From Bacteroidota bacterium (GTDB taxonomy: Bacteria > Bacteroidota > Bacteroidia > NS11-12g > UBA955): a stretch of DNA of 64,000 nt. Below the pieces are notes generated by a model. It was not told the DNA's origin. It saw only the letters and a program-made list of their open reading frames with translations, and did not search any database. Below, piece after piece: positions 1-64,000 of the stretch. Location: contig CANMBF010000007.1 in NCBI GenBank assembly GCA_947496065.1, positions 1-64,000 of the forward strand, written 5' to 3'. How positions within the stretch are numbered: position 1 is the first letter of the stretch; each line of letters begins with the position of its first letter. The position numbers were made by a program, and so were the translations under genes.

Positions 1-377
1 TCCAATAATTGATTGCCCGAACCAACAGTCACGCCTGAAAACAACATGTCTGCCTTGTTCATATATTCAATCAATTCAATATCTATTATACCAGTCACAG
101 CATTCCCATTCTTATCTATAAGGCTATTCGCTGGAAAATAAAAACGACAACCTTTTGCACCAATCACCCATTGCGCGCCCGCAGCATTAATGGTAAATTT
201 TTGTAGTGCTGGCGCCGATTTTTTGAAGGCACTTAGAATACCAACTGAATAGTTCACAACGGGCACTTTAGGATTGTTGTTGGGTGTTGTAATGTAAACA
301 GTTGTTCTATCCTTTTTACAGGCATTGAGAATTAGTAAGACCATCATGATGGCCATGATTAGATTTTTATTTTTCAT
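1..377 (-). CDS. Lipoprotein of unknown function, 3' end beyond the left edge
   Basis: The 5' part of a gene that runs off the left edge; 125 codons are visible from the ATG complementary to 375-377. Residues 1-20 form a lipoprotein signal ending in the lipobox L-N-A-C (Cys20), so the mature protein is probably lipidated and anchored in the envelope. A polar linker follows, then a stretch containing FYFPANSLIDKNGNAVTG that I do not recognise as a named domain. It begins 10 bases after the stop of the beta-barrel gene at 388-1059, which suggests cotranscription and a shared role at the outer membrane. The role itself is unknown. Confidence 0.75.
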   Translation of the reverse strand, partial: MKNKNLIMAIMMVLLILNACKKDRTTVYITTPNNNPKVPVVNYSVGILSAFKKSAPALQKFTINAAGAQWVIGAKGCRFYFPANSLIDKNGNAVTGIIDIELIEYMNKADMLFSGVTVGSGNQLL

Positions 378-387
378 ATCTATTTAT

Positions 388-1059
388 TTAAAATTCGGTT
401 GGACATTTTTTGTATCTATTTTTAGGTTGACCTTTTTCACCAAAGCATAACACAGCACCAAAATAGTATTGATTAAGCGGGGTATCGTATACCAATTGTT
501 GTTCGAGCGCATATCTAAAGCCTACAAATGGTTGAACATAAACGGCATTGCCAATGTTACATTTTGCACCTAAGCCCGCTTGGGCCATGAATCTGCTATT
601 GGGCCAATACGACTTAGGAACGACGGCATTATTAAATCTTTCTTCGCCCCATCTACGCACTAGCAATTGTCCGCCTCCAAATAAAAATACATTGACTTTT
701 TCAGACTTAGGATTCAATACTAAATTTAAGCACAAATTAATCTCAGTAAAACGGATATCGGCATCGATTAATATGGCGCTATTTCTTGTAAAATTAGCAG
801 TGTATAAAGCCCTTGTAAAAACAACAGACCCATCCACAAAAAAGGTATTGCCTAAGGTACGTGCAACATAAAAGCCGCCTCCTGCCTTAGCACCTGGTTC
901 ATTTTGATTCAGTACTTTGTTATCGGGTGTTTCTATTTTCAATCGGTTGTATGCCATCTTACCAATGACGCCAAAACGCCATTCTGAAACTTGAGCATTC
1001 AATGACTGATAATTGCCAAGCAGAAAAACACAAAAAAAGAAGTCTAAGAATTTCTTCAT
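388..1059 (-). CDS. Outer-membrane beta-barrel protein (PorT-like fold), function unknown
   Basis: A 223-residue protein with a signal peptide (residues 1-23, cleavage expected after L-N-A-Q). The mature part is rich in alternating hydrophobic and aromatic strands (for example the segments near residues 80-130 and 155-205), typical of the small 8-12 stranded barrels that Bacteroidota encode in large numbers. The segment YVQPFVGFRYALEQQ near residue 175 fits a terminal barrel strand pair. No enzymatic motif is visible. It sits directly upstream of the lipoprotein gene (10-base gap, same strand), and barrel plus lipoprotein pairs commonly form surface complexes in this phylum. The barrel call is by composition and pattern; the function is not known. 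Confidence 0.7.
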   Translation of the reverse strand: MKKFLDFFFCVFLLGNYQSLNAQVSEWRFGVIGKMAYNRLKIETPDNKVLNQNEPGAKAGGGFYVARTLGNTFFVDGSVVFTRALYTANFTRNSAILIDADIRFTEINLCLNLVLNPKSEKVNVFLFGGGQLLVRRWGEERFNNAVVPKSYWPNSRFMAQAGLGAKCNIGNAVYVQPFVGFRYALEQQLVYDTPLNQYYFGAVLCFGEKGQPKNRYKKCPTEF

Positions 1060-1193
1060 TTCCTTAAAGACGATGAAAGTTGTTAAAACGTGTCTTTAAA
1101 TTTTAAAATATTTCTACATCCCTTGCTATCACTCAAAAATAATTTTAAGAAACCCTTTCATTGGTCGATAAAAAAGCTTGTTAAGTGTTCTGT

Positions 1194-1225
1194 TTTGATG
1201 AAGCAAGAACAATATAGTATTTTTG
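1194..1225 (+). promoter_or_regulatory. Bacteroidota-type promoter, TTTG (1194-1197) and TATTTTTG (1218-1225)
   Basis: A -33 TTTG and a -7 TAnnTTTG box separated by 20 bases, matching the known spacing for the primary sigma factor of Bacteroidota. Transcription would begin about 1229-1232, so the ATG at 1235 would have a leader of only a few bases. The box also overlaps an in-frame TTG at 1223, which argues against that TTG being the start. Confidence 0.65.
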
Positions 1226-1234
1226 CGAAGCGAT

Positions 1235-1618
1235 ATGATGACCGAGGATCTATTAAAAACCTATTTAAACAGCCTGCGATTGGATCTTAATTTATTTAAG
1301 GACGCCATTAAGGAAGTGAGCGAAGACATTATCAAGGAAGGCTTTAGTGCGTTTCCCATTTTCATTGCCCACCAAGCCGAAGTTAAATTAGGCGAGGTAA
1401 TCCTTGACCGCGAAGAATTGGGCATTAATTTTACTATACAAGCAAGTACACTCGAAGAATTTGTGAGTCGTAACATTATTAAACCTGGCAATGCCGATCG
1501 TTTCAAAGATGCTTTTAAAGACCCAGCGAAATTTTGTTGCATTTTTTTAGTCACCGAATACGGTGGACAATTTGTATTTGTTCCCTTCGAAATTACCGAA
1601 GCCACTTCGCCTGAATGA
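1235..1618 (+). CDS. Conserved hypothetical protein upstream of a glycosyltransferase
   Basis: A 127-residue soluble protein without signal peptide, membrane segment or recognised motif. I place the start at ATG 1235 (a second ATG follows at once) and not at the in-frame TTG 1223, because that TTG lies inside the -7 promoter box. The protein has a helical N-terminal half (residues 1-35) and a more beta-like C-terminal half ending with FVFVPFEI. Its stop overlaps the start of the glycosyltransferase gene (ATGA at 1615-1618), so the two are translationally coupled. I believe similar proteins occur widely in Bacteroidota, but I cannot name a function. Confidence 0.7.
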   Translation: MMTEDLLKTYLNSLRLDLNLFKDAIKEVSEDIIKEGFSAFPIFIAHQAEVKLGEVILDREELGINFTIQASTLEEFVSRNIIKPGNADRFKDAFKDPAKFCCIFLVTEYGGQFVFVPFEITEATSPE

Positions 1619-2625
1619 AGCAAGTAGCCATTGTTATATTAAATTACAATACACAAAAATTCTTAGCTGAATTTTTACCTTCCATATGCGCTACCCAATA
1701 TAGTAACTTAAAAATAGTAGTGGCAGACAATGCGTCTGCGGATGATTCGGTAAACTATGTCGAACAAAATTTTCCGCAAATTGAATTAATCGTTTTAGAA
1801 AAAAATTACGGTTTTACTGGCGGTTATAACCGCGCACTCAATCAGGTTACCGCAGATTATTATGTATTGCTCAATAGCGATGTAAAGGTAGATCCGAATT
1901 GGATTCAGCCCATGGTTGATTTGGTAGAAAACAATCCAATGATTGCGGCTGTTCAACCCAAATTATTGGATTATCAGTCGCCCGAAAAATTTGAGTACGC
2001 TGGGGGCAGTGGCGGCTTTATTGACCAATATGGCTATCCTTATTGTCGTGGCCGGGTGTTTGATACCATCGAAACGGATAATGGACAATACGATGATGCC
2101 AGACAAGTATTTTGGGCTACTGGTGCAGCACTGTTTATTAAGGCCGATTTGTACCATCAATTGGGTGGTTTAGATGAAGATTTTTTCGCCCATATGGAAG
2201 AAATTGATTTGTGTTGGCGTTTACAAAACGAAGGCCATCAGGTATGGGTTTGTCCCCAAAGCGTGGTGTACCATGTTGGCGGAGGCACCATGCATAAGTC
2301 GAATCCGAGAAAAACTTATCTTAATTTTAGGAATGGATTGATTTTATTGTTAAAGAATTTACCTGCGAGTCGTTTGTTGCCTGTGATTGTTATGCGATTA
2401 ATCCTCGATCATATAGCGGCTTACCGTTTTTTATTTCAAGGCAATACTGTCGAATTCACAGCCATTGCCAAGGCGCATTTTCATTTCATTTTTCAAATTG
2501 GCAAATGGTGGAAGAAGCGCCAAGTGATTCATCAGAACAAGGCTTATTACCATCCTGAAGTTTATAGAAAAAGTTTGGTGTGGGCCTATTTCAAAAAAGG
2601 AAAAAAGGTATTTTCTGAACTATAG
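1615..2625 (+). CDS. Family 2 glycosyltransferase (WcaA/RfbF type)
   Basis: A 336-residue GT-A fold glycosyltransferase that should transfer a sugar from a nucleotide-sugar donor to a cell-surface polysaccharide or lipid acceptor. Visible motifs: the N-terminal strand VAIVILNYN (4-12), the nucleotide-binding DNASADDS (38-45), the GFTGGYNRAL segment (66-75), the metal-binding NSD (87-89, in the place of the usual DxD) and the acceptor-side DEDFFAHMEEIDLCWRL (about 187-203) typical of rhamnosyltransferase-like members. A hydrophobic C-terminal region around 240-290 may associate with the membrane. The start overlaps the preceding stop by ATGA. The exact sugar and acceptor cannot be read from sequence. 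Confidence 0.9.
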   Translation: MKQVAIVILNYNTQKFLAEFLPSICATQYSNLKIVVADNASADDSVNYVEQNFPQIELIVLEKNYGFTGGYNRALNQVTADYYVLLNSDVKVDPNWIQPMVDLVENNPMIAAVQPKLLDYQSPEKFEYAGGSGGFIDQYGYPYCRGRVFDTIETDNGQYDDARQVFWATGAALFIKADLYHQLGGLDEDFFAHMEEIDLCWRLQNEGHQVWVCPQSVVYHVGGGTMHKSNPRKTYLNFRNGLILLLKNLPASRLLPVIVMRLILDHIAAYRFLFQGNTVEFTAIAKAHFHFIFQIGKWWKKRQVIHQNKAYYHPEVYRKSLVWAYFKKGKKVFSEL

Positions 2626-2688
2626 AGGCCTCCTTTTTCAATCGCTATTAGTCGATTAATTTAACGCATACTATTTTTAAATTTAAAC

Positions 2689-3369
2689 ATGAAAAAAATT
2701 GTTATACTCTCTGGTGCAGGCATGAGTGCCGAAAGTGGCATTAGCACCTTTCGTGATACAGGTGGATTATGGGAAGGCCACGATATCATGGAAGTCGCCA
2801 GTCCTGAAGGTTGGCGTAAAAATCCTGAATTGTTCACGGAATTTTACAATAAAAGACGCTTACAATTGGCCGAAGTTGAACCGAATGCAGGTCATAGAGC
2901 ACTTAAAATACTAGAAGACCAAAATGAGGTTTTTATCATCACACAAAACGTAGATGATTTGCATGAAAGGGCTGGCTCAACGAACATTCTGCATTTGCAT
3001 GGTGAACTCACAAAAATGAGAAGCACATATAATGAAAATTCAATTATTGATATTGGTTATAAGGCCATGCCCTATGGCGCCCTTTGCGATAATGGACATC
3101 TACTCCGTCCGCATATTGTTTGGTTTGGCGAAGCGGTTCCAATGATAGAGCAAGCCGTTGAAACATTGCTTGACGCAGATGTATTAATCATTGTTGGAAC
3201 CAGTTTAGAAGTCTATCCGGCAGCAGGTCTCATGCACTATGCACCTAGTAATTGCCCAATCTACTTAATCGACCCCAATCGACATGAAAACATCAACAAT
3301 GCAAGAATAGAATTAATAAAAGTTACCGCTGCGAAGGCTTTGCCAAAATTGATTAAAAACTGGTTGTAA
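2689..3369 (+). CDS. cobB: NAD-dependent sirtuin deacylase (CobB/SIRT5-like)
   Basis: A 226-residue sirtuin that removes acyl groups from lysine using NAD. Motifs: GAGMSAESGISTFRD (9-23) for NAD, TQNVDDLH (85-92), catalytic His104 in LHGE, RPHIVWFGE and GTSLEVYPA. Tyr53 and Arg56 form the Y-x-x-R pair that in SIRT5 and CobB recognises succinyl and malonyl groups, so desuccinylase activity is likely. The small domain normally holding four zinc-binding cysteines has only one (in ALCDNGH), so zinc is probably not bound; I recall this as a common form in the phylum. The gene stands alone, 63 bases after the glycosyltransferase. Confidence 0.92.
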   Translation: MKKIVILSGAGMSAESGISTFRDTGGLWEGHDIMEVASPEGWRKNPELFTEFYNKRRLQLAEVEPNAGHRALKILEDQNEVFIITQNVDDLHERAGSTNILHLHGELTKMRSTYNENSIIDIGYKAMPYGALCDNGHLLRPHIVWFGEAVPMIEQAVETLLDADVLIIVGTSLEVYPAAGLMHYAPSNCPIYLIDPNRHENINNARIELIKVTAAKALPKLIKNWL

Positions 3370-3502
3370 TAATTGAATTACTAATCAGACCAACCATCCC
3401 ATTTACTTCTACGAAGAAGAAAAAAATACTGTGGTTTATTCGTTTGCGGTCTAACTATAAAAGTTTAAAAGCAAGGGGCATTATTAAAGAAAAAACGAGG
3501 AA

Positions 3503-4879
3503 CTAAAGTTTTTCAAAATGCGCGGTAAAATGTCTCAGGAATTTCGGCTCTTTGTTAATTTTATAACCCTTTACGTGGTCTTTGGTTTTAAATATTTCCT
3601 CGAATACTTCTATCACATAATCGACATGCGATTGGGTGTACACTCTGCGCGGCATTGCCAATCGCACCAGCTCTTGAGGTGCAGGAATTAAACCCCCATT
3701 CGCATCGTATTTACCAAACATTACTGAACCAATTTCAACGCTTCGTATACCGCCTATTTTGTACAGCTCGCAAACCAAAGCTTGGCCCGGATATTCATTT
3801 ACTGGAATATGATTATACAAAGCTTTTGCATTGACATATACGGCATGTCCACCAATAGGATAAATAATAGGCACACCACATTTTTGAATGTGCTCGCCTA
3901 AATACTGAGTACTCGAGATTCTATAGTGTAAATAATCCGCATCGAACCCTTCAACTAAACCCACAGCTAGTGCTTCCATATCACGTCCTGATAAACCACC
4001 ATAGGTCGAAAATCCTTCGGTGATAATCAGCAATTGCATACAGGCTTCAGCTAAAGTTTCATTTCTGAGTGTTAAAAAACCACCCATGTTCACCAAGGCG
4101 TCCTTCTTCGCACTCATGATAGAGGCATCGGCCAAAGCAAACATTTCTTGTGCGATGTCTTGGTAGGATTTATTCTGATACCCTTCCTCGTCTCTATGAA
4201 TAAAAAAACTGTTCTCGGCAATGCGACAACAATCGAGTACCATTAGGACATTGTATTGTTTACAAATGCGACTTACTTCCTTTGCATTTTCCATGCTTAC
4301 TGGCAAACCACCACCACTGTTATTGGTAACTGTAAGAATAACTGCGGCAACATTTGCAGCGCCATATTCTAGGATTAGGACTTCTAATTTTACCGTATCT
4401 AAATTGCCTTTGAAAGGATAACTAGAAACATAATTTTTTGCTTCTTCAACAGGAATATCAATGGCAGTAGCACCACTAAATTCTATGTTCGCACGTGTGG
4501 TATCGAAGTGGGTATTGCTGATAAAATATTTACCTTTGCCACCAAGGTGCGTATACAAAATTTTCTCCGCTGCGCGCCCTTGGTGCGTAGGTAAAATATA
4601 CGGCATGCCTGTGAGGTCGTGAATGGCCTTTTCAAGTTTAATCCAACTTTTGGCACCTGCGTAAGATTCATCCCCTTGCATCATGGCGGCCCATTGATTG
4701 ACACTCATGGCAGAGGTCCCACTATCGGTTAGTAAATCAATAATCACTTGATCGGCATTTAACAAAAAGGGATTGTAATGCGCATCCCTTAGAAACTGTA
4801 CCCTTTCTTCAAGGGTGCTCATTTTTATTGCTTCAACAGATTTTATTCTGAAGGGTTCAATGATGGTTTTAAATTGCAT
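3503..4879 (-). CDS. tnaA: Tryptophanase (tryptophan indole-lyase), PLP-dependent
   Basis: A 458-residue member of the tryptophanase/tyrosine phenol-lyase family, which splits tryptophan into indole, pyruvate and ammonia. Conserved features: HQGR (99-102), Tyr73, Phe125, Asp216 and Arg219 around the cofactor, and the PLP lysine Lys259 in SAKKD. Positions that separate the two enzymes point to tryptophanase: Asp126 where phenol-lyase has Thr, VEIG (381-384) where phenol-lyase has MERG with the phenol-binding Arg, and RHF (449-451) where phenol-lyase has RFF. Odd points are GRAAE in place of GRGAE and LDCCR in place of the usual DxxR setting. It is the last gene of the aromatic operon, 42 bases after paaC. 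Tryptophanases also release sulfide from cysteine. Confidence 0.9.
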   Translation of the reverse strand: MQFKTIIEPFRIKSVEAIKMSTLEERVQFLRDAHYNPFLLNADQVIIDLLTDSGTSAMSVNQWAAMMQGDESYAGAKSWIKLEKAIHDLTGMPYILPTHQGRAAEKILYTHLGGKGKYFISNTHFDTTRANIEFSGATAIDIPVEEAKNYVSSYPFKGNLDTVKLEVLILEYGAANVAAVILTVTNNSGGGLPVSMENAKEVSRICKQYNVLMVLDCCRIAENSFFIHRDEEGYQNKSYQDIAQEMFALADASIMSAKKDALVNMGGFLTLRNETLAEACMQLLIITEGFSTYGGLSGRDMEALAVGLVEGFDADYLHYRISSTQYLGEHIQKCGVPIIYPIGGHAVYVNAKALYNHIPVNEYPGQALVCELYKIGGIRSVEIGSVMFGKYDANGGLIPAPQELVRLAMPRRVYTQSHVDYVIEVFEEIFKTKDHVKGYKINKEPKFLRHFTAHFEKL

Positions 4880-4921
4880 GAATGAAAAATAAAATTACCA
4901 TTTAGCACCCGAATGCGCCCT

Positions 4922-5650
4922 TTATAAAAACTGCATTTCTGCTAAAATATGACCAAGGTATTCGGTGTGCATACCATTGATACCACCTGTAATAACATTC
5001 CCTAATTCAGGTATCGCAAGATCAGCCGCATCTATAACATGCAAAATTTCTGCCTTCCACAATGGATAAATATCTTTTAAACTAAAGCCAATACTTTGCG
5101 TAATTAAAACCTTATCGGTTGCATTCATTTCGAACAAATCATCTGTATACCGCCATAGTTCATTCACTGCATTTTGGGCGCGCAAATTACTTTCTGCTGT
5201 GCCTTTGCCTAAGCGGATGACCCATTCGCTGCTGTGTCTAAAATGGTATTTTACCTCCTTCAAGCCCTTTGTAGCTAACGCCACTAATTTTTCATCGCGA
5301 CTTTTCAGCAAGGCTTCATATAAATGTTTTGCATAGGTAGCATATAACATTTGACGCACCATGCTGCAGGCAAAATCGCCATTGGGTTGTTCAACTAATA
5401 AGTGATTAAAGTATTCGCGTTCGCTTCTTAAAAAAGCGAGTTCATCAACATTTTTCTCGCCATTTAATTCACTTGCGTATTCATAAAAATCTTCTGCCTG
5501 ACCCAACAAATCCAATGAGATATTGGTCATTGCCAAATCTTCCTCAAGGATTGGTCCGCAGCTGCACCATTCGGCCAAGCGCTGTGCGAGAATTAAATTA
5601 TCATCTGCCAAGCGCAGTACATAATTGTATAATGCTTCTTTGGTTGTCAT
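4922..5650 (-). CDS. paaC: Phenylacetyl-CoA epoxidase subunit C homologue, set 1
   Basis: A 242-residue ferritin-like helical protein homologous to PaaC, the structural partner of PaaA in the ring 1,2-phenylacetyl-CoA epoxidase. The family signature LADDNLILAQRLAEWCSCGPILEEDLA near the N-terminus and the VKYHFRHSSEWVIRLGKGT segment (about 153-171) are easily seen. PaaC itself does not carry the di-iron site but is required for PaaA folding and CoA-ester binding. It follows paaB by 11 bases and precedes tryptophanase, in an operon otherwise devoted to tryptophan and tyrosine. A second, more canonical paaC lies at 51658-52416. The substrate of this set is uncertain. Confidence 0.88.
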   Translation of the reverse strand: MTTKEALYNYVLRLADDNLILAQRLAEWCSCGPILEEDLAMTNISLDLLGQAEDFYEYASELNGEKNVDELAFLRSEREYFNHLLVEQPNGDFACSMVRQMLYATYAKHLYEALLKSRDEKLVALATKGLKEVKYHFRHSSEWVIRLGKGTAESNLRAQNAVNELWRYTDDLFEMNATDKVLITQSIGFSLKDIYPLWKAEILHVIDAADLAIPELGNVITGGINGMHTEYLGHILAEMQFL

Positions 5651-5661
5651 AATTGAATTAA

Positions 5662-5952
5662 TTAAATATTTTTAGCGCCTTCCGGCATTTTATAAAATGT
5701 AGGATGTCTGTAAATCTTGTCATCTGCAGGATCAAAAAATTCTGCTTCCTCTTCGACCGTAGTAGCTGCTATGCTGCTAGATGGCACCACCCAAATAAGG
5801 CGACCTTCGCCTCGTCTTGTATAAATATCACGGGCGTTCTGTAAGGCCATGTTTTTGTCTGATGCGTGGATACTGCCTTCGTGTTTAAAAGGACTACCTC
5901 CTTTTTGAATAAATACTTCCCATAAAGGAAGTTGATCGTTTTTATTTTCCAT
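5662..5952 (-). CDS. paaB: Phenylacetyl-CoA epoxidase subunit B homologue, set 1
   Basis: A 96-residue PaaB, the small bridging subunit that holds PaaAC heterodimers together. Core sequence: PLWEVFIQKGGSPFKHEGSI, then ALQNARDIYTRR and the C-terminal FDPADDKIYRHPTFY, all typical of the family. The start is placed at ATG 5950-5952; a longer in-frame reading exists upstream but would run into the end of paaA and adds nothing conserved. The gap to paaA is 31 bases and to paaC 11 bases. An acidic insert (EEEAEFFDPAD) precedes the conserved tail. Confidence 0.9.
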   Translation of the reverse strand: MENKNDQLPLWEVFIQKGGSPFKHEGSIHASDKNMALQNARDIYTRRGEGRLIWVVPSSSIAATTVEEEAEFFDPADDKIYRHPTFYKMPEGAKNI

Positions 5953-5983
5953 TGTATTTATTTTTTTAAGATTGTTATATATT

Positions 5984-6931
5984 TTAAAGACTGGTTGCCG
6001 ACTGCATAGCATTTATTTTTTCTGAATAAGCCAAAACTGCTTGCCTTACCCATTGCCCTTCGTTGTGATATTTGATATGGTGTGCTATGCGTTTGTGGTT
6101 GCAAAGACCATTGCCTTTTACAACATTCCAAAACTCATCCCAATTAATGGCGCCTATTTCCCAGTGCTTGCTTGTTTCATTAAATTTCAAATCTTTATCG
6201 GGCACTGTTAAGCCAATGACATACGCTTGATCGACTGTTTTGTCAATGAATTTTTGTCGTAGGTCATCGTTGCTTGCGCGTTTAATTTTCCACTGCATCG
6301 ATTCTTGTGTGTGCCATGAATCTTTATCCGAAGGACCGAACATCATTAATGAAGGCCACCACCAGCGGTTCATTGCATCTTGTGCCATTTCCTTTTGAGC
6401 TTCTGTACCATTCATCATGGTCGCCATGATTTCGTAGCCTTGGCGTTGGTGAAAACTTTCTTCCTTGCATATACGCACCATTGCCCGCGAATAAGGCCCA
6501 TAAGAAGTCCTCTGAAGCGAAACTTGATTCACAATAGCGGCACCATCTACCAACCATCCAATCGCGCCTATATCGGCCCAATTTAAAGTTGGATAATTAA
6601 AAATTTGTGAATATTTGGCTTTGCCTTCGTGCAGTTGTTGTATCATTTCACTGCGGTCCATGCCCAAAGTTTCGGCCGCTGAATACAAATACAAACCGTG
6701 CCCACCTTCGTCTTGAATTTTTGCTAACAAAATTTTCTTTGCTCTTAAAGTTGGTGCGCGCAACACCCAATTGCCTTCTGGCTGCATTCCAATAACTTCC
6801 GAATGGGCATGTTGGGTCATTTGTCTTAGTACCGTTTTGCGATAAGCATCAGGCATCCAATCCTTGGGCTCTATTTTCTCATCTTGTTCAATCAAAGCAT
6901 TGAAGCGTTTTAATTTTTCTTCTTCTGTCAT
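5984..6931 (-). CDS. paaA: Phenylacetyl-CoA epoxidase catalytic subunit A homologue, set 1 (divergent)
   Basis: A 315-residue di-iron oxygenase subunit. Ligands expected from E. coli PaaA are all present, shifted by 3: Glu45, Glu75, His78 (QDEGGHGLY), Asp129, Glu158 and His161 ([12 protein letters not shown]). Compared with canonical PaaA and with the second copy in this window, the pocket region is altered: QDEGGH in place of QDEAGH, and [17 protein letters not shown] in place of [17 protein letters not shown] (135-151). It lies 30 bases after tryptophan 2,3-dioxygenase, inside the tryptophan/tyrosine operon, without paaD, paaE, paaG, paaZ or paaK nearby. Phenylacetyl-CoA is the default substrate; another aromatic CoA ester from the same pathway is possible. 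The enzyme needs an electron donor such as PaaE (38356-39447). Confidence 0.9.
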
Positions 6932-6961
6932 AGTGATTTTATTTTAATGATGAATATTATT

Positions 6962-7879
6962 TTAAATACTAAAAGTTCCCCAATTTTTTAATTCTTCCTC
7001 AGACCACAATTCCGGAAAGAAAATTCTGCGTTGGTATTTAGGGTGCATGTATTTTCGCCAGTCGCTACCACCCGTTGCTTCGGCATTGCCAAGGTATTTC
7101 CCAGCAGCATCGTAATGTGCCATTACCCAAGTAACATTCACAGTGTAATCATAATGTCGCATGGCTTGAATCAAGGCTTCATCTTTTTTCACGTCCTCGG
7201 GCAACTGTTTAAATCGGGTCCATAAATTGGCGGTGTTATAAACTTCCATTTTTATTAAAAATTCAGCCTTATAGCGAGCTTCAAACAACTGTATGAGTGT
7301 GGTTTTTTTGCCTGTTGCATGGTCTTTACCAGCCGCTTGCCAATACAAATGTTCGTAAGCGTGTTCATGGGATGTATTTCTATCAATGGTGGCTCTATAG
7401 CGGTGGTCGATTAAATTAATCAACTCGGTTGACGAAAATTCAATTAAACGGTATTGTGCACTCTGAAATCCACTTGCTGGTGTCAGTGTATTTCTAAATT
7501 TCATATACTGATCCTTCTCCATGCCATCACCCATGATATCAAACGAAGAGGAGAGCATATCGAAATAGCGACTGATGCGCCTTAGTTTTTCTGTAAAAAA
7601 GGGTGCGGTAATGGTCTCGCATTGGCTCACCTGATCAATCTCCCATAAAATCATTTTAAAAAGGAGCTCATTGATTTGGTGGTACATAATGAACACCATT
7701 TCATCGGGCAAGGTACTGCGCTGCAATTGTAAATTTAACAAGGCGTCGGTATGAATATAATCCCAATAGGTAATGGGTTTCGCCCATATTAATCCCTCCA
7801 AATGCACATCGGGATTCTGATCGATGGCCTTGAATTTTTCTTCAATGCGTTGATGTAATTGTGCTTGTTCTTCTCTCAT
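6962..7879 (-). CDS. kynA: Tryptophan 2,3-dioxygenase
   Basis: A 305-residue haem dioxygenase that opens the indole ring of tryptophan to give N-formylkynurenine. Visible: YWDYIHTDALLNLQLQRS (38-55), active-site His67 in YHQINELLFK, Arg129 in FRNTLTPASGFQSAQYR (carboxylate binding), the haem-ligand His255 in VMAHYD and the substrate loop ATGGS (268-272). All match the bacterial and animal enzyme family. It lies 9 bases after the desaturase gene and 30 bases before paaA. Kynurenine formamidase, needed for the next step, is not in the window. Encoding it together with tryptophanase gives this operon two competing first steps for tryptophan. Confidence 0.93.
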   Translation of the reverse strand: MREEQAQLHQRIEEKFKAIDQNPDVHLEGLIWAKPITYWDYIHTDALLNLQLQRSTLPDEMVFIMYHQINELLFKMILWEIDQVSQCETITAPFFTEKLRRISRYFDMLSSSFDIMGDGMEKDQYMKFRNTLTPASGFQSAQYRLIEFSSTELINLIDHRYRATIDRNTSHEHAYEHLYWQAAGKDHATGKKTTLIQLFEARYKAEFLIKMEVYNTANLWTRFKQLPEDVKKDEALIQAMRHYDYTVNVTWVMAHYDAAGKYLGNAEATGGSDWRKYMHPKYQRRIFFPELWSEEELKNWGTFSI

Positions 7880-7888
7880 AATCTATAC

Positions 7889-8983
7889 TTAAATTGAATT
7901 GACCATAGGGGTTACACCCAAATCTTTTAATCGTTTGATGTGCGAATTAAGTGCTGCGCCAAAACTTGGCTTTAGGTTATAGGGCATCCCAAATTCTTTG
8001 GCTGTTCTTTCAACAATAGGTGCCAATTTTGGATAGTGAATATGACAAATATTGGCAAATAAATGATGTTCAATTTGAAAATTCAAACCACCAACATACC
8101 AACCGATTAACTTATTATTGCGCGCGAAATCACTGGTGGTATGCAATTGATGGACTAGCCAATCGCTTTCAATATTATGACCAGGTATGGGTTGTTCGGC
8201 ACCTTCTACTACATGGGCCATTTGAAAAACAAAACTCAAAATAATACTGGCCACCCAATGCATCATAAAGAAACCAATCAACACTTGCAAGATGGTAAAA
8301 TTATTAAGCCAAATCGGTAATCCAAGAATAACAATTAAGTAAATAATTTTACGAAACACCATTTTGGTATACTCAGTAGATAATTTTTTATTTTGACCTT
8401 TTACCAATCCATTTTTATTATAGTTAAAGAGTCTTGAAAAATCATTGGTCAACATGGTTAAAGTCATCAAACCATAAAAAAATAAGGCGTAAATAAATTG
8501 AAATTGATGGAACCATCTTAAGGGTTTATTCTCGGATAATCGAATGGGCCCTTTTGAGTCAATATCTTCATCTAATCCAGAAATGTTAGTATAGGTATGA
8601 TGGAGCACATTGTGTTGAATTTTCCAATTCAAAATATTACTGCCTAATAAATATAAAGTGCCAGAAAGCCACTTATTGACCCATTGATGTTTCGAATAAG
8701 AACCATGGCAAGCATCGTGCATAACGCCCATGCCTACACCTGCCACGCCAATACCCATAACGACTGTTAAAAGTAAGGCTAAGAAGGCAGACATTTGTAT
8801 ACTTAATATGAGTACATATGGCACTAAATAAAGACTTAACATGATGATGGTTTTGATGACCATTTTAGTATTGGCTTTGGTTGATAGATGATTATTTTTA
8901 AAATAATCATTGACGTTTTTTCTTAAGGCAAGCACAAACAGCTTTTCATTGCTATCTTGTGGTGTAAATTTTATAATGTTCAT
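7889..8983 (-). CDS. Membrane fatty acid desaturase (acyl-lipid/acyl-CoA type)
   Basis: A 364-residue integral membrane di-iron desaturase. The three histidine boxes are HDACH (89-93), HNVLHH (124-129) and QIEHH (303-307); the Q in the third box is typical of front-end (delta-5/delta-6) desaturases, but the fused cytochrome b5 domain found in eukaryotic front-end enzymes is absent. Hydrophobic segments near 45-85, 165-185 and 205-240 fit four transmembrane helices. The gene sits between kynurenine 3-monooxygenase (39-base gap) and tryptophan dioxygenase (9-base gap), an unexpected place for a lipid enzyme. Substrate and double-bond position cannot be told from sequence. A hydroxylase acting on an aromatic lipid would be an alternative reading, with little support. 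Confidence 0.85.
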   Translation of the reverse strand: MNIIKFTPQDSNEKLFVLALRKNVNDYFKNNHLSTKANTKMVIKTIIMLSLYLVPYVLILSIQMSAFLALLLTVVMGIGVAGVGMGVMHDACHGSYSKHQWVNKWLSGTLYLLGSNILNWKIQHNVLHHTYTNISGLDEDIDSKGPIRLSENKPLRWFHQFQFIYALFFYGLMTLTMLTNDFSRLFNYNKNGLVKGQNKKLSTEYTKMVFRKIIYLIVILGLPIWLNNFTILQVLIGFFMMHWVASIILSFVFQMAHVVEGAEQPIPGHNIESDWLVHQLHTTSDFARNNKLIGWYVGGLNFQIEHHLFANICHIHYPKLAPIVERTAKEFGMPYNLKPSFGAALNSHIKRLKDLGVTPMVNSI

Positions 8984-9022
8984 TTAGGTTACGGGTAAGT
9001 AAATTGTTTTTAATTGTTAATT

Positions 9023-10378
9023 TTATAGGACTGGATTCTGATCAAATAGGTGATGAATCATGACATCAATTTGTTCTTGATCTGTATCGGATGTTAGGTG
9101 GTTGTTGCGAATCATATCGCTTATCATCTCGTTTTGAAGATTTCCTTTTTCAAGAGCTACCCTGTATTCGATATCACTAAAAGAAACCATACTATAAAGA
9201 GGAAAATAATGATTCGGATAAATTTCACTGATGCGTCTTTCAATTTTCTGTTGTAATTGATAGGTTGGATCACTCACCTTGTCGCGCATCACCAAATAAT
9301 TTTGAAGTGATAAATCTTGCACAGCATCACCATTAGGTTTACGCAAAATCTCGTACGCATTAAGCACCGCTGGCCAATTTTCATTGTGTTTTTGCATGAG
9401 TGAATACAGCACTGAACAATCTTCAAAACCACAATTCATGCCTTGTCCAAAAAATGGCACTGTTGCATGTGCTGCATCGCCCATCAGTGCGAGCTTCTTA
9501 TGAGTCCAAGGAAAACAGCGAATAATCGCTAAAGAAGACAAAGGATGTAAATCCCAACTATCGGCCACATTCGGCATTAACTTGTAAAAATCAGGAAATA
9601 CTATTTTGAAAAAACTAGTTACATCTTCCTTCGTCTTTAAATCGTTAAAACAAAATTCATGGCCTTCGAAAGGCATAAATAAAGTACAAGTAAATGAACC
9701 GTCAAAATTAGGCAAAGCAATGAGCATAAAACGCCCTCTTGGCCATATGTGTAAGGTTTGTTTTTCTAATTTATATGTACCGTCTGGGTTGGATGGCAGC
9801 AATATTTCTCGATAACCATCAGGAATGTAATTCTGTGAATAGCTAAATCTATCGAGCTTCTGCATGGCTGTGTACCTAGCCGCTGAAAAAGCCCCATCGT
9901 TCGCAAACACAATATCAGATTGGTGTTCTGTTAATTCACCTGTTTGCGTATTTTTAAAGTAGGCCACTCCCTTGTCAGAATCCACATTGATACATTCTGC
10001 ATTAAAATGAATTTTTGTACCTAAATTCTCCTCTGCAATGCTCATTAATTTCGCATTGATTTCGCCACGAGATACTGAGTAAATAGCTTGACCTCCTGTA
10101 CCATAGGGTTGATAGGCCAGCGTACTATCTAAATTATGGATGGTGCGACCATGCATTGGGATGGCTATTTTTCTAATTTCATCACCAATACCAACTTCAT
10201 CCAATGCTTTCCAACCGCGGTAAGAAGTGGCCAAATTAATCGACTTGCCAGCCGACATTTTGATTAATCGCATATCAGGTCTTCTTTCAAAAATTTCTAC
10301 TTTGTAGCCCACTTTCGCTAAATAGATAGCCCAAAGAGAGCCTACCAAACCAGAACCAATAATTGTTGCTTCTTTCAT
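9023..10378 (-). CDS. kmo: Kynurenine 3-monooxygenase
   Basis: A 451-residue FAD-dependent aromatic hydroxylase that makes 3-hydroxykynurenine from kynurenine with NADPH and oxygen. Motifs: the Rossmann GSGLVG (8-13) followed by an acidic strand end in FERRPDMR, and the second FAD motif GDAAHATVPFFGQGMNCGFED (about 297-317), in which FFGQGMN is characteristic of this enzyme. The C-terminal stretch is predicted to help close the active site. The start lies 1 base after the stop of the dioxygenase gene upstream, so translation is probably coupled. Length is close to the usual 450-480 residues. Confidence 0.93.
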   Translation of the reverse strand: MKEATIIGSGLVGSLWAIYLAKVGYKVEIFERRPDMRLIKMSAGKSINLATSYRGWKALDEVGIGDEIRKIAIPMHGRTIHNLDSTLAYQPYGTGGQAIYSVSRGEINAKLMSIAEENLGTKIHFNAECINVDSDKGVAYFKNTQTGELTEHQSDIVFANDGAFSAARYTAMQKLDRFSYSQNYIPDGYREILLPSNPDGTYKLEKQTLHIWPRGRFMLIALPNFDGSFTCTLFMPFEGHEFCFNDLKTKEDVTSFFKIVFPDFYKLMPNVADSWDLHPLSSLAIIRCFPWTHKKLALMGDAAHATVPFFGQGMNCGFEDCSVLYSLMQKHNENWPAVLNAYEILRKPNGDAVQDLSLQNYLVMRDKVSDPTYQLQQKIERRISEIYPNHYFPLYSMVSFSDIEYRVALEKGNLQNEMISDMIRNNHLTSDTDQEQIDVMIHHLFDQNPVL

Positions 10379-10379
10379 T

Positions 10380-10913
10380 TTATTTCAATTCTGCTTTTAA
10401 AGTTGGAACTTCCATTACAGCGCCACAATGTTTGCATGTTCTTAAATTGATATCATCATAAAAGCTTTGCATTAATAATGGCAATTGACCGACAATATCA
10501 TTGCAATGAAAACGCGCTCTGTACAATTCTTTATCACAATTTTCGCAGTACCAAGCACAAGCATCCAACTCATCTTTTTGTCTCTCGCGTTCTATCACTA
10601 AACCTACTGTATTTGGGAATCTTTGTGGTGAATGTTCAACCTTAGGAGGTAATAAAAAAAGTTCTCCTTCATTGATGGTAATCACGCGTGTTTTTCCACC
10701 CTCGCGAATTGGCAATTGCATATAGCCTTCTAGCTGATAAAACAACTCTTCGCCCTCATTGTAATGAAACTCCTTGCGTGCATTGGGACCGCCAACTACC
10801 ATCACCATGAATTCGCTGTCTTTATAAACCACTTGATTGCCAACTGGTGGCTTTAACAAATGGCGATTGTCATTAATCCATTTATTTAAATTGATAGGAT
10901 TCGAAACTTTCAT
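10380..10913 (-). CDS. nbaC: 3-Hydroxyanthranilate 3,4-dioxygenase
   Basis: A 177-residue cupin dioxygenase that cleaves 3-hydroxyanthranilate to aminocarboxymuconate semialdehyde, a precursor of quinolinate or an intermediate of full degradation. Iron ligands are His50, Glu56 and His94. A C-terminal rubredoxin-like site is present with CENC (123-126) and CKHC (160-163), as in bacterial and yeast enzymes. Its stop is 1 base before the monooxygenase start. Kynureninase, which would supply its substrate, is not encoded in this window, so the pathway must be completed from another locus. Confidence 0.93.
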   Translation of the reverse strand: MKVSNPINLNKWINDNRHLLKPPVGNQVVYKDSEFMVMVVGGPNARKEFHYNEGEELFYQLEGYMQLPIREGGKTRVITINEGELFLLPPKVEHSPQRFPNTVGLVIERERQKDELDACAWYCENCDKELYRARFHCNDIVGQLPLLMQSFYDDINLRTCKHCGAVMEVPTLKAELK

Positions 10914-10922
10914 AGATTTTAA

Positions 10923-12083
10923 TTATAGGGTGCCTCTTCTTGCTTGCTCAGCCTCTATTGATTCGAATAAGGCTTGAAAATTTCCTTTGCCAAAGGAGCG
11001 CGCTCCTTTTCTTTGAATAATTTCAAAGAATAAAGTTGGGCGGTCTTCAACAGGCTTTGTAAAAATTTGTAATAAATACCCCTCTTCGTCTCTATCCACC
11101 ATAATGCCCCATTTTTTTAATTCCATTAAATCCTCTTCTATATTCCCAACGCGGTTGGGCACACTGTCGTAATAAGTACCTGGAACATACAAAAACTCAA
11201 CCCCTCGTTTGCGCATTTCTGAAATTGTAAAAACAATATCATCGGTCGCTACTGCGATGTGTTGACAGCCTGGGCCTCTATAGAAATCTAAATATTCTTC
11301 AACTTGCGATTTCTTTTTACCAACTGCAGGTTCGTTGATTGGGAACTTAATATAGCCATTGCCGTTGGTCATTACCTTACTCATCAATGCAGTGTATTCG
11401 GTCGAAATATCTTTGTCATCGAATGTCACTATATTGGCAAAACCCATCACATTGGCATAAAAATCAGACCATTTATTCATGCTGCCCATTTCTACATTTC
11501 CAACCATGTGATCAATGTATTTTAAACCAGTTGGAATTGGGTGGTATTCAGATGTATACTTTTCGTAGCCTGGCAAGAACACACCACTATAGTTTTTCCT
11601 TTCTATAAAAATATGCACTGTGTCACCGTAGGTTTTAATTCCTGCTCTTCTAATGAAACCGTCATTATCCTCGATGGTTTCTGGCAACAAATAATTCTCG
11701 GCACCTCTTGTTCTTGTTTGATGATAAGCATCATAGGCATCATTCACCCAAAGGGCAATTACTTTCACCCCATCACCATGTTGTATTAAATGTTTTGAAA
11801 TTTCACTTTCAGGGTCTAATGGCGTGGTTAAAACCAAGCGAATTTTTCCTTGTTGTAAAACATAGGAGGTACGATCTTTTACACCCGTTTCTAAACCAGC
11901 ATAAGCAAGGTCTTGGAAACCAAATGACGTTTTGTAATAATGGGCCGCTTGCTTTGCATTACCTACATATAACTCAACATAATCGGTGCCATTAATTGGC
12001 AAAAAATCTTTGGCATCGGCAAATATTTTTTGCATTTCAGAATACTGAAAATTTTTAACTTGGGTTAAATCTTCTGTGATCAT
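10923..12083 (-). CDS. hpd: 4-Hydroxyphenylpyruvate dioxygenase
   Basis: A 386-residue non-haem iron enzyme of the vicinal oxygen chelate fold, converting 4-hydroxyphenylpyruvate (from tyrosine) to homogentisate. Iron ligands are His192 (YIDHMVGNV), His275 (GCQHIAVAT) and Glu354 (LFFEIIQRKG). The C-terminal helix with GARSFGKGNFQALFESIE closes the active site. It lies 9 bases upstream of the 3-hydroxyanthranilate dioxygenase and 16 bases after homogentisate dioxygenase, so the next enzyme of the same pathway is its neighbour. Length and motifs are standard. Confidence 0.95.
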   Translation of the reverse strand: MITEDLTQVKNFQYSEMQKIFADAKDFLPINGTDYVELYVGNAKQAAHYYKTSFGFQDLAYAGLETGVKDRTSYVLQQGKIRLVLTTPLDPESEISKHLIQHGDGVKVIALWVNDAYDAYHQTRTRGAENYLLPETIEDNDGFIRRAGIKTYGDTVHIFIERKNYSGVFLPGYEKYTSEYHPIPTGLKYIDHMVGNVEMGSMNKWSDFYANVMGFANIVTFDDKDISTEYTALMSKVMTNGNGYIKFPINEPAVGKKKSQVEEYLDFYRGPGCQHIAVATDDIVFTISEMRKRGVEFLYVPGTYYDSVPNRVGNIEEDLMELKKWGIMVDRDEEGYLLQIFTKPVEDRPTLFFEIIQRKGARSFGKGNFQALFESIEAEQARRGTL

Positions 12084-12099
12084 ATTTACTTGATTTTAA

Positions 12100-13269
12100 T
12101 TATTTTTCAATGTTATATTGCCATGAATTGTAATAGTCTTTAATTTCAATTTCGAGGGCAGCTTTGGTTATTTGAACGGGTTTAAATGGATCTATCATCA
12201 CGGCTAATTCATTGGTTTCTTTTTTACCAATACTTCGTTCAATAGCGCCAGGATGTGGCCCATGCGTAAGACCAGCTGTATGCAAAGTAATTTGACCTTG
12301 CTTGATATCATTTCTGCTCATAAAATCACCTTCGACATAGTACAATAACTCGTCACTATCGATATTACTATGGTGATATGGCGCAGGGATGGCCTCAGGG
12401 TGGTAATCGTATAAGCGGGGCACAAAAGAACAAATCACAAAATTATTCGCTTGAAATTGCTGATGTATTGGCGGTGGCATGTGCACACGACCGGTGATTG
12501 GTTCGAAGTCGTGAATTGAAATTGCATAAGGATAAGAACAGCCATCATAGCCTATTACATCGAAGGGGTGAGTTTCATAAACATAGGGATAAATCAAACC
12601 CCGTTTTTTTATTTTAATTAAAAAATCGCCCTTTTCATCATGGGTTTCCATGTCGTATGGTAGGCGAATATCGCGCTCGCAAAAAGGCGAATGTTCTAAA
12701 AACTGACCATATTTATTTCTGTACTTTGCGGGTGTTTCTATCGGACTAAAAGATTCAACAAACAACAATTTATTCTCATCGGTATCGAAGCTTATTTGAT
12801 AAGTGGTACCGCGTGGTATAATTAAATAATCTCCATATTTAAAGTCTAATTTGCCATACATGGTATTCAATACACCAGATCCTTTATGTATAAACAACAT
12901 TTCATCGGCATCGGCATTTTTAAAAAAGTAATCGTTAACACCTTTTGTTGGGGCAGCCATGCCGATGTGCAAATCATTATTTGCAAAAAGTACTTGGCGA
13001 CTTCGGATATAATCTGCTTCGGGGGCAATATCAAACCCTAGGTAACTGCGATTTTGCAAATTATCTTCAATGGCAATTTCTCGGCGTACACTATAAGGTT
13101 CGCCCATTGATTTCACAATGGTAGGTGGGTACAAATGGTAAACGAGTGATGAAACCCCTGCAAAACCTTCTGTACCGAACAATTCTTCATGGTATAGGTT
13201 TCCATTGGGTTGTCTAAAAACGGTGTGGCGTTTATGTGGTATTTTTCCGACTTGACGATAAAGTGGCAT
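12100..13269 (-). CDS. hmgA: Homogentisate 1,2-dioxygenase
   Basis: A 389-residue cupin enzyme that opens the homogentisate ring to maleylacetoacetate. The iron site is seen in APYHHSNIDSDELLYYVEG (His299 or His300, Glu307) and THGPHPG (His336). The conserved MPPPIHQQF segment (264-272) and VICSFVPR follow family pattern. It is somewhat shorter than the mammalian and pseudomonad forms (about 430-445 residues), mainly at the N-terminus, as expected for the Bacteroidota type. It starts 19 bases after the persulfide dioxygenase gene. Maleylacetoacetate isomerase and fumarylacetoacetase are not in the window. Confidence 0.93.
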   Translation of the reverse strand: MPLYRQVGKIPHKRHTVFRQPNGNLYHEELFGTEGFAGVSSLVYHLYPPTIVKSMGEPYSVRREIAIEDNLQNRSYLGFDIAPEADYIRSRQVLFANNDLHIGMAAPTKGVNDYFFKNADADEMLFIHKGSGVLNTMYGKLDFKYGDYLIIPRGTTYQISFDTDENKLLFVESFSPIETPAKYRNKYGQFLEHSPFCERDIRLPYDMETHDEKGDFLIKIKKRGLIYPYVYETHPFDVIGYDGCSYPYAISIHDFEPITGRVHMPPPIHQQFQANNFVICSFVPRLYDYHPEAIPAPYHHSNIDSDELLYYVEGDFMSRNDIKQGQITLHTAGLTHGPHPGAIERSIGKKETNELAVMIDPFKPVQITKAALEIEIKDYYNSWQYNIEK

Positions 13270-13288
13270 ATAGATAAAATATTAAAAA

Positions 13289-14701
13289 TTATAATAAAAT
13301 TGTAGGGCACACATAGTTGGTTTTAGGCAAACTGGTTTTGACCAATTCGGCAAAACCATCTCTTATTTCTGTAAAATTGTCCCAACCGCGTTGCTTTAAA
13401 ATTGAAGCGGCAATCATGCTGCGATAACCACCTGCACAGTGCAAAAAGAAATGTTGGTTTTTGGGAATCTCAGCCAAATGTTGATTGATTTGGTTGAGTG
13501 GTATATTGAGTGCTCCTAAGATATGTTCAGAATCAAATTCACTCTTTTTTCTTACATCAATAATTAATGGCTTTTGGGTGTATTGAATGGCCAATGCATC
13601 TGCATTTTCTCTTTCGATGGTCTCAATTGGTTTGTTGGCCTCTATCCATGCACCAAAACCGCCTTCCAAATAACCGATAACCCCATCATATCCTACGCGC
13701 GATAAACGTGTAATGGCTTCTTCTGCTTTGTTTTCATAGGTAATAAGCAAGATTTTTTGATTGATATCAGTGATCATTTCTCCTACCCATTGTGCGAAGC
13801 TGCCTTCTAGACCAATGTTGATACTATTTGGAATGAAGCCATTTTTAAAATCTTCGGCATTTCTTGTATCCAAAACCAAGGCTTCAGTTTCATTTGCTAT
13901 CAATTCAAAATCATTGACGTTATATGCATGCATTGATTTTTCAACAACGGAATCAAAACTTTCATACCCTTTAATGTTTAATAAAACATTGCTTGGAAAA
14001 TAGCCTGGAGGTGCTGTTAAACCTGTCAACAAATCTTTAATAAACTGTTCTTTTGTTAAAGCTGGATTGAGGGCATAATTTACTTCCTTTTGATGTCCTA
14101 GGGTATCAGTAGTTTCTTTGCTCATATTCTTACCACAAGCACTGCCAGCACCATGGTTAGGATACACAATTAAATCATCTGGTAAGGTCATTATTTTATT
14201 GCGCAAAGAATCAAATAACATGGCGGCTAATTTTTCTTCTGTAAGCTCCGCTATCACGTATTGCGCTAAATCGGGTCTTCCAACATCGCCAATAAGCAAG
14301 GTATCACCTGAGATTATGCCATGTGATTGGCCTGTTTCATCAATTATCAAATAAGTGGTACTCTCTAAAGTGTGACCTGGTGTGTGTATGGCTTTAATAC
14401 TACATTCACCCACTTTAAACAGCTGTCCGTCTTCGGCAACTAAGACTTCGAAAGCTGGTTTTGCAGTAGGTCCATAAACAATTTGGGCGCCTGTTTTTTT
14501 TGCCAAATCGAGGTGTCCACTCACAAAGTCGGCATGAAAATGGGTTTCGAACACATATTTAATTTGGGAATTGTCCTGTTTTGCTCTTTCAATATAGGGT
14601 TGCACTTCGCGCAAAGGATCGAAAATAGCGGCCTCACCGTTACTTTCAAGATAGTAAGCAGCATGGGCTAAACAACCAGTATAAATCTGTTCAATTTTCA
14701 T
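13289..14701 (-). CDS. CstB-like persulfide dioxygenase with two rhodanese domains
   Basis: A 470-residue fusion protein. Residues 1-230 are a metallo-beta-lactamase fold of the persulfide dioxygenase (ETHE1) type: HFHADFVSGH (54-63), GH at 109-110 and GDTLLIGDVGRPDL (132-145). A first rhodanese domain (about 265-355) lacks the catalytic cysteine, where ITYENK stands at the active loop. A second rhodanese domain (about 370-460) has it, Cys422 in HCAGGYRS. This order (dioxygenase, dead rhodanese, live rhodanese) is that of staphylococcal CstB, which oxidises persulfides to thiosulfate and sulfite. It is the first gene of the aromatic operon, which is unexpected. A link could be sulfide released by the tryptophanase at the other end. 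Confidence 0.88.
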   Translation of the reverse strand: MKIEQIYTGCLAHAAYYLESNGEAAIFDPLREVQPYIERAKQDNSQIKYVFETHFHADFVSGHLDLAKKTGAQIVYGPTAKPAFEVLVAEDGQLFKVGECSIKAIHTPGHTLESTTYLIIDETGQSHGIISGDTLLIGDVGRPDLAQYVIAELTEEKLAAMLFDSLRNKIMTLPDDLIVYPNHGAGSACGKNMSKETTDTLGHQKEVNYALNPALTKEQFIKDLLTGLTAPPGYFPSNVLLNIKGYESFDSVVEKSMHAYNVNDFELIANETEALVLDTRNAEDFKNGFIPNSINIGLEGSFAQWVGEMITDINQKILLITYENKAEEAITRLSRVGYDGVIGYLEGGFGAWIEANKPIETIERENADALAIQYTQKPLIIDVRKKSEFDSEHILGALNIPLNQINQHLAEIPKNQHFFLHCAGGYRSMIAASILKQRGWDNFTEIRDGFAELVKTSLPKTNYVCPTILL

Positions 14702-14721
14702 AAGTTATAACTATTAGATGG

Positions 14722-14729
14722 CAAAACTA
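14722..14729 (-). promoter_or_regulatory. -7 box (TAGTTTTG) of the aromatic amino acid operon
   Basis: A perfect TAnnTTTG on the minus strand, 20 bases upstream of the first ATG of the 11-gene operon. No clear TTTG is seen at -33, so an activator may be needed. Spacing inside the operon never exceeds 42 bases, so this may be the only promoter. Confidence 0.55.
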
Positions 14730-14890
14730 AGACTATTTAGATATATTAAGACCTTTTTATCTTTTTATTGAGAAAAACTAATGAAAATCATATTTAAACC
14801 GCATTCTCATGTTAAAAATCAGTAAAAATAAATTACTCCTTAAAAAATTGATTGGCCAAATTACCAAGGAGTTAAGTTCCTTGAATATAA

Positions 14891-14924
14891 TATTGCAATG
14901 AATGCAGAAATTTTATTAAATTTG
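14891..14924 (+). promoter_or_regulatory. Promoter for the PspC-like gene, TAAATTTG ending 4 bases before ATG
   Basis: TATTG at 14891-14895 (one mismatch to TTTG) and TAAATTTG at 14917-14924, 21 bases apart. The start codon at 14929 follows after CCTT. Transcription would start on or next to the A of the ATG, so the mRNA is probably leaderless. Confidence 0.65.
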
Positions 14925-14928
14925 CCTT

Positions 14929-15147
14929 ATGCCGATTTTTAAAAACATCATAGAGGCACAAGCCTTTGGCGTTTGCAGTAAACTAGGTGAAAAAATGGGT
15001 TTAAGCACCAAACGTATTCGGTTGTTTTTTTTATATACCAGCTTCTTAACTTTAGGCTCCCCCATTATTATTTATATGGTGCTTGCCTTTTGGATGAATA
15101 TGCGCAAATATGCGAGAGAAAAGCGCACGGCAGTGTGGGATTTGTAA
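14929..15147 (+). CDS. Small PspC-domain membrane protein
   Basis: A 72-residue protein with the PspC pattern: FGVCSKLGEKMGLSTKRIRL (14-33) followed by one hydrophobic segment (about 34-57, ending YMVLAFWMN) and a basic tail. PspC proteins are inner-membrane sensors or regulators of the phage-shock envelope stress response, but many short Bacteroidota members have no known role and no Psp partners, and none are seen here. The ATG lies 4 bases after a -7 promoter box, so it is likely a leaderless single gene. It ends one base before the stop of the convergent lipoprotein gene. Confidence 0.8.
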   Translation: MPIFKNIIEAQAFGVCSKLGEKMGLSTKRIRLFFLYTSFLTLGSPIIIYMVLAFWMNMRKYAREKRTAVWDL

Positions 15148-15567
15148 TTAATCCTTCATGTGCAGTTCTACATCCTTGCCATCGATGGTCTGAATTACCC
15201 AAGTTTCTTTTTCTTTTAATCTAAGAATTTTCCATTTGCTAGCAGAGGCATTACCAACCTTTGGCGTAAAATTGAGCGTTGTTTTATCACTGCTAAACGC
15301 CCATGTACCTGTTTCCTTATAATCTAGGATACCATATAGTTGGTACTTGATTTCATAATTTTTATCACCTTTAATCTCAATTTGATAATTGCGGTATGTA
15401 TTTTTATAGGTTTCGGTTTTATCTGTACCGCTTTCAAATGCTTGACTTAAAAACCAAGTGTTAATAGCGCGGTGGGCTTTACTCCTTAAACTCAATTTCG
15501 GTCCATCTTCGTATTTACAAGCACTCACTAAAAGCAACATTAAAATAGGGTAAATTAGTTTTTTCAT
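15148..15567 (-). CDS. Lipoprotein, lipocalin-like, function unknown
   Basis: A 139-residue lipoprotein with lipobox V-S-A-C (Cys17). The mature part reads as a series of short beta strands (YQIEIKGDKNYEIKYQLYG, ETGTWAFSSDKTTLNF, WKILRLKEKETWVIQ), the pattern of the small lipocalin-like or heat-resistance lipoproteins common in this phylum; the strand containing GTWAFSSDKT is a frequent signature. No ligand can be deduced. The start codon lies 4 bases after a -7 promoter box, so it is probably transcribed alone and leaderless. Confidence 0.75.
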   Translation of the reverse strand: MKKLIYPILMLLLVSACKYEDGPKLSLRSKAHRAINTWFLSQAFESGTDKTETYKNTYRNYQIEIKGDKNYEIKYQLYGILDYKETGTWAFSSDKTTLNFTPKVGNASASKWKILRLKEKETWVIQTIDGKDVELHMKD

Positions 15568-15571
15568 TATA

Positions 15572-15579
15572 CAAACATA
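15572..15579 (-). promoter_or_regulatory. -7 box TATGTTTG, 4 bases before the lipoprotein ATG
   Basis: A perfect TAnnTTTG on the minus strand; the gap to the ATG (15567) is exactly 4 bases, as in three other genes of this window. It points to a leaderless transcript. Confidence 0.6.
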
Positions 15580-15635
15580 GTAGGCTAATATTAATTTTAA
15601 AAGTATTTTATAGAAACATTTTCGAAATACTATCC

Positions 15636-17573
15636 TTAATGTTTTACAAAATTTTGACTTAATACCAGCTGCCCATCGTTTAGTTGCACCTCATAAACAC
15701 CTGCCGCCAAATGCGCAATGGCAATTGGTGCATTGTTCTGAGCGCTGAGTGCTTTTGCATAAACTAACGCACCTATCGCATTATAAATTTTAATTGTGTA
15801 ATGCAATTTTTGATCTGGTAAATCAATGTTGATGAACGCACTTGTTGGATTCGGATACAATAAAAAAGTTGAAGTCGCTGTTGTATTTTGAATCCCACTG
15901 CTATACCTTACTAAAGGCATGGTCATCGAAGATGCATACACACTGTTAACATAAATGCTGTTTTTAGGCATTACTGGATTCACCAATGAATCTAAACTAT
16001 TGCCGGGATACATGGTGCCACTAGTGTTCATGTTGCGATTAAAACGCGGATAATTTGAAGAGCTTATATCCAATCTAATTTTATGACCCGCTAAAAACGT
16101 GATACAAGTGGCGGGTAATACCAATTCACAATCATACACTTTGCCTGGCACCATCATGGCCGTCAAAGCCAAAGTATTGCCATTTCTAAAACGCATACGC
16201 ATGCATTTATCTAACACCAACATCGATCGTCCATCGGGATACACGTCGGTTAAGCGCACATCAAAATCGGTATCCAATTTATCTGATGACACTTTTAAAT
16301 GAATGCTTACACTGCCTGTCAATACCACATCATTATTCAAGCTAGCTGTGCTAAAAATTAAGAGATCATTTCTGCTTTCAACCTTGGTCACTTGGTCGTA
16401 AGGTCCTTGATCTAAGTCATTGCGCAAAGTACTGCCACCTATTGTAGGCGAAGGATCTAAAGGATTGTAGTTATAACTTAAACTATCGCCACTGACTGTT
16501 GGTTTAATATTATCGATACTGCCATCTTTGTGCTAATAAAATTCAATGTTTGCAGTAGTTGTTAAAGGCCATGTGGCGCTATTTTTCCATTTGTTTTCAC
16601 CCATTTGATAATAGGTTACAAAAGCATTGGCATCCCAACCATTGTTTAGGCTTCTTAAATAAAAATCAAAATACTGTATGGCCAAAGAATCGTTCCAAGC
16701 TGCCGAGTTCGGATAGGTTAATTCGCCTTGTATATTGGTTCCTACTTGCGCTGTACCATGTCCGCCATGCACCCATGGACCCACCAAAATTTTATGTTTA
16801 CTTTTAGCTGCAGTCGCGGTGCTATTTCTTATTTGATTAAAATATGACAGCATAAATTCGATGGTATGATCGTACCAACCACCAATCATAAAGCAAGGCA
16901 CGCGTATACTATCGGGGTAATTATTTGCGGCTTCTACAAACGACCAAGTATTGTCGTAATAAGGATGGGCCATCAAAGTTTTTGATAATCCAAAACCCAA
17001 TTGATCGAGTTGTTGCACATACTCGGTTCTTAAGTCGCCATTCGGAAAATACTCTTCGTACACGTATTGTGGTGCTGCTACCAAAGGACAGATACAGGTT
17101 AAATGCGGAGGATTTTTAGCAGCCGTTTGGTATTGCACCCTGCCCAATGCAGATGGACCCCAAGTGCCAACTTTACCGTTGCTCCATGCTTGCGCGGCTA
17201 TCCATTCAACCGCTGCATAGCCATCATCGCCCATGGTCGGACTGCCAGGATAGGCCGCTTTTTTTGAACCGTAAAATCCACGCCAATCGGCCACTACAAA
17301 AATAAAATTGCTACTATTTAAATTGTTGCCTATACCCAATGGCAAACCAAAACGGTAGAGCTGTCGGTTATAAGGTGTTTGCACCAATATGACAGGTCCC
17401 TTGGCAATGCCAATTGGTTTATAAATATCGATGGCCATTTTCTTGCCATCTTTTAAAGGAATTGAATCGACTACAGGTGTAAGTATAGCAAAAGTATGTT
17501 GACTATAAAACAGCAATGCCAATAACAACAAAAGCATCTTAACCTGAAATAGTATTGCACAATTATATTTCAT
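15636..17573 (-). pseudogene. Secreted CocE/NonD-family hydrolase with T9SS sorting domain, interrupted by one in-frame TAG
   Basis: Two reading frames (17573-16533 and 16427-15636) lie in the same frame and are separated only by a TAG at 16533-16535. Read through, they give a 645-codon protein. It has a signal peptide (to about residue 29, H-T-F-A), an alpha/beta hydrolase domain with the nucleophile motif GTWGPSALG, Asp in GGWYDH and His in GPWVHGG, a PepX C-terminal jelly roll, and a C-terminal type IX secretion sorting domain starting FLLYPNPTSAF. Such enzymes hydrolyse esters or X-Pro peptides. At the break the family has F-Y-L-H, here F-Y-stop-H, so a single TTG to TAG change explains it. 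A sequencing error, a true nonsense mutation or a suppressed stop are all possible. The promoter is intact. Confidence 0.8.
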
Positions 17574-17577
17574 TTAA

Positions 17578-17585
17578 CAAACTTA
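17578..17585 (-). promoter_or_regulatory. -7 box TAAGTTTG, 4 bases before the CocE-like ATG
   Basis: A perfect TAnnTTTG on the minus strand, then TTAA, then the ATG at 17573. It suggests leaderless transcription of the interrupted hydrolase gene and shows that the promoter has not decayed. Confidence 0.6.
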
Positions 17586-17670
17586 CATTGGCAATCACAA
17601 ACAATAAAATGAATCTTAATAACAATCAATAGTGCGCTCCAAAATTGACTACACTTTTTGTGGATGCTAA

Positions 17671-18351
17671 TTACTTTGAAAAAATATTTTTCATTAAACC
17701 AATTTCAATTAAATGTCTATACGATTTGGTATTGGCTTCAATGTTTTTTAGTTCATTGGTTAGCCCACAGTAAAAGGTGTATTGTGGCACAAGGTAAAGA
17801 TCATTCTTTATTTTTAAACGGTACGCTAAACGACCAGACAAACCCATGCCGAATTGATTCACCATGCTTTTGGCACTGTTATCAATAATCGTATTAATCG
17901 TCGGTTGATCAATAGTTGAAATTGTGTTGCGGTATCCTTTAAGATTGGTTTTTAATAAAACATTGCTTTCTACACCAAAACTAAAATCCAAATGGTTATC
18001 TAGTATTTTAAAATTGAAGGGATAGATACCTAAACCAATGATGGATTTATTGAGTTCAATACCAGTGGTTGTAACAGCATCGGTTTGACGCGCAGTGGTG
18101 TAAACATAACCGTTGTAATCAGATGCTCTAAGGGTCAATAAAAACGAATGATTCGCTATTTTTACATTGTCCAATCCAATACCAAAATTGGCACCTTTAA
18201 GACTTGAATAAAAGGTACTAAATTGGCTGTTATCTCTTTTGTAATCGCAAAAACGGTTGTTGTTCAAACCTCCGAATACTAGTAGGTCTTGACCTTTTAA
18301 GTCAGTAATCGCAAACAGGGCAATGAGTAATATAAGAAACCTTCCTTTCAT
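17671..18351 (-). CDS. Outer-membrane beta-barrel protein, function unknown
   Basis: A 226-residue protein with signal peptide (1-20, ending L-K-G-Q) and a mature part with alternating amphipathic strands, for example LDFSFGVESNVLLKTNL, FGMGLSGRLAYRLKI and LYLVPQYTFYCGL. This is the pattern of the small outer-membrane barrel family seen many times in Bacteroidota genomes. There is no enzymatic motif and no cotranscribed neighbour. A -7 box lies 31 bases upstream of the ATG and a perfect 14-base palindrome about 130 bases upstream. Confidence 0.65.
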   Translation of the reverse strand: MKGRFLILLIALFAITDLKGQDLLVFGGLNNNRFCDYKRDNSQFSTFYSSLKGANFGIGLDNVKIANHSFLLTLRASDYNGYVYTTARQTDAVTTTGIELNKSIIGLGIYPFNFKILDNHLDFSFGVESNVLLKTNLKGYRNTISTIDQPTINTIIDNSAKSMVNQFGMGLSGRLAYRLKIKNDLYLVPQYTFYCGLTNELKNIEANTKSYRHLIEIGLMKNIFSK

Positions 18352-18382
18352 AGTGTTTATTTTAGTTCTAATACCTATTAGA

Positions 18383-18390
18383 CAAAATTA
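18383..18390 (-). promoter_or_regulatory. -7 box TAATTTTG of the beta-barrel gene
   Basis: A perfect TAnnTTTG on the minus strand, 31 bases before the ATG at 18351, giving a leader of about 25 bases. Confidence 0.5.
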
Positions 18391-18478
18391 TTGTGTTTAG
18401 TTTTAAATTATGACACAAAAACTACAATTCTGTTTTAAATGGTGCATGCAAAATTAAGTGGAATACACCTACACATCT

Positions 18479-18492
18479 ATGACTGCAGTCAT
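18479..18492. promoter_or_regulatory. Perfect 14-base palindrome ATGACTGCAGTCAT
   Basis: It lies in the 312-base gap between the nrdJ terminator and the beta-barrel gene, about 90 bases upstream of that gene's -7 box. A dimeric regulator site is a possible reading. No protein partner can be named. The rest of this gap is AT-rich and holds no gene. Confidence 0.3.
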
Positions 18493-18603
18493 TAAATAAC
18501 CTAACGATTGTCATATATAACATATAGGTAACGCCTTCATAACATCATCAATGGAAAGTTTAATTCAATGAAAAAAAACTTATTTTAAAATGCAATAAAA
18601 TCA

Positions 18604-18635
18604 AAAAAGGGACTCCATTGCTGAAGTCCCTTTTT
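18604..18635 (-). terminator. Intrinsic terminator of nrdJ
   Basis: An 11-bp stem (AAAAAGGGACT / AGTCCCTTTTT) with a 10-base loop and a T-rich end on both strands. It lies 28 bases after the nrdJ stop codon. Confidence 0.85.
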
Positions 18636-18663
18636 CTTTTATAGTGTTGTGTGATTCTTTAAA

Positions 18664-21600
18664 CTATGAACAACCGCTAGTGGTACCACAAGTTAAGCAA
18701 GTGTAACAAGTGCCAGAACGCACTGTGATGTTACCACAACTTTTACAAGCTGGTGCATCGCCCATGGTTGGAGGGGTAGCCGCTTTAACAGTTGTATGTA
18801 CTTTATGACCGTGTGCCACTGCTGGTTTAACTTCAGTGCTGCTTAATGGTTCTTTGATTTCGTTTTGCGCTAAGTTATAAGTTGGTTGGATAGGCATCTC
18901 ATCAGCAATTTTTGGCTTAACATGCAATTGTTCTTGGTGGTTCAAATATTCGAAACCTAACAAACGGAAAATAAAGTCGACTACAGAAGTAGAAGATTTG
19001 ATGTTCGCGTGTCCTTCTACCATACCACTTGGTTCGAATCTGCTGAAAGTAAATTTCTCGTAGTATTCTTCCAAAGGCACACCGTATTGTAAACCGATTG
19101 ACACAGCAATAGCAAAACAGTTCATCAATGAGCGGAAACTAGCGCCTTCTTTGTGCATGTCCACAAATATTTCACCTAAGGTACCATCTTCGTATTCACC
19201 TGTTCGTACGAACACTGTATTGCCATCAATTTTCGATTTTTGGGTAAAGCCTTTGCGTTTATTTGGCAATACTTTGCGCGTAGCAATGTTTGATAATTGT
19301 TGTTTGAATGCAGGGTTATTGCTATTGATAATTAAACGTGCTGCTTCTAATACAATCTCCGGTGTTAAATCTTCAACACGGGTAGTTGAAGAGACACCAA
19401 CTGCTTTTTCTATTGATGCTATTACATCGCTAACCGTTTCTTCAACCTCTTCGGTTTTCTTTTCAGATTTATTAGACAATGGTTGAGATAATTTAGAACC
19501 ATCTCTGTAAATCGCATTGGCTTTAATACCCATTCTCCAACTCATTTCGTAGCATGATTTAATATCATCGATGGTTGCTTCGTGTGGAAGGTTGATGGTT
19601 TTAGAGATCGCACCAGAAATGAATGGTTGCGCTGCAGCCATCATACGGATGTGTGAGTGGGCATGTAAGAAACGGGTACCTTTGTTCCCACATTTATTAG
19701 CGGTATCAAATACTGGATAGTGTTCTTCTTTCAAGAAAGGCGCACCTTCTACGGTCATAGTACCAGTTACATATTCGTTCGCAATTTCTATCTCTGCTGC
19801 TTTAAATCCTAAAGCTCTCAATAAATTGAAATCAATATGGTTGTATTGTGCAGGTGTGAAACCCAATCTTTCGATGGTTGCTTCGCCCAAAGTAAATACA
19901 TTGAATACGAAATCAATATCGAAGGCTCTTAATAATTCTGATTCAATTTTTTCGATGTCAACATCATTGAATCCTTTTGCTACCAATGCTTCGTGGTTCA
20001 ATGCAGGTGCACCAGCTAAGGTTGCATGGCCTTTTGCATAATTGATAATGGCATCAGATTCTTCTTGGGTATAGCCCAGCGTTTTAAGTGCTGCAGGCAC
20101 TGCGTGGTTAATGATTTTGAAATAACCACCACCGCTTAATTTTTTATATTTTACCAAGGCAAAGTCAGGCTCGATACCAGTCGTATCGCAATCCATTACT
20201 AGACCAATAGTGCCTGTTGGTGCAATAACAGTTGACTGTGCATTTCTGTAACCAAATTTTTCGCCATACATCAACGCTTTATCCCATGCATTGCAAGCTG
20301 CTTTCAATAAATCTTCAGGGCAATATTGAGGATCGATTGCAACAGCAGGAATACTTAAGCCTTCGTATGCCAACGGCGTATTGTAAGCGGCATAACGGTG
20401 ATTGCGAATAACGCGCATCATGTGCTTCTTGTTTTTCTCATACATACGGAAAGTACCTTTTGCAGCAGCAATTTCAGCACTAGTTGCATAAGATTGACCA
20501 GTTAGTATAGAAGTTAAAGCACCACAAATAGCAGTTGCTTTTTGACTGTCGTAAGGAATACCTGAAACCATTAACAAAGCACCTAAGTTAGCATAACCCA
20601 AACCAAGTGTGCGGTAATCGTAACTTAATTGTGCAACCTCTTGACTAGGGAACTGCGCCATTAAGACAGACACTTCAAGTACAGTTGTCCATAAACGGAT
20701 GGCATATTCGTATGATACGATATCGAACTCTAATTTATCAGCATCAAAAAACTTCATTAAGTTTAAAGAGGCTAAGTTACATGCAGTGTTATCCAAGAAC
20801 ATGTATTCTGAACATGGATTAGAAGCATTGATTCTTCCACCTTCAGGACAAGTGTGCCATTCGTTGATGGTATCATCGTATTGTACACCAGGATCGGCAC
20901 ATGACCAAGCCGCATCGCCAATTGCATCCCATACTTCATTAGCTGGTATTGATTTGAAAACTTTGCCATCGGCACGGCCTACTAAATCCCAACTAGCATT
21001 TTGTTTTAAGGCTTCAAAAAATTTGTTAGGTATACGTACAGAGTTGTTTGAATTCTGACCTGATACCGTTGCATATGCTTCACCTTCGTAATCGCTAGGG
21101 TAACCAGCAGCGATTAAAGCAGCCACTTTCTTCTCTTCGTTTTTCTTCCAATTAATGAAAGACATAATTTCAGGGTGATCTAAATCTAGACAAACCATTT
21201 TAGCAGCTCTACGGGTAGTACCACCAGATTTGATAGCACCTGCAGCTCTGTCACCAATTTTCAGGAAAGACATAATCCCTGAAGAGGTTCCGCCACCAGA
21301 TAATTTTTCGCCACTGCCGCGCACTTTAGAGAAATTGGTACCAACACCGCTACCATATTTGAAGATACGCGCTTCACGTACCCATAAGTCCATTATACCA
21401 CCCTCGTTTACTAAATCATCATCAACAGACAAAATAAAGCAAGCATGCGGCTGCGGTCTTTCGTAAGCTGAAGTTGAACGGGTTAATTTTTCGGTATCAG
21501 GATCAACATAATAATGCCCTTGTGGTTTACCTGCTATTCCATAACTTGAATGCAAGCCTGTGTTAAACCACTGAGGTGAATTAGGTGCTGATTGCTGACC

Positions 21601-21984
21601 AAGAATTGAATAGACCAATTCTTCGTAGAACACTTGCGCATCTTTCGGAGAAGCGAAGTAGTTGTATTTTTCGCCCCATTGTCTCCAACAATCGGCCAAA
21701 CGGTGGGCAACCTGCTTAACGCTTGATTCGCCACCCAATGAACCATCAGCCATTGGAACACCCGCTCTTCTAAAATATTTTTGTGCAACAATATCTGTTG
21801 CTACCTGACTCCATGCAGCAGGTACTTCTACATTTTTCATTTCAAATACGATATCGCCATTCGGGTTTTTTATACTCGATGTACGGTATTCGTATTGGAA
21901 TTGGTCGTAAGGTGTTACGCCCTCTTTGGTGTTGAGTCTCTCAAATTTGAGACCCTTTTTCATCTGGTCAAGGTTTTGTTGCAT
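18664..21984 (-). CDS. nrdJ: Adenosylcobalamin-dependent ribonucleotide reductase, class II
   Basis: A 1106-residue reductase that makes deoxyribonucleotides with vitamin B12 coenzyme, without oxygen or a second subunit. The ten-stranded barrel holds HACFILSVDDDL, the active-site N-P-C-S-E segment (NPCSEYMFLDNTACNLASLNL) and APTGTIGLVMDCDTTGIEPDF. A TSCPD domain follows (about 865-1020), and the C-terminus has paired cysteines CKSC, CYTCLTC and CGTTSGCS that should shuttle electrons from thioredoxin. No class I genes are in the window. A -7 box (22065-22072) sets a leader of about 75 bases that carries a hairpin. I found no cobalamin riboswitch signature upstream. Confidence 0.95.
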   Translation of the reverse strand: MQQNLDQMKKGLKFERLNTKEGVTPYDQFQYEYRTSSIKNPNGDIVFEMKNVEVPAAWSQVATDIVAQKYFRRAGVPMADGSLGGESSVKQVAHRLADCWRQWGEKYNYFASPKDAQVFYEELVYSILGQQSAPNSPQWFNTGLHSSYGIAGKPQGHYYVDPDTEKLTRSTSAYERPQPHACFILSVDDDLVNEGGIMDLWVREARIFKYGSGVGTNFSKVRGSGEKLSGGGTSSGIMSFLKIGDRAAGAIKSGGTTRRAAKMVCLDLDHPEIMSFINWKKNEEKKVAALIAAGYPSDYEGEAYATVSGQNSNNSVRIPNKFFEALKQNASWDLVGRADGKVFKSIPANEVWDAIGDAAWSCADPGVQYDDTINEWHTCPEGGRINASNPCSEYMFLDNTACNLASLNLMKFFDADKLEFDIVSYEYAIRLWTTVLEVSVLMAQFPSQEVAQLSYDYRTLGLGYANLGALLMVSGIPYDSQKATAICGALTSILTGQSYATSAEIAAAKGTFRMYEKNKKHMMRVIRNHRYAAYNTPLAYEGLSIPAVAIDPQYCPEDLLKAACNAWDKALMYGEKFGYRNAQSTVIAPTGTIGLVMDCDTTGIEPDFALVKYKKLSGGGYFKIINHAVPAALKTLGYTQEESDAIINYAKGHATLAGAPALNHEALVAKGFNDVDIEKIESELLRAFDIDFVFNVFTLGEATIERLGFTPAQYNHIDFNLLRALGFKAAEIEIANEYVTGTMTVEGAPFLKEEHYPVFDTANKCGNKGTRFLHAHSHIRMMAAAQPFISGAISKTINLPHEATIDDIKSCYEMSWRMGIKANAIYRDGSKLSQPLSNKSEKKTEEVEETVSDVIASIEKAVGVSSTTRVEDLTPEIVLEAARLIINSNNPAFKQQLSNIATRKVLPNKRKGFTQKSKIDGNTVFVRTGEYEDGTLGEIFVDMHKEGASFRSLMNCFAIAVSIGLQYGVPLEEYYEKFTFSRFEPSGMVEGHANIKSSTSVVDFIFRLLGFEYLNHQEQLHVKPKIADEMPIQPTYNLAQNEIKEPLSSTEVKPAVAHGHKVHTTVKAATPPTMGDAPACKSCGNITVRSGTCYTCLTCGTTSGCS

Positions 21985-22035
21985 GCTGATTAAATGTCTT
22001 TTTTTTGTTATGTGCTATCCTAAAAATAAAAATAA

Positions 22036-22060
22036 CCTCTTCGCTTTTTCGCTTAGAGGT
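22036..22060 (-). promoter_or_regulatory. Hairpin in the nrdJ 5' leader
   Basis: On the minus strand ACCTCT pairs with AGAGGT around an inner GC/GC pair, followed at once by a T-rich run. With the -7 box at 22065-22072, the hairpin would stand at the very 5' end of the mRNA. It may stabilise the message or act as an attenuator. Confidence 0.4.
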
Positions 22061-22064
22061 CCTT

Positions 22065-22072
22065 CAAAACTA
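22065..22072 (-). promoter_or_regulatory. -7 box TAGTTTTG of nrdJ
   Basis: A perfect TAnnTTTG on the minus strand, 80 bases before the ATG at 21984. No nearer match was found. Confidence 0.5.
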
Positions 22073-22546
22073 TCTCTATTCAATGCACAAAATGAAATGG
22101 ACTTTTCCACATAAATTGAATATCCCTTTAATGACGCTAATTTGACAATGTTGAAAACAAAAAAGTGAAAGATTTTTCTTGACCTTTCCAAAATTCTTAT
22201 ATCTTATGAACGCCATCTGAAAGCCTTGTAAAAGCTTGCTTTGTTGAAGTATCCCCTACAAATTTACCACAAACTTTTTAGAAATAAAAATTACACTCCT
22301 CAATAAAATTACAGAAGAAATTGATGAAAGTGTGTAGTTTAAAATAGTCGCTTTATATCGCTATTTTTGAAGACCTAATCACAGCGTCATTAACACTAAA
22401 AAAAGGGGTCCTAAATTATTGGTTGTCATTCAAAAAATTTCCTATTTTTATAAAAATCGTGTCTTTTTTTCATTGCTATTAAAAATTAAATTGGCGCGAA
22501 GAAGGTCCTTCTGTTCGAATTTCTATTTATTTAAACCGATAATTTG
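22073..22546. other. Intergenic region between the divergent nrdJ and ether-lipid synthase genes
   Basis: About 470 AT-rich bases without a credible reading frame. It contains a weak stem (AAAATAG / CTATTTT near 22345-22373) and a TTTTCCACA that is one base off a DnaA box (near 22108). I see no tRNA, riboswitch or repeat. Confidence 0.5.
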
Positions 22547-22554
22547 TAGATTTG
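22547..22554 (+). promoter_or_regulatory. -7 box TAGATTTG, 4 bases before the leader-ORF ATG
   Basis: A perfect TAnnTTTG followed by CCCT and an ATG at 22559. That ATG opens a 12-codon leader ORF, not the main gene. The spacing equals that of the other leaderless candidates. Confidence 0.6.
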
Positions 22555-22558
22555 CCCT

Positions 22559-22597
22559 ATGCCATTTTTAATACTTGGTATTTTTATACATACATGA
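22559..22597 (+). CDS. Leader ORF of 12 codons overlapping the start of the ether-lipid synthase gene
   Basis: ATG at 22559 opens MPFLILGIFIHT followed by TGA at 22595-22597. The TGA overlaps the ATG of the next gene (ATGA at 22594-22597), so ribosomes finishing the leader could restart directly on the synthase. The promoter box ends 4 bases before this ATG, so the leader would be translated from the very 5' end of the mRNA. The peptide is hydrophobic and not recognised. It may serve only to load ribosomes, or sense translation speed. It could also be chance. Confidence 0.45.
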   Translation: MPFLILGIFIHT

Positions 22598-23349
22598 CTC
22601 GCATTATAACGCATATTCAGCAACTCAAACAACAAAACAAAAAGGCATTGGCCGTTTTAATCGATCCCGATCAGCCGATTAAGTCTACCGTTCAAATCGC
22701 ACAGCTTTGTCAGAAGCAACAGGTGGATTTTATTTTTGTGGGTGGTAGCCTTGTTACATCAGGTGTTTTATCCGAAGCCATTTCAACTATTCAATCGAAT
22801 TGCTCGCTGCCCGTTTATATTTTCCCAGGCAATGAATTCATGATAGATGAACAAGCTGATGGTATTTTATTTTTATCTTTGTTAAGTGGTCGCAATCCAG
22901 AATATCTCATAGGTAAACAAGTAGTAGCTGCTCCTCAATTGGCAGCTTCTAATCTAGAAGTGGTACCTACTGCCTATTTATTAATCGATGGTGGCAAAGA
23001 AACTAGCGTATCCTATATAAGTAATACCAAACCGATTCCAGCTAACAAACCCGACATTGCAGTGGCTACGGCTTTGGCAGGCAAACTCATGGGCATGCAA
23101 TGTATTTATATGGATGCAGGCAGTGGTGCAGCCCATTCCATCAGCGAAGCCATGGTGAACAAGGTGCAGACCAATGTTCAATTGCCTTTGATTATAGGTG
23201 GCGGTATTCGTTCGGCACAAACCGCTTTGAATCTTTACCGCGCAGGTGCCGATGTATTGGTAATCGGCAATGGGGTCGAAGAAAGTCACTCACTGATTGA
23301 AACCATTAGTAAAGTGAAAAGTACTTTGACGATTGGTGTAGAGGTATAA
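22594..23349 (+). CDS. Geranylgeranylglyceryl phosphate synthase (bacterial group II)
   Basis: A 251-residue TIM-barrel prenyltransferase that joins an isoprenyl diphosphate to sn-glycerol 1-phosphate, the first step of archaeal-type ether lipids. Motifs: LIDPDQP (22-28) for the diphosphate metal, FVGGSLVTSG (48-57), FPGN and DGILFLSLLSGRNPEYLIG, then YMDAGSGA and IIGGGIRS with GADVLVIGNGVEE for phosphate binding. Homologues are known in Bacteroidota such as Flavobacterium; their physiological product is still poorly understood. I chose the ATG at 22594, not the in-frame TTG at 22552, because that TTG lies inside the promoter box. The gene is coupled to a leader ORF. Confidence 0.9.
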   Translation: MTRIITHIQQLKQQNKKALAVLIDPDQPIKSTVQIAQLCQKQQVDFIFVGGSLVTSGVLSEAISTIQSNCSLPVYIFPGNEFMIDEQADGILFLSLLSGRNPEYLIGKQVVAAPQLAASNLEVVPTAYLLIDGGKETSVSYISNTKPIPANKPDIAVATALAGKLMGMQCIYMDAGSGAAHSISEAMVNKVQTNVQLPLIIGGGIRSAQTALNLYRAGADVLVIGNGVEESHSLIETISKVKSTLTIGVEV

Positions 23350-23419
23350 TTAGGGGAACTTAATTAATTATAAAATTAAATTCAAAGGCACTATTAAAAG
23401 CTAATAGTTCAAAATCTTA

Positions 23420-23427
23420 TACATTTG
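23420..23427 (+). promoter_or_regulatory. -7 box TACATTTG upstream of panC
   Basis: A perfect TAnnTTTG, 63 bases before the presumed TTG start of panC. A 6-codon ATG frame (23455-23475) lies in the leader. A second, imperfect box (TTAATTTG, 23472-23479) is nearer to the gene. Confidence 0.4.
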
Positions 23428-23490
23428 GTATAATTAAACAATTGGGTGAAAATTATGTTCAGGCAATTGATTTAATTTGCACCTCACATT

Positions 23491-24330
23491 TTGTTCATAT
23501 TTAAAACACATACAGAATTATCGGCATGGTTGCATTTGCAAAAGACCGAGAACCTCAGCATCGGCTTTGTTCCGACCATGGGTGCCCTGCACAGCGGTCA
23601 TATTGCCTTGGTTAAAAAAGCCCTTGAACAAAATGACTTAGCCTTGGTTTCTATTTTTGTAAATCCCAAACAATTTAACAATGCCATCGATTTCGAAAAA
23701 TATCCCATCACCACCAATGAGGACATTGCCTTTTTAGAATCGGTTGGTTGCCATGCGGTATACATGCCTTCGGTGGATGATATTTATACAGAAGGCTTGG
23801 CCCATATAAATTTAGATTTAGGCATGCTGAATGAAGTACTCGAAGGGCCTAAACGCCCAGGTCATTTTGATGGCGTGGTACAAGTGGTACACCGTTTTTT
23901 TAGCATTATACAACCCGACAAGGTGTATTTAGGTTTAAAAGATTTTCAACAATGTAAAGTGATTGAAACTTTAACTAAAACTTATTTTCCAAATATTCAT
24001 TTAGAATTATGCGCTACCGAAAGAGAACTCTCAGGTCTTGCAAAAAGTTCTCGCAATATGCTATTGAGTGAAGCCGGTAAAGCCAGTGCCAGTCATATTT
24101 ACCAAGCCCTGCAACACATTGCGCACCAATATAAAAAAGAAGATTTAAGCAGTGCCAAGCGCGCAGCCATTCTCTATTTATCGAAACACCAAATAGAGGT
24201 GGAATACTTAGAAAGCGCCAATGCCGATACTTTAACGTTGACAAGTCAGTGGCAAGAACCAACGCACAACGTTGTACTTTTGGCTGCCTATTTAGAGAAC
24301 GTACGTCTCATCGATAACATTCAATTTTAA
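23491..24330 (+). CDS. panC: Pantothenate synthetase
   Basis: A 279-residue enzyme that condenses pantoate and beta-alanine with ATP, the last step to vitamin B5. Motifs: VPTMGALHSGH (28-38, the HIGH-like ATP site), LGLKDFQQCKVI (the KD-QQ region) and SSRNMLLS. The start is TTG at 23491, giving M-F-I-F-K-T-H-T-E-L, which aligns with the usual family N-terminus; the frame is closed by TAA 15 bases upstream and contains no ATG there, so a TTG (or ATT) start is required. The next gene follows after 3 bases. Confidence 0.92.
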   Translation: MFIFKTHTELSAWLHLQKTENLSIGFVPTMGALHSGHIALVKKALEQNDLALVSIFVNPKQFNNAIDFEKYPITTNEDIAFLESVGCHAVYMPSVDDIYTEGLAHINLDLGMLNEVLEGPKRPGHFDGVVQVVHRFFSIIQPDKVYLGLKDFQQCKVIETLTKTYFPNIHLELCATERELSGLAKSSRNMLLSEAGKASASHIYQALQHIAHQYKKEDLSSAKRAAILYLSKHQIEVEYLESANADTLTLTSQWQEPTHNVVLLAAYLENVRLIDNIQF

Positions 24331-24333
24331 CCC

Positions 24334-25353
24334 ATGGATTTCTACGCACAACATCAACTTTACATTTCGCAATTGCATACAACGCTTGCCAAAATAAAGG
24401 ATATTGAGTTGGCAAAAAAACGCTTGACTTACCTGCGTTGGAAGGTGGCCGAAAACCTCGATAAATTGTTGTTCGAATTCGAAACCAATGTTAAAAAAAC
24501 CGATGCCAATATTCTGTGGGCCCCCGATGCCAACATGGCCATCGAGTGCATGAACAAACATTTGCAACCTTTTTCAAATGTGCGTTTCTTGCAACATAAT
24601 GCTGTTAAAAAATTAGTAAATACTGGTAATATACAAGTCCCTACGATTCCCGAAAGAGCCGATGCCATTGTGGTAGGCGCTAAATTTACTTTAGCCAATA
24701 CAGGCAATTTTTTCTGCGCACTGCATTCTACCGAAGAGTATGATGCCATGCTACAAGCCAAAAAAATAATTGTGATTGCTGGTATCGATAGCATGTTGGC
24801 TTCTCAAGCCGATTTGGTATTGGCCAAACAATTATATTCAATCTACGAAACAGGATTACTTAGTTACCCCGCCGAAATTATCAGTCGCCCAGGGAAACCC
24901 CGCGGCATACAAGCAGAAATTGTTTTAATATTAATTGATGATGGCCGCAGTAAAATCATTGAGCATCCTGTGCACCGTCCTTTGTTTAGTTTGCTAAATT
25001 TTGATTTACCAGCGGTTTGCCCTATGCAAGCATTAAGTTACGATCCGGATAATTGGCAAATGGTCGATTCATTGACCTATTTTCTTTATCCATTTATTTC
25101 CGATGTGCAGGCCTATGCATCGCACTTCAAAAACAATTATGGCTTTAGGCAATTGAACAACTATGTACCTTACGATATCGACCTCAGCGACCATGTGATG
25201 GAAGCCCGCGCAGCTGTTCACAAACCCGATAAAATAAACCCTTTGAGTGTCCTCTTAGATGCCGATAAATCGGGCCTTGTTTTGCACCCTAAAAAATTCC
25301 ATGACAAAGCGAAGTTCGACAAATATGCCGAGCACCATTTCTTTGGAAAGTAA
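24334..25353 (+). CDS. LutB-like LUD-domain protein without iron-sulfur motifs
   Basis: A 339-residue protein resembling the LUD domain of LutB, a subunit of the lactate utilisation complex. The match is in ADAIVVGAKFTLANTGNFF (109-127, compare the LutB pattern G-x-F-x-I-A-x-T-G), IVIAGIDSML, and VLILIDDGRSKI followed by a segment where LutB has its first C-x2-C-x3-C-P cluster; here only the last Cys-Pro (VCPM) remains. The second cluster is absent too. It may therefore bind a different cofactor or none. It is coupled to panC (3 bases), and no lutA or lutC is near. The homology is by pattern only. Confidence 0.55.
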   Translation: MDFYAQHQLYISQLHTTLAKIKDIELAKKRLTYLRWKVAENLDKLLFEFETNVKKTDANILWAPDANMAIECMNKHLQPFSNVRFLQHNAVKKLVNTGNIQVPTIPERADAIVVGAKFTLANTGNFFCALHSTEEYDAMLQAKKIIVIAGIDSMLASQADLVLAKQLYSIYETGLLSYPAEIISRPGKPRGIQAEIVLILIDDGRSKIIEHPVHRPLFSLLNFDLPAVCPMQALSYDPDNWQMVDSLTYFLYPFISDVQAYASHFKNNYGFRQLNNYVPYDIDLSDHVMEARAAVHKPDKINPLSVLLDADKSGLVLHPKKFHDKAKFDKYAEHHFFGK

Positions 25354-25469
25354 TCTTACAATGCTATAAATCGCATTGATACAAAAGCTGATTGTCTACT
25401 TTATTATTAGGTGTGGATACAAGGTGTGCAATACTAAGCGTGTTTTTGCGTTCTTTGTGGAATCGTATT

Positions 25470-27140
25470 ATGCGTTACATAATCATTATAACCGTTGCTA
25501 TTCTTTTTTCAAATTCCATCTTTGCACAGACCGGTAAAGATACTTCAACAACTAGAAACGTAACCATCGATCAAAAATACAAAGCCACTTTGATAGAGGC
25601 CAGTAAAATTGAATCGGTGCCGGTGATAGAGAAGCCATTGCCTACTCCACCGAACTACACGTATACCATTGTACCAAAACAATCGAAAACAGAAAAAATT
25701 GTCAATCCAATTCCTGCAGCCGATTTGTTCAAGAAAGAAGAAAATACATTTCCTACCAGTTTTGTGAAATTGGGTTATGGCAACTTAAGAACACCGCTCA
25801 CAGAAATTTATTTAAACAATAAACAAAACAACCAATACAGTTATGGGATGCAATACCGCTTTTTGCAAACCAATTCTAACCTCAATAAATCGTTTGCAGA
25901 TTTTACCGACCATGCCCTCAAAGCTTACATGGCCAATTATACCACTACTGGTGAATTTGGTTTAGAAGTAAATTACAAAAACAACCAATACAATTACTAC
26001 GGCTATACCGATAGTATCAATTTAGATAGCAACAAAGGTTTGAAAAACAAAATGGCGCGCACCATCCAAAATTTCGAAGCCAAGGCCTATTTCAACAGCA
26101 CACCTAGCAAAGATTCTAGAGTAAAACACCGCAGTGCTTTTAATTATTACAATTTTCAAATTGGTGGTGCCAAAGAAGCCGACTATGCTTTAATCTCAAA
26201 AATTTATGGCAATATTGGCGACTTTAACGACATGGAGAATGGCGTACTAAGCGCTACCATTGGCCTCGACTATACCACCTTGCAATTACCAGGTGAAAAG
26301 AGTCGCAACCGTTTCTTTATCCAATTAGATCCGCGTTACGATTTCAAATACGATGTCATGAATTTATCGGTTGGTTTTAATTCTACCATTTTATTCGATG
26401 GCAATGATAGCGCACAAGTAAAACCGAATCTTTATATCAAGGCGACTTATCCATTGATCGAAGGAGTTGCAAATCTGTATGGTGGTATAGATGGTCGTTA
26501 CCGCAAACAAAGTTTAAAAGCAATCATACAAGCCAATCAATTTACTTCATCATACAACCTCACCAACCAATATGAAACGGTGAAAGTATTTGCAGGGATC
26601 AATGGTAAATTAGGTTCTAGTATGGATGCCTCTTTCGAAATTAATTATTCTGATGTGGCTGGCATGCCTTTGTTTATTAGCAAAAGAGATTCATTGAATT
26701 CATTTGGTATGGTAGTCGAAAATTTAAGTATTCTTAAATTCAGTGCTGCCTTAAATTACAGCTTTAGCGAAAAAGCCCGCATTGGTGTAATTGGCAATTT
26801 CTACAATTACAATACCTCTAGTCAACCAGAAGCTTGGCAATTGCCAGCCATCGAAGGCAAGGTGAACATGAGCTTTAACATTAACAACAAAATATACCCT
26901 CACTTCGACATTGTGGCCATGAGCCTACAACCGCAAAGAACTGGTGTATTGGAGAACAACTATAGCCGCAGTCAAATCAAAGCGTTCTATGATATTTCTA
27001 CTGGTATCGATTTCCGTTTCCGCCCTAAATTATCGCTGTTTGTACAAGCCAATAATTTAATGAGCAGTCGCTACCAACGTTGGTACAACTACCCTGTTTA
27101 TGGATTTAATATTTTAGGTGGACTCACCTTTATATTCTAA
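25470..27140 (+). CDS. Large outer-membrane beta-barrel protein, function unknown
   Basis: A 556-residue protein. I place the start at ATG 25470, which directly opens a good signal peptide (to S-I-F-A-Q, about residue 20); a longer frame from 25392 would put 26 unrelated residues before it. After a proline-rich stretch (about 45-85) the rest is a long series of amphipathic strands with Asn, Tyr and Phe (for example YSYGMQYRFLQTNSNL, FRFRPKLSLFVQANNL), ending in the aromatic GGLTFIF typical of an outer-membrane barrel. It has the look of a TonB-receptor-like barrel without a plug. The murQ gene follows after 24 bases. Confidence 0.65.
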   Translation: MRYIIIITVAILFSNSIFAQTGKDTSTTRNVTIDQKYKATLIEASKIESVPVIEKPLPTPPNYTYTIVPKQSKTEKIVNPIPAADLFKKEENTFPTSFVKLGYGNLRTPLTEIYLNNKQNNQYSYGMQYRFLQTNSNLNKSFADFTDHALKAYMANYTTTGEFGLEVNYKNNQYNYYGYTDSINLDSNKGLKNKMARTIQNFEAKAYFNSTPSKDSRVKHRSAFNYYNFQIGGAKEADYALISKIYGNIGDFNDMENGVLSATIGLDYTTLQLPGEKSRNRFFIQLDPRYDFKYDVMNLSVGFNSTILFDGNDSAQVKPNLYIKATYPLIEGVANLYGGIDGRYRKQSLKAIIQANQFTSSYNLTNQYETVKVFAGINGKLGSSMDASFEINYSDVAGMPLFISKRDSLNSFGMVVENLSILKFSAALNYSFSEKARIGVIGNFYNYNTSSQPEAWQLPAIEGKVNMSFNINNKIYPHFDIVAMSLQPQRTGVLENNYSRSQIKAFYDISTGIDFRFRPKLSLFVQANNLMSSRYQRWYNYPVYGFNILGGLTFIF

Positions 27141-27164
27141 TTCGTAAAAAATTTATTTCAAAAA

Positions 27165-27974
27165 ATGATCTCTACAACCGAACAAGATTCCCTCTATCCG
27201 CAACTCTCCGAACTATCGGTAGGTGACATACTCAGTGCCATTAACAACGAAGACCAAAAGGTAGCCTTGGCTGTGCAGCAAGTTTTACCAGCGATTGAAA
27301 ATTTCGTTAAAGCTTTGGTCGACAAAATGGAAAAAGGCGGACGCTTGTTTTATATCGGTGCCGGCACCAGCGGTCGCTTAGGCATAGTAGATGCCAGTGA
27401 GTGCCCACCAACTTATGGTGTTGCCTTTGGTTTAGTGAATGGCATTATAGCGGGTGGCGACAGTGCCATACGCAAGGCCGTAGAGTTTGCCGAAGACAAT
27501 ACCCAACAGGCATGGCTCGACTTACAAATGCATCAAATCAATGAGAAGGATGTGGTTTTAGGCCTTTCGGCCTCGGGCACAACACCTTATGTTTTAGGCG
27601 GTTTAAAAGCTTGCAGAAACAATAGTATATTAACTTCTAGTGTTTGTTGTAATAGCCATACGATTATCAGTGCAAATGCCGATTTTCCAATTGAGGTCAT
27701 TGTAGGACCAGAGATAGTAACAGGCAGTACGCGCATGAAAGCGGGTACAGCTCAGAAATTAGTCTTGAACATGATTACCACTGCCACCATGATCAAATTA
27801 GGCCATGTACAAGGCAGCAAGATGGTGGACATGCAATTGAGCAATGATAAATTAATTGACAGGGGCACTAGAATGGTGATGGAAAAAACCACCCTCGATT
27901 ACGAGGCCGCCAAATCCCTCCTCCTAAAATCCGGCAATGTGCGCAAAGCCATTGAAGCTTTTAATCAGAATTAA
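27165..27974 (+). CDS. murQ: N-acetylmuramic acid 6-phosphate etherase
   Basis: A 269-residue SIS-fold enzyme of cell-wall recycling that removes the lactyl group from N-acetylmuramic acid 6-phosphate to give N-acetylglucosamine 6-phosphate. Motifs: YIGAGTSGRLGIVDASECPP (63-82, with the catalytic Glu in DASECPP), LSASGTTPYVLG and TGSTRMKAGTAQKLVLNM. It is shorter than the E. coli enzyme (298 residues), missing part of the C-terminal helical tail, as is usual in this phylum. The gene follows the barrel gene by 24 bases. Confidence 0.93.
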   Translation: MISTTEQDSLYPQLSELSVGDILSAINNEDQKVALAVQQVLPAIENFVKALVDKMEKGGRLFYIGAGTSGRLGIVDASECPPTYGVAFGLVNGIIAGGDSAIRKAVEFAEDNTQQAWLDLQMHQINEKDVVLGLSASGTTPYVLGGLKACRNNSILTSSVCCNSHTIISANADFPIEVIVGPEIVTGSTRMKAGTAQKLVLNMITTATMIKLGHVQGSKMVDMQLSNDKLIDRGTRMVMEKTTLDYEAAKSLLLKSGNVRKAIEAFNQN

Positions 27975-28312
27975 TTTAAAATTTTTGTCCCCATTTATAT
28001 GGACAAAAAATAGCATCCAAAACCTTTAACCGTAGCCACAAACACTCCACACTCACGCCCTTTTTTGCAAAGCAAAAAAGCTCTTTTGTGCTCTTATGTA
28101 TTCCCCAATCGTAACCCTACCACAACCTTTAAATCAAAACCTATACCTTTGAGTAAGCAACTTAAATAAACTTATGCATCAAATAACTTCTCATAAATTG
28201 AATATTAATGGCCTGCAAAATACAAAATTTCTTTATCTAAAACTCCTGACACTAATGTTTTTTAATGGCATCAAAGCTGCTACGCGGTGTGGTAAAAAAA
28301 GTGTTCGGGTGG
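27975..28312. other. Intergenic region with two palindromes
   Basis: The region holds TTTTTGTCC / GGACAAAAA (27982-28009) and CTTTTTTGC-AAA-GCAAAAAAG (28060-28080). Both carry T on the 5' side and A on the 3' side, so they are not standard terminators. Similar G-C-A-A-A-G-C hairpins occur at 36459. I see no gene. Confidence 0.5.
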
Positions 28313-29416
28313 CTACTCCAACTCTTTCAAATCAAACCCCTCCGTATATTTCCTCACCTCAATAATTTTATTGTCTATAAAATGGTAATACGCATCATCG
28401 AAATCGTTATTAGGCGTTTTCAAATAAGTTGCAGTGTAGGTATCCTTCACCATTTTTACTACTACCAATTGTTGATCTTTACTGCCGTAATTTCTTAGTA
28501 TCATTTTCAAGGTATCATTTTCGAATTGATATGCCAATAACAGCTCGTGGGTTTTTAAATAATTATAGAAGGTACCCATGCTTACCAAGCCCATATTGAG
28601 CGATAATTTGTGTATACTATCGTAAGCATATTGAAAATGGTGAAAAGGATCGAACATGCGATATTTGTTCCAATTTCTGAAAATTAAATACGGAAACGAT
28701 AAAATAACGGGATGTTGACCATAGTTTAGTGGCAGATACACTGGAAAACAAAGGGCAGGCTTAGGATTATTAAAGTAGCAAACACCAGTTAATGATGGCG
28801 CTGTGGTGGGTGTAGCCACTAAACTTTTAAAACGCAATTCGCACCTTTTAGCATCCATAATGTAATTCGCCAAGGTATAAGTGCTGTCTTTCCATTTGGT
28901 TGCGGTAGGATTTACGACACTGAGTAACACTTCATTCTTATTGCTGTATTGTAATTTAAAACGCGGATAAACGCTAACTCTACCACTTCTAAAATCACCA
29001 GGATTTTTGAGCACATAACAATTTTGAAATTGCATGTCGGCATTGTATTCTATGATGACAAATTCAGAACCGCTTACTTCGGGTGTAAAACTGGCGTATT
29101 GGGCCGCTATAAAAACCTTGTCATTCAAGCAAGTTAAATTGGTATAAAAGGCAGCACCTAATTTTTTTTTGATGAGCATTTTGTCTTTGCAAAAAGGCTT
29201 TGCAAAATCATTGTAAAAGCGATTGATAAAATTGGTATCGCTGTGTATGGCATACTTGCCCTTCTCATCATACACCCCATTGGCATAGCGGTTCACCTGC
29301 CCCATGTCCATTACATAAATGTATTGTTTGTTGTGATCGATGGCATCGAGTGCCTTTAGCTCTATTTGGCTTAATACCAATAAGGTTAAAACGAAAAGCG
29401 AAAAACGTAATTGCAT
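28313..29416 (-). CDS. Secreted protein of unknown function, probably beta-propeller-like
   Basis: A 367-residue exported protein. I prefer the ATG at 29416 (MQLRFSLFVLTLLVLS), which opens a signal peptide, over the one 18 bases upstream, because a near-perfect -7 box TAAACTTG (29422-29429) ends 5 bases before it. The mature part contains repeated short strands with polar turns (YIYVMDMGQVNRYANG, FIAAQYASFTPEVSGSEFVIIEYN, LLSVVNPTATKWKDSTYTL), reminiscent of six-bladed propeller proteins. I do not recognise the family. It is a single gene, divergent from the photolyase operon. Confidence 0.6.
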   Translation of the reverse strand: MQLRFSLFVLTLLVLSQIELKALDAIDHNKQYIYVMDMGQVNRYANGVYDEKGKYAIHSDTNFINRFYNDFAKPFCKDKMLIKKKLGAAFYTNLTCLNDKVFIAAQYASFTPEVSGSEFVIIEYNADMQFQNCYVLKNPGDFRSGRVSVYPRFKLQYSNKNEVLLSVVNPTATKWKDSTYTLANYIMDAKRCELRFKSLVATPTTAPSLTGVCYFNNPKPALCFPVYLPLNYGQHPVILSFPYLIFRNWNKYRMFDPFHHFQYAYDSIHKLSLNMGLVSMGTFYNYLKTHELLLAYQFENDTLKMILRNYGSKDQQLVVVKMVKDTYTATYLKTPNNDFDDAYYHFIDNKIIEVRKYTEGFDLKELE

Positions 29417-29514
29417 GCATACAAGTTTAAGCATTTTTTATAATAAAACCATTTCATTCATGTCATTCCAACAAAACCCCTTTTCCTTTGTTTAATATAT
29501 ACTCCACAAAACAA

Positions 29515-30156
29515 ATGAACCCCTCCTACTTTTCTTCTTCAGATATTCTCCAAATGGAAACCCGCACAAGGGCCGCTTTTATTAACTCGCTCAGCGGTTT
29601 TAAAAGTGCTTCTTTGATTGGCACTATTGATAATAAGGGACAAACCAATCTCGCCATTTTTAGTTCTGTTTTTCACATCGGCTCTAATCCTGCCCTCATT
29701 GGTTTTATTAACCGACCTGATACGGCCGATAGACATACCCTAGAAAATATTTTAGCAACGAATTGTTTTACCATCAACCATGTGCATGCAGGCATTTACC
29801 GCCAAGCCCACCAAAGCTCGGCCCGCTACCCCAAAGCCATTTCAGAATTCGAAGCCACGGGTTTAACACCCGAGTTCTTGCCCCTTTTGGCTGCGCCTTA
29901 TGTGAAAGAAAGTAAAATAAAATACGGCTTAAGTTTAGCAGAAACCCATCACCTCGTCATCAATGGCACCATCCTCGTGATTGGTAAAGTAGAAGAAATT
30001 ATCATTCCAGAAAATTGTGTTTTGCCCAGTGGGGCCATCGCCATAGAGCAAGCCGAAACCATTGCCATCTCGGGCCTCGACTCATACCACAACACCCAAC
30101 TGCTGGGTCGTTTGAGCTACGCCAAACTGGACCGCTTACCAACTGATTTAATTTAA
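29515..30156 (+). CDS. Flavin reductase-like FMN-binding protein, first gene of the photolyase operon
   Basis: A 213-residue split-barrel protein of the flavin reductase family. Visible: a conserved TRAAFINSLSGFKSASLIGTID segment, NLAIFSSVFHIGSNPALIGFINRP, then TLENILATNCFTINHV and HQSSARYP. Such proteins bind FMN or FAD and reduce or carry flavin. The start is ATG 29515, just after the end of a longer upstream frame. The photolyase gene follows after 6 bases. As photolyases need fully reduced FAD, supplying or keeping flavin reduced is a reasonable role, but that is inference. Confidence 0.8.
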   Translation: MNPSYFSSSDILQMETRTRAAFINSLSGFKSASLIGTIDNKGQTNLAIFSSVFHIGSNPALIGFINRPDTADRHTLENILATNCFTINHVHAGIYRQAHQSSARYPKAISEFEATGLTPEFLPLLAAPYVKESKIKYGLSLAETHHLVINGTILVIGKVEEIIIPENCVLPSGAIAIEQAETIAISGLDSYHNTQLLGRLSYAKLDRLPTDLI

Positions 30157-30162
30157 TACGCA

Positions 30163-31686
30163 ATGCAAAAAGAGGCGATCAATGCGGTATGGTTAAAACG
30201 CGATTTGCGCCTGACCGACCATGCCCCTCTTTTCCCTGCACAGCAACCCCCCTTGCCTTTCATTATTGTGTATTGTTTCGAACCCTCAGTAATGGCTTAC
30301 CACGACAGCGATACAAGGCATTGGCGTTTTGTTTATGAGTCGCTCCAAGAAATGAAGCAACATATACAAAAACACCAATCAGAACTTTTTATTTTTCACA
30401 ACGAAGCAGAATTAGTTTTTAAAACCCTAATTGAACACTATACCATTCACACTGTTTTTTCTCACCAAGAAATTGGCAATGGCTTAACCTACACACGCGA
30501 CAAGGCCATGAAAAAATTGTTTAAACAACATCAAATCATATGGAATGAAGCGCCTACTAATGGTATTGTACGCGCTTTAAAATCGAGGGCGCAGTGGGAC
30601 GAATATTGGAAACAAACCATGAATGCCCCTGCATTTATCATTGATAAAAACAATTGGAACACTGTTCAGCTTTCTCAAAATATTATACAATCCATTGTTG
30701 GTCCGCCCTTAGAAGAAGCCATTACCACCCCTCATAAAAATTTCCAAAGAGGCGGTGAATACTGGGCATGGCGTTACCTTATCAATTTTATCAATAAAAG
30801 ACATGTCAATTATAGCAAGCATATCAGTCAGCCACTATTAAGTCGCAGCAGTTGCAGTCGCCTATCGCCATACTTGGCGTATGGTAACATTAGCATGCGC
30901 ATGGTGTATCAAAAAACCATGCAGCATTATGCTGAGTCGCCAAATAAACGAGCGCTCGCCAATTTTGTTTCACGCTTGCATTGGCATTGTCATTTCATAC
31001 AAAAATTTGAGACCGAAAGTCGCTACGAATACGAGAATATTAACCGCGCTTATAACACCTTAGTCAACCCAAAAAATGAGAGCTATATCCATGCATGGCA
31101 AACAGGGCAAACTGGCATTCCCCTAGTCGATGCGTGTATGCGTTGTGTGGTGGCCACAGGTTATATCAACTTTAGAATGCGGGCCATGGTGGTATCGTTT
31201 TTTGTTTTTAATCTGTGGCAAGACTGGCGCGACTTGCATTTCTTAGCCCGTCAGTTTTTGGACTACGAACCCGGTATTCATTACCCTCAATTGCAAATGC
31301 AAAGTGGCACCACGGGTGTTAACACCATACGCATTTACAACCCCATAAAAAATTCAGAAGACCACGATTCCGAGGGCTTGTTTATTAAACAATGGGTGCC
31401 CGAATTGGCCATGGTACCAGCGAATATAATTCATGAACCATACAAGTTAAGTATCATCGAACAGCAAATGTACCATTGCGAAATTGGCAAAGATTATCCC
31501 GCCCCTATCGTCGATGTGGAAGCCACACGCCAAGCTGCTTCGGACATTGTATGGGCATTTAGAAAAAACAAGGAAGTGAAGACCGAAGGGCAGCGCATTT
31601 TGGCCACCCATGTGAATCCAACGCAATCGTTTCTTACAAGAAAAAAAACTTCAAAACCAAAACCCAAAAATGAAAACCTTTCTTAA
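30163..31686 (+). CDS. Photolyase/cryptochrome-family protein, subfamily uncertain
   Basis: A 507-residue photolyase-fold protein. N-terminal alpha/beta domain: [17 protein letters not shown] (8-24). C-terminal FAD domain: [65 protein letters not shown] and [20 protein letters not shown]. The family has R-x-F/Y-N-P-x-x-Q in the last motif, here the Q is N. This does not look like classical CPD photolyase (no W-N-G-x-Q segment), nor the FeS type, nor DASH, both of which follow in the same operon. It may be a light sensor or a repair enzyme. It overlaps the next gene by 17 bases. Confidence 0.8.
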
Positions 31687-32383
31687 AGCACAATGGCAAA
31701 ATTTAATCATGGCCAATTACGCTATTGATGCCAAATACTTATTGCCATACTTACCTGCGGGCGTTGAGCTGGATGCCTACGAAGGCCAAACCTACGTAAG
31801 CCTGGTGGGATTTCTATTTAAGGACACCAAATTGTTTAACATTCCCATTCCATTTTTAGGGACTTTCGAAGAAGTAAATTTGCGTTTTTATGTGCTGCGA
31901 AAAGTGGGCAACGAAGTGCGTAGAGGTGTGGTGTTTATCAATGAAACCGTACCGAATAAAACAGTGGCTTGGGTAGCGAACAAATTATACAAAGAACATT
32001 ACATCGCTATTCCCACCAAGCACCTATGGACCGATACGAACACCCATAAAACCATCCGCTACGAATGGCAAGTGCAGTCGGTTTGGAACCACTTAGAAGT
32101 GACGGCTCAGGCACAAGCCTTGCCAATGCAAACCGGCAGCATAGAGGCTTTTATTTTTGAGCATTATTATGGGTATACAAAATTAGATAACAAGCATAGC
32201 AGTGAATACAAAGTGAACCATCCCAGTTGGAACATCCATGCCCTCGAGCAGTACGATATCCAATGCGATTTTGAAAAATTTTATGGTTCTGATTTTAAAA
32301 TACTCAACACTGCAAAGCCTCACTCTATGATGTTGGCCGAAGGCTCTGCCGTTTCGGTGGATTGGAAACGCCATGCATTTTAA
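31670..32383 (+). CDS. DUF2071 (YqjF-like) protein in the photolyase operon
   Basis: A 237-residue soluble protein of the DUF2071 family. The characteristic N-terminal pattern is present: [25 protein letters not shown], then [14 protein letters not shown] and [11 protein letters not shown], with [13 protein letters not shown] further on. The fold is related to acetoacetate decarboxylase; the function is unknown. It overlaps the upstream photolyase gene by 17 bases and is followed by the DUF2256 gene after 3 bases, which suggests tight coexpression with light-dependent repair. Confidence 0.85.
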
Positions 32384-32386
32384 ATT

Positions 32387-32524
32387 ATGAAAGGCATTAA
32401 AAAAGAAAACCTGCCCACTAAGATTTGCATTACTTGCAATCGACCGTATACATGGCGAAAGAAATGGGAAAAGAATTGGGACCAAGTGAAATATTGCAGC
32501 GATGCTTGCAGACTAAAAAAATAA
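32387..32524 (+). CDS. DUF2256 zinc-ribbon microprotein, 45 residues
   Basis: A small basic protein that reads [20 protein letters not shown] and continues with [11 protein letters not shown] and [10 protein letters not shown]. The cysteine pattern C-x2-C then C-x3-C can bind one zinc. This is the DUF2256 family, known to stand next to photolyase genes in many bacteria; its role is unknown. It lies 3 bases after the DUF2071 stop and 2 bases before the FeS photolyase start. It is easy to miss because it is short. Confidence 0.88.
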
Positions 32525-32526
32525 AA

Positions 32527-34074
32527 ATGAGCAACACAAAAAAAACATTACGACTTGTATTAGGCGATCAATTGAATAGTGAGCATAGCTGGTATCAAAC
32601 AGTGGATACCAACACCACTTATGTGCTCATGGAAATAAGAAGTGAAACCGATTATGCCTTGCACCACATTCAAAAAGTACTGGGCTTTTTTGCCGCCATG
32701 CGCGCCTTTGCACAACACTTGCAAACACTAGGGCACCAAGTGATTTACATCAAACTAAACGAGGCAGAAAACTTACAAAGTTTCGACAAAAATTGTGGAG
32801 CCTTGATTGCACAACATGCAATCACACACTTCGAATACCAGTTGCCCGATGAATACCGTTTAGATGAACTTTTAAAAACATTTACGGGTCAATTAAAGAT
32901 TACACATGCTGTTTATGACACAGAACATTTTTACAGCGAACGGCACGAACTCAAAGACTTATTTGCAGGTAAAAAATTATTGCTCATGGAAACATTTTAC
33001 CGACACATGCGCAAAAAGCACAGGGTCTTGATTGAGGGCGATAATCAACCTTTCCATGGGCAGTGGAATTTCGATGCAGACAACCGACAGAAGCTCCCCA
33101 AGGCCCACCAGCCCATAGCCCCACTGCTGTTCGACAATGATTTAAGCACTATAGAAAATGAACTTAAAAAAACAGAGATTAAAACCATCGGCACTGTTGA
33201 TAGTAAGCACTTTTTATGGCCAATAAATAGACAACAAAGTTTACTACTTTTAGATTTTTTTTGTACCAATTGTTTGTCACTCTTTGGCACTTTTCAGGAT
33301 GCCATGGTGCCTCATCAATGGTCGCTTTACCACTCGCGCTTATCGTTTGCCATGAACACCAAACTCATTTCGCCCAAAGAAGTGGTAGACAAAGCCATTG
33401 CTGCATATGAGCAAAACACCGATGGCATTGCTTACCATCAACTCGAAGGCTTTGTGCGACAAATCATCGGATGGCGCGAATACATGCGCGGCATTTATTG
33501 GTTAAAAATGCCAGACTATGCGAGTTTGAATTTCTTTGAACATACGGCCGAACTACCGCAATGGTATTGGACCGGCAATACCAAAATGAATTGCATGAAA
33601 GACGCCATCCGCCAGTCGCTCGACTATGCCTATGCCCACCACATACAGCGTTTAATGGTGACCGGTAATTTTGCCTTGTTAGCAGGGGTGCACCCCGATG
33701 CGGTGGATGCTTGGTATCTGGGTATTTATATAGATGCCATCGAATGGGTAGAGCTACCGAATACCCGCGGCATGAGCCAGTTTGCCGATGGTGGCATTGT
33801 AGGCACCAAACCCTATGTTAGCTCTGCCACTTACATCAATAAAATGAGTGGGTATTGCAATGGTTGCTATTACGACAAGGCTAAAAAAACAGGTGAGAAG
33901 GCTTGTCCCTTTAACAGTTTGTATTGGAATTTTTACGATCAACATGAAAGTAAATTGGCCAAGAATCCGCGCATAGGCATGATGTACAATGTATGGCACC
34001 GCATGGCCCCAAACGATAAAGCGGCCTTATTAGAACAAGCAGAATACTATTTGACACACATTAATGAATTGTAA
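32527..34074 (+). CDS. Iron-sulfur bacterial cryptochrome/photolyase (FeS-BCP, 6-4 photolyase type)
   Basis: A 515-residue member of the prokaryotic (6-4) photolyase group that carries a 4Fe-4S cluster. The N-terminal LRLVLGDQLNSEHSW is typical and quite different from other photolyases. Four cysteines match the cluster ligands: one in KMNCMKDAI, two in YCNGCYYD and one in ACPFNSLYW. Other marks: VRQIIGWREYMRG, ALLAGVHPDAVDAWYL and EWVELPNTRGMSQFADGG. I place the start at 32527, 2 bases after the DUF2256 stop; an upstream frame overlaps DUF2256 and is not conserved. The next gene starts immediately after the stop. Confidence 0.92.
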   Translation: MSNTKKTLRLVLGDQLNSEHSWYQTVDTNTTYVLMEIRSETDYALHHIQKVLGFFAAMRAFAQHLQTLGHQVIYIKLNEAENLQSFDKNCGALIAQHAITHFEYQLPDEYRLDELLKTFTGQLKITHAVYDTEHFYSERHELKDLFAGKKLLLMETFYRHMRKKHRVLIEGDNQPFHGQWNFDADNRQKLPKAHQPIAPLLFDNDLSTIENELKKTEIKTIGTVDSKHFLWPINRQQSLLLLDFFCTNCLSLFGTFQDAMVPHQWSLYHSRLSFAMNTKLISPKEVVDKAIAAYEQNTDGIAYHQLEGFVRQIIGWREYMRGIYWLKMPDYASLNFFEHTAELPQWYWTGNTKMNCMKDAIRQSLDYAYAHHIQRLMVTGNFALLAGVHPDAVDAWYLGIYIDAIEWVELPNTRGMSQFADGGIVGTKPYVSSATYINKMSGYCNGCYYDKAKKTGEKACPFNSLYWNFYDQHESKLAKNPRIGMMYNVWHRMAPNDKAALLEQAEYYLTHINEL

Positions 34075-35364
34075 ATGAAAAGAACACTCGTTTGGTTCAA
34101 AACCGATTTGCGTTTGCACGACAACGAAACCTTGGTGCACGCCATCGCACACAGCGATGAAATAGTACCAGTGTATTGCATAGATCCCCGACAATTTGAA
34201 ACCAATGCCTTTGGATTTCAAAAAACAGGAAAATTCAGAGCCCAATTTTTACTAGAAAGTTTAGCAGATTTAGATAAAAATTTAAGAGCACTTGGTTCGG
34301 GTTTATTAGTTGTAAAAGGCTTACCAGAAGAAGAATTATTGGCTTTGGTAAAACAATACGCTATACAAAAAGTAGTAGCCAAAAAAGAAGTGGCGTACGA
34401 AGAATTACAGATACACGATGCGGTTGAACGCGCGCTGTGGACTGTGCAATGCCCTATCGAAACGTATAGCAGCAGCACCTTGTACCATGCCCAAGATTTG
34501 CCTTTTGCATTGAAAGATATACCCGATGTGTTTACGAATTTTAGAAAACGCTTAGAAAAAGAAGTGAACATCAGAGCAGCATATGAAACACCTAAAGCTA
34601 TTCACGCACCTGAAATACCACCTCTGCAATTGCCCACTTTGGCCGACCTAAATTTAGAACCCATTAAACCTGATAAGCGAGCCGCCTATAGCCTCAAGGG
34701 AGGCGAGACAGCGGCTTTAAAAAGACTGAACCACTACCTCTTTGGCACCAAAGCCTTATCGACTTATAAAGACACCCGAAATGGCTTAATTGGCGATGCA
34801 TATTCAACTAAATTTTCGGCCCATTTGAGCATGGGTTGTATATCGGCTCGCAGCATTTATTATGCAGTAAAAAAATACGAAGCACAACTCGGTGCCAATG
34901 AATCGACTTATTGGCTCATCTTTGAATTGATGTGGCGTGATTATTTTAGGTTCATGATGAAAAAATACCGACAAAAATTTTTCTTACAACACGGCATACA
35001 AAATTCTAAAGATAACTTACAAAACCACGATGCCACCTTATTTGCGAAATGGCAAAATGCAGCAACAGGCATTGCCTTTATCGATGCGAATATGCGAGAG
35101 TTGAACAGCACAGGCTTTATGAGCAACAGGGGCCGACAGAATGTAGCCAGTTATTTGCACAACGATTTAAAATTAGATTGGCGTTATGGCGCAGCCTATT
35201 TCGAGCAGCAGCTCATCGATTACGATGTTTGCAGCAACTGGGGCAACTGGGCTTACCTATCAGGCGTAGGCAACGATCCCCGCGGTCAACGCACCTTCAA
35301 CACCGAAAAACAAGCCCTCGACTACGACAAAGACGGAGCATATAGAAAGCTATGGGCGAAGTAA
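34075..35364 (+). CDS. Cryptochrome DASH-like photolyase
   Basis: A 429-residue photolyase-family protein. N-terminal RTLVWFKTDLRLHDNETLVHA (2-22), then VYCIDPRQF and FRAQFLLESLADLDKNLRALGSGL, typical of DASH cryptochromes. In the FAD domain: KDTRNGLIGDAYSTKFSAHLSMGCIS, WLIFELMWRDYFRFM, NANMRELNSTGFMSNRGRQNVAS pattern (with D for the first N) and YDVCSNWGNWAYLSGVGNDPRGQRTF, all DASH-specific. DASH proteins repair CPD lesions mainly in single-stranded DNA and may sense blue light. It starts with no gap after the FeS photolyase and ends the operon; the repeat region follows. Confidence 0.93.
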   Translation: MKRTLVWFKTDLRLHDNETLVHAIAHSDEIVPVYCIDPRQFETNAFGFQKTGKFRAQFLLESLADLDKNLRALGSGLLVVKGLPEEELLALVKQYAIQKVVAKKEVAYEELQIHDAVERALWTVQCPIETYSSSTLYHAQDLPFALKDIPDVFTNFRKRLEKEVNIRAAYETPKAIHAPEIPPLQLPTLADLNLEPIKPDKRAAYSLKGGETAALKRLNHYLFGTKALSTYKDTRNGLIGDAYSTKFSAHLSMGCISARSIYYAVKKYEAQLGANESTYWLIFELMWRDYFRFMMKKYRQKFFLQHGIQNSKDNLQNHDATLFAKWQNAATGIAFIDANMRELNSTGFMSNRGRQNVASYLHNDLKLDWRYGAAYFEQQLIDYDVCSNWGNWAYLSGVGNDPRGQRTFNTEKQALDYDKDGAYRKLWAK

Positions 35365-35438
35365 AAAAACCACTGACTAACACCAATAACTATTAACCAA
35401 GCACAACGATAGTTGAAAGCGAGACATGCGGGCTGGGT

Positions 35439-35521
35439 CCACGCATGCGTAAAAATTTTATCTTGTCAGACTATGAAGGGTTGAATGCGCGGCAAGACAA
35501 GGTGAAATTTTCTATGCGTGG
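35439..35521. repeat. Long imperfect hairpin element, first copy
   Basis: CCACGCAT (35439-35446) pairs with ATGCGTGG (35514-35521); AAAATTT (35452-35458) with AAATTTT (35505-35511); CTTGTC (35462-35467) with GACAAG (35496-35501). The inner loop contains TATGAAGGG, GAA and GCGCG. In copies 2 and 3 (near 35790 and 36130) the outer left arm is replaced by the CCCGAT palindrome. Confidence 0.75.
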
Positions 35522-35529
35522 TGGGCTTT

Positions 35530-35567
35530 TTTTATTACTTTTTTGCCCAAACAAAAAAGTAATAAAA
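35530..35567. terminator. Long AT-rich hairpin after the repeat element (also 35870-35907 and 36210-36247)
   Basis: TTTTATTACTTTTTTG pairs perfectly with CAAAAAAGTAATAAAA around the loop CCCAAA (16-bp stem). It is preceded by GGGC and T7. It could end transcription from the photolyase operon. It is repeated exactly at +340 and +680; a decayed copy lies near 36404-36440. Confidence 0.55.
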
Positions 35568-36318
35568 GCTTAGTTTTTATGCAAAACCATTTCCCAATGC
35601 ACAACATTAGTTGAAAGCGAGACGTGTGCGGGTGGAGTCCATCCCGATAAAAATCGGGACGTAAAAATTTCATTTGTTCAGCGATGAAGGGAAAAGATCA
35701 TTGACTAAAACCAATAACATATACCATAGCACAACGATAGTTGAGTGCGAGACGTGCGGGCAGGGTCCATCCCGATAGCAATCGGGACGTAAAAATTTTA
35801 TCTTGTCAGACTATGAAGGGTTGAATGCGCGGCAAGACAAGGTGAAATTTTCTATGCGTGGTGGGCTTTTTTTATTACTTTTTTGCCCAAACAAAAAAGT
35901 AATAAAAGCTTAGTTTTTATGCAAAACCATTTCCCAATGCACAACATTAGTTGAAAGCGAGACGTGTGCGGGTGGAGTCCATCCCGATAAAAATCGGGAC
36001 GTAAAAATTTCATTTGTTCAGCGATGAAGGGAAAAGATCATTGACTAAAACCAATAACATATACCATAGCACAACGATAGTTGAGTGCGAGACGTGCGGG
36101 CAGGGTCCATCCCGATAGCAATCGGGACGTAAAAATTTTATCTTGTCAGACTATGAAGGGTTGAATGCGCGGCAAGACAAGGTGAAATTTTCTATGCGTG
36201 GTGGGCTTTTTTTATTACTTTTTTGCCCAAACAAAAAAGTAATAAAAGCTTAGTTTTTATGCAAAACCATTTCCCAATGCACAACATTAGTTGAAAGCGA
36301 GACGTGTGCGGGTGGAGT

Positions 36319-36401
36319 CCACGCATGCATAAAAATTTCTTTCGGTAAGGTATGAAGGGCGAACCTGCGCGAGAAGACCGATTGAAATTTTCTATGCGTG
36401 G
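36319..36401. repeat. Long imperfect hairpin element, last copy, with compensatory changes
   Basis: It has the same architecture as 35439-35521: CCACGCAT (36319-36326) with ATGCGTGG (36394-36401), AAAATTT with AAATTTT, but the inner stem is TCGGT (36342-36346) with ACCGA (36377-36381). Three base pairs differ on both sides and still pair. The loop keeps TATGAAGGG, GAA and GCGCG. Confidence 0.75.
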
Positions 36402-36402
36402 T

Positions 36403-36807
36403 GGTTTTTTTGTTACTTTTTTGTCCAAACAAAAAAATAAGAGAGTAAGCTTTGCAAAGCAAAGCTCCTTAGCAACAAACTTTTTACAAAATAAAACCCA
36501 AGTTTTTCAACCATGCATATTCTACAACGTAAATCAATTTGGTGATTGCGACAAGGGCGGGACATAATGAAAGTTGTTTTAAAAGTGAGTAAGTATAAAT
36601 GAAAATAAATTTCTAATAAATTCGGCGAATAAATTTGTGCGATTTTACCCTTGTTAGCGGCGTTGGCTATATAAGAGAAAAGTTCTCCAATATTTATTTA
36701 AAAGTAACTTTGCTATTTAGTTGAAATTAGCCATTCTCTTTTTTTTAGAAATAAAAGACCCATAACACACTTATTTCCAACTTTCTCTAACACTCAAAAT
36801 TTTATTT
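36403..36807. other. Intergenic region upstream of corA
   Basis: About 400 AT-rich bases. It contains GCTTTGC-AAA-GCAAAGC (36450-36466 region), an orphan -7 box TAACTTTG (36705-36712) with no start codon close behind, and a T8 run at 36743. I see no gene. Confidence 0.45.
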
Positions 36808-36815
36808 TACATTTG
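36808..36815 (+). promoter_or_regulatory. -7 box TACATTTG of corA
   Basis: A perfect TAnnTTTG, 16 bases before the corA ATG at 36832. A TTTC at 36782-36785, 22 bases upstream, could be the -33 element. Confidence 0.6.
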
Positions 36816-36831
36816 TTTCATCTTCTAGCTT

Positions 36832-37920
36832 ATGCCTAAATTTAAATTGCCCCATCGCAAACCTACCCAAAGTACCCTTTCGGCCAAGTCGGGGATGCTA
36901 CCCGAAAGCATGGTGTATGTTGGCAAAGAAAGAACAGGCGAGGTCATTCTCGATGTTATCAATTACGATGAAAACATACTCGAAGAACAAGTGTTAAAGC
37001 ATGCAGCCCAATGCGAGCATTACAAAGCACAAAATACTGTGACTTGGATAGCAGTGAGCGGGGTTCACAAGGCCAGTTTGGTGCAAGAAGTATGCGAGTC
37101 GTTTAATATTCACCCCCTCATACAAGAAGATATTTTAAATACCCAACAGCGCACCAAAATAGAGGAGTTCGAAAATTATTTATTCGTTACCTTTAAAAAT
37201 ATTTTCATTCCCAAAGAAGGCACCGAAATAGAGACCGAGCAAATCAGCATGATACTCGGTCATAATTTTTTATTGACGTTTCAAGAAACGCCTAGTCCAT
37301 TATTCGAAGAAATTAAACAACGCATACGCACTAGCAAAGGCACCATCCGTCAGCGCAAGGCTGATTACTTGATGTATAAAATTTTGGATGCTGCGATCGA
37401 CCAATATTTTGTGATGATTGATATGATTAGCAATAAGGTGGAGGATGTAGAAGAGGAAACCATGTATTATCCGAATTCTAAAACATCCTTTAAAATCCAA
37501 GCCATTAAGAAAGAAATTATGTTGTTAAACAAACATATTTTGCCCATGCGCGAGGCCCTTAACAAATTAGAAGCAGGTGCTTCCGACCTTATTGAAACTC
37601 GTAATATCAATTATTTCCGCGATGTATATGACCATACTTTCCAAGCCTATGATACGATAGAAAATCACCGCAGTTTATTGAGCGATTTGATGAATATTTA
37701 TTTCACTACCACTAGCAACAAACTAAACCAAGTAATGAAAGTGCTCACCATTATTAGCACCATTTTTATGCCGTTAAGTTTCTTAGCAGGTGTATTTGGC
37801 ATGAACTTCAAGTATTTTCCAGGCATCAATTATCAGTATGGGTATTATATCTTTTGGGCCATTGTAATTATATCTGTCACCGGCATGATGGTGTACTTTA
37901 GGCGCAAGAAGTGGTTCTAG
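36832..37920 (+). CDS. corA: CorA-type magnesium/cobalt channel
   Basis: A 362-residue inner-membrane divalent cation channel. A large cytoplasmic domain (1-295) with long helices (about 180-290) precedes two C-terminal transmembrane segments, roughly 300-320 and 335-355. The selectivity motif G-M-N stands at 323-325 (VFGMNFKYF), followed by a short periplasmic loop, and the protein ends with the basic FRRKKWF. As a homopentamer it imports magnesium, possibly cobalt or nickel. The gene is monocistronic: a -7 box stands 16 bases upstream and a dense cluster of hairpins directly downstream. Confidence 0.93.
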   Translation: MPKFKLPHRKPTQSTLSAKSGMLPESMVYVGKERTGEVILDVINYDENILEEQVLKHAAQCEHYKAQNTVTWIAVSGVHKASLVQEVCESFNIHPLIQEDILNTQQRTKIEEFENYLFVTFKNIFIPKEGTEIETEQISMILGHNFLLTFQETPSPLFEEIKQRIRTSKGTIRQRKADYLMYKILDAAIDQYFVMIDMISNKVEDVEEETMYYPNSKTSFKIQAIKKEIMLLNKHILPMREALNKLEAGASDLIETRNINYFRDVYDHTFQAYDTIENHRSLLSDLMNIYFTTTSNKLNQVMKVLTIISTIFMPLSFLAGVFGMNFKYFPGINYQYGYYIFWAIVIISVTGMMVYFRRKKWF

Positions 37921-37950
37921 TAGGCCGGAGACTTGCGAACGGTTTGTCAT

Positions 37951-38098
37951 CTTATTTGCCGAAGGGCAAATAAGTCGCCAAACCAAGTTCTGTGCGGGGT
38001 CTCTTCCCCACCCTAAAGCTGCGCTTTAGGGTTACTAAGATGCAGCTCCTCTTGAGCTATAACGCATCTTAAAAAAACATACCGCTTGGTATGTTTTT
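37951..38098. terminator. Cluster of four to five hairpins after corA, last one a bidirectional terminator
   Basis: In order: CTTATTTGCC/GGCAAATAAG (37951-37974), GGGG/CCCC (37996-38009), CCCTAAAGC/GCTTTAGGG (38011-38031), a nested TAAGATGC+AGCTC / GAGCT+GCATCTTA (38036-38071) and AAAAACATACC/GGTATGTTTTT (38073-38098). The last has an 11-bp stem with a 4-base loop and T5 and is a convincing intrinsic terminator. Confidence 0.75.
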
Positions 38099-38211
38099 CT
38101 CAAAAGTAAATTCCCATCCAACACTTCTTGTCTTCTGCTATCGCACAAGCTACCACATCGAAGCAACAAACCATCACACCAGCAATACCACCCCGAAGCT
38201 TGTCACCCTGT

Positions 38212-38227
38212 CCCGATAGCTATCGGG
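38212..38227. repeat. Dispersed palindrome CCCGATAGCTATCGGG
   Basis: A perfect 16-base palindrome with the same core (CCCGAT..ATCGGG) as the inserts in the repeat array at 35.6-36.1 kb. The surrounding TGTCCC and GGGAGTCGAAGGG look like a fixed longer element. It lies in the 435-base gap between corA and paaE, which holds no gene. Confidence 0.6.
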
Positions 38228-38332
38228 AGTCGAAGGGCTGCTTACTGCCGACTGCCTACAGTTAAAAGTGATAGTTATCAGTTCTTTAAAAACACTTATA
38301 CTTCATTATGCCCCTATTTCAAATAAAACAAT

Positions 38333-38340
38333 TAAATTTG
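38333..38340 (+). promoter_or_regulatory. -7 box TAAATTTG of paaE
   Basis: A perfect TAnnTTTG, 15 bases before ATG 38356. It lies downstream of an earlier in-frame ATG (38308), which therefore cannot be the start on this transcript. Confidence 0.65.
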
Positions 38341-38355
38341 CACGCTTTAAAGAAA

Positions 38356-39447
38356 ATGTCTACACCTAAATTCCATTCCCTTAAAATAAAAGATGTCAGA
38401 AGAGAAACCGCTGACTGTATATCAGTGGCTTTTGAAATCCCTGCCGACCTAAGTAGCGACTATAGCTATAAACAAGGTCAGTCGATTACCTTGCGCAGAC
38501 TGTTCGAAGGCGAGGATGTAAGACGTTCATACTCGGTTTGCAGCAGTCCTTTGGATGGCGAATTGCGCGTGGCTATTAAACAAGTGGAGAATGGTTTGTT
38601 TTCCACCTACGCCAACAAAAACATGAATACTGGCGACATGATCGATGTAATGACACCTACTGGTCATTTTTATACTGAGCTTAATTCCACAAACAAAAAA
38701 CACTATGTAGCTTTTGCTGCTGGTAGTGGTATCACCCCAATATTGAGTATCATTAAAACTACTTTGGCTACCGAGCCTCAAAGTACTTTTACTTTGGTAT
38801 ATGGCAATAAAAATACGCACTCTATTATTTTCTTAGAAGAGATAGAAGCAATTAAAAATAGACATATCGGTCAGTTCCAAGTATTTCATGTATTGAGTAG
38901 AGAGAGCGTTGATGTGCCAATCCTAAATGGCAGAATCAATGCTGATAAATGCGCTGAGTTTTTGAATAACAAATTAATTGAAACAGGTAGCATTGATGAG
39001 TTATTTATATGCGGACCAGAAGATATGATCATGGCAGTGAAAGACACTGCAATAGCCAAAGGCATTGAGAGCAAACACATACACTTTGAATTGTTTAGTT
39101 CCCCTACGCAAGCAGCTGTGAAACACGAAAGTAAGGTCATAGAAAAAGCAAGCGATGGTGTTAAAAAAGCGAAAGTAGCTGTGAAAATTGATGGTATTAC
39201 CCATCACATGGAATTGCCATTTGGTGGCGATACCATCTTAGATGCGGCTTTAAAAGCGGGTGCCGATTTGCCTTTTGCTTGTAAAGGTGGTGTGTGTTGC
39301 ACTTGTCGCGCCAAGGTTACCAAAGGTACTGTAGAAATGGATATGAACTTTGCATTGGAAGAAGACGAAGTAGAGAATGGCTATATTCTTACTTGCCAAT
39401 CACACCCAACCAGCGAAGAAGTATTCGTAGATTTCGATCAGAAATAA
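38356..39447 (+). CDS. paaE: Phenylacetyl-CoA epoxidase reductase subunit (PaaE-like)
   Basis: A 363-residue flavo-iron-sulfur reductase passing electrons from NADPH to a PaaA di-iron site. Domain order: FAD-binding barrel with RRSYSVCSSP (about 56-65), NAD-binding domain with AAGSGITPILSI and FICGPEDMI, and a C-terminal plant-type 2Fe-2S ferredoxin with CKGGVCCTC (C-x4-C-x2-C) and a last Cys in LTCQSHP. This order is typical of PaaE. I place the start at 38356 (MSTPKFHSLKIKDVRRET), downstream of the promoter box. It is a single gene, far from both paaABC sets in the window, and may serve both. Confidence 0.88.
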   Translation: MSTPKFHSLKIKDVRRETADCISVAFEIPADLSSDYSYKQGQSITLRRLFEGEDVRRSYSVCSSPLDGELRVAIKQVENGLFSTYANKNMNTGDMIDVMTPTGHFYTELNSTNKKHYVAFAAGSGITPILSIIKTTLATEPQSTFTLVYGNKNTHSIIFLEEIEAIKNRHIGQFQVFHVLSRESVDVPILNGRINADKCAEFLNNKLIETGSIDELFICGPEDMIMAVKDTAIAKGIESKHIHFELFSSPTQAAVKHESKVIEKASDGVKKAKVAVKIDGITHHMELPFGGDTILDAALKAGADLPFACKGGVCCTCRAKVTKGTVEMDMNFALEEDEVENGYILTCQSHPTSEEVFVDFDQK

Positions 39448-39517
39448 TTGAATCTCTTTTTCTCTATGACAGGTATCATACTTTGTAAGTAGTTAAAGTG
39501 CTATGCCTGTTTTTAGG

Positions 39518-39525
39518 TAACTTTG
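39518..39525 (+). promoter_or_regulatory. -7 box TAACTTTG of the coiled-coil gene
   Basis: A perfect TAnnTTTG, 22 bases before ATG 39548. Confidence 0.5.
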
Positions 39526-39547
39526 TAGGCAACAACATACAAACAAA

Positions 39548-40768
39548 ATGAACAAATTTATTCTTCTCGTTTTTGCATTGACTGCATGGCAAATTCAGGC
39601 CCAATTTAAAGAACTTTCTTATCCAATGAGCAAGGGTTCTCAAAATGGCTTTAAAATAAAGATGGACTCAGTCGATCAAACCTTGGCCTTCGACATTATG
39701 AGCAAGACCATCGCAGATAAAGATCCTAAGGTTGGTGCCACCATTATTTCTTTTAATGAATTGTTTTTTGATAATACATTGCTTACCGTCATCAGTGCTA
39801 AACCAATTGATGTGTATGCCCGTTTCGATGGCATTGATACCAGCCTAATAGTATTTGTAGACTTAGGGAATGGTTTTGTAAGTGCAATAGTTAATCCAAA
39901 TGAAGCCAACGGCGTTCAACAATTAGGGTTGGCCATTCAACAAAAAACCAAATTGATTAACCATCAAAATAACATTGATACTTTAAAAGCCCGCATTAAA
40001 AATACTGAAGCACAACTCGAGCGCGTAAGCGATGATTTAAAAGCAACAGAGGATGCCATTCGCAATAATATCAAAGGCGCTGGAAAAGATGATCAACAGG
40101 TAGCAAAAACAGAAACTAAATTGCAAGATAATAAGGCAGAAATTATGGAAACAGATACCTTGATTATGCGCAAGCAAAAAGATTTTAATACCTTTCCTTT
40201 GAACGCCATTAAATCCGAAAATGAAATTAAGAATTCAGCCTTGAAAGCCAACAGAAACGCACACAAAAATTTAGCAAAAGCCAATGTTAAATCTGAAAAC
40301 AAAATACGCGACTACAAGGTTGAAATTGATGTGAACAATGCAAAAAAAACATTAGCTACAGATGATAAAAAAGAATTGCGAAGAATTGAAAAAAATATAG
40401 ATAAACTCAATCAAAAAATTGCGAAAGAAATCAATGAAATTGTTGAGAACAGTGCGCGTATGAAAGTCTTTACAGCTAGCATTGTTGCCGATAGCGTAGT
40501 TATTTCTGCTAACAATTCAAAATTGTATGCATTCGACGAAGCAGGCCGTTTGAAAGAGCTGAAACAACTGCGTGCAAAAAGCGAAAAGTTAAAAGCAAAA
40601 ACCGAAAAACAACAAAGCAGTATTGTTGAAAATAAACTAGAAGCAGAACAAAAAAGAAAAGAAGCAGAAACTGCTGCTAAAAATGTTGAAAAGCTTAAAA
40701 TAAAACAAGCCATGCTCAAAGCCGAACTCGATGCATTGCGCGCCCAACTCACTGCCATGGGTCAATAA
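39548..40768 (+). CDS. Exported coiled-coil protein of unknown function
   Basis: A 406-residue protein with a signal peptide (1-18, ending Q-I-Q-A-Q). Residues 20-125 form a small globular domain with strands such as TLLTVISAKPIDVYARFDG. From about 130 to the end it is a long coiled coil rich in Lys, Glu and Ala (QNNIDTLKARIKNTEAQLER, KSENKIRDYKVEIDVNNAKK, EAEQKRKEAETAAKNVEKLK). It is probably periplasmic, perhaps a structural spacer or a partner of an envelope complex. I do not recognise the family. A -7 box lies 22 bases upstream. Confidence 0.7.
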   Translation: MNKFILLVFALTAWQIQAQFKELSYPMSKGSQNGFKIKMDSVDQTLAFDIMSKTIADKDPKVGATIISFNELFFDNTLLTVISAKPIDVYARFDGIDTSLIVFVDLGNGFVSAIVNPNEANGVQQLGLAIQQKTKLINHQNNIDTLKARIKNTEAQLERVSDDLKATEDAIRNNIKGAGKDDQQVAKTETKLQDNKAEIMETDTLIMRKQKDFNTFPLNAIKSENEIKNSALKANRNAHKNLAKANVKSENKIRDYKVEIDVNNAKKTLATDDKKELRRIEKNIDKLNQKIAKEINEIVENSARMKVFTASIVADSVVISANNSKLYAFDEAGRLKELKQLRAKSEKLKAKTEKQQSSIVENKLEAEQKRKEAETAAKNVEKLKIKQAMLKAELDALRAQLTAMGQ

Positions 40769-40830
40769 AATAAAAAAGATAGGCTGAATAAAATTTCTGC
40801 CCTTACTTTGCATGCCATAAACAATCCATT

Positions 40831-41796
40831 TTGTTAAAAAAAGAAAAAAAAATAGCCGAGATAAAGGTCGATTTGCACTCTCGTAATCTGCACCGATCAC
40901 GTTACGATTTTGATGCATTAACTGCCAGCTTGCCTGCCCTTAAACCTTTTGTAGTTGCAAGTCCTGTTGGTGCAGCCACCATCGACTTTAGCAATGCAGA
41001 TGCTGTAAAAATGTTGAACAAAGCCATCTTAAAACAGATGTACTTAATTGCGCATTGGGACCTACCTGAAAACTACCTCTGTCCGCCTATTCCTGGGCGT
41101 GCCGATTATATACATTACATGGCCGATTTATTGGCCGAAGGAAATAAAGCTACAGTGCCCGTTGGCGAACACATTAAAGTATTAGACATAGGGACTGGCG
41201 CAAATTGTATTTACCCTTTGCTCGGTCATACCACCTATGGCTGGCAGTTTGTAGGTTCGGATATCGATGCAATTGCCATACGCAACGCGCGAAAAATCAT
41301 TGATGAAAACCCCAATTTAAAAGGTGCCATAACATGTCGTTTACAAGTAGCATCGGGGCGCATTTTTAGACAAATAGTGCAGACCGATGAGTACTTCGAT
41401 TTAACTATGTGCAATCCCCCTTTTCATAGCTCTGCCGAAGAAGCCATGGCGGGCAACAATCGAAAATGGAAAAATTTGGGTTTAACTAAAACCAAACACA
41501 GTCAATTAAATTTTGGAGGTCAAAGCAAAGAACTTTGGTGCCCCGGTGGTGAGACCGTTTTTATAGATACTATGATCAGCGAAAGTGCATACCTGGCAAA
41601 ACAATGTTTATGGTTTAGTACTTTGGTTTCGAAAAAAGAAAAATTGGCGGGCATTTACAAAGCCTTGCGTAAAGTGAAAACCTTAGACATTCGCACGATC
41701 GAAATGACCCAAGGGCAAAAGACCATACGCGCAGTAGCATGGACCTTCCAAACACCACAAGCGCAAGCCGAATGGCGTGCTAAAAGATGGATTTAG
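40831..41796 (+). CDS. rlmF: 23S rRNA (adenine-1618 N6)-methyltransferase
   Basis: A 321-residue SAM-dependent methyltransferase. Family signature VDLHSRNLHRSRYDF (13-27), then LCPPIPGRADYIHYMADLL, the SAM motif VLDIGTGANCIYPLLG and the catalytic NPPFHSS. These match RlmF, which methylates A1618 of 23S rRNA. The start is TTG 40831: no ATG exists in frame before the conserved region. A -7-like TTACTTTG (40803-40810) ends 20 bases upstream. A poly-A rich N-terminus (LKKEKK) may be variable. Confidence 0.92.
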   Translation: MLKKEKKIAEIKVDLHSRNLHRSRYDFDALTASLPALKPFVVASPVGAATIDFSNADAVKMLNKAILKQMYLIAHWDLPENYLCPPIPGRADYIHYMADLLAEGNKATVPVGEHIKVLDIGTGANCIYPLLGHTTYGWQFVGSDIDAIAIRNARKIIDENPNLKGAITCRLQVASGRIFRQIVQTDEYFDLTMCNPPFHSSAEEAMAGNNRKWKNLGLTKTKHSQLNFGGQSKELWCPGGETVFIDTMISESAYLAKQCLWFSTLVSKKEKLAGIYKALRKVKTLDIRTIEMTQGQKTIRAVAWTFQTPQAQAEWRAKRWI

Positions 41797-41896
41797 ATTT
41801 TTAAAATGCGTTTTTATTTTTCCGATACGAACTTATTAAGAAAACATAAAGCATATACTTTCACTGCCCTAAAAATTTTGAAAAATAAATAATACC

Positions 41897-42505
41897 ATGT
41901 GCTATTCATTACAAGTCGACACCACTATTTCAAATCTCGAAAAACGATTGAAACGTTCGGTATCACTTAAAAAATACAAACAAGGTTTGCAGTTGGGTTT
42001 TGTTCATCCCAGTACACCTGTCGTTACTTCTGGTCGCCCCAACGAAGTGGTAGATTTGGAATGGGGCCTGATACCATTTTGGGCGAAAGACAAAAGCATA
42101 CAAAAAAATACTTTGAATGCTAAGATAGAAACCTTGCAAGAAAAACCTTCTTTCCGCAACGTCATGAACCAACGCTGCTTAGTGGTTGTGAATGGTTTTT
42201 TTGAATACCAATGGTTGGATGAAAAAGGTAAGCAGAAACAAAAATATTTGATTACCATCCCCGAAAGCGAAGTTTTTTGTTTGGGTGGTTTATGGAGCGA
42301 ATGGATAGATAAAACAACGGGTGAGGCCTTACAGACTTTTACAATTGTAACAACCGAGGCCAATGCATTAATGCGCGAAATTCACAACACGAAACAACGC
42401 ATGCCCATTTTACTGACACCTCAAAACGAAGAAGACTGGTTGCATGGTCAAAACATTGAATTGTTCGCCCATCCAGAAGTGGAACTAAAAGCAGAAATGG
42501 TCTAA
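41897..42505 (+). CDS. SRAP domain protein (HMCES/YedK family)
   Basis: A 202-residue protein that forms a stable thiazolidine crosslink to abasic sites in single-stranded DNA, protecting them during replication. Key residues: Cys2 right after the initiator Met (MCYSLQ), the Asn in LNAKIETL, Glu in VNGFFEYQW, and His in IHNTKQRMP. The start is fixed by the need for Cys at position 2. It is a single gene. Together with the photolyase operon it adds to the DNA damage functions in this window, but the two are 6 kb apart. Confidence 0.92.
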   Translation: MCYSLQVDTTISNLEKRLKRSVSLKKYKQGLQLGFVHPSTPVVTSGRPNEVVDLEWGLIPFWAKDKSIQKNTLNAKIETLQEKPSFRNVMNQRCLVVVNGFFEYQWLDEKGKQKQKYLITIPESEVFCLGGLWSEWIDKTTGEALQTFTIVTTEANALMREIHNTKQRMPILLTPQNEEDWLHGQNIELFAHPEVELKAEMV

Positions 42506-42564
42506 TCTATTTTATTGATAAAATAAATAAATTATATAGATTTTATTTAAAACTTCATATTTCT

Positions 42565-43860
42565 TTAGTTCACCAGCTGTCCTGTTAAACCTAACAACTG
42601 TGTTTCGGCTAATTTAGCGATGTACTGATTACTGATATAACGGTAATACGTTTCCTCATAACTGCGCTGCGCCTCTTTTAATTCGATGATGGTATTCTGC
42701 CCGTTTTTAAAGCGCAATTGCATTAAATCCATATACTGCTTGGCTGTTCCTATCGCCAACTCATCAGATTGAATCTGTACAAGCGCAGTGATGTAATTTT
42801 CCCAAGTCTGTTGATAGGTGGATTGTACGGTTTGCAAAGTTAATTGTTCGCGCCATTGACTGCTTTGCACATTCAATTTGGCATTGGCATAATTTTGAGA
42901 ATTGATATTACCAGTAAACAACGGTAACGATAAACTAATACCCGCTTGCGGTCCATTACTTTGATTTAATAAAGCAAAACCCGCCTGGCTCTGCGATAAA
43001 TTATAATTATAAGCACCCGTCAATCGCAACAAAGGGGAACGGGCTGCTGCTATCTCCTTTTGAGTTTGCTCAGCAATATCGCTTTGATGATGTGCCAACA
43101 TTAAATCGGGATTCCGCAACAACATTGAATCTAGCGTTCCTTTTTGCAAAGGTGTATTGCGCAAAGAAAATGGCTCAACTTGATACATGCTATCGGCCTT
43201 TATACTCATCAGTAAATTCAAATCAGAGTATGCATTTTTGATAATAGCTTGCTGAGATAACAAACTTTGCTTCCTAGTTTCTAAATCCAGTTGTGCCAAG
43301 TATACATCAGTATTATTGGCTACGCCTGCCACTTTACGGGCATTCACAATTTCTAAACGCTGTTCGCTCAACTCATTCAATTGTTTTACTACAGCTAAAT
43401 ATTGTTGTTGTCGAACAATATTGCTATAACTTAAAATGACGCGGCTAATAATATTTTGTATTTGTGCTTGCAATTGGGTATTGCCAACTCTATCAAGCGC
43501 TTCAAGTTTATTTTTAGTTGCAAACATCTTCATACCATCGTACAATGTGTAGGTACCTAAAATATTGGCGCCTATTGTATTATTAAAAACACCTTTACGA
43601 ATAATGGTGGTGCCATTGATATATTCTTGATTGATATTGGTTAAAGAAGGATTATCGCTTGCATTCAAACTTACAGTAGGCAACATACCAGCATTGCCTG
43701 TATGGTTGTTATTGTGTGCTATTTGAGCATCGTTGCGCGCTATTTGCAATTGCAAATTATTTGTTAACGCTGATTGTATGGCACTTCTTAACCCAATGGT
43801 ATTCTGTGCCATTAACACTGCACCATTCAGCCAGAATAAAAGTAAGAATTTAATCTTCAT
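42565..43860 (-). CDS. TolC-family outer-membrane efflux channel
   Basis: A 431-residue outer-membrane factor with signal peptide (1-18, ending V-L-M-A-Q) and two long helical repeats with heptad character (for example LRSAIQSALTNNLQLQIARNDAQIA, and TQKEIAAARSPLLRLTGAYNYNLSQ with strands that build the barrel). The repeats form the trimeric tunnel that connects to the RND pump. Its start overlaps the end of the pump gene by 11 bases, and it is the last gene of the efflux operon. Confidence 0.88.
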   Translation of the reverse strand: MKIKFLLLFWLNGAVLMAQNTIGLRSAIQSALTNNLQLQIARNDAQIAHNNNHTGNAGMLPTVSLNASDNPSLTNINQEYINGTTIIRKGVFNNTIGANILGTYTLYDGMKMFATKNKLEALDRVGNTQLQAQIQNIISRVILSYSNIVRQQQYLAVVKQLNELSEQRLEIVNARKVAGVANNTDVYLAQLDLETRKQSLLSQQAIIKNAYSDLNLLMSIKADSMYQVEPFSLRNTPLQKGTLDSMLLRNPDLMLAHHQSDIAEQTQKEIAAARSPLLRLTGAYNYNLSQSQAGFALLNQSNGPQAGISLSLPLFTGNINSQNYANAKLNVQSSQWREQLTLQTVQSTYQQTWENYITALVQIQSDELAIGTAKQYMDLMQLRFKNGQNTIIELKEAQRSYEETYYRYISNQYIAKLAETQLLGLTGQLVN

Positions 43861-46800
43861 GGTTTTTGAATTTATTGTTGCTTGAAAGAAAAGAATATAC
43901 GGCAGGTATAACGAATAAGGTTAGCATTAATGAAAATATGATACCCCCTACAACCACCACCCCTAAAGAAATTCTACTGGTAGAAGCTGCTCCTAGCGAT
44001 AAGGCTACAGGCAAAGCCCCAAGGGCTGTTGCCAAACTGGTCATTAAGATAGGACGCATTCTTTGCACAGCAGCTTCAACTAGTGCTGGCATCTTCTCCA
44101 TACCTTGTTCTCTTTTTTTATTAGAAAATTCTACAATTAAAATACCATTTTTAGTCACCAAACCAATTAACATGATCATGCCAATTTGTGAAAAAATATT
44201 AATGGTATTGCCCGTTATCCATAATGAAAGTAGTGCACCTGCCAACGCCAAGGGCACAGTAACCATAATGGTGAGTGGATCGATGAAACTTTCGAATTGT
44301 GCAGAAAGCACCAAGTAAATAAGTAACAATGCTAATAAAAAAGCAAATGAAGTATTCGACGAACTCTCGGCAAAATCGCGCGAAGGTCCATTCAATGAAG
44401 TCGTAAAACTTTCGTCTAACAGCTGTGTGCCAATATCTTGCATGGCCTTTACCCCATCACCTGTAGTTTTACCAGGAGCTAATGAAGCCGAAACAGTGGC
44501 AGATTTAAACCGATTGTAGTGATACAACTGCGGCGGATTACTGCTCTCTACAAAATTAACCACCGAGCTCAATTGAATATTTTCTCCTCTATTATTTCTG
44601 ACATAATATTGGTTTAAATCCGATGGCTCATTTCTACTATTCCGATTCATCTGACCAATGATTTGGTACTGTTTTCCATTCATTAAAAAATAACCCAAAC
44701 GACCACCACTCAAAGCCGATTGTAACGTTTGAGCTATATCTTGTGCACTCAAACCCAAGTCCTTGGCTTTAATTCTATCAATACTTACTTGCAACTCGGG
44801 CTTATTGAATTTCAAATTAACATCTACCGCTTGAAAGATGGGATTCTTGCGGGCCTCTGCTAAAAACTTAGGCAACACTTCTTTTATTTTATTGAAATTT
44901 AAATTTTGTAGCACATATTGAACTGGTAAAGCACCCCTTGCGCCAAAACCCACACTTATGGTTTGTTCTTGAATTAAGAAAACACGACCATCATTAAAGG
45001 CGCTCAAACTCGCATTCGTTTTATTGACAATTTCATCTTGGGTCATGCTGCGTTCATTTGGATTAGAAATAACGACCCTACCAAAAGCATTGTTAACAGA
45101 ACCATTGCCAACAAATGAATTATTGGTTGAAGCAAAAACAAATTCTCTGCTTGGTATACTGTCATAGAAAAAATCGCCTAATTGAGAAACATAATTATCC
45201 ATGTAATCGAAAGAAGTGCCTTCTGGCGCAGTAACATTAAAACGAAACTGACTTCTATCTTCGATGGGTGCTAACTCCGTTTGTAATTTACCATATATGA
45301 ATACACCTAAGCCTGCGCAAACAATCAGGATGACCCAAGCAACCCAGCGCACACGCATGAATGCTTCTAATAATTTTTTATACCCGTTTTCTAAGCCCTG
45401 AAAAAATGGTTCTGTTTTAACATAGAACCATGAAGGTTTGCTATTCTTGCGATTCATCAGGACATTTAAAACCGGTGTTAAAGTCAGTGAAACAAAGGCC
45501 GAAATAATAACTGCGCCAGCCACTACAATACCGAATTCTTTGAACAATGAACCAACGAATCCTTGAATAAAAATAATGGGTAAGAATACCACGGCCAATG
45601 TTATAGAAGTGGAAATAACGGCAAAGAAAATCTCGCGCGAACCTTCTCTAGCAGCTTGCTTAATGGGCATGCCTTCTTCGAGTTTTCTGAAAATATTTTC
45701 TGTCACCACGATACCATCATCCACCACCAATCCTGTTGCCAATACAATGCCCAATAAGGTTAATACATTGATACTAAAGCCTGCCAAATACATGATAAAA
45801 AATGCGCCAACCAACGAAACTGGAATATCTATTAAGGGACGAAAGGCGATGCTCCAATTTCTAAAGAAAATATAAACTACAAGCACCACCAAAACCAATG
45901 AAATTACTAAGGTTTCTTCAACCTCTTCTAATGCCTTGCGAACATTTTTAGTATTGTCTAATACCACTGAAAATTCTATATCCTCGAAACCTTTTTGTTT
46001 TTTAATTTGATCTAATCGCTTATAAAACTCATCAGATATTTTTATTAAATTTGCACCTGGTTGTGGCGCAATACCACAAGCTACTGCATTAAAACCATTC
46101 AATCTAAAACCCACCTCTTCAACCTCACTACCCAAGCGCACTTCGGCAACATCACCCAAACGAATAATACCATCCGAATTCTCTCTCAATATCAATTGTC
46201 TGAAATCATTTTCGGTCGTCAGTTTTCCTAACGATTTTACAACCAACTCTGTATTATTACCAGCCACTTTACCACCGGGTAAATCAATATTTTCTTTGTC
46301 AAGCGTACTTTTAATATCTGCTACTGTAATGCCATAAGCATTCATTTTTTCAGGTTTGTAACTTAAACGCATGGCGTATTTTCGAAGCCCAAATACATTC
46401 ACACCACTTACATCAGGAATGGTTTGAAATTTTTCTTGCAATACATTTTCTGCAAAATCGCTCAACTCTATACTGTTTTTTTCCTTGCTCTGTACAGCTA
46501 AAATAATAACCACATCGCCACTAGCATCCGCTTTGCTAATAACCGGAGGTGCATCAATATCGGCGGGCAATTGGCGTAGCGACTGACTGACCTTGTCGCG
46601 CACGTCACTAGCGGCATTATCTAAATCAACATCGAGGTTGAATTCTACCGTCACCACACTGCTACCTTGATTACTTGAAGACGTAACAGTGCGTATGCCT
46701 TGAATACCATTCACAGCTTTTTCAATCGGCTCGGTAATCTGGCTTTCGATAATTTCTGAATTCGCCCCGGTATAAGAAGTTCTAACCGTAATATTAGGCG

Positions 46801-46924
46801 GATCGATGGCAGGATATTCTCTTAAACTTAAAAACTTATAAGCCACACCTCCAAAAACCATAATAAGTATGCTACATACTATCGCAAATACAGGTCGCTT
46901 GATACTAAATTCCGAAATATTCAT
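43850..46924 (-). CDS. RND efflux pump, inner-membrane transporter (AcrB/MexB family)
   Basis: A 1024-residue proton-driven transporter. Its N-terminus MNISEFSIKRPVFAIV is typical. The proton-relay aspartates are in GLVVDDGIVV (about 405-414), followed by TM4; periplasmic porter and docking loops lie at about 40-330 and 560-860. The second half repeats the fold (LIYLVLSAQFESFIDPLTIM; LIGLVTKNGILIVEF with the conserved Lys; PILMTSLATALGALP). It is of the hydrophobe/amphiphile type, likely exporting drugs, bile-like compounds or metabolites. It lies 11 bases after the adaptor gene. No local TetR or two-component regulator is seen. Confidence 0.93.
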   Translation of the reverse strand: MNISEFSIKRPVFAIVCSILIMVFGGVAYKFLSLREYPAIDPPNITVRTSYTGANSEIIESQITEPIEKAVNGIQGIRTVTSSSNQGSSVVTVEFNLDVDLDNAASDVRDKVSQSLRQLPADIDAPPVISKADASGDVVIILAVQSKEKNSIELSDFAENVLQEKFQTIPDVSGVNVFGLRKYAMRLSYKPEKMNAYGITVADIKSTLDKENIDLPGGKVAGNNTELVVKSLGKLTTENDFRQLILRENSDGIIRLGDVAEVRLGSEVEEVGFRLNGFNAVACGIAPQPGANLIKISDEFYKRLDQIKKQKGFEDIEFSVVLDNTKNVRKALEEVEETLVISLVLVVLVVYIFFRNWSIAFRPLIDIPVSLVGAFFIMYLAGFSINVLTLLGIVLATGLVVDDGIVVTENIFRKLEEGMPIKQAAREGSREIFFAVISTSITLAVVFLPIIFIQGFVGSLFKEFGIVVAGAVIISAFVSLTLTPVLNVLMNRKNSKPSWFYVKTEPFFQGLENGYKKLLEAFMRVRWVAWVILIVCAGLGVFIYGKLQTELAPIEDRSQFRFNVTAPEGTSFDYMDNYVSQLGDFFYDSIPSREFVFASTNNSFVGNGSVNNAFGRVVISNPNERSMTQDEIVNKTNASLSAFNDGRVFLIQEQTISVGFGARGALPVQYVLQNLNFNKIKEVLPKFLAEARKNPIFQAVDVNLKFNKPELQVSIDRIKAKDLGLSAQDIAQTLQSALSGGRLGYFLMNGKQYQIIGQMNRNSRNEPSDLNQYYVRNNRGENIQLSSVVNFVESSNPPQLYHYNRFKSATVSASLAPGKTTGDGVKAMQDIGTQLLDESFTTSLNGPSRDFAESSSNTSFAFLLALLLIYLVLSAQFESFIDPLTIMVTVPLALAGALLSLWITGNTINIFSQIGMIMLIGLVTKNGILIVEFSNKKREQGMEKMPALVEAAVQRMRPILMTSLATALGALPVALSLGAASTSRISLGVVVVGGIIFSLMLTLFVIPAVYSFLSSNNKFKNHED

Positions 46925-46935
46925 ATTAAAAAAAA

Positions 46936-47973
46936 TTAAGGTTTAACTTTTCTAATCATGACATCGGCATCAGGTTTTAAAAACAAAATACCATTGATGG
47001 CAAATGTATCACCTGCCTCAACGCCCGAAATTATTTCCACTTTATCTTCGCCTCTATAACCCGTTTCAACAATTGTAAAATTGGCTTTACCATTTTTTAT
47101 CAATACAATTTTTTTGCTTCGTGTATCAGGAATAATGCAATTGGTAGGTACTAAAATGGCTTTTTTATTTTTACCTTCATCTATGCTTATTTTCACAAAT
47201 GCACCAGGTTGCAATCCTACAGCATTTCCGCTAATCATGGCTCTTATTTTTAGATTTCTAGTGGCGGTATTCACCTGAGGCTCTATGGCCAATATTTTTG
47301 CTGTAAATGTTTTATTATTATCTGCTATTACTTTTACATCTTGTCCGGATTGCAATTGATAGTCATAATTACCGGGCAATACAAAATCAACTTTTAAAGT
47401 ACCTGTTTGTTGCAAAGTGGCGAGGATATTTTGTTGCGTTACATACGCGCCTTTGCTTACCGATCGCAATCCAATAGTGCCACTAAAAGGAGCGCGTATT
47501 TCGGTTTTTCGAATTTGCGCCTTGGCGTAATCGATATCGGCCAATAAATTGTTTACTTGATTCAAGGCTTGGTCATAATCCGATTGGTTAAGACCATTGG
47601 CATCTAAAAGCGTTTTTAAACGGCTTTCTGTTTTCTTGGCAATTATTAATTGTGACTCTAATTTGCGCAACTGAGCTTGTAAATCATCGTCGAATAATTT
47701 AACCAATAAAGCGCCTTCCATCACCTGCTTACCCTCTTGTATATTGAGCATGACAATGCGACCGTTGGTTTCAGTCATTAGCTCTACAAATTCGTTGGCT
47801 AAAACAGTTCCATTGCCTTCTATTGTATTGACATAATCTGTTAAAATAGCAACCGATACATCGACTGCAACCGGACCAGTGACTTTGCCCTTGGTTATAT
47901 CTTTTTTGGCATTACCACCACATGCGGATAGTAGAATTAAACCTGATATGAATAGTCCTTTTTTGAATAACAT
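46936..47973 (-). CDS. RND efflux periplasmic adaptor, lipoprotein (AcrA/MexA family)
   Basis: A 345-residue membrane fusion protein with lipobox L-S-A-C (Cys18). Domain order: lipoyl half-motifs (ETNGRIVMLNIQEGKQVMEGALL, RAPFSGTIGLRSVSKGAYV) around a helical hairpin (about 100-145), then beta-barrel and membrane-proximal domains (VPTNCIIPDTRSKKIVLI). It links the pump and the TolC channel. It is the first gene of a three-gene operon; a -7 box lies about 62 bases upstream, and two inverted repeats lie further up that could bind a regulator encoded elsewhere. Confidence 0.9.
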   Translation of the reverse strand: MLFKKGLFISGLILLSACGGNAKKDITKGKVTGPVAVDVSVAILTDYVNTIEGNGTVLANEFVELMTETNGRIVMLNIQEGKQVMEGALLVKLFDDDLQAQLRKLESQLIIAKKTESRLKTLLDANGLNQSDYDQALNQVNNLLADIDYAKAQIRKTEIRAPFSGTIGLRSVSKGAYVTQQNILATLQQTGTLKVDFVLPGNYDYQLQSGQDVKVIADNNKTFTAKILAIEPQVNTATRNLKIRAMISGNAVGLQPGAFVKISIDEGKNKKAILVPTNCIIPDTRSKKIVLIKNGKANFTIVETGYRGEDKVEIISGVEAGDTFAINGILFLKPDADVMIRKVKP

Positions 47974-48034
47974 TAATTTTTTATAAAATTTAAACTTAAA
48001 ATATTTGTTGCACCAAACCTTTTTTAAAAGCCTT

Positions 48035-48042
48035 CAAATTTA
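48035..48042 (-). promoter_or_regulatory. -7 box TAAATTTG of the efflux operon
   Basis: A perfect TAnnTTTG on the minus strand, 61 bases before the adaptor ATG at 47973. TTGG lies 18 bases upstream as a weak -33 element. Confidence 0.5.
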
Positions 48043-48079
48043 ACGAAAATATTGTGCCAACCAATTATAGTTGTAGTGT

Positions 48080-48142
48080 ATAGGTCTATTTGTTTTACCT
48101 ATTTAGATTTTAATTATAAAAACGAGGTGTCAAACATTGACA
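48080..48142. promoter_or_regulatory. Two inverted repeats upstream of the efflux promoter
   Basis: ATAGGT/ACCTAT (48080-48085 and 48097-48102) and TGTCAA-ACA-TTGACA (48128-48142). The second has the size of a TetR-family operator. They lie about 40-100 bases upstream of the -7 box. Which protein binds, if any, is unknown. Confidence 0.3.
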
Positions 48143-48170
48143 AGGAAATTTAAAAAGCATTAAACAAAAA

Positions 48171-48199
48171 AAAAGCGTTGGGGTTTTCCCAACGCTTTT
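48171..48199 (-). terminator. Intrinsic terminator of the universal stress protein gene
   Basis: AAAAGCGTTGGG pairs with CCCAACGCTTTT (12-bp stem, 5-base loop), with A-rich and T-rich flanks, so it works on both strands. It lies 14 bases after the usp stop codon. Confidence 0.88.
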
Positions 48200-48212
48200 A
48201 ACTATCTTAAGC

Positions 48213-49046
48213 TTAGTGTTTTTCGTGAATAATCATCAATGGTGATTTAGTAAACTTAAACAACTGCCTTGAAAAACGTTTATGGAAAACTGATTGCCAT
48301 AAGTTGTAATGGTGAGCATATACAACCACCATGTTGGGCTCCATTTGTTTTACTATTTTTTCGAATTCGCCAATTTTATCGAGGCCTTGAACTTGCTTCA
48401 CTTCTGTATTTTGTTGTAAAAATATTTTCTTAAAGTTTGCTTTAAAGGTGTTCAAATGAGCCTCAGGCATGTCGTCGTAGTGCGTAATATTTACAGCTGT
48501 TACATTCACTGGCTTTTTAGCAACAATTTCTTTTATAACACTTAAATATTCAGCATCGGTCGACTTTCCATCCCAACCATATACAATTTTACTCAATTTA
48601 ATTTTCTTGTAGTTTAAAGGAATCACTAACAATGGACTTTTAATTTTGCCTACTAAGTTAGCACAAACATCACCAAACACCACTTTATCTAAGCCCGTAC
48701 GCTTTTTAACACCAACAACAGTCATCCAAGGTTCTAATTCCTCAACTTTTTTAGCAATGTTTGGTATCAAAAAACCGTAGTCAACTGCCAATGCTATATT
48801 TACACCTCTCACACGTTTTCTTAAATAGGTAACACCTCTTCTTAACAAGGCACCGGCTTCTTTAATATCCTCTTCAGGAGAATAGGCAGGGGCACCTTCC
48901 ATCTCAAGCATCACAGGCGCAGATACTACGTGGTAAACATAAACGGTTGAATTGGTTTGTTGAGCAAACATGGTTGCTAATTCTAAAGCATTTCTAGAGG
49001 CTACGCTAAAATCATGTGCTACTAATATAATTTTGGAAGGTTTCAT
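48213..49046 (-). CDS. Universal stress protein, tandem UspA domains
   Basis: A 277-residue cytoplasmic protein with two Usp folds (about 1-148 and 149-277). Domain 1: SKIILVAHDFSVASRNALELA (3-23), TVYVYHVVSAP, TVVGVKKRTGLDKVVFGDV and LLVIPLNY. Domain 2 starts KLSKIVYGWDGKSTDAEYL and ends with SPLMIIHEKH. The ATP loop of domain 1 departs from the usual G-x2-G-x9-G-S/T, so it may not bind ATP. Usp proteins respond to starvation, oxygen limitation and envelope stress. A palindrome of CRP/FNR type lies 69-82 bases upstream of the ATG. A strong terminator follows. Confidence 0.88.
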   Translation of the reverse strand: MKPSKIILVAHDFSVASRNALELATMFAQQTNSTVYVYHVVSAPVMLEMEGAPAYSPEEDIKEAGALLRRGVTYLRKRVRGVNIALAVDYGFLIPNIAKKVEELEPWMTVVGVKKRTGLDKVVFGDVCANLVGKIKSPLLVIPLNYKKIKLSKIVYGWDGKSTDAEYLSVIKEIVAKKPVNVTAVNITHYDDMPEAHLNTFKANFKKIFLQQNTEVKQVQGLDKIGEFEKIVKQMEPNMVVVYAHHYNLWQSVFHKRFSRQLFKFTKSPLMIIHEKH

Positions 49047-49114
49047 TTGTTAATTTGTTAATGAGCAGTTTGTAAATTGTTTAACAAAAAACGAATATTA
49101 AAATCATATTTTTA

Positions 49115-49128
49115 TTGACATATGTCAA
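49115..49128. promoter_or_regulatory. CRP/FNR-type palindrome TTGACATATGTCAA upstream of usp
   Basis: A perfect 14-base palindrome with half-sites TTGAC and GTCAA and a 4-base spacer, the layout of FNR/DNR family operators. It is centred about 75 bases upstream of the usp ATG. Usp genes are often under FNR-type control, so this is a plausible activator site. The 285-base gap holds no gene. Confidence 0.45.
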
Positions 49129-49331
49129 TTTTTGTCTTACTTTTTTTTAACTATAAGTAAATCAACTTAATAGATTTTAATTACACGCTAATATATTTGA
49201 TTATTAATACTTTATACTTTTATTACACGCTTATAGCGCTGATAATTGATTAAAAAATTACCTTATTTTAACAATACTCAACTATAAAAAACATCAAACG
49301 AACTTCCTTTAATTCTAATTATAAGATTTGA

Positions 49332-49772
49332 CTAAACATCGTATTCGCCTTCGAATGGAGCCGAAAAACTAATTTCATTTGGCAATATTGTAAAGCAATA
49401 GGCCTCATGGTCTTTGATGAATCCGTAATCAAAACCGTCCAAACTTATTTCGAATGGCAAAATTGCAATCGAATTAAAAAAAGCTTTGCCCCTACCATTC
49501 ATTAAAAATTCCATTTCAGGTCCTAAGGTTCTTCCGTCAAAATCGATTGTTAAACCTGCGAACCGGTGATTACTCTCCATGTGTTTGCCTTCTGAATCAA
49601 AAATATGTAACACCACAAATTCTTTTCTAGTATATTTCCAATTAGCCGTCATAGGACCCTCGTCAAAATAAACTTCTAATAACATAAACTGTTGACCGTT
49701 CTCAAAACGCCCAACAAAATGGGTATGTCCGCCTTCTACTCTGTTAATCTTTATTGCGATGTTGTCATGCAT
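49332..49772 (-). CDS. Hypothetical protein, 146 residues
   Basis: An unrecognised soluble protein. A longer frame begins with a TTG at 49796, but that codon lies in a -7 promoter box, so I place the start at ATG 49772 (MHDNIAIKINRVEGGHTH). The sequence alternates beta strands and turns (FMLLEVYFDEGPMTANWKY, FVVLHIFDSEGKHMESNH, LTIDFDGRTLGPEM), a pattern of a small beta sandwich. No signal peptide, no cysteines beyond one, no known motif. It is a single gene between usp and the pseudogene at 49.9 kb. Confidence 0.6.
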   Translation of the reverse strand: MHDNIAIKINRVEGGHTHFVGRFENGQQFMLLEVYFDEGPMTANWKYTRKEFVVLHIFDSEGKHMESNHRFAGLTIDFDGRTLGPEMEFLMNGRGKAFFNSIAILPFEISLDGFDYGFIKDHEAYCFTILPNEISFSAPFEGEYDV

Positions 49773-49793
49773 TTTCTTACTTACAATAGTCGT

Positions 49794-49801
49794 CAAAGTT
49801 A
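49794..49801 (-). promoter_or_regulatory. -7 box TAACTTTG of the hypothetical gene
   Basis: A perfect TAnnTTTG on the minus strand, 21 bases before ATG 49772. It fixes the start of the gene downstream of the in-frame TTG. Confidence 0.6.
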
Positions 49802-49913
49802 AAGTATTATTTAATCGTGAACTATACTTACATTAATGCTGTTACAATTCTATTTAACTTCTAGGAAATTTTGAGACTATCTCTGTTCTTGTTAATCAAG
49901 ACTATTTTTTTGC

Positions 49914-50235
49914 AAGGACCCAACAGAAGTATTAAAAGATAAATCCACAAATACCAAGAATAAAGCCGAGTTGATTTCAGATGCTCTTCTAAACGGAATT
50001 TTTCCTATCAACCAAATACTTTCTTTCGCGCAAATGGCCAAAGTTTCCGAAAAGGCAACCTATAGATAAAGCAATTGAATGTTTAGGCATTAAAAGCGAG
50101 TACCCTGGCACCATTATAAGATTGAGTGCAGCAATTGGGCTAGGTGAAATCATCAAACTTGAAATAAAAAAATATGCTGATTGCGTTATAACCATCCAAA
50201 ATAACATTGAGCGCGAAGTAAAAAAACAGCAATAA
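49914..50235 (+). pseudogene. Decayed gene, HEAT-like protein fragment with a frameshift
   Basis: Two plus-strand frames join across a shift near 50060. The first reads ...AELISDALLNGIFPINQIL and ends at TAA 50067-50069; the second continues from 50059 as PIDKAIECLGIKSEYPGT, then IIRLSAAIGLGEIIKLEIKK, to TAA 50233-50235. There is no start codon in a proper place and the middle seems deleted. The pattern (helix pairs, SAAIGLGEII) reminds me of small HEAT-repeat proteins of Bacteroidota, which I recall only loosely. The frame on the opposite strand is an artefact of this remnant. Confidence 0.5.
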
Positions 50236-50384
50236 AAAATCTAGCACACTGCAATAAAAAAATAGCTTAACAGACCCCATCTCAAAAAACCTTTATGGCT
50301 CAATATCATTGGCAAAAGTACTAATTTGTCATTATCTAAAACCATTCTCCTTTATGGATGTTTAATATTCGCAAATTTTTTATG

Positions 50385-50392
50385 TAAGTTTG
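50385..50392 (+). promoter_or_regulatory. -7 box TAAGTTTG of the second paaABC operon
   Basis: A perfect TAnnTTTG, 12 bases before ATG 50405, giving a very short leader. TTTA near 50361 is a possible -33 element. Confidence 0.6.
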
Positions 50393-50404
50393 TAAAATAA
50401 AATC

Positions 50405-51361
50405 ATGGAAATAAATCTTGAAGAATCTTTTCAGAAAAGAATTGACGATGAAATAAAAATCGAGCCCCGCGATTGGATGCCTGAAAAATACCGCAAGACC
50501 TTATTGCGCCAAATTTCTCAGCATGCACACAGTGAAATTGTAGGTATGTTGCCGGAGGCCAATTGGATTACACGCGCTCCTAACCTTCGCAGAAAAGTAG
50601 CCTTACTAGCCAAAGTACAAGATGAGGCTGGTCATGGGTTATACTTATACTCAGCTGCCGAAACTTTGGGCATGAGTCGAGATGAAATGTTAAATGAATT
50701 GCATTCAGGCAAAGCCAAATACAGTAGTATTTTTAATTACCCAACACTTACTTGGGCCGATATGGGTGCCATTGGTTGGTTGGTTGATGGCGCAGCAATT
50801 ATGAACCAAGTGCCACTATGCAGAGCCAGTTATGGTCCTTATGCCAGAGCAATGGTAAGGGTTTGCAAAGAAGAAAGTTTTCACCAACGCCAAGGCTACG
50901 AAATCATGCTCACTTTGTGCCAGGGTACGCCCGAGCAAAAAGCCATGGCGCAAGATGCTTTAAACCGTTGGTGGTGGCCAAGCATGATGATGTTCGGCCC
51001 GAACGATGATAATTCGCCCAACAGTGCACAAAGTACTAAATGGAAAATCAAACGTTTTAGCAACGACGAACTCCGTCAAAAATTTGTAGATGTATCGCTT
51101 CCTCAAGCCGAAATATTAGGCATCACCATTCCAGATCCAGACTTGAAATGGAACGAAGCCCGCGGTCATTACGACTTTGGTGTGATTAATTGGGACGAGT
51201 TTAACGAAGTAGTTGCTGGTAATGGGCCCTGCAATAAACAGCGTTTAAAAGCCCGTGTGGATGCTTGGGAAAAAGGCGCATGGGTGAGAGAAGCTGCAGT
51301 AGCCTATGCTGAAAAAAGAGAGAAAAGAAATTCAAATAAAGAAAATTCAAACGCAGCCTAA
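50405..51361 (+). CDS. paaA: Phenylacetyl-CoA epoxidase catalytic subunit A, set 2 (canonical)
   Basis: A 318-residue di-iron monooxygenase subunit with Glu44, Glu74, His77 ([12 protein letters not shown]), Asp128, Glu157 and His160 ([12 protein letters not shown]). The pocket segment [17 protein letters not shown] (134-150) is as in characterised PaaA, so this set should convert phenylacetyl-CoA to the ring 1,2-epoxide. It has its own promoter, and paaB follows after 9 bases. The C-terminus ends in a charged, variable tail. The other Paa pathway genes (paaD, G, Z, J, K) are not here. Confidence 0.93.
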
Positions 51362-51370
51362 TTAACAAAT

Positions 51371-51658
51371 ATGAGTAATAAAGAATGGCCTCTTTGGGAG
51401 GTTTTTATAAGAGCCAAACAAGGTTTAAACCATAAACATGTGGGCAGTTTACACGCAGCCGATGTTCAAATGGCGATAGAAAATGCGCGCGATGTCTACA
51501 CCCGCAGAATGGAAGGTGTTAGTATTTGGGTGGTTGAAAGCAAAAACCTACATGCCAACGAACCTTCTCAACAAGATGAATTATTTGATCCTGCCAATGA
51601 TAAAATATACCGCCATCCAACTTTCTATATTTTACCAGAAGAACTAAACCACATGTAA
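51371..51658 (+). CDS. paaB: Phenylacetyl-CoA epoxidase subunit B, set 2
   Basis: A 95-residue PaaB: WPLWEVFIRAKQGLNHKHVG (5-24), AIENARDVYTRRMEGVSIWVV and the tail FDPANDKIYRHPTFYI. It is the bridging subunit of the PaaABC complex. Its TAA overlaps the ATG of paaC by one base (TAATG at 51656-51660), so translation is coupled. It is close in length to set 1 PaaB but with a different central insert. Confidence 0.93.
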   Translation: MSNKEWPLWEVFIRAKQGLNHKHVGSLHAADVQMAIENARDVYTRRMEGVSIWVVESKNLHANEPSQQDELFDPANDKIYRHPTFYILPEELNHM

Positions 51659-52416
51659 TGGCTGAAAAGGACCTACTTTATAATTATTCTTTACACTTAG
51701 CCGACAACAGCATGATCCTTGGTCAACGCTGCGGTGAATGGTGTGGCCATGGCCCCGTTTTAGAACAAGACATTGCACTTACCAATATTGCCCTCGATTT
51801 AATAGGCGAAGCCCGCAGTTTATATCAACTAGCAGCCGAGTTAAAAGGTGGCAATGCGAATGAAGATACTGTTGCTTTTTTAAGAGACGTACTAGCTTAT
51901 AAAAATATTTTATTGGTAGAACAACCCAATACCGATTGGGCCTATACCATTGTGAGGCAATTTTTTTATGATGTGTTTCATTTCTACTTGCATTCCGAAT
52001 TAATTAATAGTGCCGAACCCCGCTTGAGTAATATTGCTGCGAAGTCGTTAAAAGAAGTGACTTACCATTTAAAATGGAGCAGCGAGTGGATGATTCGTTT
52101 AGGTGATGGAACCGATATGAGCAGAGAAAAAATGCAAGAGGCTGTGAATGGTCTTTGGGAATACACAGGCGAGCTCTACATGCCTTCTGATATTGAAGAA
52201 CAAGCTTTCGAAGCTGGGTTTGCGCCCGACCTAAATATTCTTAAACCATTGTGGCAAGAGAAAGTAGAGGATATATTAGCAGAATCAACCCTCTATATCC
52301 CTGAAAGAAATTACCAACAAAAAGGCGGTAAAAAAGGATTTCATTCAGAGCATCTCGGTTTTATTTTAGCCGATATGCAATTCCTTCAAAGGGCCTACCC
52401 TGGCGCTAATTGGTAG
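51658..52416 (+). CDS. paaC: Phenylacetyl-CoA epoxidase subunit C, set 2
   Basis: A 252-residue ferritin-like partner of PaaA. LADNSMILGQRCGEWCGHGPVLEQDIA (N-terminus) and VTYHLKWSSEWMIRLGDGT are family marks; the N-terminal ALTNIALDLIGEARSLYQLAA matches PaaC more closely than set 1 does. It ends the operon, with a conserved HSEHLGFILADMQFLQRAYPGA tail seen in canonical PaaC and missing its last part in set 1. An intergenic stretch of 87 bases without clear signals separates it from the convergent phosphatase gene. Confidence 0.92.
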   Translation: MAEKDLLYNYSLHLADNSMILGQRCGEWCGHGPVLEQDIALTNIALDLIGEARSLYQLAAELKGGNANEDTVAFLRDVLAYKNILLVEQPNTDWAYTIVRQFFYDVFHFYLHSELINSAEPRLSNIAAKSLKEVTYHLKWSSEWMIRLGDGTDMSREKMQEAVNGLWEYTGELYMPSDIEEQAFEAGFAPDLNILKPLWQEKVEDILAESTLYIPERNYQQKGGKKGFHSEHLGFILADMQFLQRAYPGANW

Positions 52417-52503
52417 TCCTTTTACTCTGATTTGGATTCTCTCAAACAGAAACACCATTATTAATACTGCCATATAATGCATTGGTTATTATTAGCCTTA
52501 AAA

Positions 52504-53133
52504 CTATTGCAAATGGTCGGTATCACAAGCGCGCACCACCTCAAAATGGCTGCCATTATAAGTTAATTCATACAAACACAAATTGGTGTGTTCCCATTGC
52601 TCCATTTGTTGCAAAGGAATGTTGGTGAGCAAACATAAAAAACTGCGCATAGCTCGACCATGCATGCATATCAAAATTTTTTCTTCGTTGGGTTGGGACA
52701 TGATATCTTCCAAAGCTTTGCTTTGCTTTTGAAATAATGCCAAAGGAGTTTCGCCATTTTCTACTGTTACTGCTAAGTTGCCTTGGGTCCATTGTTCAAC
52801 AATATGCGAATAGATTCTGTGACGCTCCGGACTACTTGGCATACCCTCCATAATGCCCCAATTAATCTCATTCAAACCCGTATGCAAGGTGTGCGGAATG
52901 CCCAACTTTATAAAATCTTCAACACTTTGAATGGCCCTGTTGAGTTCTGAAGTATAGATGCGCTGATAAGCTTGAGATTGATACGCCTCAAAAAAGCGCT
53001 GAGCCTGCCACCTGCCTTTGTTATTCAAGTCGCTGTTCACCCCACTGCCTTGTATAATTCCCTGTTGATTAAAATCTGTTTCCCCATGGCGTATCAGATG
53101 AATTGTTTTGCCTATTTTTGAATCTTTATTCAT
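52504..53133 (-). CDS. Histidine phosphatase family protein (phosphoglycerate mutase-like)
   Basis: A 209-residue enzyme with the RHGE motif in HLIRHGETDFNQQGIIQG (12-29), a conserved TSELNRAIQS segment and the second His in ILICMHGRAMRSFLCLL. The catalytic His is in RHG. The family includes sugar phosphatases, cobalamin-pathway phosphatases and mutases; the exact substrate cannot be told. Its ATG (53131-53133) is back to back with the ATG of the thioesterase gene (53136), only 2 bases between. Its -7 box lies inside the thioesterase coding region. Confidence 0.85.
   Translation of the reverse strand: MNKDSKIGKTIHLIRHGETDFNQQGIIQGSGVNSDLNNKGRWQAQRFFEAYQSQAYQRIYTSELNRAIQSVEDFIKLGIPHTLHTGLNEINWGIMEGMPSSPERHRIYSHIVEQWTQGNLAVTVENGETPLALFQKQSKALEDIMSQPNEEKILICMHGRAMRSFLCLLTNIPLQQMEQWEHTNLCLYELTYNGSHFEVVRACDTDHLQ
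53113..53120 (+). promoter_or_regulatory. -7 box TATTTTTG of the thioesterase gene, inside the phosphatase gene
   Basis: A perfect TAnnTTTG, 15 bases before ATG 53136 and within the first codons of the divergent gene. Confidence 0.6.
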
Positions 53134-53135
53134 AC

Positions 53136-53573
53136 ATGGAATCTATATTTTTTGAGCCCGCAAATATAAAGCTAGAATGGCTAAATGAATTCTGCAAAAA
53201 TACATTGAGTGATTTTTTAGGCATCGAATACATTGAACTCGGTCATGATTACCTTAAAGCTAGTATGCCCGTTAATAATAGAACCGTGCAACCCTTGCGC
53301 ATGCTCAATGGAGGCGCTAGTTTAGCCTTAGCGGAATGTGTAGGAAGTTTAGCCGCTAACCTGGTTTTTGACAGAAAAAAATATGTGGCCCTTGGCCTCG
53401 ACCTCAATGGCAATCACCTAAAACCAGCAATGGAAGGTGAGGTGGTTTACGGCATTGCGAAACCTTTACACATTGGTAATACCACACAAGTTTGGGAAAT
53501 ACGAATTGAAAACGAAGCTGGTAAATTAGTACATATTAGCAGACTGACTATGGCCGTTAAACTACGAGAATAA
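53136..53573 (+). CDS. Hotdog-fold acyl-CoA thioesterase, probably MenI-like
   Basis: A 145-residue single hotdog-domain protein. The central helix PLRMLNGGASLALAECVGSLAA carries the catalytic Glu (in LAEC); the usual H-G-G at its start is N-G-G here. The start is ATG 53136, giving MESIFFEPANIK; an upstream frame overlaps the divergent gene and its promoter. It precedes an isochorismate synthase by 3 bases, so a role as 1,4-dihydroxy-2-naphthoyl-CoA thioesterase in menaquinone synthesis is more likely than PaaI, even though a paaABC operon lies close by. The PaaI alternative cannot be excluded. Confidence 0.75.
   Translation: MESIFFEPANIKLEWLNEFCKNTLSDFLGIEYIELGHDYLKASMPVNNRTVQPLRMLNGGASLALAECVGSLAANLVFDRKKYVALGLDLNGNHLKPAMEGEVVYGIAKPLHIGNTTQVWEIRIENEAGKLVHISRLTMAVKLRE
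53161..53168 (-). promoter_or_regulatory. -7 box TATATTTG of the histidine phosphatase gene, inside the thioesterase gene
   Basis: A perfect TAnnTTTG on the minus strand, 27 bases before ATG 53133. Its transcript and the thioesterase transcript would overlap at their 5' ends by roughly 25-30 bases. Confidence 0.55.
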
Positions 53574-53576
53574 ACA

Positions 53577-54542
53577 ATGGATACCAAAGGAAAGGCCATT
53601 TGGCGTCAACCAGGTGAAACGCAAATTTATTGCATAGAATCTAGTCGAGGGACTGATGAATTCATAATAGCACCTTATATAAAAAATGAAACCATTCATT
53701 GTATTAAGGGTCGAATTGTAAAATCAAATACGGGTCTACAATCTGATTTTTTTAAAGACTTCGAATTAGCCGAACTCCCTAATATTTCAAATACAACAGA
53801 ATTGCAATATACAAGCACTGTGAAGAAGGCAGTTCAAGCCATCCATGATCAACATTTTGAAAAAGTTGTCATTGCACGTCAATTAGTAATTAAAACGGAA
53901 GTTCAACCCGAAAAACTTTTCCAAGCACTCATCAATGCCTACCCACAAGCTTTTGTTTATTGCTTTCGATTGAACAACGGACTGACAATGGTGGGTGCAA
54001 CACCCGAAACGCTCTTAGAACGCAAAGAAAATACATTAAATACGCAAGCATTAGGAGGTACCGAGCAGGCCTATGGCTACTCAGAAAAAGAATACCACGA
54101 ACATCAACAGATTATTAGTGATATCTCCTCAAAACTATTGGCTCAAAACTATTCATTTAAATCAGGTGAAACGTTGCCTAAAAAGGCTGGCAATGTCGCA
54201 CATCTTTCCACCCCAATTGCAATCGAAAGCCAATCACTTGAACAAGATTTAAAATTGGTCAATGCTTTGCACCCAACGGCCGCCATTGGCGGTTTACCAT
54301 TTGAACCTGCCAATCAATTTTTATTAGCCAACGAAAATTTTAACAGAAACTATTACGCTGGTTATTTAGGCAGTAAATACGATCAGAATTTCAGTTTTTA
54401 TGTTAATTTAAGATGTGCCGAGTTATATAAGAACGGCGCTATTTTATTTGCCGGTGCGGGTATTAATAGCAATTCTATTGCAGCCGATGAATGGCTCGAA
54501 ACAACTAACAAATTAAACACCCTACTGCGATACTTGAATTAA
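53577..54542 (+). CDS. menF: Isochorismate synthase (menaquinone pathway)
   Basis: A 321-residue chorismate-binding enzyme turning chorismate into isochorismate. Visible: VKKAVQAIHDQHFEKVVIARQ (with the conserved Lys), FVYCFRLNNGLTMVGATPETLLER, the HPTAAIGGLP segment and a C-terminal GAGINSNSIAADEWLETTNKL. The usual A-G-T-R motif is G-G-T-E here (near residue 160), an uncommon change. It is about 100 residues shorter than E. coli MenF, missing mainly the N-terminal part, as in other Bacteroidota. It lies 3 bases after the thioesterase. MenD and others are not in the window. Confidence 0.85.
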   Translation: MDTKGKAIWRQPGETQIYCIESSRGTDEFIIAPYIKNETIHCIKGRIVKSNTGLQSDFFKDFELAELPNISNTTELQYTSTVKKAVQAIHDQHFEKVVIARQLVIKTEVQPEKLFQALINAYPQAFVYCFRLNNGLTMVGATPETLLERKENTLNTQALGGTEQAYGYSEKEYHEHQQIISDISSKLLAQNYSFKSGETLPKKAGNVAHLSTPIAIESQSLEQDLKLVNALHPTAAIGGLPFEPANQFLLANENFNRNYYAGYLGSKYDQNFSFYVNLRCAELYKNGAILFAGAGINSNSIAADEWLETTNKLNTLLRYLN

Positions 54543-54604
54543 CACTTATTGCTAATATTTATCAGTTTATCGGAATAAATCAATAACGAATATCATTAAT
54601 TCAT

Positions 54605-54612
54605 TAATTTTG
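54605..54612 (+). promoter_or_regulatory. -7 box TAATTTTG of the DUF4834 gene
   Basis: A perfect TAnnTTTG, 19 bases before the TTG start at 54632. Confidence 0.5.
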
Positions 54613-54631
54613 CATTAAAATTTAAGTTACC

Positions 54632-54847
54632 TTGTTAAAAATACTATTCAATATTTTCATCATTTATGCCATTTGGCAATTGTTAAAAATGATTTTTACG
54701 GTGAAAAAAGTGTCGAATGATTTTCAAAGAAACATGAACGAAATGCATGAAAAAATGAATAATCAGACACAACAAAATGCCAATTCCAATCAAAAGAAAC
54801 CTTCTGATAACGAAGGGGACTACATTGATTACGAAGAAATCAAATAA
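54632..54847 (+). CDS. Small DUF4834-like membrane protein
   Basis: A 71-residue protein with one N-terminal transmembrane segment (about 3-23), then a coiled linker (RNMNEMHEKMNN), a Gln/Asn-rich stretch and an acidic end DYIDYEEIK. This fits the short DUF4834 family of Bacteroidota. The start is TTG 54632, since no ATG occurs between the promoter box and the membrane segment. Its stop is 2 bases from the stop of the convergent 52-residue gene. Function unknown. Confidence 0.75.
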   Translation: MLKILFNIFIIYAIWQLLKMIFTVKKVSNDFQRNMNEMHEKMNNQTQQNANSNQKKPSDNEGDYIDYEEIK

Positions 54848-54849
54848 GA

Positions 54850-55008
54850 TTATTCTTTAGGCTTTACCTCTTCGGTACCATCGGCATGTTTGGCAAAACT
54901 GCCTTTGCCTCTGTCATGCACTTGGTCGTAGCGCGACCATGGCCAACCACCAAATTGTGTTTGATGGTAATCCTCGAAAACTTGTTTAATTTCCTCTTTT
55001 GTATTCAT
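54850..55008 (-). CDS. 52-residue protein resembling the tail of pirin-like cupins
   Basis: A short gene that starts MNTKEEIKQVFEDYHQTQFG and continues with GWPWSRYDQVHDRGKGSFAK and a charged end. Pirin-family bicupins have near their C-terminus the phrase P-F-V-M-N-T-x-E-E-I followed by a D-Y motif. Here the same frame just before the ATG reads N-P-F-V, so this looks like the last part of a pirin gene. Yet a perfect -7 box stands 20 bases before the ATG, and the frame is closed by a stop 16 codons upstream. It is either a remnant or a separate small gene. The pirin link is from memory and not verified. Confidence 0.5.
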   Translation of the reverse strand: MNTKEEIKQVFEDYHQTQFGGWPWSRYDQVHDRGKGSFAKHADGTEEVKPKE

Positions 55009-55028
55009 TACAAATGGGTTCAGATTAA

Positions 55029-55036
55029 CAAATCTA
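55029..55036 (-). promoter_or_regulatory. -7 box TAGATTTG of the 52-residue gene
   Basis: A perfect TAnnTTTG on the minus strand, 20 bases before ATG 55008. It supports expression of the short gene. Confidence 0.5.
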
Positions 55037-55098
55037 AACTTATTGCAGTAAATTTAAAAATAGAACAATGGCTATACCTTTCTAATCACCCTCTATGT

Positions 55099-55980
55099 TT
55101 AACGATTGAGCTGGGTATTGATTTCAAATTTCTTCTTTTCAATGATTTTATTATCATCTAATACAACCTCAACAGTATAGTTGCCATCTTTCCATCCACT
55201 AATATCAAGATCAAAAAAGTATTTGTTTTTTCCTTCATTTTTGGGCACATCTTCGAGCAGTGTAGTTTGTATAATACCATACCTATCTCGCACCACTATA
55301 CTTACTTCTCCATTATAGGGCAAGTTATAATTAATCTCTGAATAGATATGGGAAGGCACATTGCTGAACAGTCTATCATTACTTTTCTTGTAATCGATAT
55401 TGTACCAAGGCAATTCAATGTGTTTGATGCCAGCAACAGTTTGCAATAAAAGTAAGTTCTTTTCGTCTTTACCTTTATCAATTGAACTCACAGGATGGTT
55501 GTTGGAAACTGCCCAAACAGCATGTTGAATGGCGCCCATTTCAAAATCATTGGCATTCACAACATTCGCTAAAGTTTGCCAATCCTTGTTCTCTATATAA
55601 CCCATTTTAAAAACAGTACCTGCCAACGGACTAACATCATGGCTTTGACAACAGAACCCAAATACATTGAATTTGCCCTTGGATCTAGGTGCTACCATGA
55701 CATACTGGTTTTTAACGACGAAAATATCTTGTTGCTTTTCTTCTTCACTTACCAATCTTCGTCCCGCCTCGACCCATGCAAAACAAGTATCGAAACCATT
55801 GTTTTCGATGGCCACTTCCATGCAATTCCCTTGATGTCCTCCCTTGCTATTGAATTTAACAGATACAGCAGAATTGGCTGTTACTTTGTCAATGGAAATA
55901 AAAGTATTTTTATCAATTGAATAGATGGCTTGAAAAACACTCAACAAGCAGAACAATGTTAACCCCATTTTAAGTTTCAT
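55099..55980 (-). CDS. Secreted protein of unknown function with a C-terminal Ig-like domain
   Basis: A 293-residue protein with a signal peptide (about 1-20). It has paired cysteines (GNCMEVAIENNGFDTCF, FGFCCQSHD) in a first domain of about 180 residues containing EMGAIQHAVWAVSNNHPVSS, and a C-terminal domain (about 210-290) with GEVSIVVRDRYGIIQTTLLE and DISGWKDGNYTVEVVLDD. The second pattern is like the FlgD/Ig-type modules that precede secretion tails, but there is no sorting domain. I do not know the family. A very small ORF and accC lie upstream on the same strand. Confidence 0.6.
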   Translation of the reverse strand: MKLKMGLTLFCLLSVFQAIYSIDKNTFISIDKVTANSAVSVKFNSKGGHQGNCMEVAIENNGFDTCFAWVEAGRRLVSEEEKQQDIFVVKNQYVMVAPRSKGKFNVFGFCCQSHDVSPLAGTVFKMGYIENKDWQTLANVVNANDFEMGAIQHAVWAVSNNHPVSSIDKGKDEKNLLLLQTVAGIKHIELPWYNIDYKKSNDRLFSNVPSHIYSEINYNLPYNGEVSIVVRDRYGIIQTTLLEDVPKNEGKNKYFFDLDISGWKDGNYTVEVVLDDNKIIEKKKFEINTQLNR

Positions 55981-56007
55981 ATACTTATAACGGGATTAGG
56001 TCTAGTT

Positions 56008-56088
56008 TTAGTATTGGTTACTCAATTCTTCTTGGGCATAAAATTCTAATCCTCCAAAGATAATAATCAGAGAAATTAGAAATTTCAT
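56008..56088 (-). CDS. Tiny exported-peptide ORF or signal-peptide remnant, 26 codons
   Basis: ATG 56088 opens MKFLISLIIIFGGLEFYAQE, then ELSNQY and a stop. The first 19 residues have the form of a Bacteroidota signal peptide ending in Y-A-Q, so the mature product would have only 7 residues. It starts 10 bases after accC and stops 27 bases before the secreted protein gene. It may be a leftover of a broken exported protein, a duplicate signal region, or a very short peptide gene. Confidence 0.3.
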   Translation of the reverse strand: MKFLISLIIIFGGLEFYAQEELSNQY

Positions 56089-56098
56089 AAAAAACTAA

Positions 56099-57439
56099 TT
56101 AAGGTTTGAAAACAAAGTCATTCATGAAGGCAGTAGTAAAATTACCTTCTCTGAAATTTTTGTCTTTCATAATCTGTCTTTGCAAAGGAATCGACGTAAA
56201 CACCCCTTCGATCACAAACTCATCTAAGGCACGTTCCATTTTCACTATACACTCCTCTCGGGTTTGTGCACTCACAATAAGCTTGGCAATCATACTATCG
56301 TAGTTCGCAGGAATTTGATAACCAGCATAAGCATGTGTATCAACTCTAATACCATGTCCACCAGGAATATGAAAATTAGTGATTTTACCTGGACTAGGTC
56401 TAAAATTATGGGCAGGATCCTCGGCATTGATTCTACACTCAATGGCATGTTTCATTGGCTCGTAATCTTTACCAGAGATTGGCTGACCAGCAGCTATCAT
56501 GATTTGCTCTTTTACAAGGTCGTAGTTGATGACTTCTTCCGTAACTGGATGCTCAACCTGAATACGGGTGTTCATCTCCATAAAATAGAAATTACGGTGT
56601 TTGTCAACCAAGAACTCTACTGTACCCACACCTTCGTAATTAATGCACTGAGCAGCTTTTTTAGCGGCTTCTCCCATGCGTTTACGCAAGTCGGCTGTCA
56701 TGAAAGGAGATGGACTCTCTTCAATTAACTTTTGATGTCTGCGTTGTATACTACAATCGCGTTCGCTCAGATGACAAACTTTGCCATATTGGTCGCCCGC
56801 AATTTGAATTTCAATATGTCTTGGCTCCTCGATGTATTTCTCCATGTAAATACCATCGTTACCAAAAGCTGCTGCTGCTTCGGTTTTAGCAGAATCCCAA
56901 GCTTTTTCAAACTCTTCGTCTTTCCAAATAATACGCATGCCACGACCACCACCACCAGCGGTTGCTTTAATGATTACGGGGTAACCGATACCTTGTGCTA
57001 ATTTAATACCTTCTTCAAATGTTTCTAACAAGCCATCGCTACCAGGAATGGTAGGAACACCTGCCTTTTTCATTGAATCTTTGGCATTGCTTTTATCTCC
57101 CATACCATTAATTTGCTCGGGGGTAGCACCGATAAATTTGATACCATGGTCTTTACAAACTTGGCTAAACTTAGCGTTCTCGCTTAAAAAACCATAACCT
57201 GGATGAATGGCATCGGCATTGGTAATTTCGGCTGCAGCAATGATATTTGGAATTTTCAAATAAGAAAGATTACTCGGTGCAGGACCAATACATACCGCTT
57301 CATCTGCAAAGCGTACATGTAAACTTTCTTTATCTGCTGTGCTATAGACTGCAACAGTTTTAATGCCCATCTCTTTACAAGTACGAATAATACGTAAAGC
57401 GATTTCTCCGCGGTTGGCAATTAATATTTTTTTAAACAT
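56099..57439 (-). CDS. accC: Acetyl-CoA carboxylase, biotin carboxylase subunit
   Basis: A 446-residue ATP-grasp enzyme that carboxylates biotin on AccB, the first half of malonyl-CoA formation. Motifs: [20 protein letters not shown] (4-23), [11 protein letters not shown], the glycine-rich ATP loop [12 protein letters not shown] (about 158-169), [17 protein letters not shown] and [16 protein letters not shown]. Length and motifs are standard. It lies 73 bases after accB and belongs to the run yceD-like, rpmF, plsX, fabH, accB, accC. Confidence 0.96.
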
Positions 57440-57512
57440 GCGTGTGAATTGATAATTTGTTAACCTGCTAATTTGATAAATAAATCAAACAACAAATCAC
57501 TGAATTGACATC

Positions 57513-57986
57513 TTAGTTAGGTTCTACAAGGAATAATGGTTGATCGTATTCAACTGGTGTTGCATTGTCAACTAATACTTTTACGATTTTACCGCTGATT
57601 TCTGATTCAATTTCATTGAATAGTTTCATGGCCTCAATGATACAAACAGCTTTGCCTGGTTTTACTTCATCACCCACATTTACAAACAGTGGTTTATCAG
57701 GAGAAGAGGAACGGTAAAAAGTACCAATCATTGGTGATTTAATGGTAATATAGTTATCCGCAACAACAGGTTTTTCGGCCACTGGTGCGGCAGCGACAGG
57801 AGCAGCAGACAAAGCAGGTGCAGCCGAAACTGGCGCAGCAGCTTGAATATACTGAGGAGCTGAAACCATTTGAGTGATAGGTTTTCTAATGACAATCTTA
57901 AAATCTTTTTTCTCGATTTCTACCTCGCCAACATTCTTTTGGGCAGATACAAATTTGATTAAGTTTTCTATTTCTTTGATATCCAT
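57513..57986 (-). CDS. accB: Acetyl-CoA carboxylase biotin carboxyl carrier protein
   Basis: A 157-residue carrier. N-terminal dimer or partner-binding part (1-42), a long Ala/Pro/Val linker (43-76) and the C-terminal biotinyl domain (78-157) with biotin on Lys121 in [10 protein letters not shown]. It moves the carboxyl group from AccC to the transferase, which is not in the window. It lies 47 bases after fabH and 73 before accC. Confidence 0.96.
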
Positions 57987-58033
57987 AATATGCTTGATTT
58001 ATTTTTTATTAGCGTTTGATTTGAAATTATTAA

Positions 58034-59029
58034 CTAGCTATTGTAAGCCCATTTAATGTATATACTTCCCCAAGTAAAGCCACCGCCGAAGGTTGCTAAT
58101 ATGAGGTTATCTCCCTTTTTAAATTGCTTTTCAAAATCCCAAAATAACAAAGGCAAGGTACCACTCGTGGTATTGCCATATTTTTCTATATTCATTAACA
58201 CTTTTTCAGGTGCTAAATTCATTTTTTCAGCAGTGTAATCGATGATTCTTTTGTTGGCCTGATGGGCTAATAAGTAATCGACATCATCTGGTGTTAAATG
58301 ATTTCTCTCCATAATTTGAGTAGAAACATCGGCCATGTTAGTAGTTGCATATTTGAAAACTGCTTTACCTTCTTGGTATACGTAGTGTTCACGTGCATCA
58401 ATACTTTCGTGGGTAGGTGGTTTGAGTGATCCACCTGCTTTTTGGTGTAAGAATTCTCGACCACTTCCATCTGATTTCAAAATAGAATCTATGATGCCAT
58501 AACCTTCTTCATTAGGTTCAAGCAATACCGCGCCTCCACCATCACCAAAGATAATGCAGGTATTGCGATCTGTATAATCAATAATGGCACTCATTTTATC
58601 GAAACCACAGACCACGACTTTTTTGTGTTTTCCCGATTCAATAAATTTTGCACCTGTATCAAGGGCAAACAAAAAGCCACTGCAGGCAGCGGCCAAATCA
58701 AATCCCCAAGCATTTTTTGCGCCCACTTTATCGCAAACAATATTTGCACATGAAGGAAATATTAAATCTCCAGTAATGGTTGCTACAATTAATAAATCTA
58801 TTTCTTCGGCCGAGATACCGCGTTTTTTAAGCAATTCATTAACAGCAGCTGCGGCCATATCTGAAGTTGCTTTGCCGGGCTCTCTAAGAATTCTTCTTTC
58901 TTTAATACCCGTGCGGGAAGTAATCCATTCATCGTTGGTATCTACCAATTTTTCTAAATCAAAATTCGTCAATTTAGTTTCGGGAACATACCCTCCAATT
59001 GCGGTAATCGCTGCAGTAATTTTACTCAT
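58034..59029 (-). CDS. fabH: 3-Oxoacyl-ACP synthase III
   Basis: A 331-residue condensing enzyme that starts fatty acid chains from acyl-CoA and malonyl-ACP. The catalytic triad is Cys116 (DLAAACSGFLFAL), His in LLAHQANKRIIDY (about 255) and Asn in IEKYGNTTSGTLPL (about 285). Other family marks are TNDEWITSRTGIKERR and FGDGGGAVLLEP. It lies 60 bases after plsX. In Bacteroidota FabH often prefers branched primers, but the sequence alone does not tell. Confidence 0.96.
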   Translation of the reverse strand: MSKITAAITAIGGYVPETKLTNFDLEKLVDTNDEWITSRTGIKERRILREPGKATSDMAAAAVNELLKKRGISAEEIDLLIVATITGDLIFPSCANIVCDKVGAKNAWGFDLAAACSGFLFALDTGAKFIESGKHKKVVVCGFDKMSAIIDYTDRNTCIIFGDGGGAVLLEPNEEGYGIIDSILKSDGSGREFLHQKAGGSLKPPTHESIDAREHYVYQEGKAVFKYATTNMADVSTQIMERNHLTPDDVDYLLAHQANKRIIDYTAEKMNLAPEKVLMNIEKYGNTTSGTLPLLFWDFEKQFKKGDNLILATFGGGFTWGSIYIKWAYNS

Positions 59030-59089
59030 TAAAATGAAATTTTGATCAGTTTGAGGGGTGCAAAGTAAAAAATATCCGTAAATTTATTA

Positions 59090-60022
59090 CTAAAAAGATT
59101 GTTTTATTTTTTCAATTAATTTTGAATCAACTACGTCTTTCGCTAATTTGAACATGCTAACAAAGGTATCCGCCTTTGATATACCATGGCCAATTATTAC
59201 AGGCTCGTTAACGCCTAAAATGGCCGATCCTCCGTAATGTTTGAAATTAAATCTCTCCATATAATCATTTTCAACGCCTTGTTTTGCTAGGTTATAATAA
59301 AAACCTTCACATACTTTTAAAACAATATTGCCCGTGTATCCATCACAAACAACAACATCGGCCTTATCGCTGAAAATGTCCCGTCCTTCTATATTACCTA
59401 TAAATTCAATTCGTTCATTCAACTCTAATAGAGGGTAAGTTGCTTGAATCAATAAATTACCTTTCTCTTTTTCTTCACCTATGCTAAGTAAACCTACTTT
59501 AGGATGTTTAATCCCATAGACATTTTGTGCATATAATGAACCAAGAATAGCAAATTGATTGAGTACCTCTGGCTTACAATCAGCGTTGGCCCCAACATCC
59601 AATAACACGCCAAATCCTCCACTTACTTTTGGTAAAATGGAAGCAATTGTCGGACGTTGAACACCATTAATCGCTTTAACAGAAAACATAGAGCCCACTA
59701 TCATTGCGCCCGTATTACCAGCACCAATAAAGGCTTCAATTTGTTTCTCCAATAAGTGTCGGTATGCAATATTAATGCTAGAGTTCTTTTTGTGAGCAAT
59801 TGCTTTTGTCGCGTGTTCGCTCATTTCAATAACCTCTTCGGCATGAACAATTTCGAAGGCATTCTCAGGAATATTTAATTCTCTAAAGACCTCGGTAATT
59901 TTAGCTTTATTGCCAAATAAAACCGGTACAATTTCGGGCACAGCTTTTTTCACTGCCACGCAGCCTTTTATAGCTTCAAGTGGAGCAAAATCGCCTCCCA
60001 TGGCATCAATACCAATGCGCAT
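59090..60022 (-). CDS. plsX: Phosphate acyltransferase of phospholipid synthesis
   Basis: A 310-residue PlsX that turns acyl-ACP into acyl phosphate for phosphatidic acid synthesis. MRIGIDAMGGDFAP at the N-terminus, SMFSVKAINGVQRPTIAS, LLDVGANADCKP and VVCDGYTGNIVLKV are characteristic. The classic gene order yceD-rpmF-plsX-fabH is kept; the gap to rpmF is 16 bases. Confidence 0.96.
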   Translation of the reverse strand: MRIGIDAMGGDFAPLEAIKGCVAVKKAVPEIVPVLFGNKAKITEVFRELNIPENAFEIVHAEEVIEMSEHATKAIAHKKNSSINIAYRHLLEKQIEAFIGAGNTGAMIVGSMFSVKAINGVQRPTIASILPKVSGGFGVLLDVGANADCKPEVLNQFAILGSLYAQNVYGIKHPKVGLLSIGEEKEKGNLLIQATYPLLELNERIEFIGNIEGRDIFSDKADVVVCDGYTGNIVLKVCEGFYYNLAKQGVENDYMERFNFKHYGGSAILGVNEPVIIGHGISKADTFVSMFKLAKDVVDSKLIEKIKQSF

Positions 60023-60038
60023 TTTTTTTAACTATGAA

Positions 60039-60221
60039 TTAATCGTTACGACCTTTCATTACCTTAACACCTCTGTACATACCTGTTTCAAGGTTTACAC
60101 GGTGATAAATTGAAACTTCGCCTGTAGTAGGATCAGCAATAAATTGTTTGTTACCCAATTTATCGTGTGTTCTACGTTTATCTCTTCTGGTTCTGGAAAT
60201 CTTTCGTTTTGGATTTGGCAT
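60039..60221 (-). CDS. rpmF: 50S ribosomal protein L32
   Basis: A 60-residue basic ribosomal protein with the usual MPNPKRKISRTRRDKRRTHD start. It lacks the zinc-binding cysteines found in some L32 forms, so it is the cysteine-free type. It lies between the yceD-like gene (22 bases) and plsX (16 bases), as in many bacteria. Confidence 0.96.
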   Translation of the reverse strand: MPNPKRKISRTRRDKRRTHDKLGNKQFIADPTTGEVSIYHRVNLETGMYRGVKVMKGRND

Positions 60222-60243
60222 AATCGTTATTTATTTTTTATTG

Positions 60244-60756
60244 TTATTCTTCTTCTTCAAAATCGGTGGTTCTTTCGGCATCAGTTGCTTGCATTTCTAC
60301 ATCAATTACATCTGTTATTTTTCCTGTAATTGCGGCATCACAAACCTTTTCTACCATATCACATGTTTTTTTGATTGGTAAAGAAAGTAAAATAAAGTCG
60401 TAGAGTGGTTGAGCGATGTTGATTTTATATTCAAATGGTAACATGTAAATGATATCATCTTGGTCTTCCAATAGGTTCTCCGTAATTTTAACCATCAATA
60501 AGTTAGAACTTTTAAGGGGAAAGCTTATGGGAGACAAACATCTGTCGCAATCTAAATTGACCTTACCTTCTAACAAAAATAACAATGTGAATGCACTGCT
60601 ACCTTTTGTAAAACTCAATTTTAACTTTAAATCTTCTGCTGTTAAAGAACTCTCAAACGCTTCAAAAAAATCATTATTTATGTCAAAATCAAACCAATGT
60701 TCACCCTGTCCAAGTTTTACAAATTCAATATCAAAGGCTTTCAGTGGATTACTCAT
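60244..60756 (-). CDS. DUF177 (YceD-like) protein
   Basis: A 170-residue protein of the DUF177 family, linked to 23S rRNA processing and plastid translation in plants. The family cysteine pair is in LDCDRCLSPISFPL (about 80-93), and the C-terminal segment FILLSLPIKKTCDM is typical. The acidic tail ends in EEE. It precedes rpmF in the same operon, the usual context. A -7 box lies 28 bases upstream. Confidence 0.9.
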   Translation of the reverse strand: MSNPLKAFDIEFVKLGQGEHWFDFDINNDFFEAFESSLTAEDLKLKLSFTKGSSAFTLLFLLEGKVNLDCDRCLSPISFPLKSSNLLMVKITENLLEDQDDIIYMLPFEYKINIAQPLYDFILLSLPIKKTCDMVEKVCDAAITGKITDVIDVEMQATDAERTTDFEEEE

Positions 60757-60783
60757 AAATCTATAATTTTAAAAAACGGACTG

Positions 60784-60791
60784 CAAAAGTA
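60784..60791 (-). promoter_or_regulatory. -7 box TACTTTTG of the yceD-rpmF-plsX-fabH-acc operon
   Basis: A perfect TAnnTTTG on the minus strand, 27 bases before ATG 60756, in the 86-base gap after bamA. Confidence 0.55.
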
Positions 60792-60842
60792 ATTGAATTG
60801 CGCTAAATTTCCAAAATGGATTGAAATTTAGCTATATAATAG

Positions 60843-63419
60843 CTAAAATTGTTGCCCAATAAAGAAGTGAAACTGACCAGGTTTTTGTGTTAATCCACTA
60901 CGTAAGGTCTTCCAATCGAAGCCATAAGCATAGTCTAAACCTAACAATCCGAACATTGGCAAGAAAAGTCGAACACCCACACCTGCACTGCGCTTTAAAT
61001 CAAAAGGGTTATAGGTTCTTGGATCAATCCAAGCATTACCAGCTTCAGCAAAGGTATGAAAATACACTGAGGCACTTGGCGAATTGGTGAGGGGGTATCG
61101 AAGTTCACAAGTGAATTTATTAAAGATTGATGCGCCTGCGCTCGAACTTGCTCCAACAGCGTTTTGCGTAATCGTTCTATCAGGATAACCACGCAGTGAT
61201 ACAATTTCAGTACCCAATTGTCCAAAACTATTTAAACCACTACCACCCACCATAAAACGCTCGAATGGCGACAAGCCCAAGGTTTTATTGTAATAACCCA
61301 AATAGCCAAAGCGTAACTTTGTAGCTAACACAAACTTACCAAATAATTGGGTATAGTTTTCGGCATCAAATTTCCATTTGTGATATTCAATAAATTTAAA
61401 CTTTTCTGAAATCGACATAGTTGAGTAATCCTTATCAGTAAAGCTAGAAAATGGGGGAGTAACAGCCAAACTGAAGTTATAAGAGGAACCACCGGTTGGA
61501 AAAATAGGCTCAGTGGTAGAGCTTCGTGAAAGTGCAAATTTTAGTTCAATGTTATTGCTCTTCCCTGTATTGATTTGCAAGCCATAAGCACCATTGGCGT
61601 TTTGTAAATCATATTGCGAATAGCTTAAAGAGTAAAATGCTGAGAAGAAATCATCTGGCCAACGCAAGCGCTTACCTAATGATAATGAAGCACCGGTAAT
61701 TCGTATCGCTTGTTTTGCAGGATCAGTGCGAGGTTTGTTATCAAATGATTGATTGGTTCTATAAATACTCGTAGTAAAGGCATTGGGTTTTTTACCCCCT
61801 AACCAAGGTTCAGTAAAGGAGAAGTTATAAGATTGATAAAACAAACCATTCGATTGTGCCCTCAAACTTAATCGCTGACCATCACCAGAAGGCAATGGAT
61901 TCCATGCACTTGGATGTAATAATTTGCGGGTAGAGAAGTTATTTAAAGTTAAACCCAAAGTACCTACCAAACCGCCGTATCCACCGTAGCTAGAACCATA
62001 TTGTGAACCATATTGTGATGCATTATTTCTATTGCCACCCCAGCCCCCCGAAAGTTCAATCTGGTCGTTGGCTTTTTCGGCCACCTTATATTCAATATCA
62101 ACTGTACCAGCGCCAGGATTTGGAATTGGATTTACCCCCATGGCCTGCGGATCGAAATAACCTAATTGCGACAATTCACGAATGGAACGTTGTATATCGC
62201 TTCTAGAAAATTTTTGACCAGGACGCGTGCGCAACTCTCTTAGAATCACATGATCGCTTGTTTTGGTATTGCCAATAATTCTAATTTTATCGTAAACAGC
62301 CTGTGCTCTTTCAACAATGCGAATTTCAAAATCGATGCTATCATTTTCAACTTTTGTTTCTACCGGGGTTATACCGAAGAAAAGATATCCATCGTCCATA
62401 TATAAACTTGAAATATCCGAACCATTCTGACTATAAATTAAGCGCTCTTCAAGCACAGACAAATCATAGATATCGCCTTTTTTAATGCCCAATATCTTTG
62501 TTAAATCTTCACTAGTATATTTGTTGTTACCTGTAAATACAATTTTTCTGAAAAAATATTTTCTTCCTTCATTGACGCCAATTTTAATGGCTACTCGGTT
62601 ATCGCTAATCTTAACCACCGAATCGAAAGTTAAACTAGCATCCCTATAGCCTTTGCTATTATATTTTTTTACAATCTCTTGCTTTTCTTCATTAAAAGTC
62701 TCTTCAATAAACTTAGACGATTTCAAAAGATTGATTTTCGATCTTTTGCGTTTTGTTTTTGCTAACGTTTTTCTTAAATCTTGGTCTGATAAAGCTTCAT
62801 TCCCAACAAACTCAATATCGTATACTTTCACTTTTTTCCCTTTGTCGACCGCTATTCGGAGAATATCTTTATTGGGAAAAGTATCTGGATCTTGCCTTAT
62901 GTCTATTTTAACACCAAAGAAACCCTTTTTATAATAGTGATTAGTAATCTCACGTTTGGTTCTATTAATTAAATTTTCATTGATAAGCATACCTGCTTTG
63001 ATGGTTAATTCTTCTCTCAAAGTCTTAGATTCACTTTTCCCTAAACCACGCAATGAGAATTTTGATAGACGGGGTCTTTCTTTCACAGAGATTACCAAAT
63101 AAATAGACTCCCCTTCTATCTTTTTGGCATAGATAATAACACTCGAAAAATAATCTTGCTTCCAAAGATTTTCTATTGCTGTAGAAATTTCGTTACCCGG
63201 TATTTTTATGGTTTGGTTAATTGATAGATTGCTATTAAAAATTATTGCATTCTTATCAATATACTTATTGCCTTTGGTTTCAATCCCTGCAATAATATAT
63301 TCAGCTGGTTTATTGTAATCGAGCGGCAAATATTGCCTTGCACTATCAGTTTGACCATTGAGCAAAAGCGCGCCAAACATAAGTAATAACAGAGAGGTGT
63401 ATTGAAAAAATTTACGCAT
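60843..63419 (-). CDS. bamA: BamA, outer-membrane protein assembly factor
   Basis: An 858-residue Omp85 protein that inserts beta-barrels into the outer membrane. Signal peptide (1-22, ending L-N-G-Q), five POTRA domains (about 35-440; for example KGKKVKVYDIEFVGNEALSD and RAQAVYDKIRIIGNTKTSDH), then a 16-stranded barrel. A Ser/Tyr/Gly-rich insert near 470-490 (YGSQYGSSYGGYGG) lies between the POTRA region and the barrel. The conserved VRGY-like tip reads SLRGYPDR, and the C-terminus FHFFIGQQF ends in an aromatic. It overlaps uppS by 8 bases. Confidence 0.95.
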   Translation of the reverse strand: MRKFFQYTSLLLLMFGALLLNGQTDSARQYLPLDYNKPAEYIIAGIETKGNKYIDKNAIIFNSNLSINQTIKIPGNEISTAIENLWKQDYFSSVIIYAKKIEGESIYLVISVKERPRLSKFSLRGLGKSESKTLREELTIKAGMLINENLINRTKREITNHYYKKGFFGVKIDIRQDPDTFPNKDILRIAVDKGKKVKVYDIEFVGNEALSDQDLRKTLAKTKRKRSKINLLKSSKFIEETFNEEKQEIVKKYNSKGYRDASLTFDSVVKISDNRVAIKIGVNEGRKYFFRKIVFTGNNKYTSEDLTKILGIKKGDIYDLSVLEERLIYSQNGSDISSLYMDDGYLFFGITPVETKVENDSIDFEIRIVERAQAVYDKIRIIGNTKTSDHVILRELRTRPGQKFSRSDIQRSIRELSQLGYFDPQAMGVNPIPNPGAGTVDIEYKVAEKANDQIELSGGWGGNRNNASQYGSQYGSSYGGYGGLVGTLGLTLNNFSTRKLLHPSAWNPLPSGDGQRLSLRAQSNGLFYQSYNFSFTEPWLGGKKPNAFTTSIYRTNQSFDNKPRTDPAKQAIRITGASLSLGKRLRWPDDFFSAFYSLSYSQYDLQNANGAYGLQINTGKSNNIELKFALSRSSTTEPIFPTGGSSYNFSLAVTPPFSSFTDKDYSTMSISEKFKFIEYHKWKFDAENYTQLFGKFVLATKLRFGYLGYYNKTLGLSPFERFMVGGSGLNSFGQLGTEIVSLRGYPDRTITQNAVGASSSAGASIFNKFTCELRYPLTNSPSASVYFHTFAEAGNAWIDPRTYNPFDLKRSAGVGVRLFLPMFGLLGLDYAYGFDWKTLRSGLTQKPGQFHFFIGQQF

Positions 63420-64000
63420 TGTGATGATCGGTTATTTGTTCACTGGTTTTTCCAAAACGACGTTCACGTTTTTGGTAATCAATGATTGCCTTATAGAAAG
63501 ATTCTTTATCAAATTCGGGCCAATAAGCATCCGTAAAATAAAATTCGCCGTATGCCATCTCCCATAACATAAAATTGCTGATACGAAATTCGCCACTGGT
63601 GCGAATTAAAAGCTCTGGTTCTGGAAAATGTCCAGTATCTAGAGCATTAGATATCTCTTTCTCATTAATATTCTGGACTTCTAATTCACCGCTTTTAACT
63701 TTTTGAGCTATTGCTTTAGTTGCTTGGATAATATCCCAGCGTGCACTGTAATTAATGGCCAAAATTAAATCCATGCGCGTATTGTTTTCGGTCAATTTCA
63801 TAGCCTCTAGTAACTCATTATAAGCATCGGCTGGCAATCCTTTAATATCACCAATTGTACGCAAACGAATATTGTTTTTTTGTAGCGTTGCCACCTCTTT
63901 ACGAATGGTGCGAACCAATAAAGTCATAATAGCAGTAACTTCTAATTTTGGGCGGTTCCAATTCTCTGTGCTAAAGGTATAAAGGGTTAAATATTTAACA
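63412..64000 (-). CDS. uppS: Undecaprenyl diphosphate synthase (cis-prenyltransferase), 5' end beyond the right edge
   Basis: The C-terminal 195 residues of a cis-prenyltransferase; the gene continues past position 64000. Visible motifs: YLTLYTFSTENWNRPKLEV near the edge, LILAINYSARWDI, PEPELLIRTSGEFRISNF and LWEMAYGEFYF, which bind the isopentenyl and allylic diphosphates. The product is the lipid carrier for peptidoglycan and surface sugars. It overlaps bamA by 8 bases, so carrier and barrel-assembly synthesis are coupled. The true start is not visible. Confidence 0.95.
   Translation of the reverse strand, partial: VKYLTLYTFSTENWNRPKLEVTAIMTLLVRTIRKEVATLQKNNIRLRTIGDIKGLPADAYNELLEAMKLTENNTRMDLILAINYSARWDIIQATKAIAQKVKSGELEVQNINEKEISNALDTGHFPEPELLIRTSGEFRISNFMLWEMAYGEFYFTDAYWPEFDKESFYKAIIDYQKRERRFGKTSEQITDHHNA

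Follow-up and report, generated by a model that had tools for sequence, protein, structure and literature searches.

The window analysed here, a stretch of 64,000 nucleotides from a Bacteroidota genome, carries several copies of an element of about 140 nt in which a GTGCGG leader and a long hairpin (stems P1 and P2 with a conserved loop) are followed by a 3' H-type pseudoknot. Judged by the comparison of its copies, its dispersal as a repeat is certain and its folded structure is firmly established. We hold with moderate confidence that it is a dispersed REP-like repeat that is selected as a folded single strand, most likely of RNA, and acts as a stability element at the 3' end of read-through transcripts. 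RNA is the likelier selected form than single-stranded DNA; the stability role is our best guess and is unproven.

The initial annotation had drawn attention to two 83-nt hairpins at 35439-35521 and 36319-36401, and direct reading finds both there, with the inner stems (CTTGTC/GACAAG in the first, TCGGT/ACCGA in the last) and the shared loop parts (TATGAAGGG and GCGCG) that it described. In folding, both beat 200 of 200 dinucleotide shuffles (z of -5.1 for the first and -4.2 for the last). The 3-base internal loops assigned to the first copy are instead T.G, A-T and T.G pairs, so that its stem is a continuous helix of 16 bp (35452-35467/35496-35511); of the two hairpins, only the last has a genuine internal loop, of 2x2 bases. 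Nor does the element end at 35521 and 36401 as proposed, as a conserved pseudoknot runs on to about 35563 and 36441.

Further copies in the same genome were found by a DNA search and then with a covariance model (R1), and a broader model (R2) was built from 31 copies. At 35.42-36.44 kb the window holds six copies, four of them full and two partial, all on the forward strand, as are the neighbouring genes for a DNA photolyase (34075-35364; PF00875, PF03441) and a CorA-like Mg2+ transporter (corA, 36832-37920; PF01544). The first copy, at 35426-35563 (R2, 140 bits, E-value 7e-36; direct reading), is complete, from leader through hairpin to the proposed triplex pseudoknot. Its P1 pairs CCACGCAT (35439-35446) with ATGCGTGG (35514-35521), its P2 pairs AAAATTTTATCTTGTC with GACAAGGTGAAATTTT in 16 contiguous pairs, and its terminal loop (35468-35495) contains the conserved TATGAAGGG and TGCGCG. 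Helix S1 of the pseudoknot joins TGGGC (35522-35526) to GCCCA (35545-35549), the loop L1 consists of seven T (35527-35533), and helix S2 joins TTACTTTTTTG (35535-35545) to CAAAAAAGTAA (35552-35562). The last copy, at 36306-36441 (R2, 138 bits), is also complete, with P1 at 36319-36326/36394-36401, S1 formed by TGG (36402-36404) and CCA (36425-36427), L1 at 36405-36411 and S2 at 36413-36424/36429-36440. Between them, an exact 340-bp tandem array of 2.6 units (35448-36321) carries the second copy (35754-35903; R2, 91 bits) and the third, identical one (36094-36243; R2 match), in which a small hairpin module, TCCCGATAGCAATCGGGA, stands in for part of the 5' arm of P1 (35770-35787 and 36110-36127, respectively). 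S1 measures 5 bp in the first three copies and 3 bp in the fourth. Direct reading and the R1 search also gave two truncated copies 340 bp apart: the first, at 35625-35692, comprises only the 5' half with an insert of TCCCGATAAAAATCGGGA (a weak R1 match covers 35624-35744), and the second lies at 35965-36032.

Class-wide, the element begins with about 10 free nucleotides, GTGCGGC, GTCCACGAAAA (P1), an internal loop with GTGCGAACC, a P2 of 14-18 bp and a loop around GGCGTTGGC-TGTGCGACAAGC; it continues with the second arm of P2, TTTTCGTGG (second arm of P1), S1, the U-rich L1, S2 and the second strands of S1 and S2, and ends at about AAAAAGTAA. Copies in G115 and in RYN_274 have nothing in common beyond these limits. 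The arms of P1 vary across the family (CCACGAAT/ATTCGTGG, CCACGAAC/GTTCGTGG, CCACTAAAT/ATTTAGTGG and others). Optional small hairpin modules occur at fixed places of the element, both in the window array and elsewhere (L008, L010, L011 and others): in the 5' arm of P1 (TCCCGATnnnnATCGGGA), after the T run (ACTCGC..GCTCATGAGA..GCCTTCGGCTAAG) and in the S2 loop (CCAAGTATTCGC..TTATCAAAAAA or ACCACGAAGTCGCAGCGAAGC). The same small module is nested in another repeat at 38208-38226 of the window, where TCCCGATAGCTATCGGGA lies inside CCCTG..TCGAAGGG. UBA6183-type copies (L196, L204, L225, L229) have an extra 5' stem upstream of GGTGCGG, GAGTC..TTC with GAATGA(C/T)TC, which seems to covary, its form in L229 being GAATC/GATTC.

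Is the fold itself under selection? The initial annotation had argued that what is selected is a folded single strand and not its sequence, and every test made bears this out. Among 18 distinct hairpins, an arm forms a far better duplex with its own partner than with those of other copies (mean of -20.7 versus -10.9 kcal/mol), and none of 20000 permutations did as well. A MAFFT alignment of 31 copies, made without structure, has 92.6% of its cells paired, and 23 of 35 pairs have changed on both sides; sliding the partner lowers pairing to 43-56%. In the model-fitted class-wide alignment of 60 distinct rows, 95.1% of cells are paired and 30 of 35 pairs have changed on both sides, a result matched by none of 500 shuffles. 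We report both alignments since those fitted to a model favour the structure, which the MAFFT alignment does not. Covariation thus lies far above background in permutation, shuffle and slid-partner controls alike. A chance origin of the two hairpins is excluded, because covariance-model search found many further copies with covarying stems, both within this genome and well outside it. Among the hairpin pairs, G.T exceeds A.C about ninefold (87 versus 10, and 46 versus 5), which argues that one strand is selected. This points to a fold kept on the single strand of this sense and speaks against a double-stranded cruciform.

The part of the element that escaped the first reading is its 3' domain, where S1, formed between the bases that follow P1 and the loop of the last hairpin, gives an H-type pseudoknot. 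S1 has about 20 complementary forms among relatives, including TGGGC/GCCCA, TGGCC/GGCCA, TGTC/GACA, CGTC/GACG, TGCC/GGCA, TCTGC/GCAGA, TCTC/GAGA and TCGCC/GGCGA, and it differs even between near-identical copies within one genome (GCC/GGC versus CGTC/GACG in G390). Over 52 distinct pairs, own strands form 3.6 bp and crossed strands 2.4 bp, with none of 20000 permutations as good. In about one tenth of the 124 3' domains read, S1 has 2 bp or is absent (for example L106, L200, L237, L282 and L305). S2 is paired in 98.6% of cells of the class-wide model-fitted alignment, and 9 of its 11 pairs have changed on both sides.

Between the two strands of S1 sits the T run, L1, and its sequence follows that of the A-rich strand of S2. 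Wherever this strand is interrupted by G, L1 is interrupted by C (21 of 21 distinct domains), and wherever it is uninterrupted, L1 has no C (64 of 64); in these latter domains the lengths of T run and A run are correlated (Spearman 0.77, n=64). L1 takes the mirror order of the A-rich strand in 20 of the 21 interrupted domains: A4 G A3 faces T4-5 C T3, and A3 G A4 faces T4 C T4. Asymmetric domains show that this is the order of a parallel Hoogsteen strand and not a copy of the 5' arm of S2; it is opposite to the order expected of a competing duplex. Such sequence rules are what a U.A-U/C.G-C major-groove triple helix between L1 and S2 would leave behind, a helix in which the T run of the first window copy would be the third strand by both length and C/G mirror. 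The 3' domain would accordingly combine two covarying, crossing helices with a third strand in parallel Hoogsteen register, as in H-type triple-helix pseudoknots. We know of few clearer comparative signs of an RNA triple helix than a loop that mirrors the strand opposite, C for G.

Within the genus, the window's own genome and 8 of 16 others have this layout (9 of 17 in all), with up to 38 copies in one. A first, narrow covariance model found nothing in 42 genomes of other genera, and a pattern scan gave clear relatives in the Bacteroidota MAGs UBA6183, RYN_274, RE-16jun15-135, D4_MAG_00005 and Gw_SlAct_bin_24. Another match of that scan, in a Deltaproteobacterium (L191), lacks the fold and is due to chance. 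At E<=0.001, R2 matched 111 of the 395 Bacteroidia genomes scanned. We relied only on those at E<=1e-9, which comprise 47 of the 395 genomes in 18 families, one of these genomes (G424) looking doubtful when read; weaker matches in other genomes (E-values of 1e-8 to 1e-3) were left out of the counts, and copy numbers from this class-wide scan, in which up to eight candidates were scored in each genome, are lower bounds. Four such weak matches (L338-L341) yielded no 3' domain on parsing, and outside the class R2 gave weak matches only. A phage origin was considered and rejected, the covariance model confirming neither of two viral pattern matches. A search of plasmids for the whole G115 element found none. 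No family of Rfam 15 matched the window at gathering score, and at a lax threshold the region gave chance matches only; we found no description of the element in open-licence papers.

Copies are almost always intergenic, single or in tandem, and the genes next to them are unrelated and face either way, contrary to the suggestion of a processing signal for the photolyase operon. The same annotation had also offered a REP-like mobile hairpin and a non-coding RNA; each appears partly right, and the two are mutually compatible. In G004 and G014 the copies lie inside MITE-like units with paired terminal inverted repeats (TIRs; AACGTGAGTTCGGGTTAAG), and no such pair was recognised as bracketing a transposase among the matches listed, where the DNA between was left untranslated. 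A MITE-like unit is also seen in G390 (L268-L274), with the TIR GGGTTCACTCAAAAAGTCGG and 6-bp TANNTA target duplications. Terminal inverted repeats were not found in G001, G003, G012 or G015, nor were ends of the TIR type seen in the genome of the window or in G012, G115 and others; for the G004-type TIR, the window genome gave one match with 3 mismatches against two in the reversed control. At one locus (L003), G004 and G014 lack about 390 bp, a candidate empty site with no clean TIR or duplication at its ends; a second site for this comparison (L009) falls on contig ends. The same L003 locus of the window genome (G000) and its ortholog in G006 (C27, L156) have identical flanks around a wholly different hairpin interior, both arms included, and the copies there apparently convert one another.

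In several lineages (G115, G012, RYN_274), copies are scattered between genes and lack both terminal repeats and target duplications. This might suggest that the element folds as single-stranded DNA and that its structure is the signal for mobility, read by a transposase or other HUH-type enzyme as in REP/RAYT or IS200/IS605 systems, RNA being irrelevant. Structure on one strand is equally expected of single-stranded DNA, with which the G.T tolerance and the triplex rule are also compatible, and the window genome does have Y1 transposase genes. Neither of these adjoins the element, however: the gene on C2 is flanked by another palindrome (ATCCCTACGGGAT) and the one on C65 by none, so a RAYT origin was rejected. 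The best Y1 (RAYT-like) gene, that on C2 (L022, G000:C2:125677-126021), lies amid many ATATCCCGTAGGGATAT palindromes and forms with them a REP-like system of its own in this genome. Neither a REP-type tag nor a recurrent short target was noticed at the copies of the element. RNA is, moreover, the more usual setting for conserved unpaired loop bases and a long U.A-U triplex. We consider the DNA reading unlikely.

If the element is an RNA, it would be transcribed by read-through from a neighbouring gene, having no promoter of its own (promoter-like sequence was seen at 1 of 122 copies in sense and 3 in antisense). The hairpin would be the first part to fold, and completion of S2 would let the poly-U loop lock into the triple helix, leaving an RNA end that, by analogy with known triplex RNAs, may resist 3'-5' exonucleases and, together with the conserved loop, would probably bind a protein. 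Such a stable, insulated 3' end would make intergenic insertions tolerable or useful. Copies would persist by purifying selection and gene conversion, and copying would probably occur in trans, by putative host-borne transposases.

Could the element instead be a cis-acting device of the upstream gene, P1 and the T run forming an intrinsic terminator or mRNA-stability signal? The T run does begin at most 5 nt after P1 (P1 is followed by TGGGC and then T5-8, the run that doubles as L1), and the upstream gene points towards the element in 77 of 115 cases. Among 101 copies with genes on both sides, convergent pairs outnumber divergent ones (33 versus 9), a bias that avoidance of promoters would give equally well, whereas the two co-directional senses are nearly equal (32 and 27), which suggests that no gene owns the element. 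Transcripts that ended at the T run would, furthermore, lack S2 altogether, although selection acts on S2, on S1 and on the mirror rule of L1. We consider such a cis-acting role distinctly improbable.

That no named family fits, as originally stated, holds for Rfam 15 but not for the 3' module, which is shared with elements of Proteobacteria that carry TwoAYGGAY (RF01731). Searched with the triplex module of one copy, BLAST gave matches in plasmids and secondary replicons of Ilyobacter, Pseudoalteromonas, Aeromonas, Burkholderia, Paraburkholderia and Pasteurella; in Paraburkholderia, it listed at least 38 matching places in each of seven replicons. The module is preceded there by long hairpins of other sequence, and most keep the complementarity of S1 (for example TCGCC/GGCGA in Pasteurella and GTGGCC/GGCCAC in Aeromonas). 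In Pseudoalteromonas this hairpin is TwoAYGGAY, in 3 of 3 matches in L349 and one in L343, and the Rfam match ends before the pseudoknot; in Ilyobacter, Aeromonas, Pasteurella and Paraburkholderia the module follows other hairpins. RF01731 has no gathering-score match in the window, and its absence from the window genome and 19 relatives (0 of 20) is a weak result, as controls gave no match either. In Burkholderia (L346:1532-1643), the Rfam sRNA Bp1_684 (RF02421) starts within the module's A-rich strand, and the start annotated for it may therefore be wrong; it covers the DNA downstream of this strand and not the hairpin or pseudoknot. In Ilyobacter polytropus pILYOP01 (L344, 1501-1546), a photolyase gene lies about 210 nt downstream of the module; that the copies in the window also adjoin such a gene, on its downstream side, is probably a coincidence.

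The passages of PMC2864571 that deal with TwoAYGGAY report it from gammaproteobacteria, Clostridiales and the human gut and list it among probable RNAs, with neither a cis-regulatory nor a riboswitch role. CsrA binding has been proposed for it (PMC4333381), and the parts of both papers that concern it mention no triplex. Since TwoAYGGAY runs directly into the module in Pseudoalteromonas, the element may be the Bacteroidota variant of a wider kind. A trans-acting small RNA in many redundant gene copies, for instance a protein sponge like that proposed for TwoAYGGAY, would account for the conserved unpaired loop, the high copy number and the shared 3' module in Pseudoalteromonas, but the Bacteroidota loop has no AYGGAY hairpins, there is no promoter and, to our knowledge, most Bacteroidota lack CsrA, so that we find it very unlikely.

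The preferred reading, a read-through RNA with a protected 3' end, extends tentatively to a broader one: it is possible that this is a multi-phylum bacterial repeat, selfish or domesticated, that spreads as DNA and lives as RNA, with a swappable hairpin and a 3'-protecting triplex pseudoknot. If so, it would be a bacterial counterpart to the triplex stability elements of long eukaryotic and viral RNAs. An RNA fold kept across many families of Bacteroidia, in up to dozens of copies per genome, has been missing from Rfam. As gammaproteobacteria have the module right after TwoAYGGAY, that Rfam family, whose function is unexplained, seems to have been only half described.

Among known mobile repeats, the element resembles the REP, BIME and REPIN sequences associated with RAYT transposases in being short, intergenic, palindromic and dispersed in many copies with tandem clusters. 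It exceeds them four- to sevenfold in length, however, carries conserved loops as well as a pseudoknot and, unlike REP, does not adjoin the RAYT-like genes of its own genome. MITEs include, for example, Correia, ERIC and RUP. In G004, G014 and G390 the element is MITE-like, as cargo between TIRs with short TA-rich target duplications, but different lineages have different TIRs around the same RNA core and others, the window genome among them, have none. With TwoAYGGAY (clan CL00106) it shares a long closing stem, multiple copies and, in Pseudoalteromonas, the module directly on the 3' side. The terminal domain of TwoAYGGAY consists of two hairpins with AYGGAY loops, whereas the Bacteroidota copies have one long hairpin with different loops, such as GATGAAGGGCGAGCCTGCGCGAGAAG. 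The closest parallels to the 3' domain are the triplexes of telomerase RNA, SAM-II, SAM-V and MALAT1, in which a U-rich strand likewise lies parallel on A-U pairs beside a second helix; known triple-helix H-type pseudoknots include the SAM-V riboswitch (PMC6061858), and MALAT1 represents the 3' stability type (PMC11411715). Unlike these, the predicted triplex described here belongs to a high-copy dispersed bacterial repeat, and its loop co-varies, C for G, with the strand that it faces.
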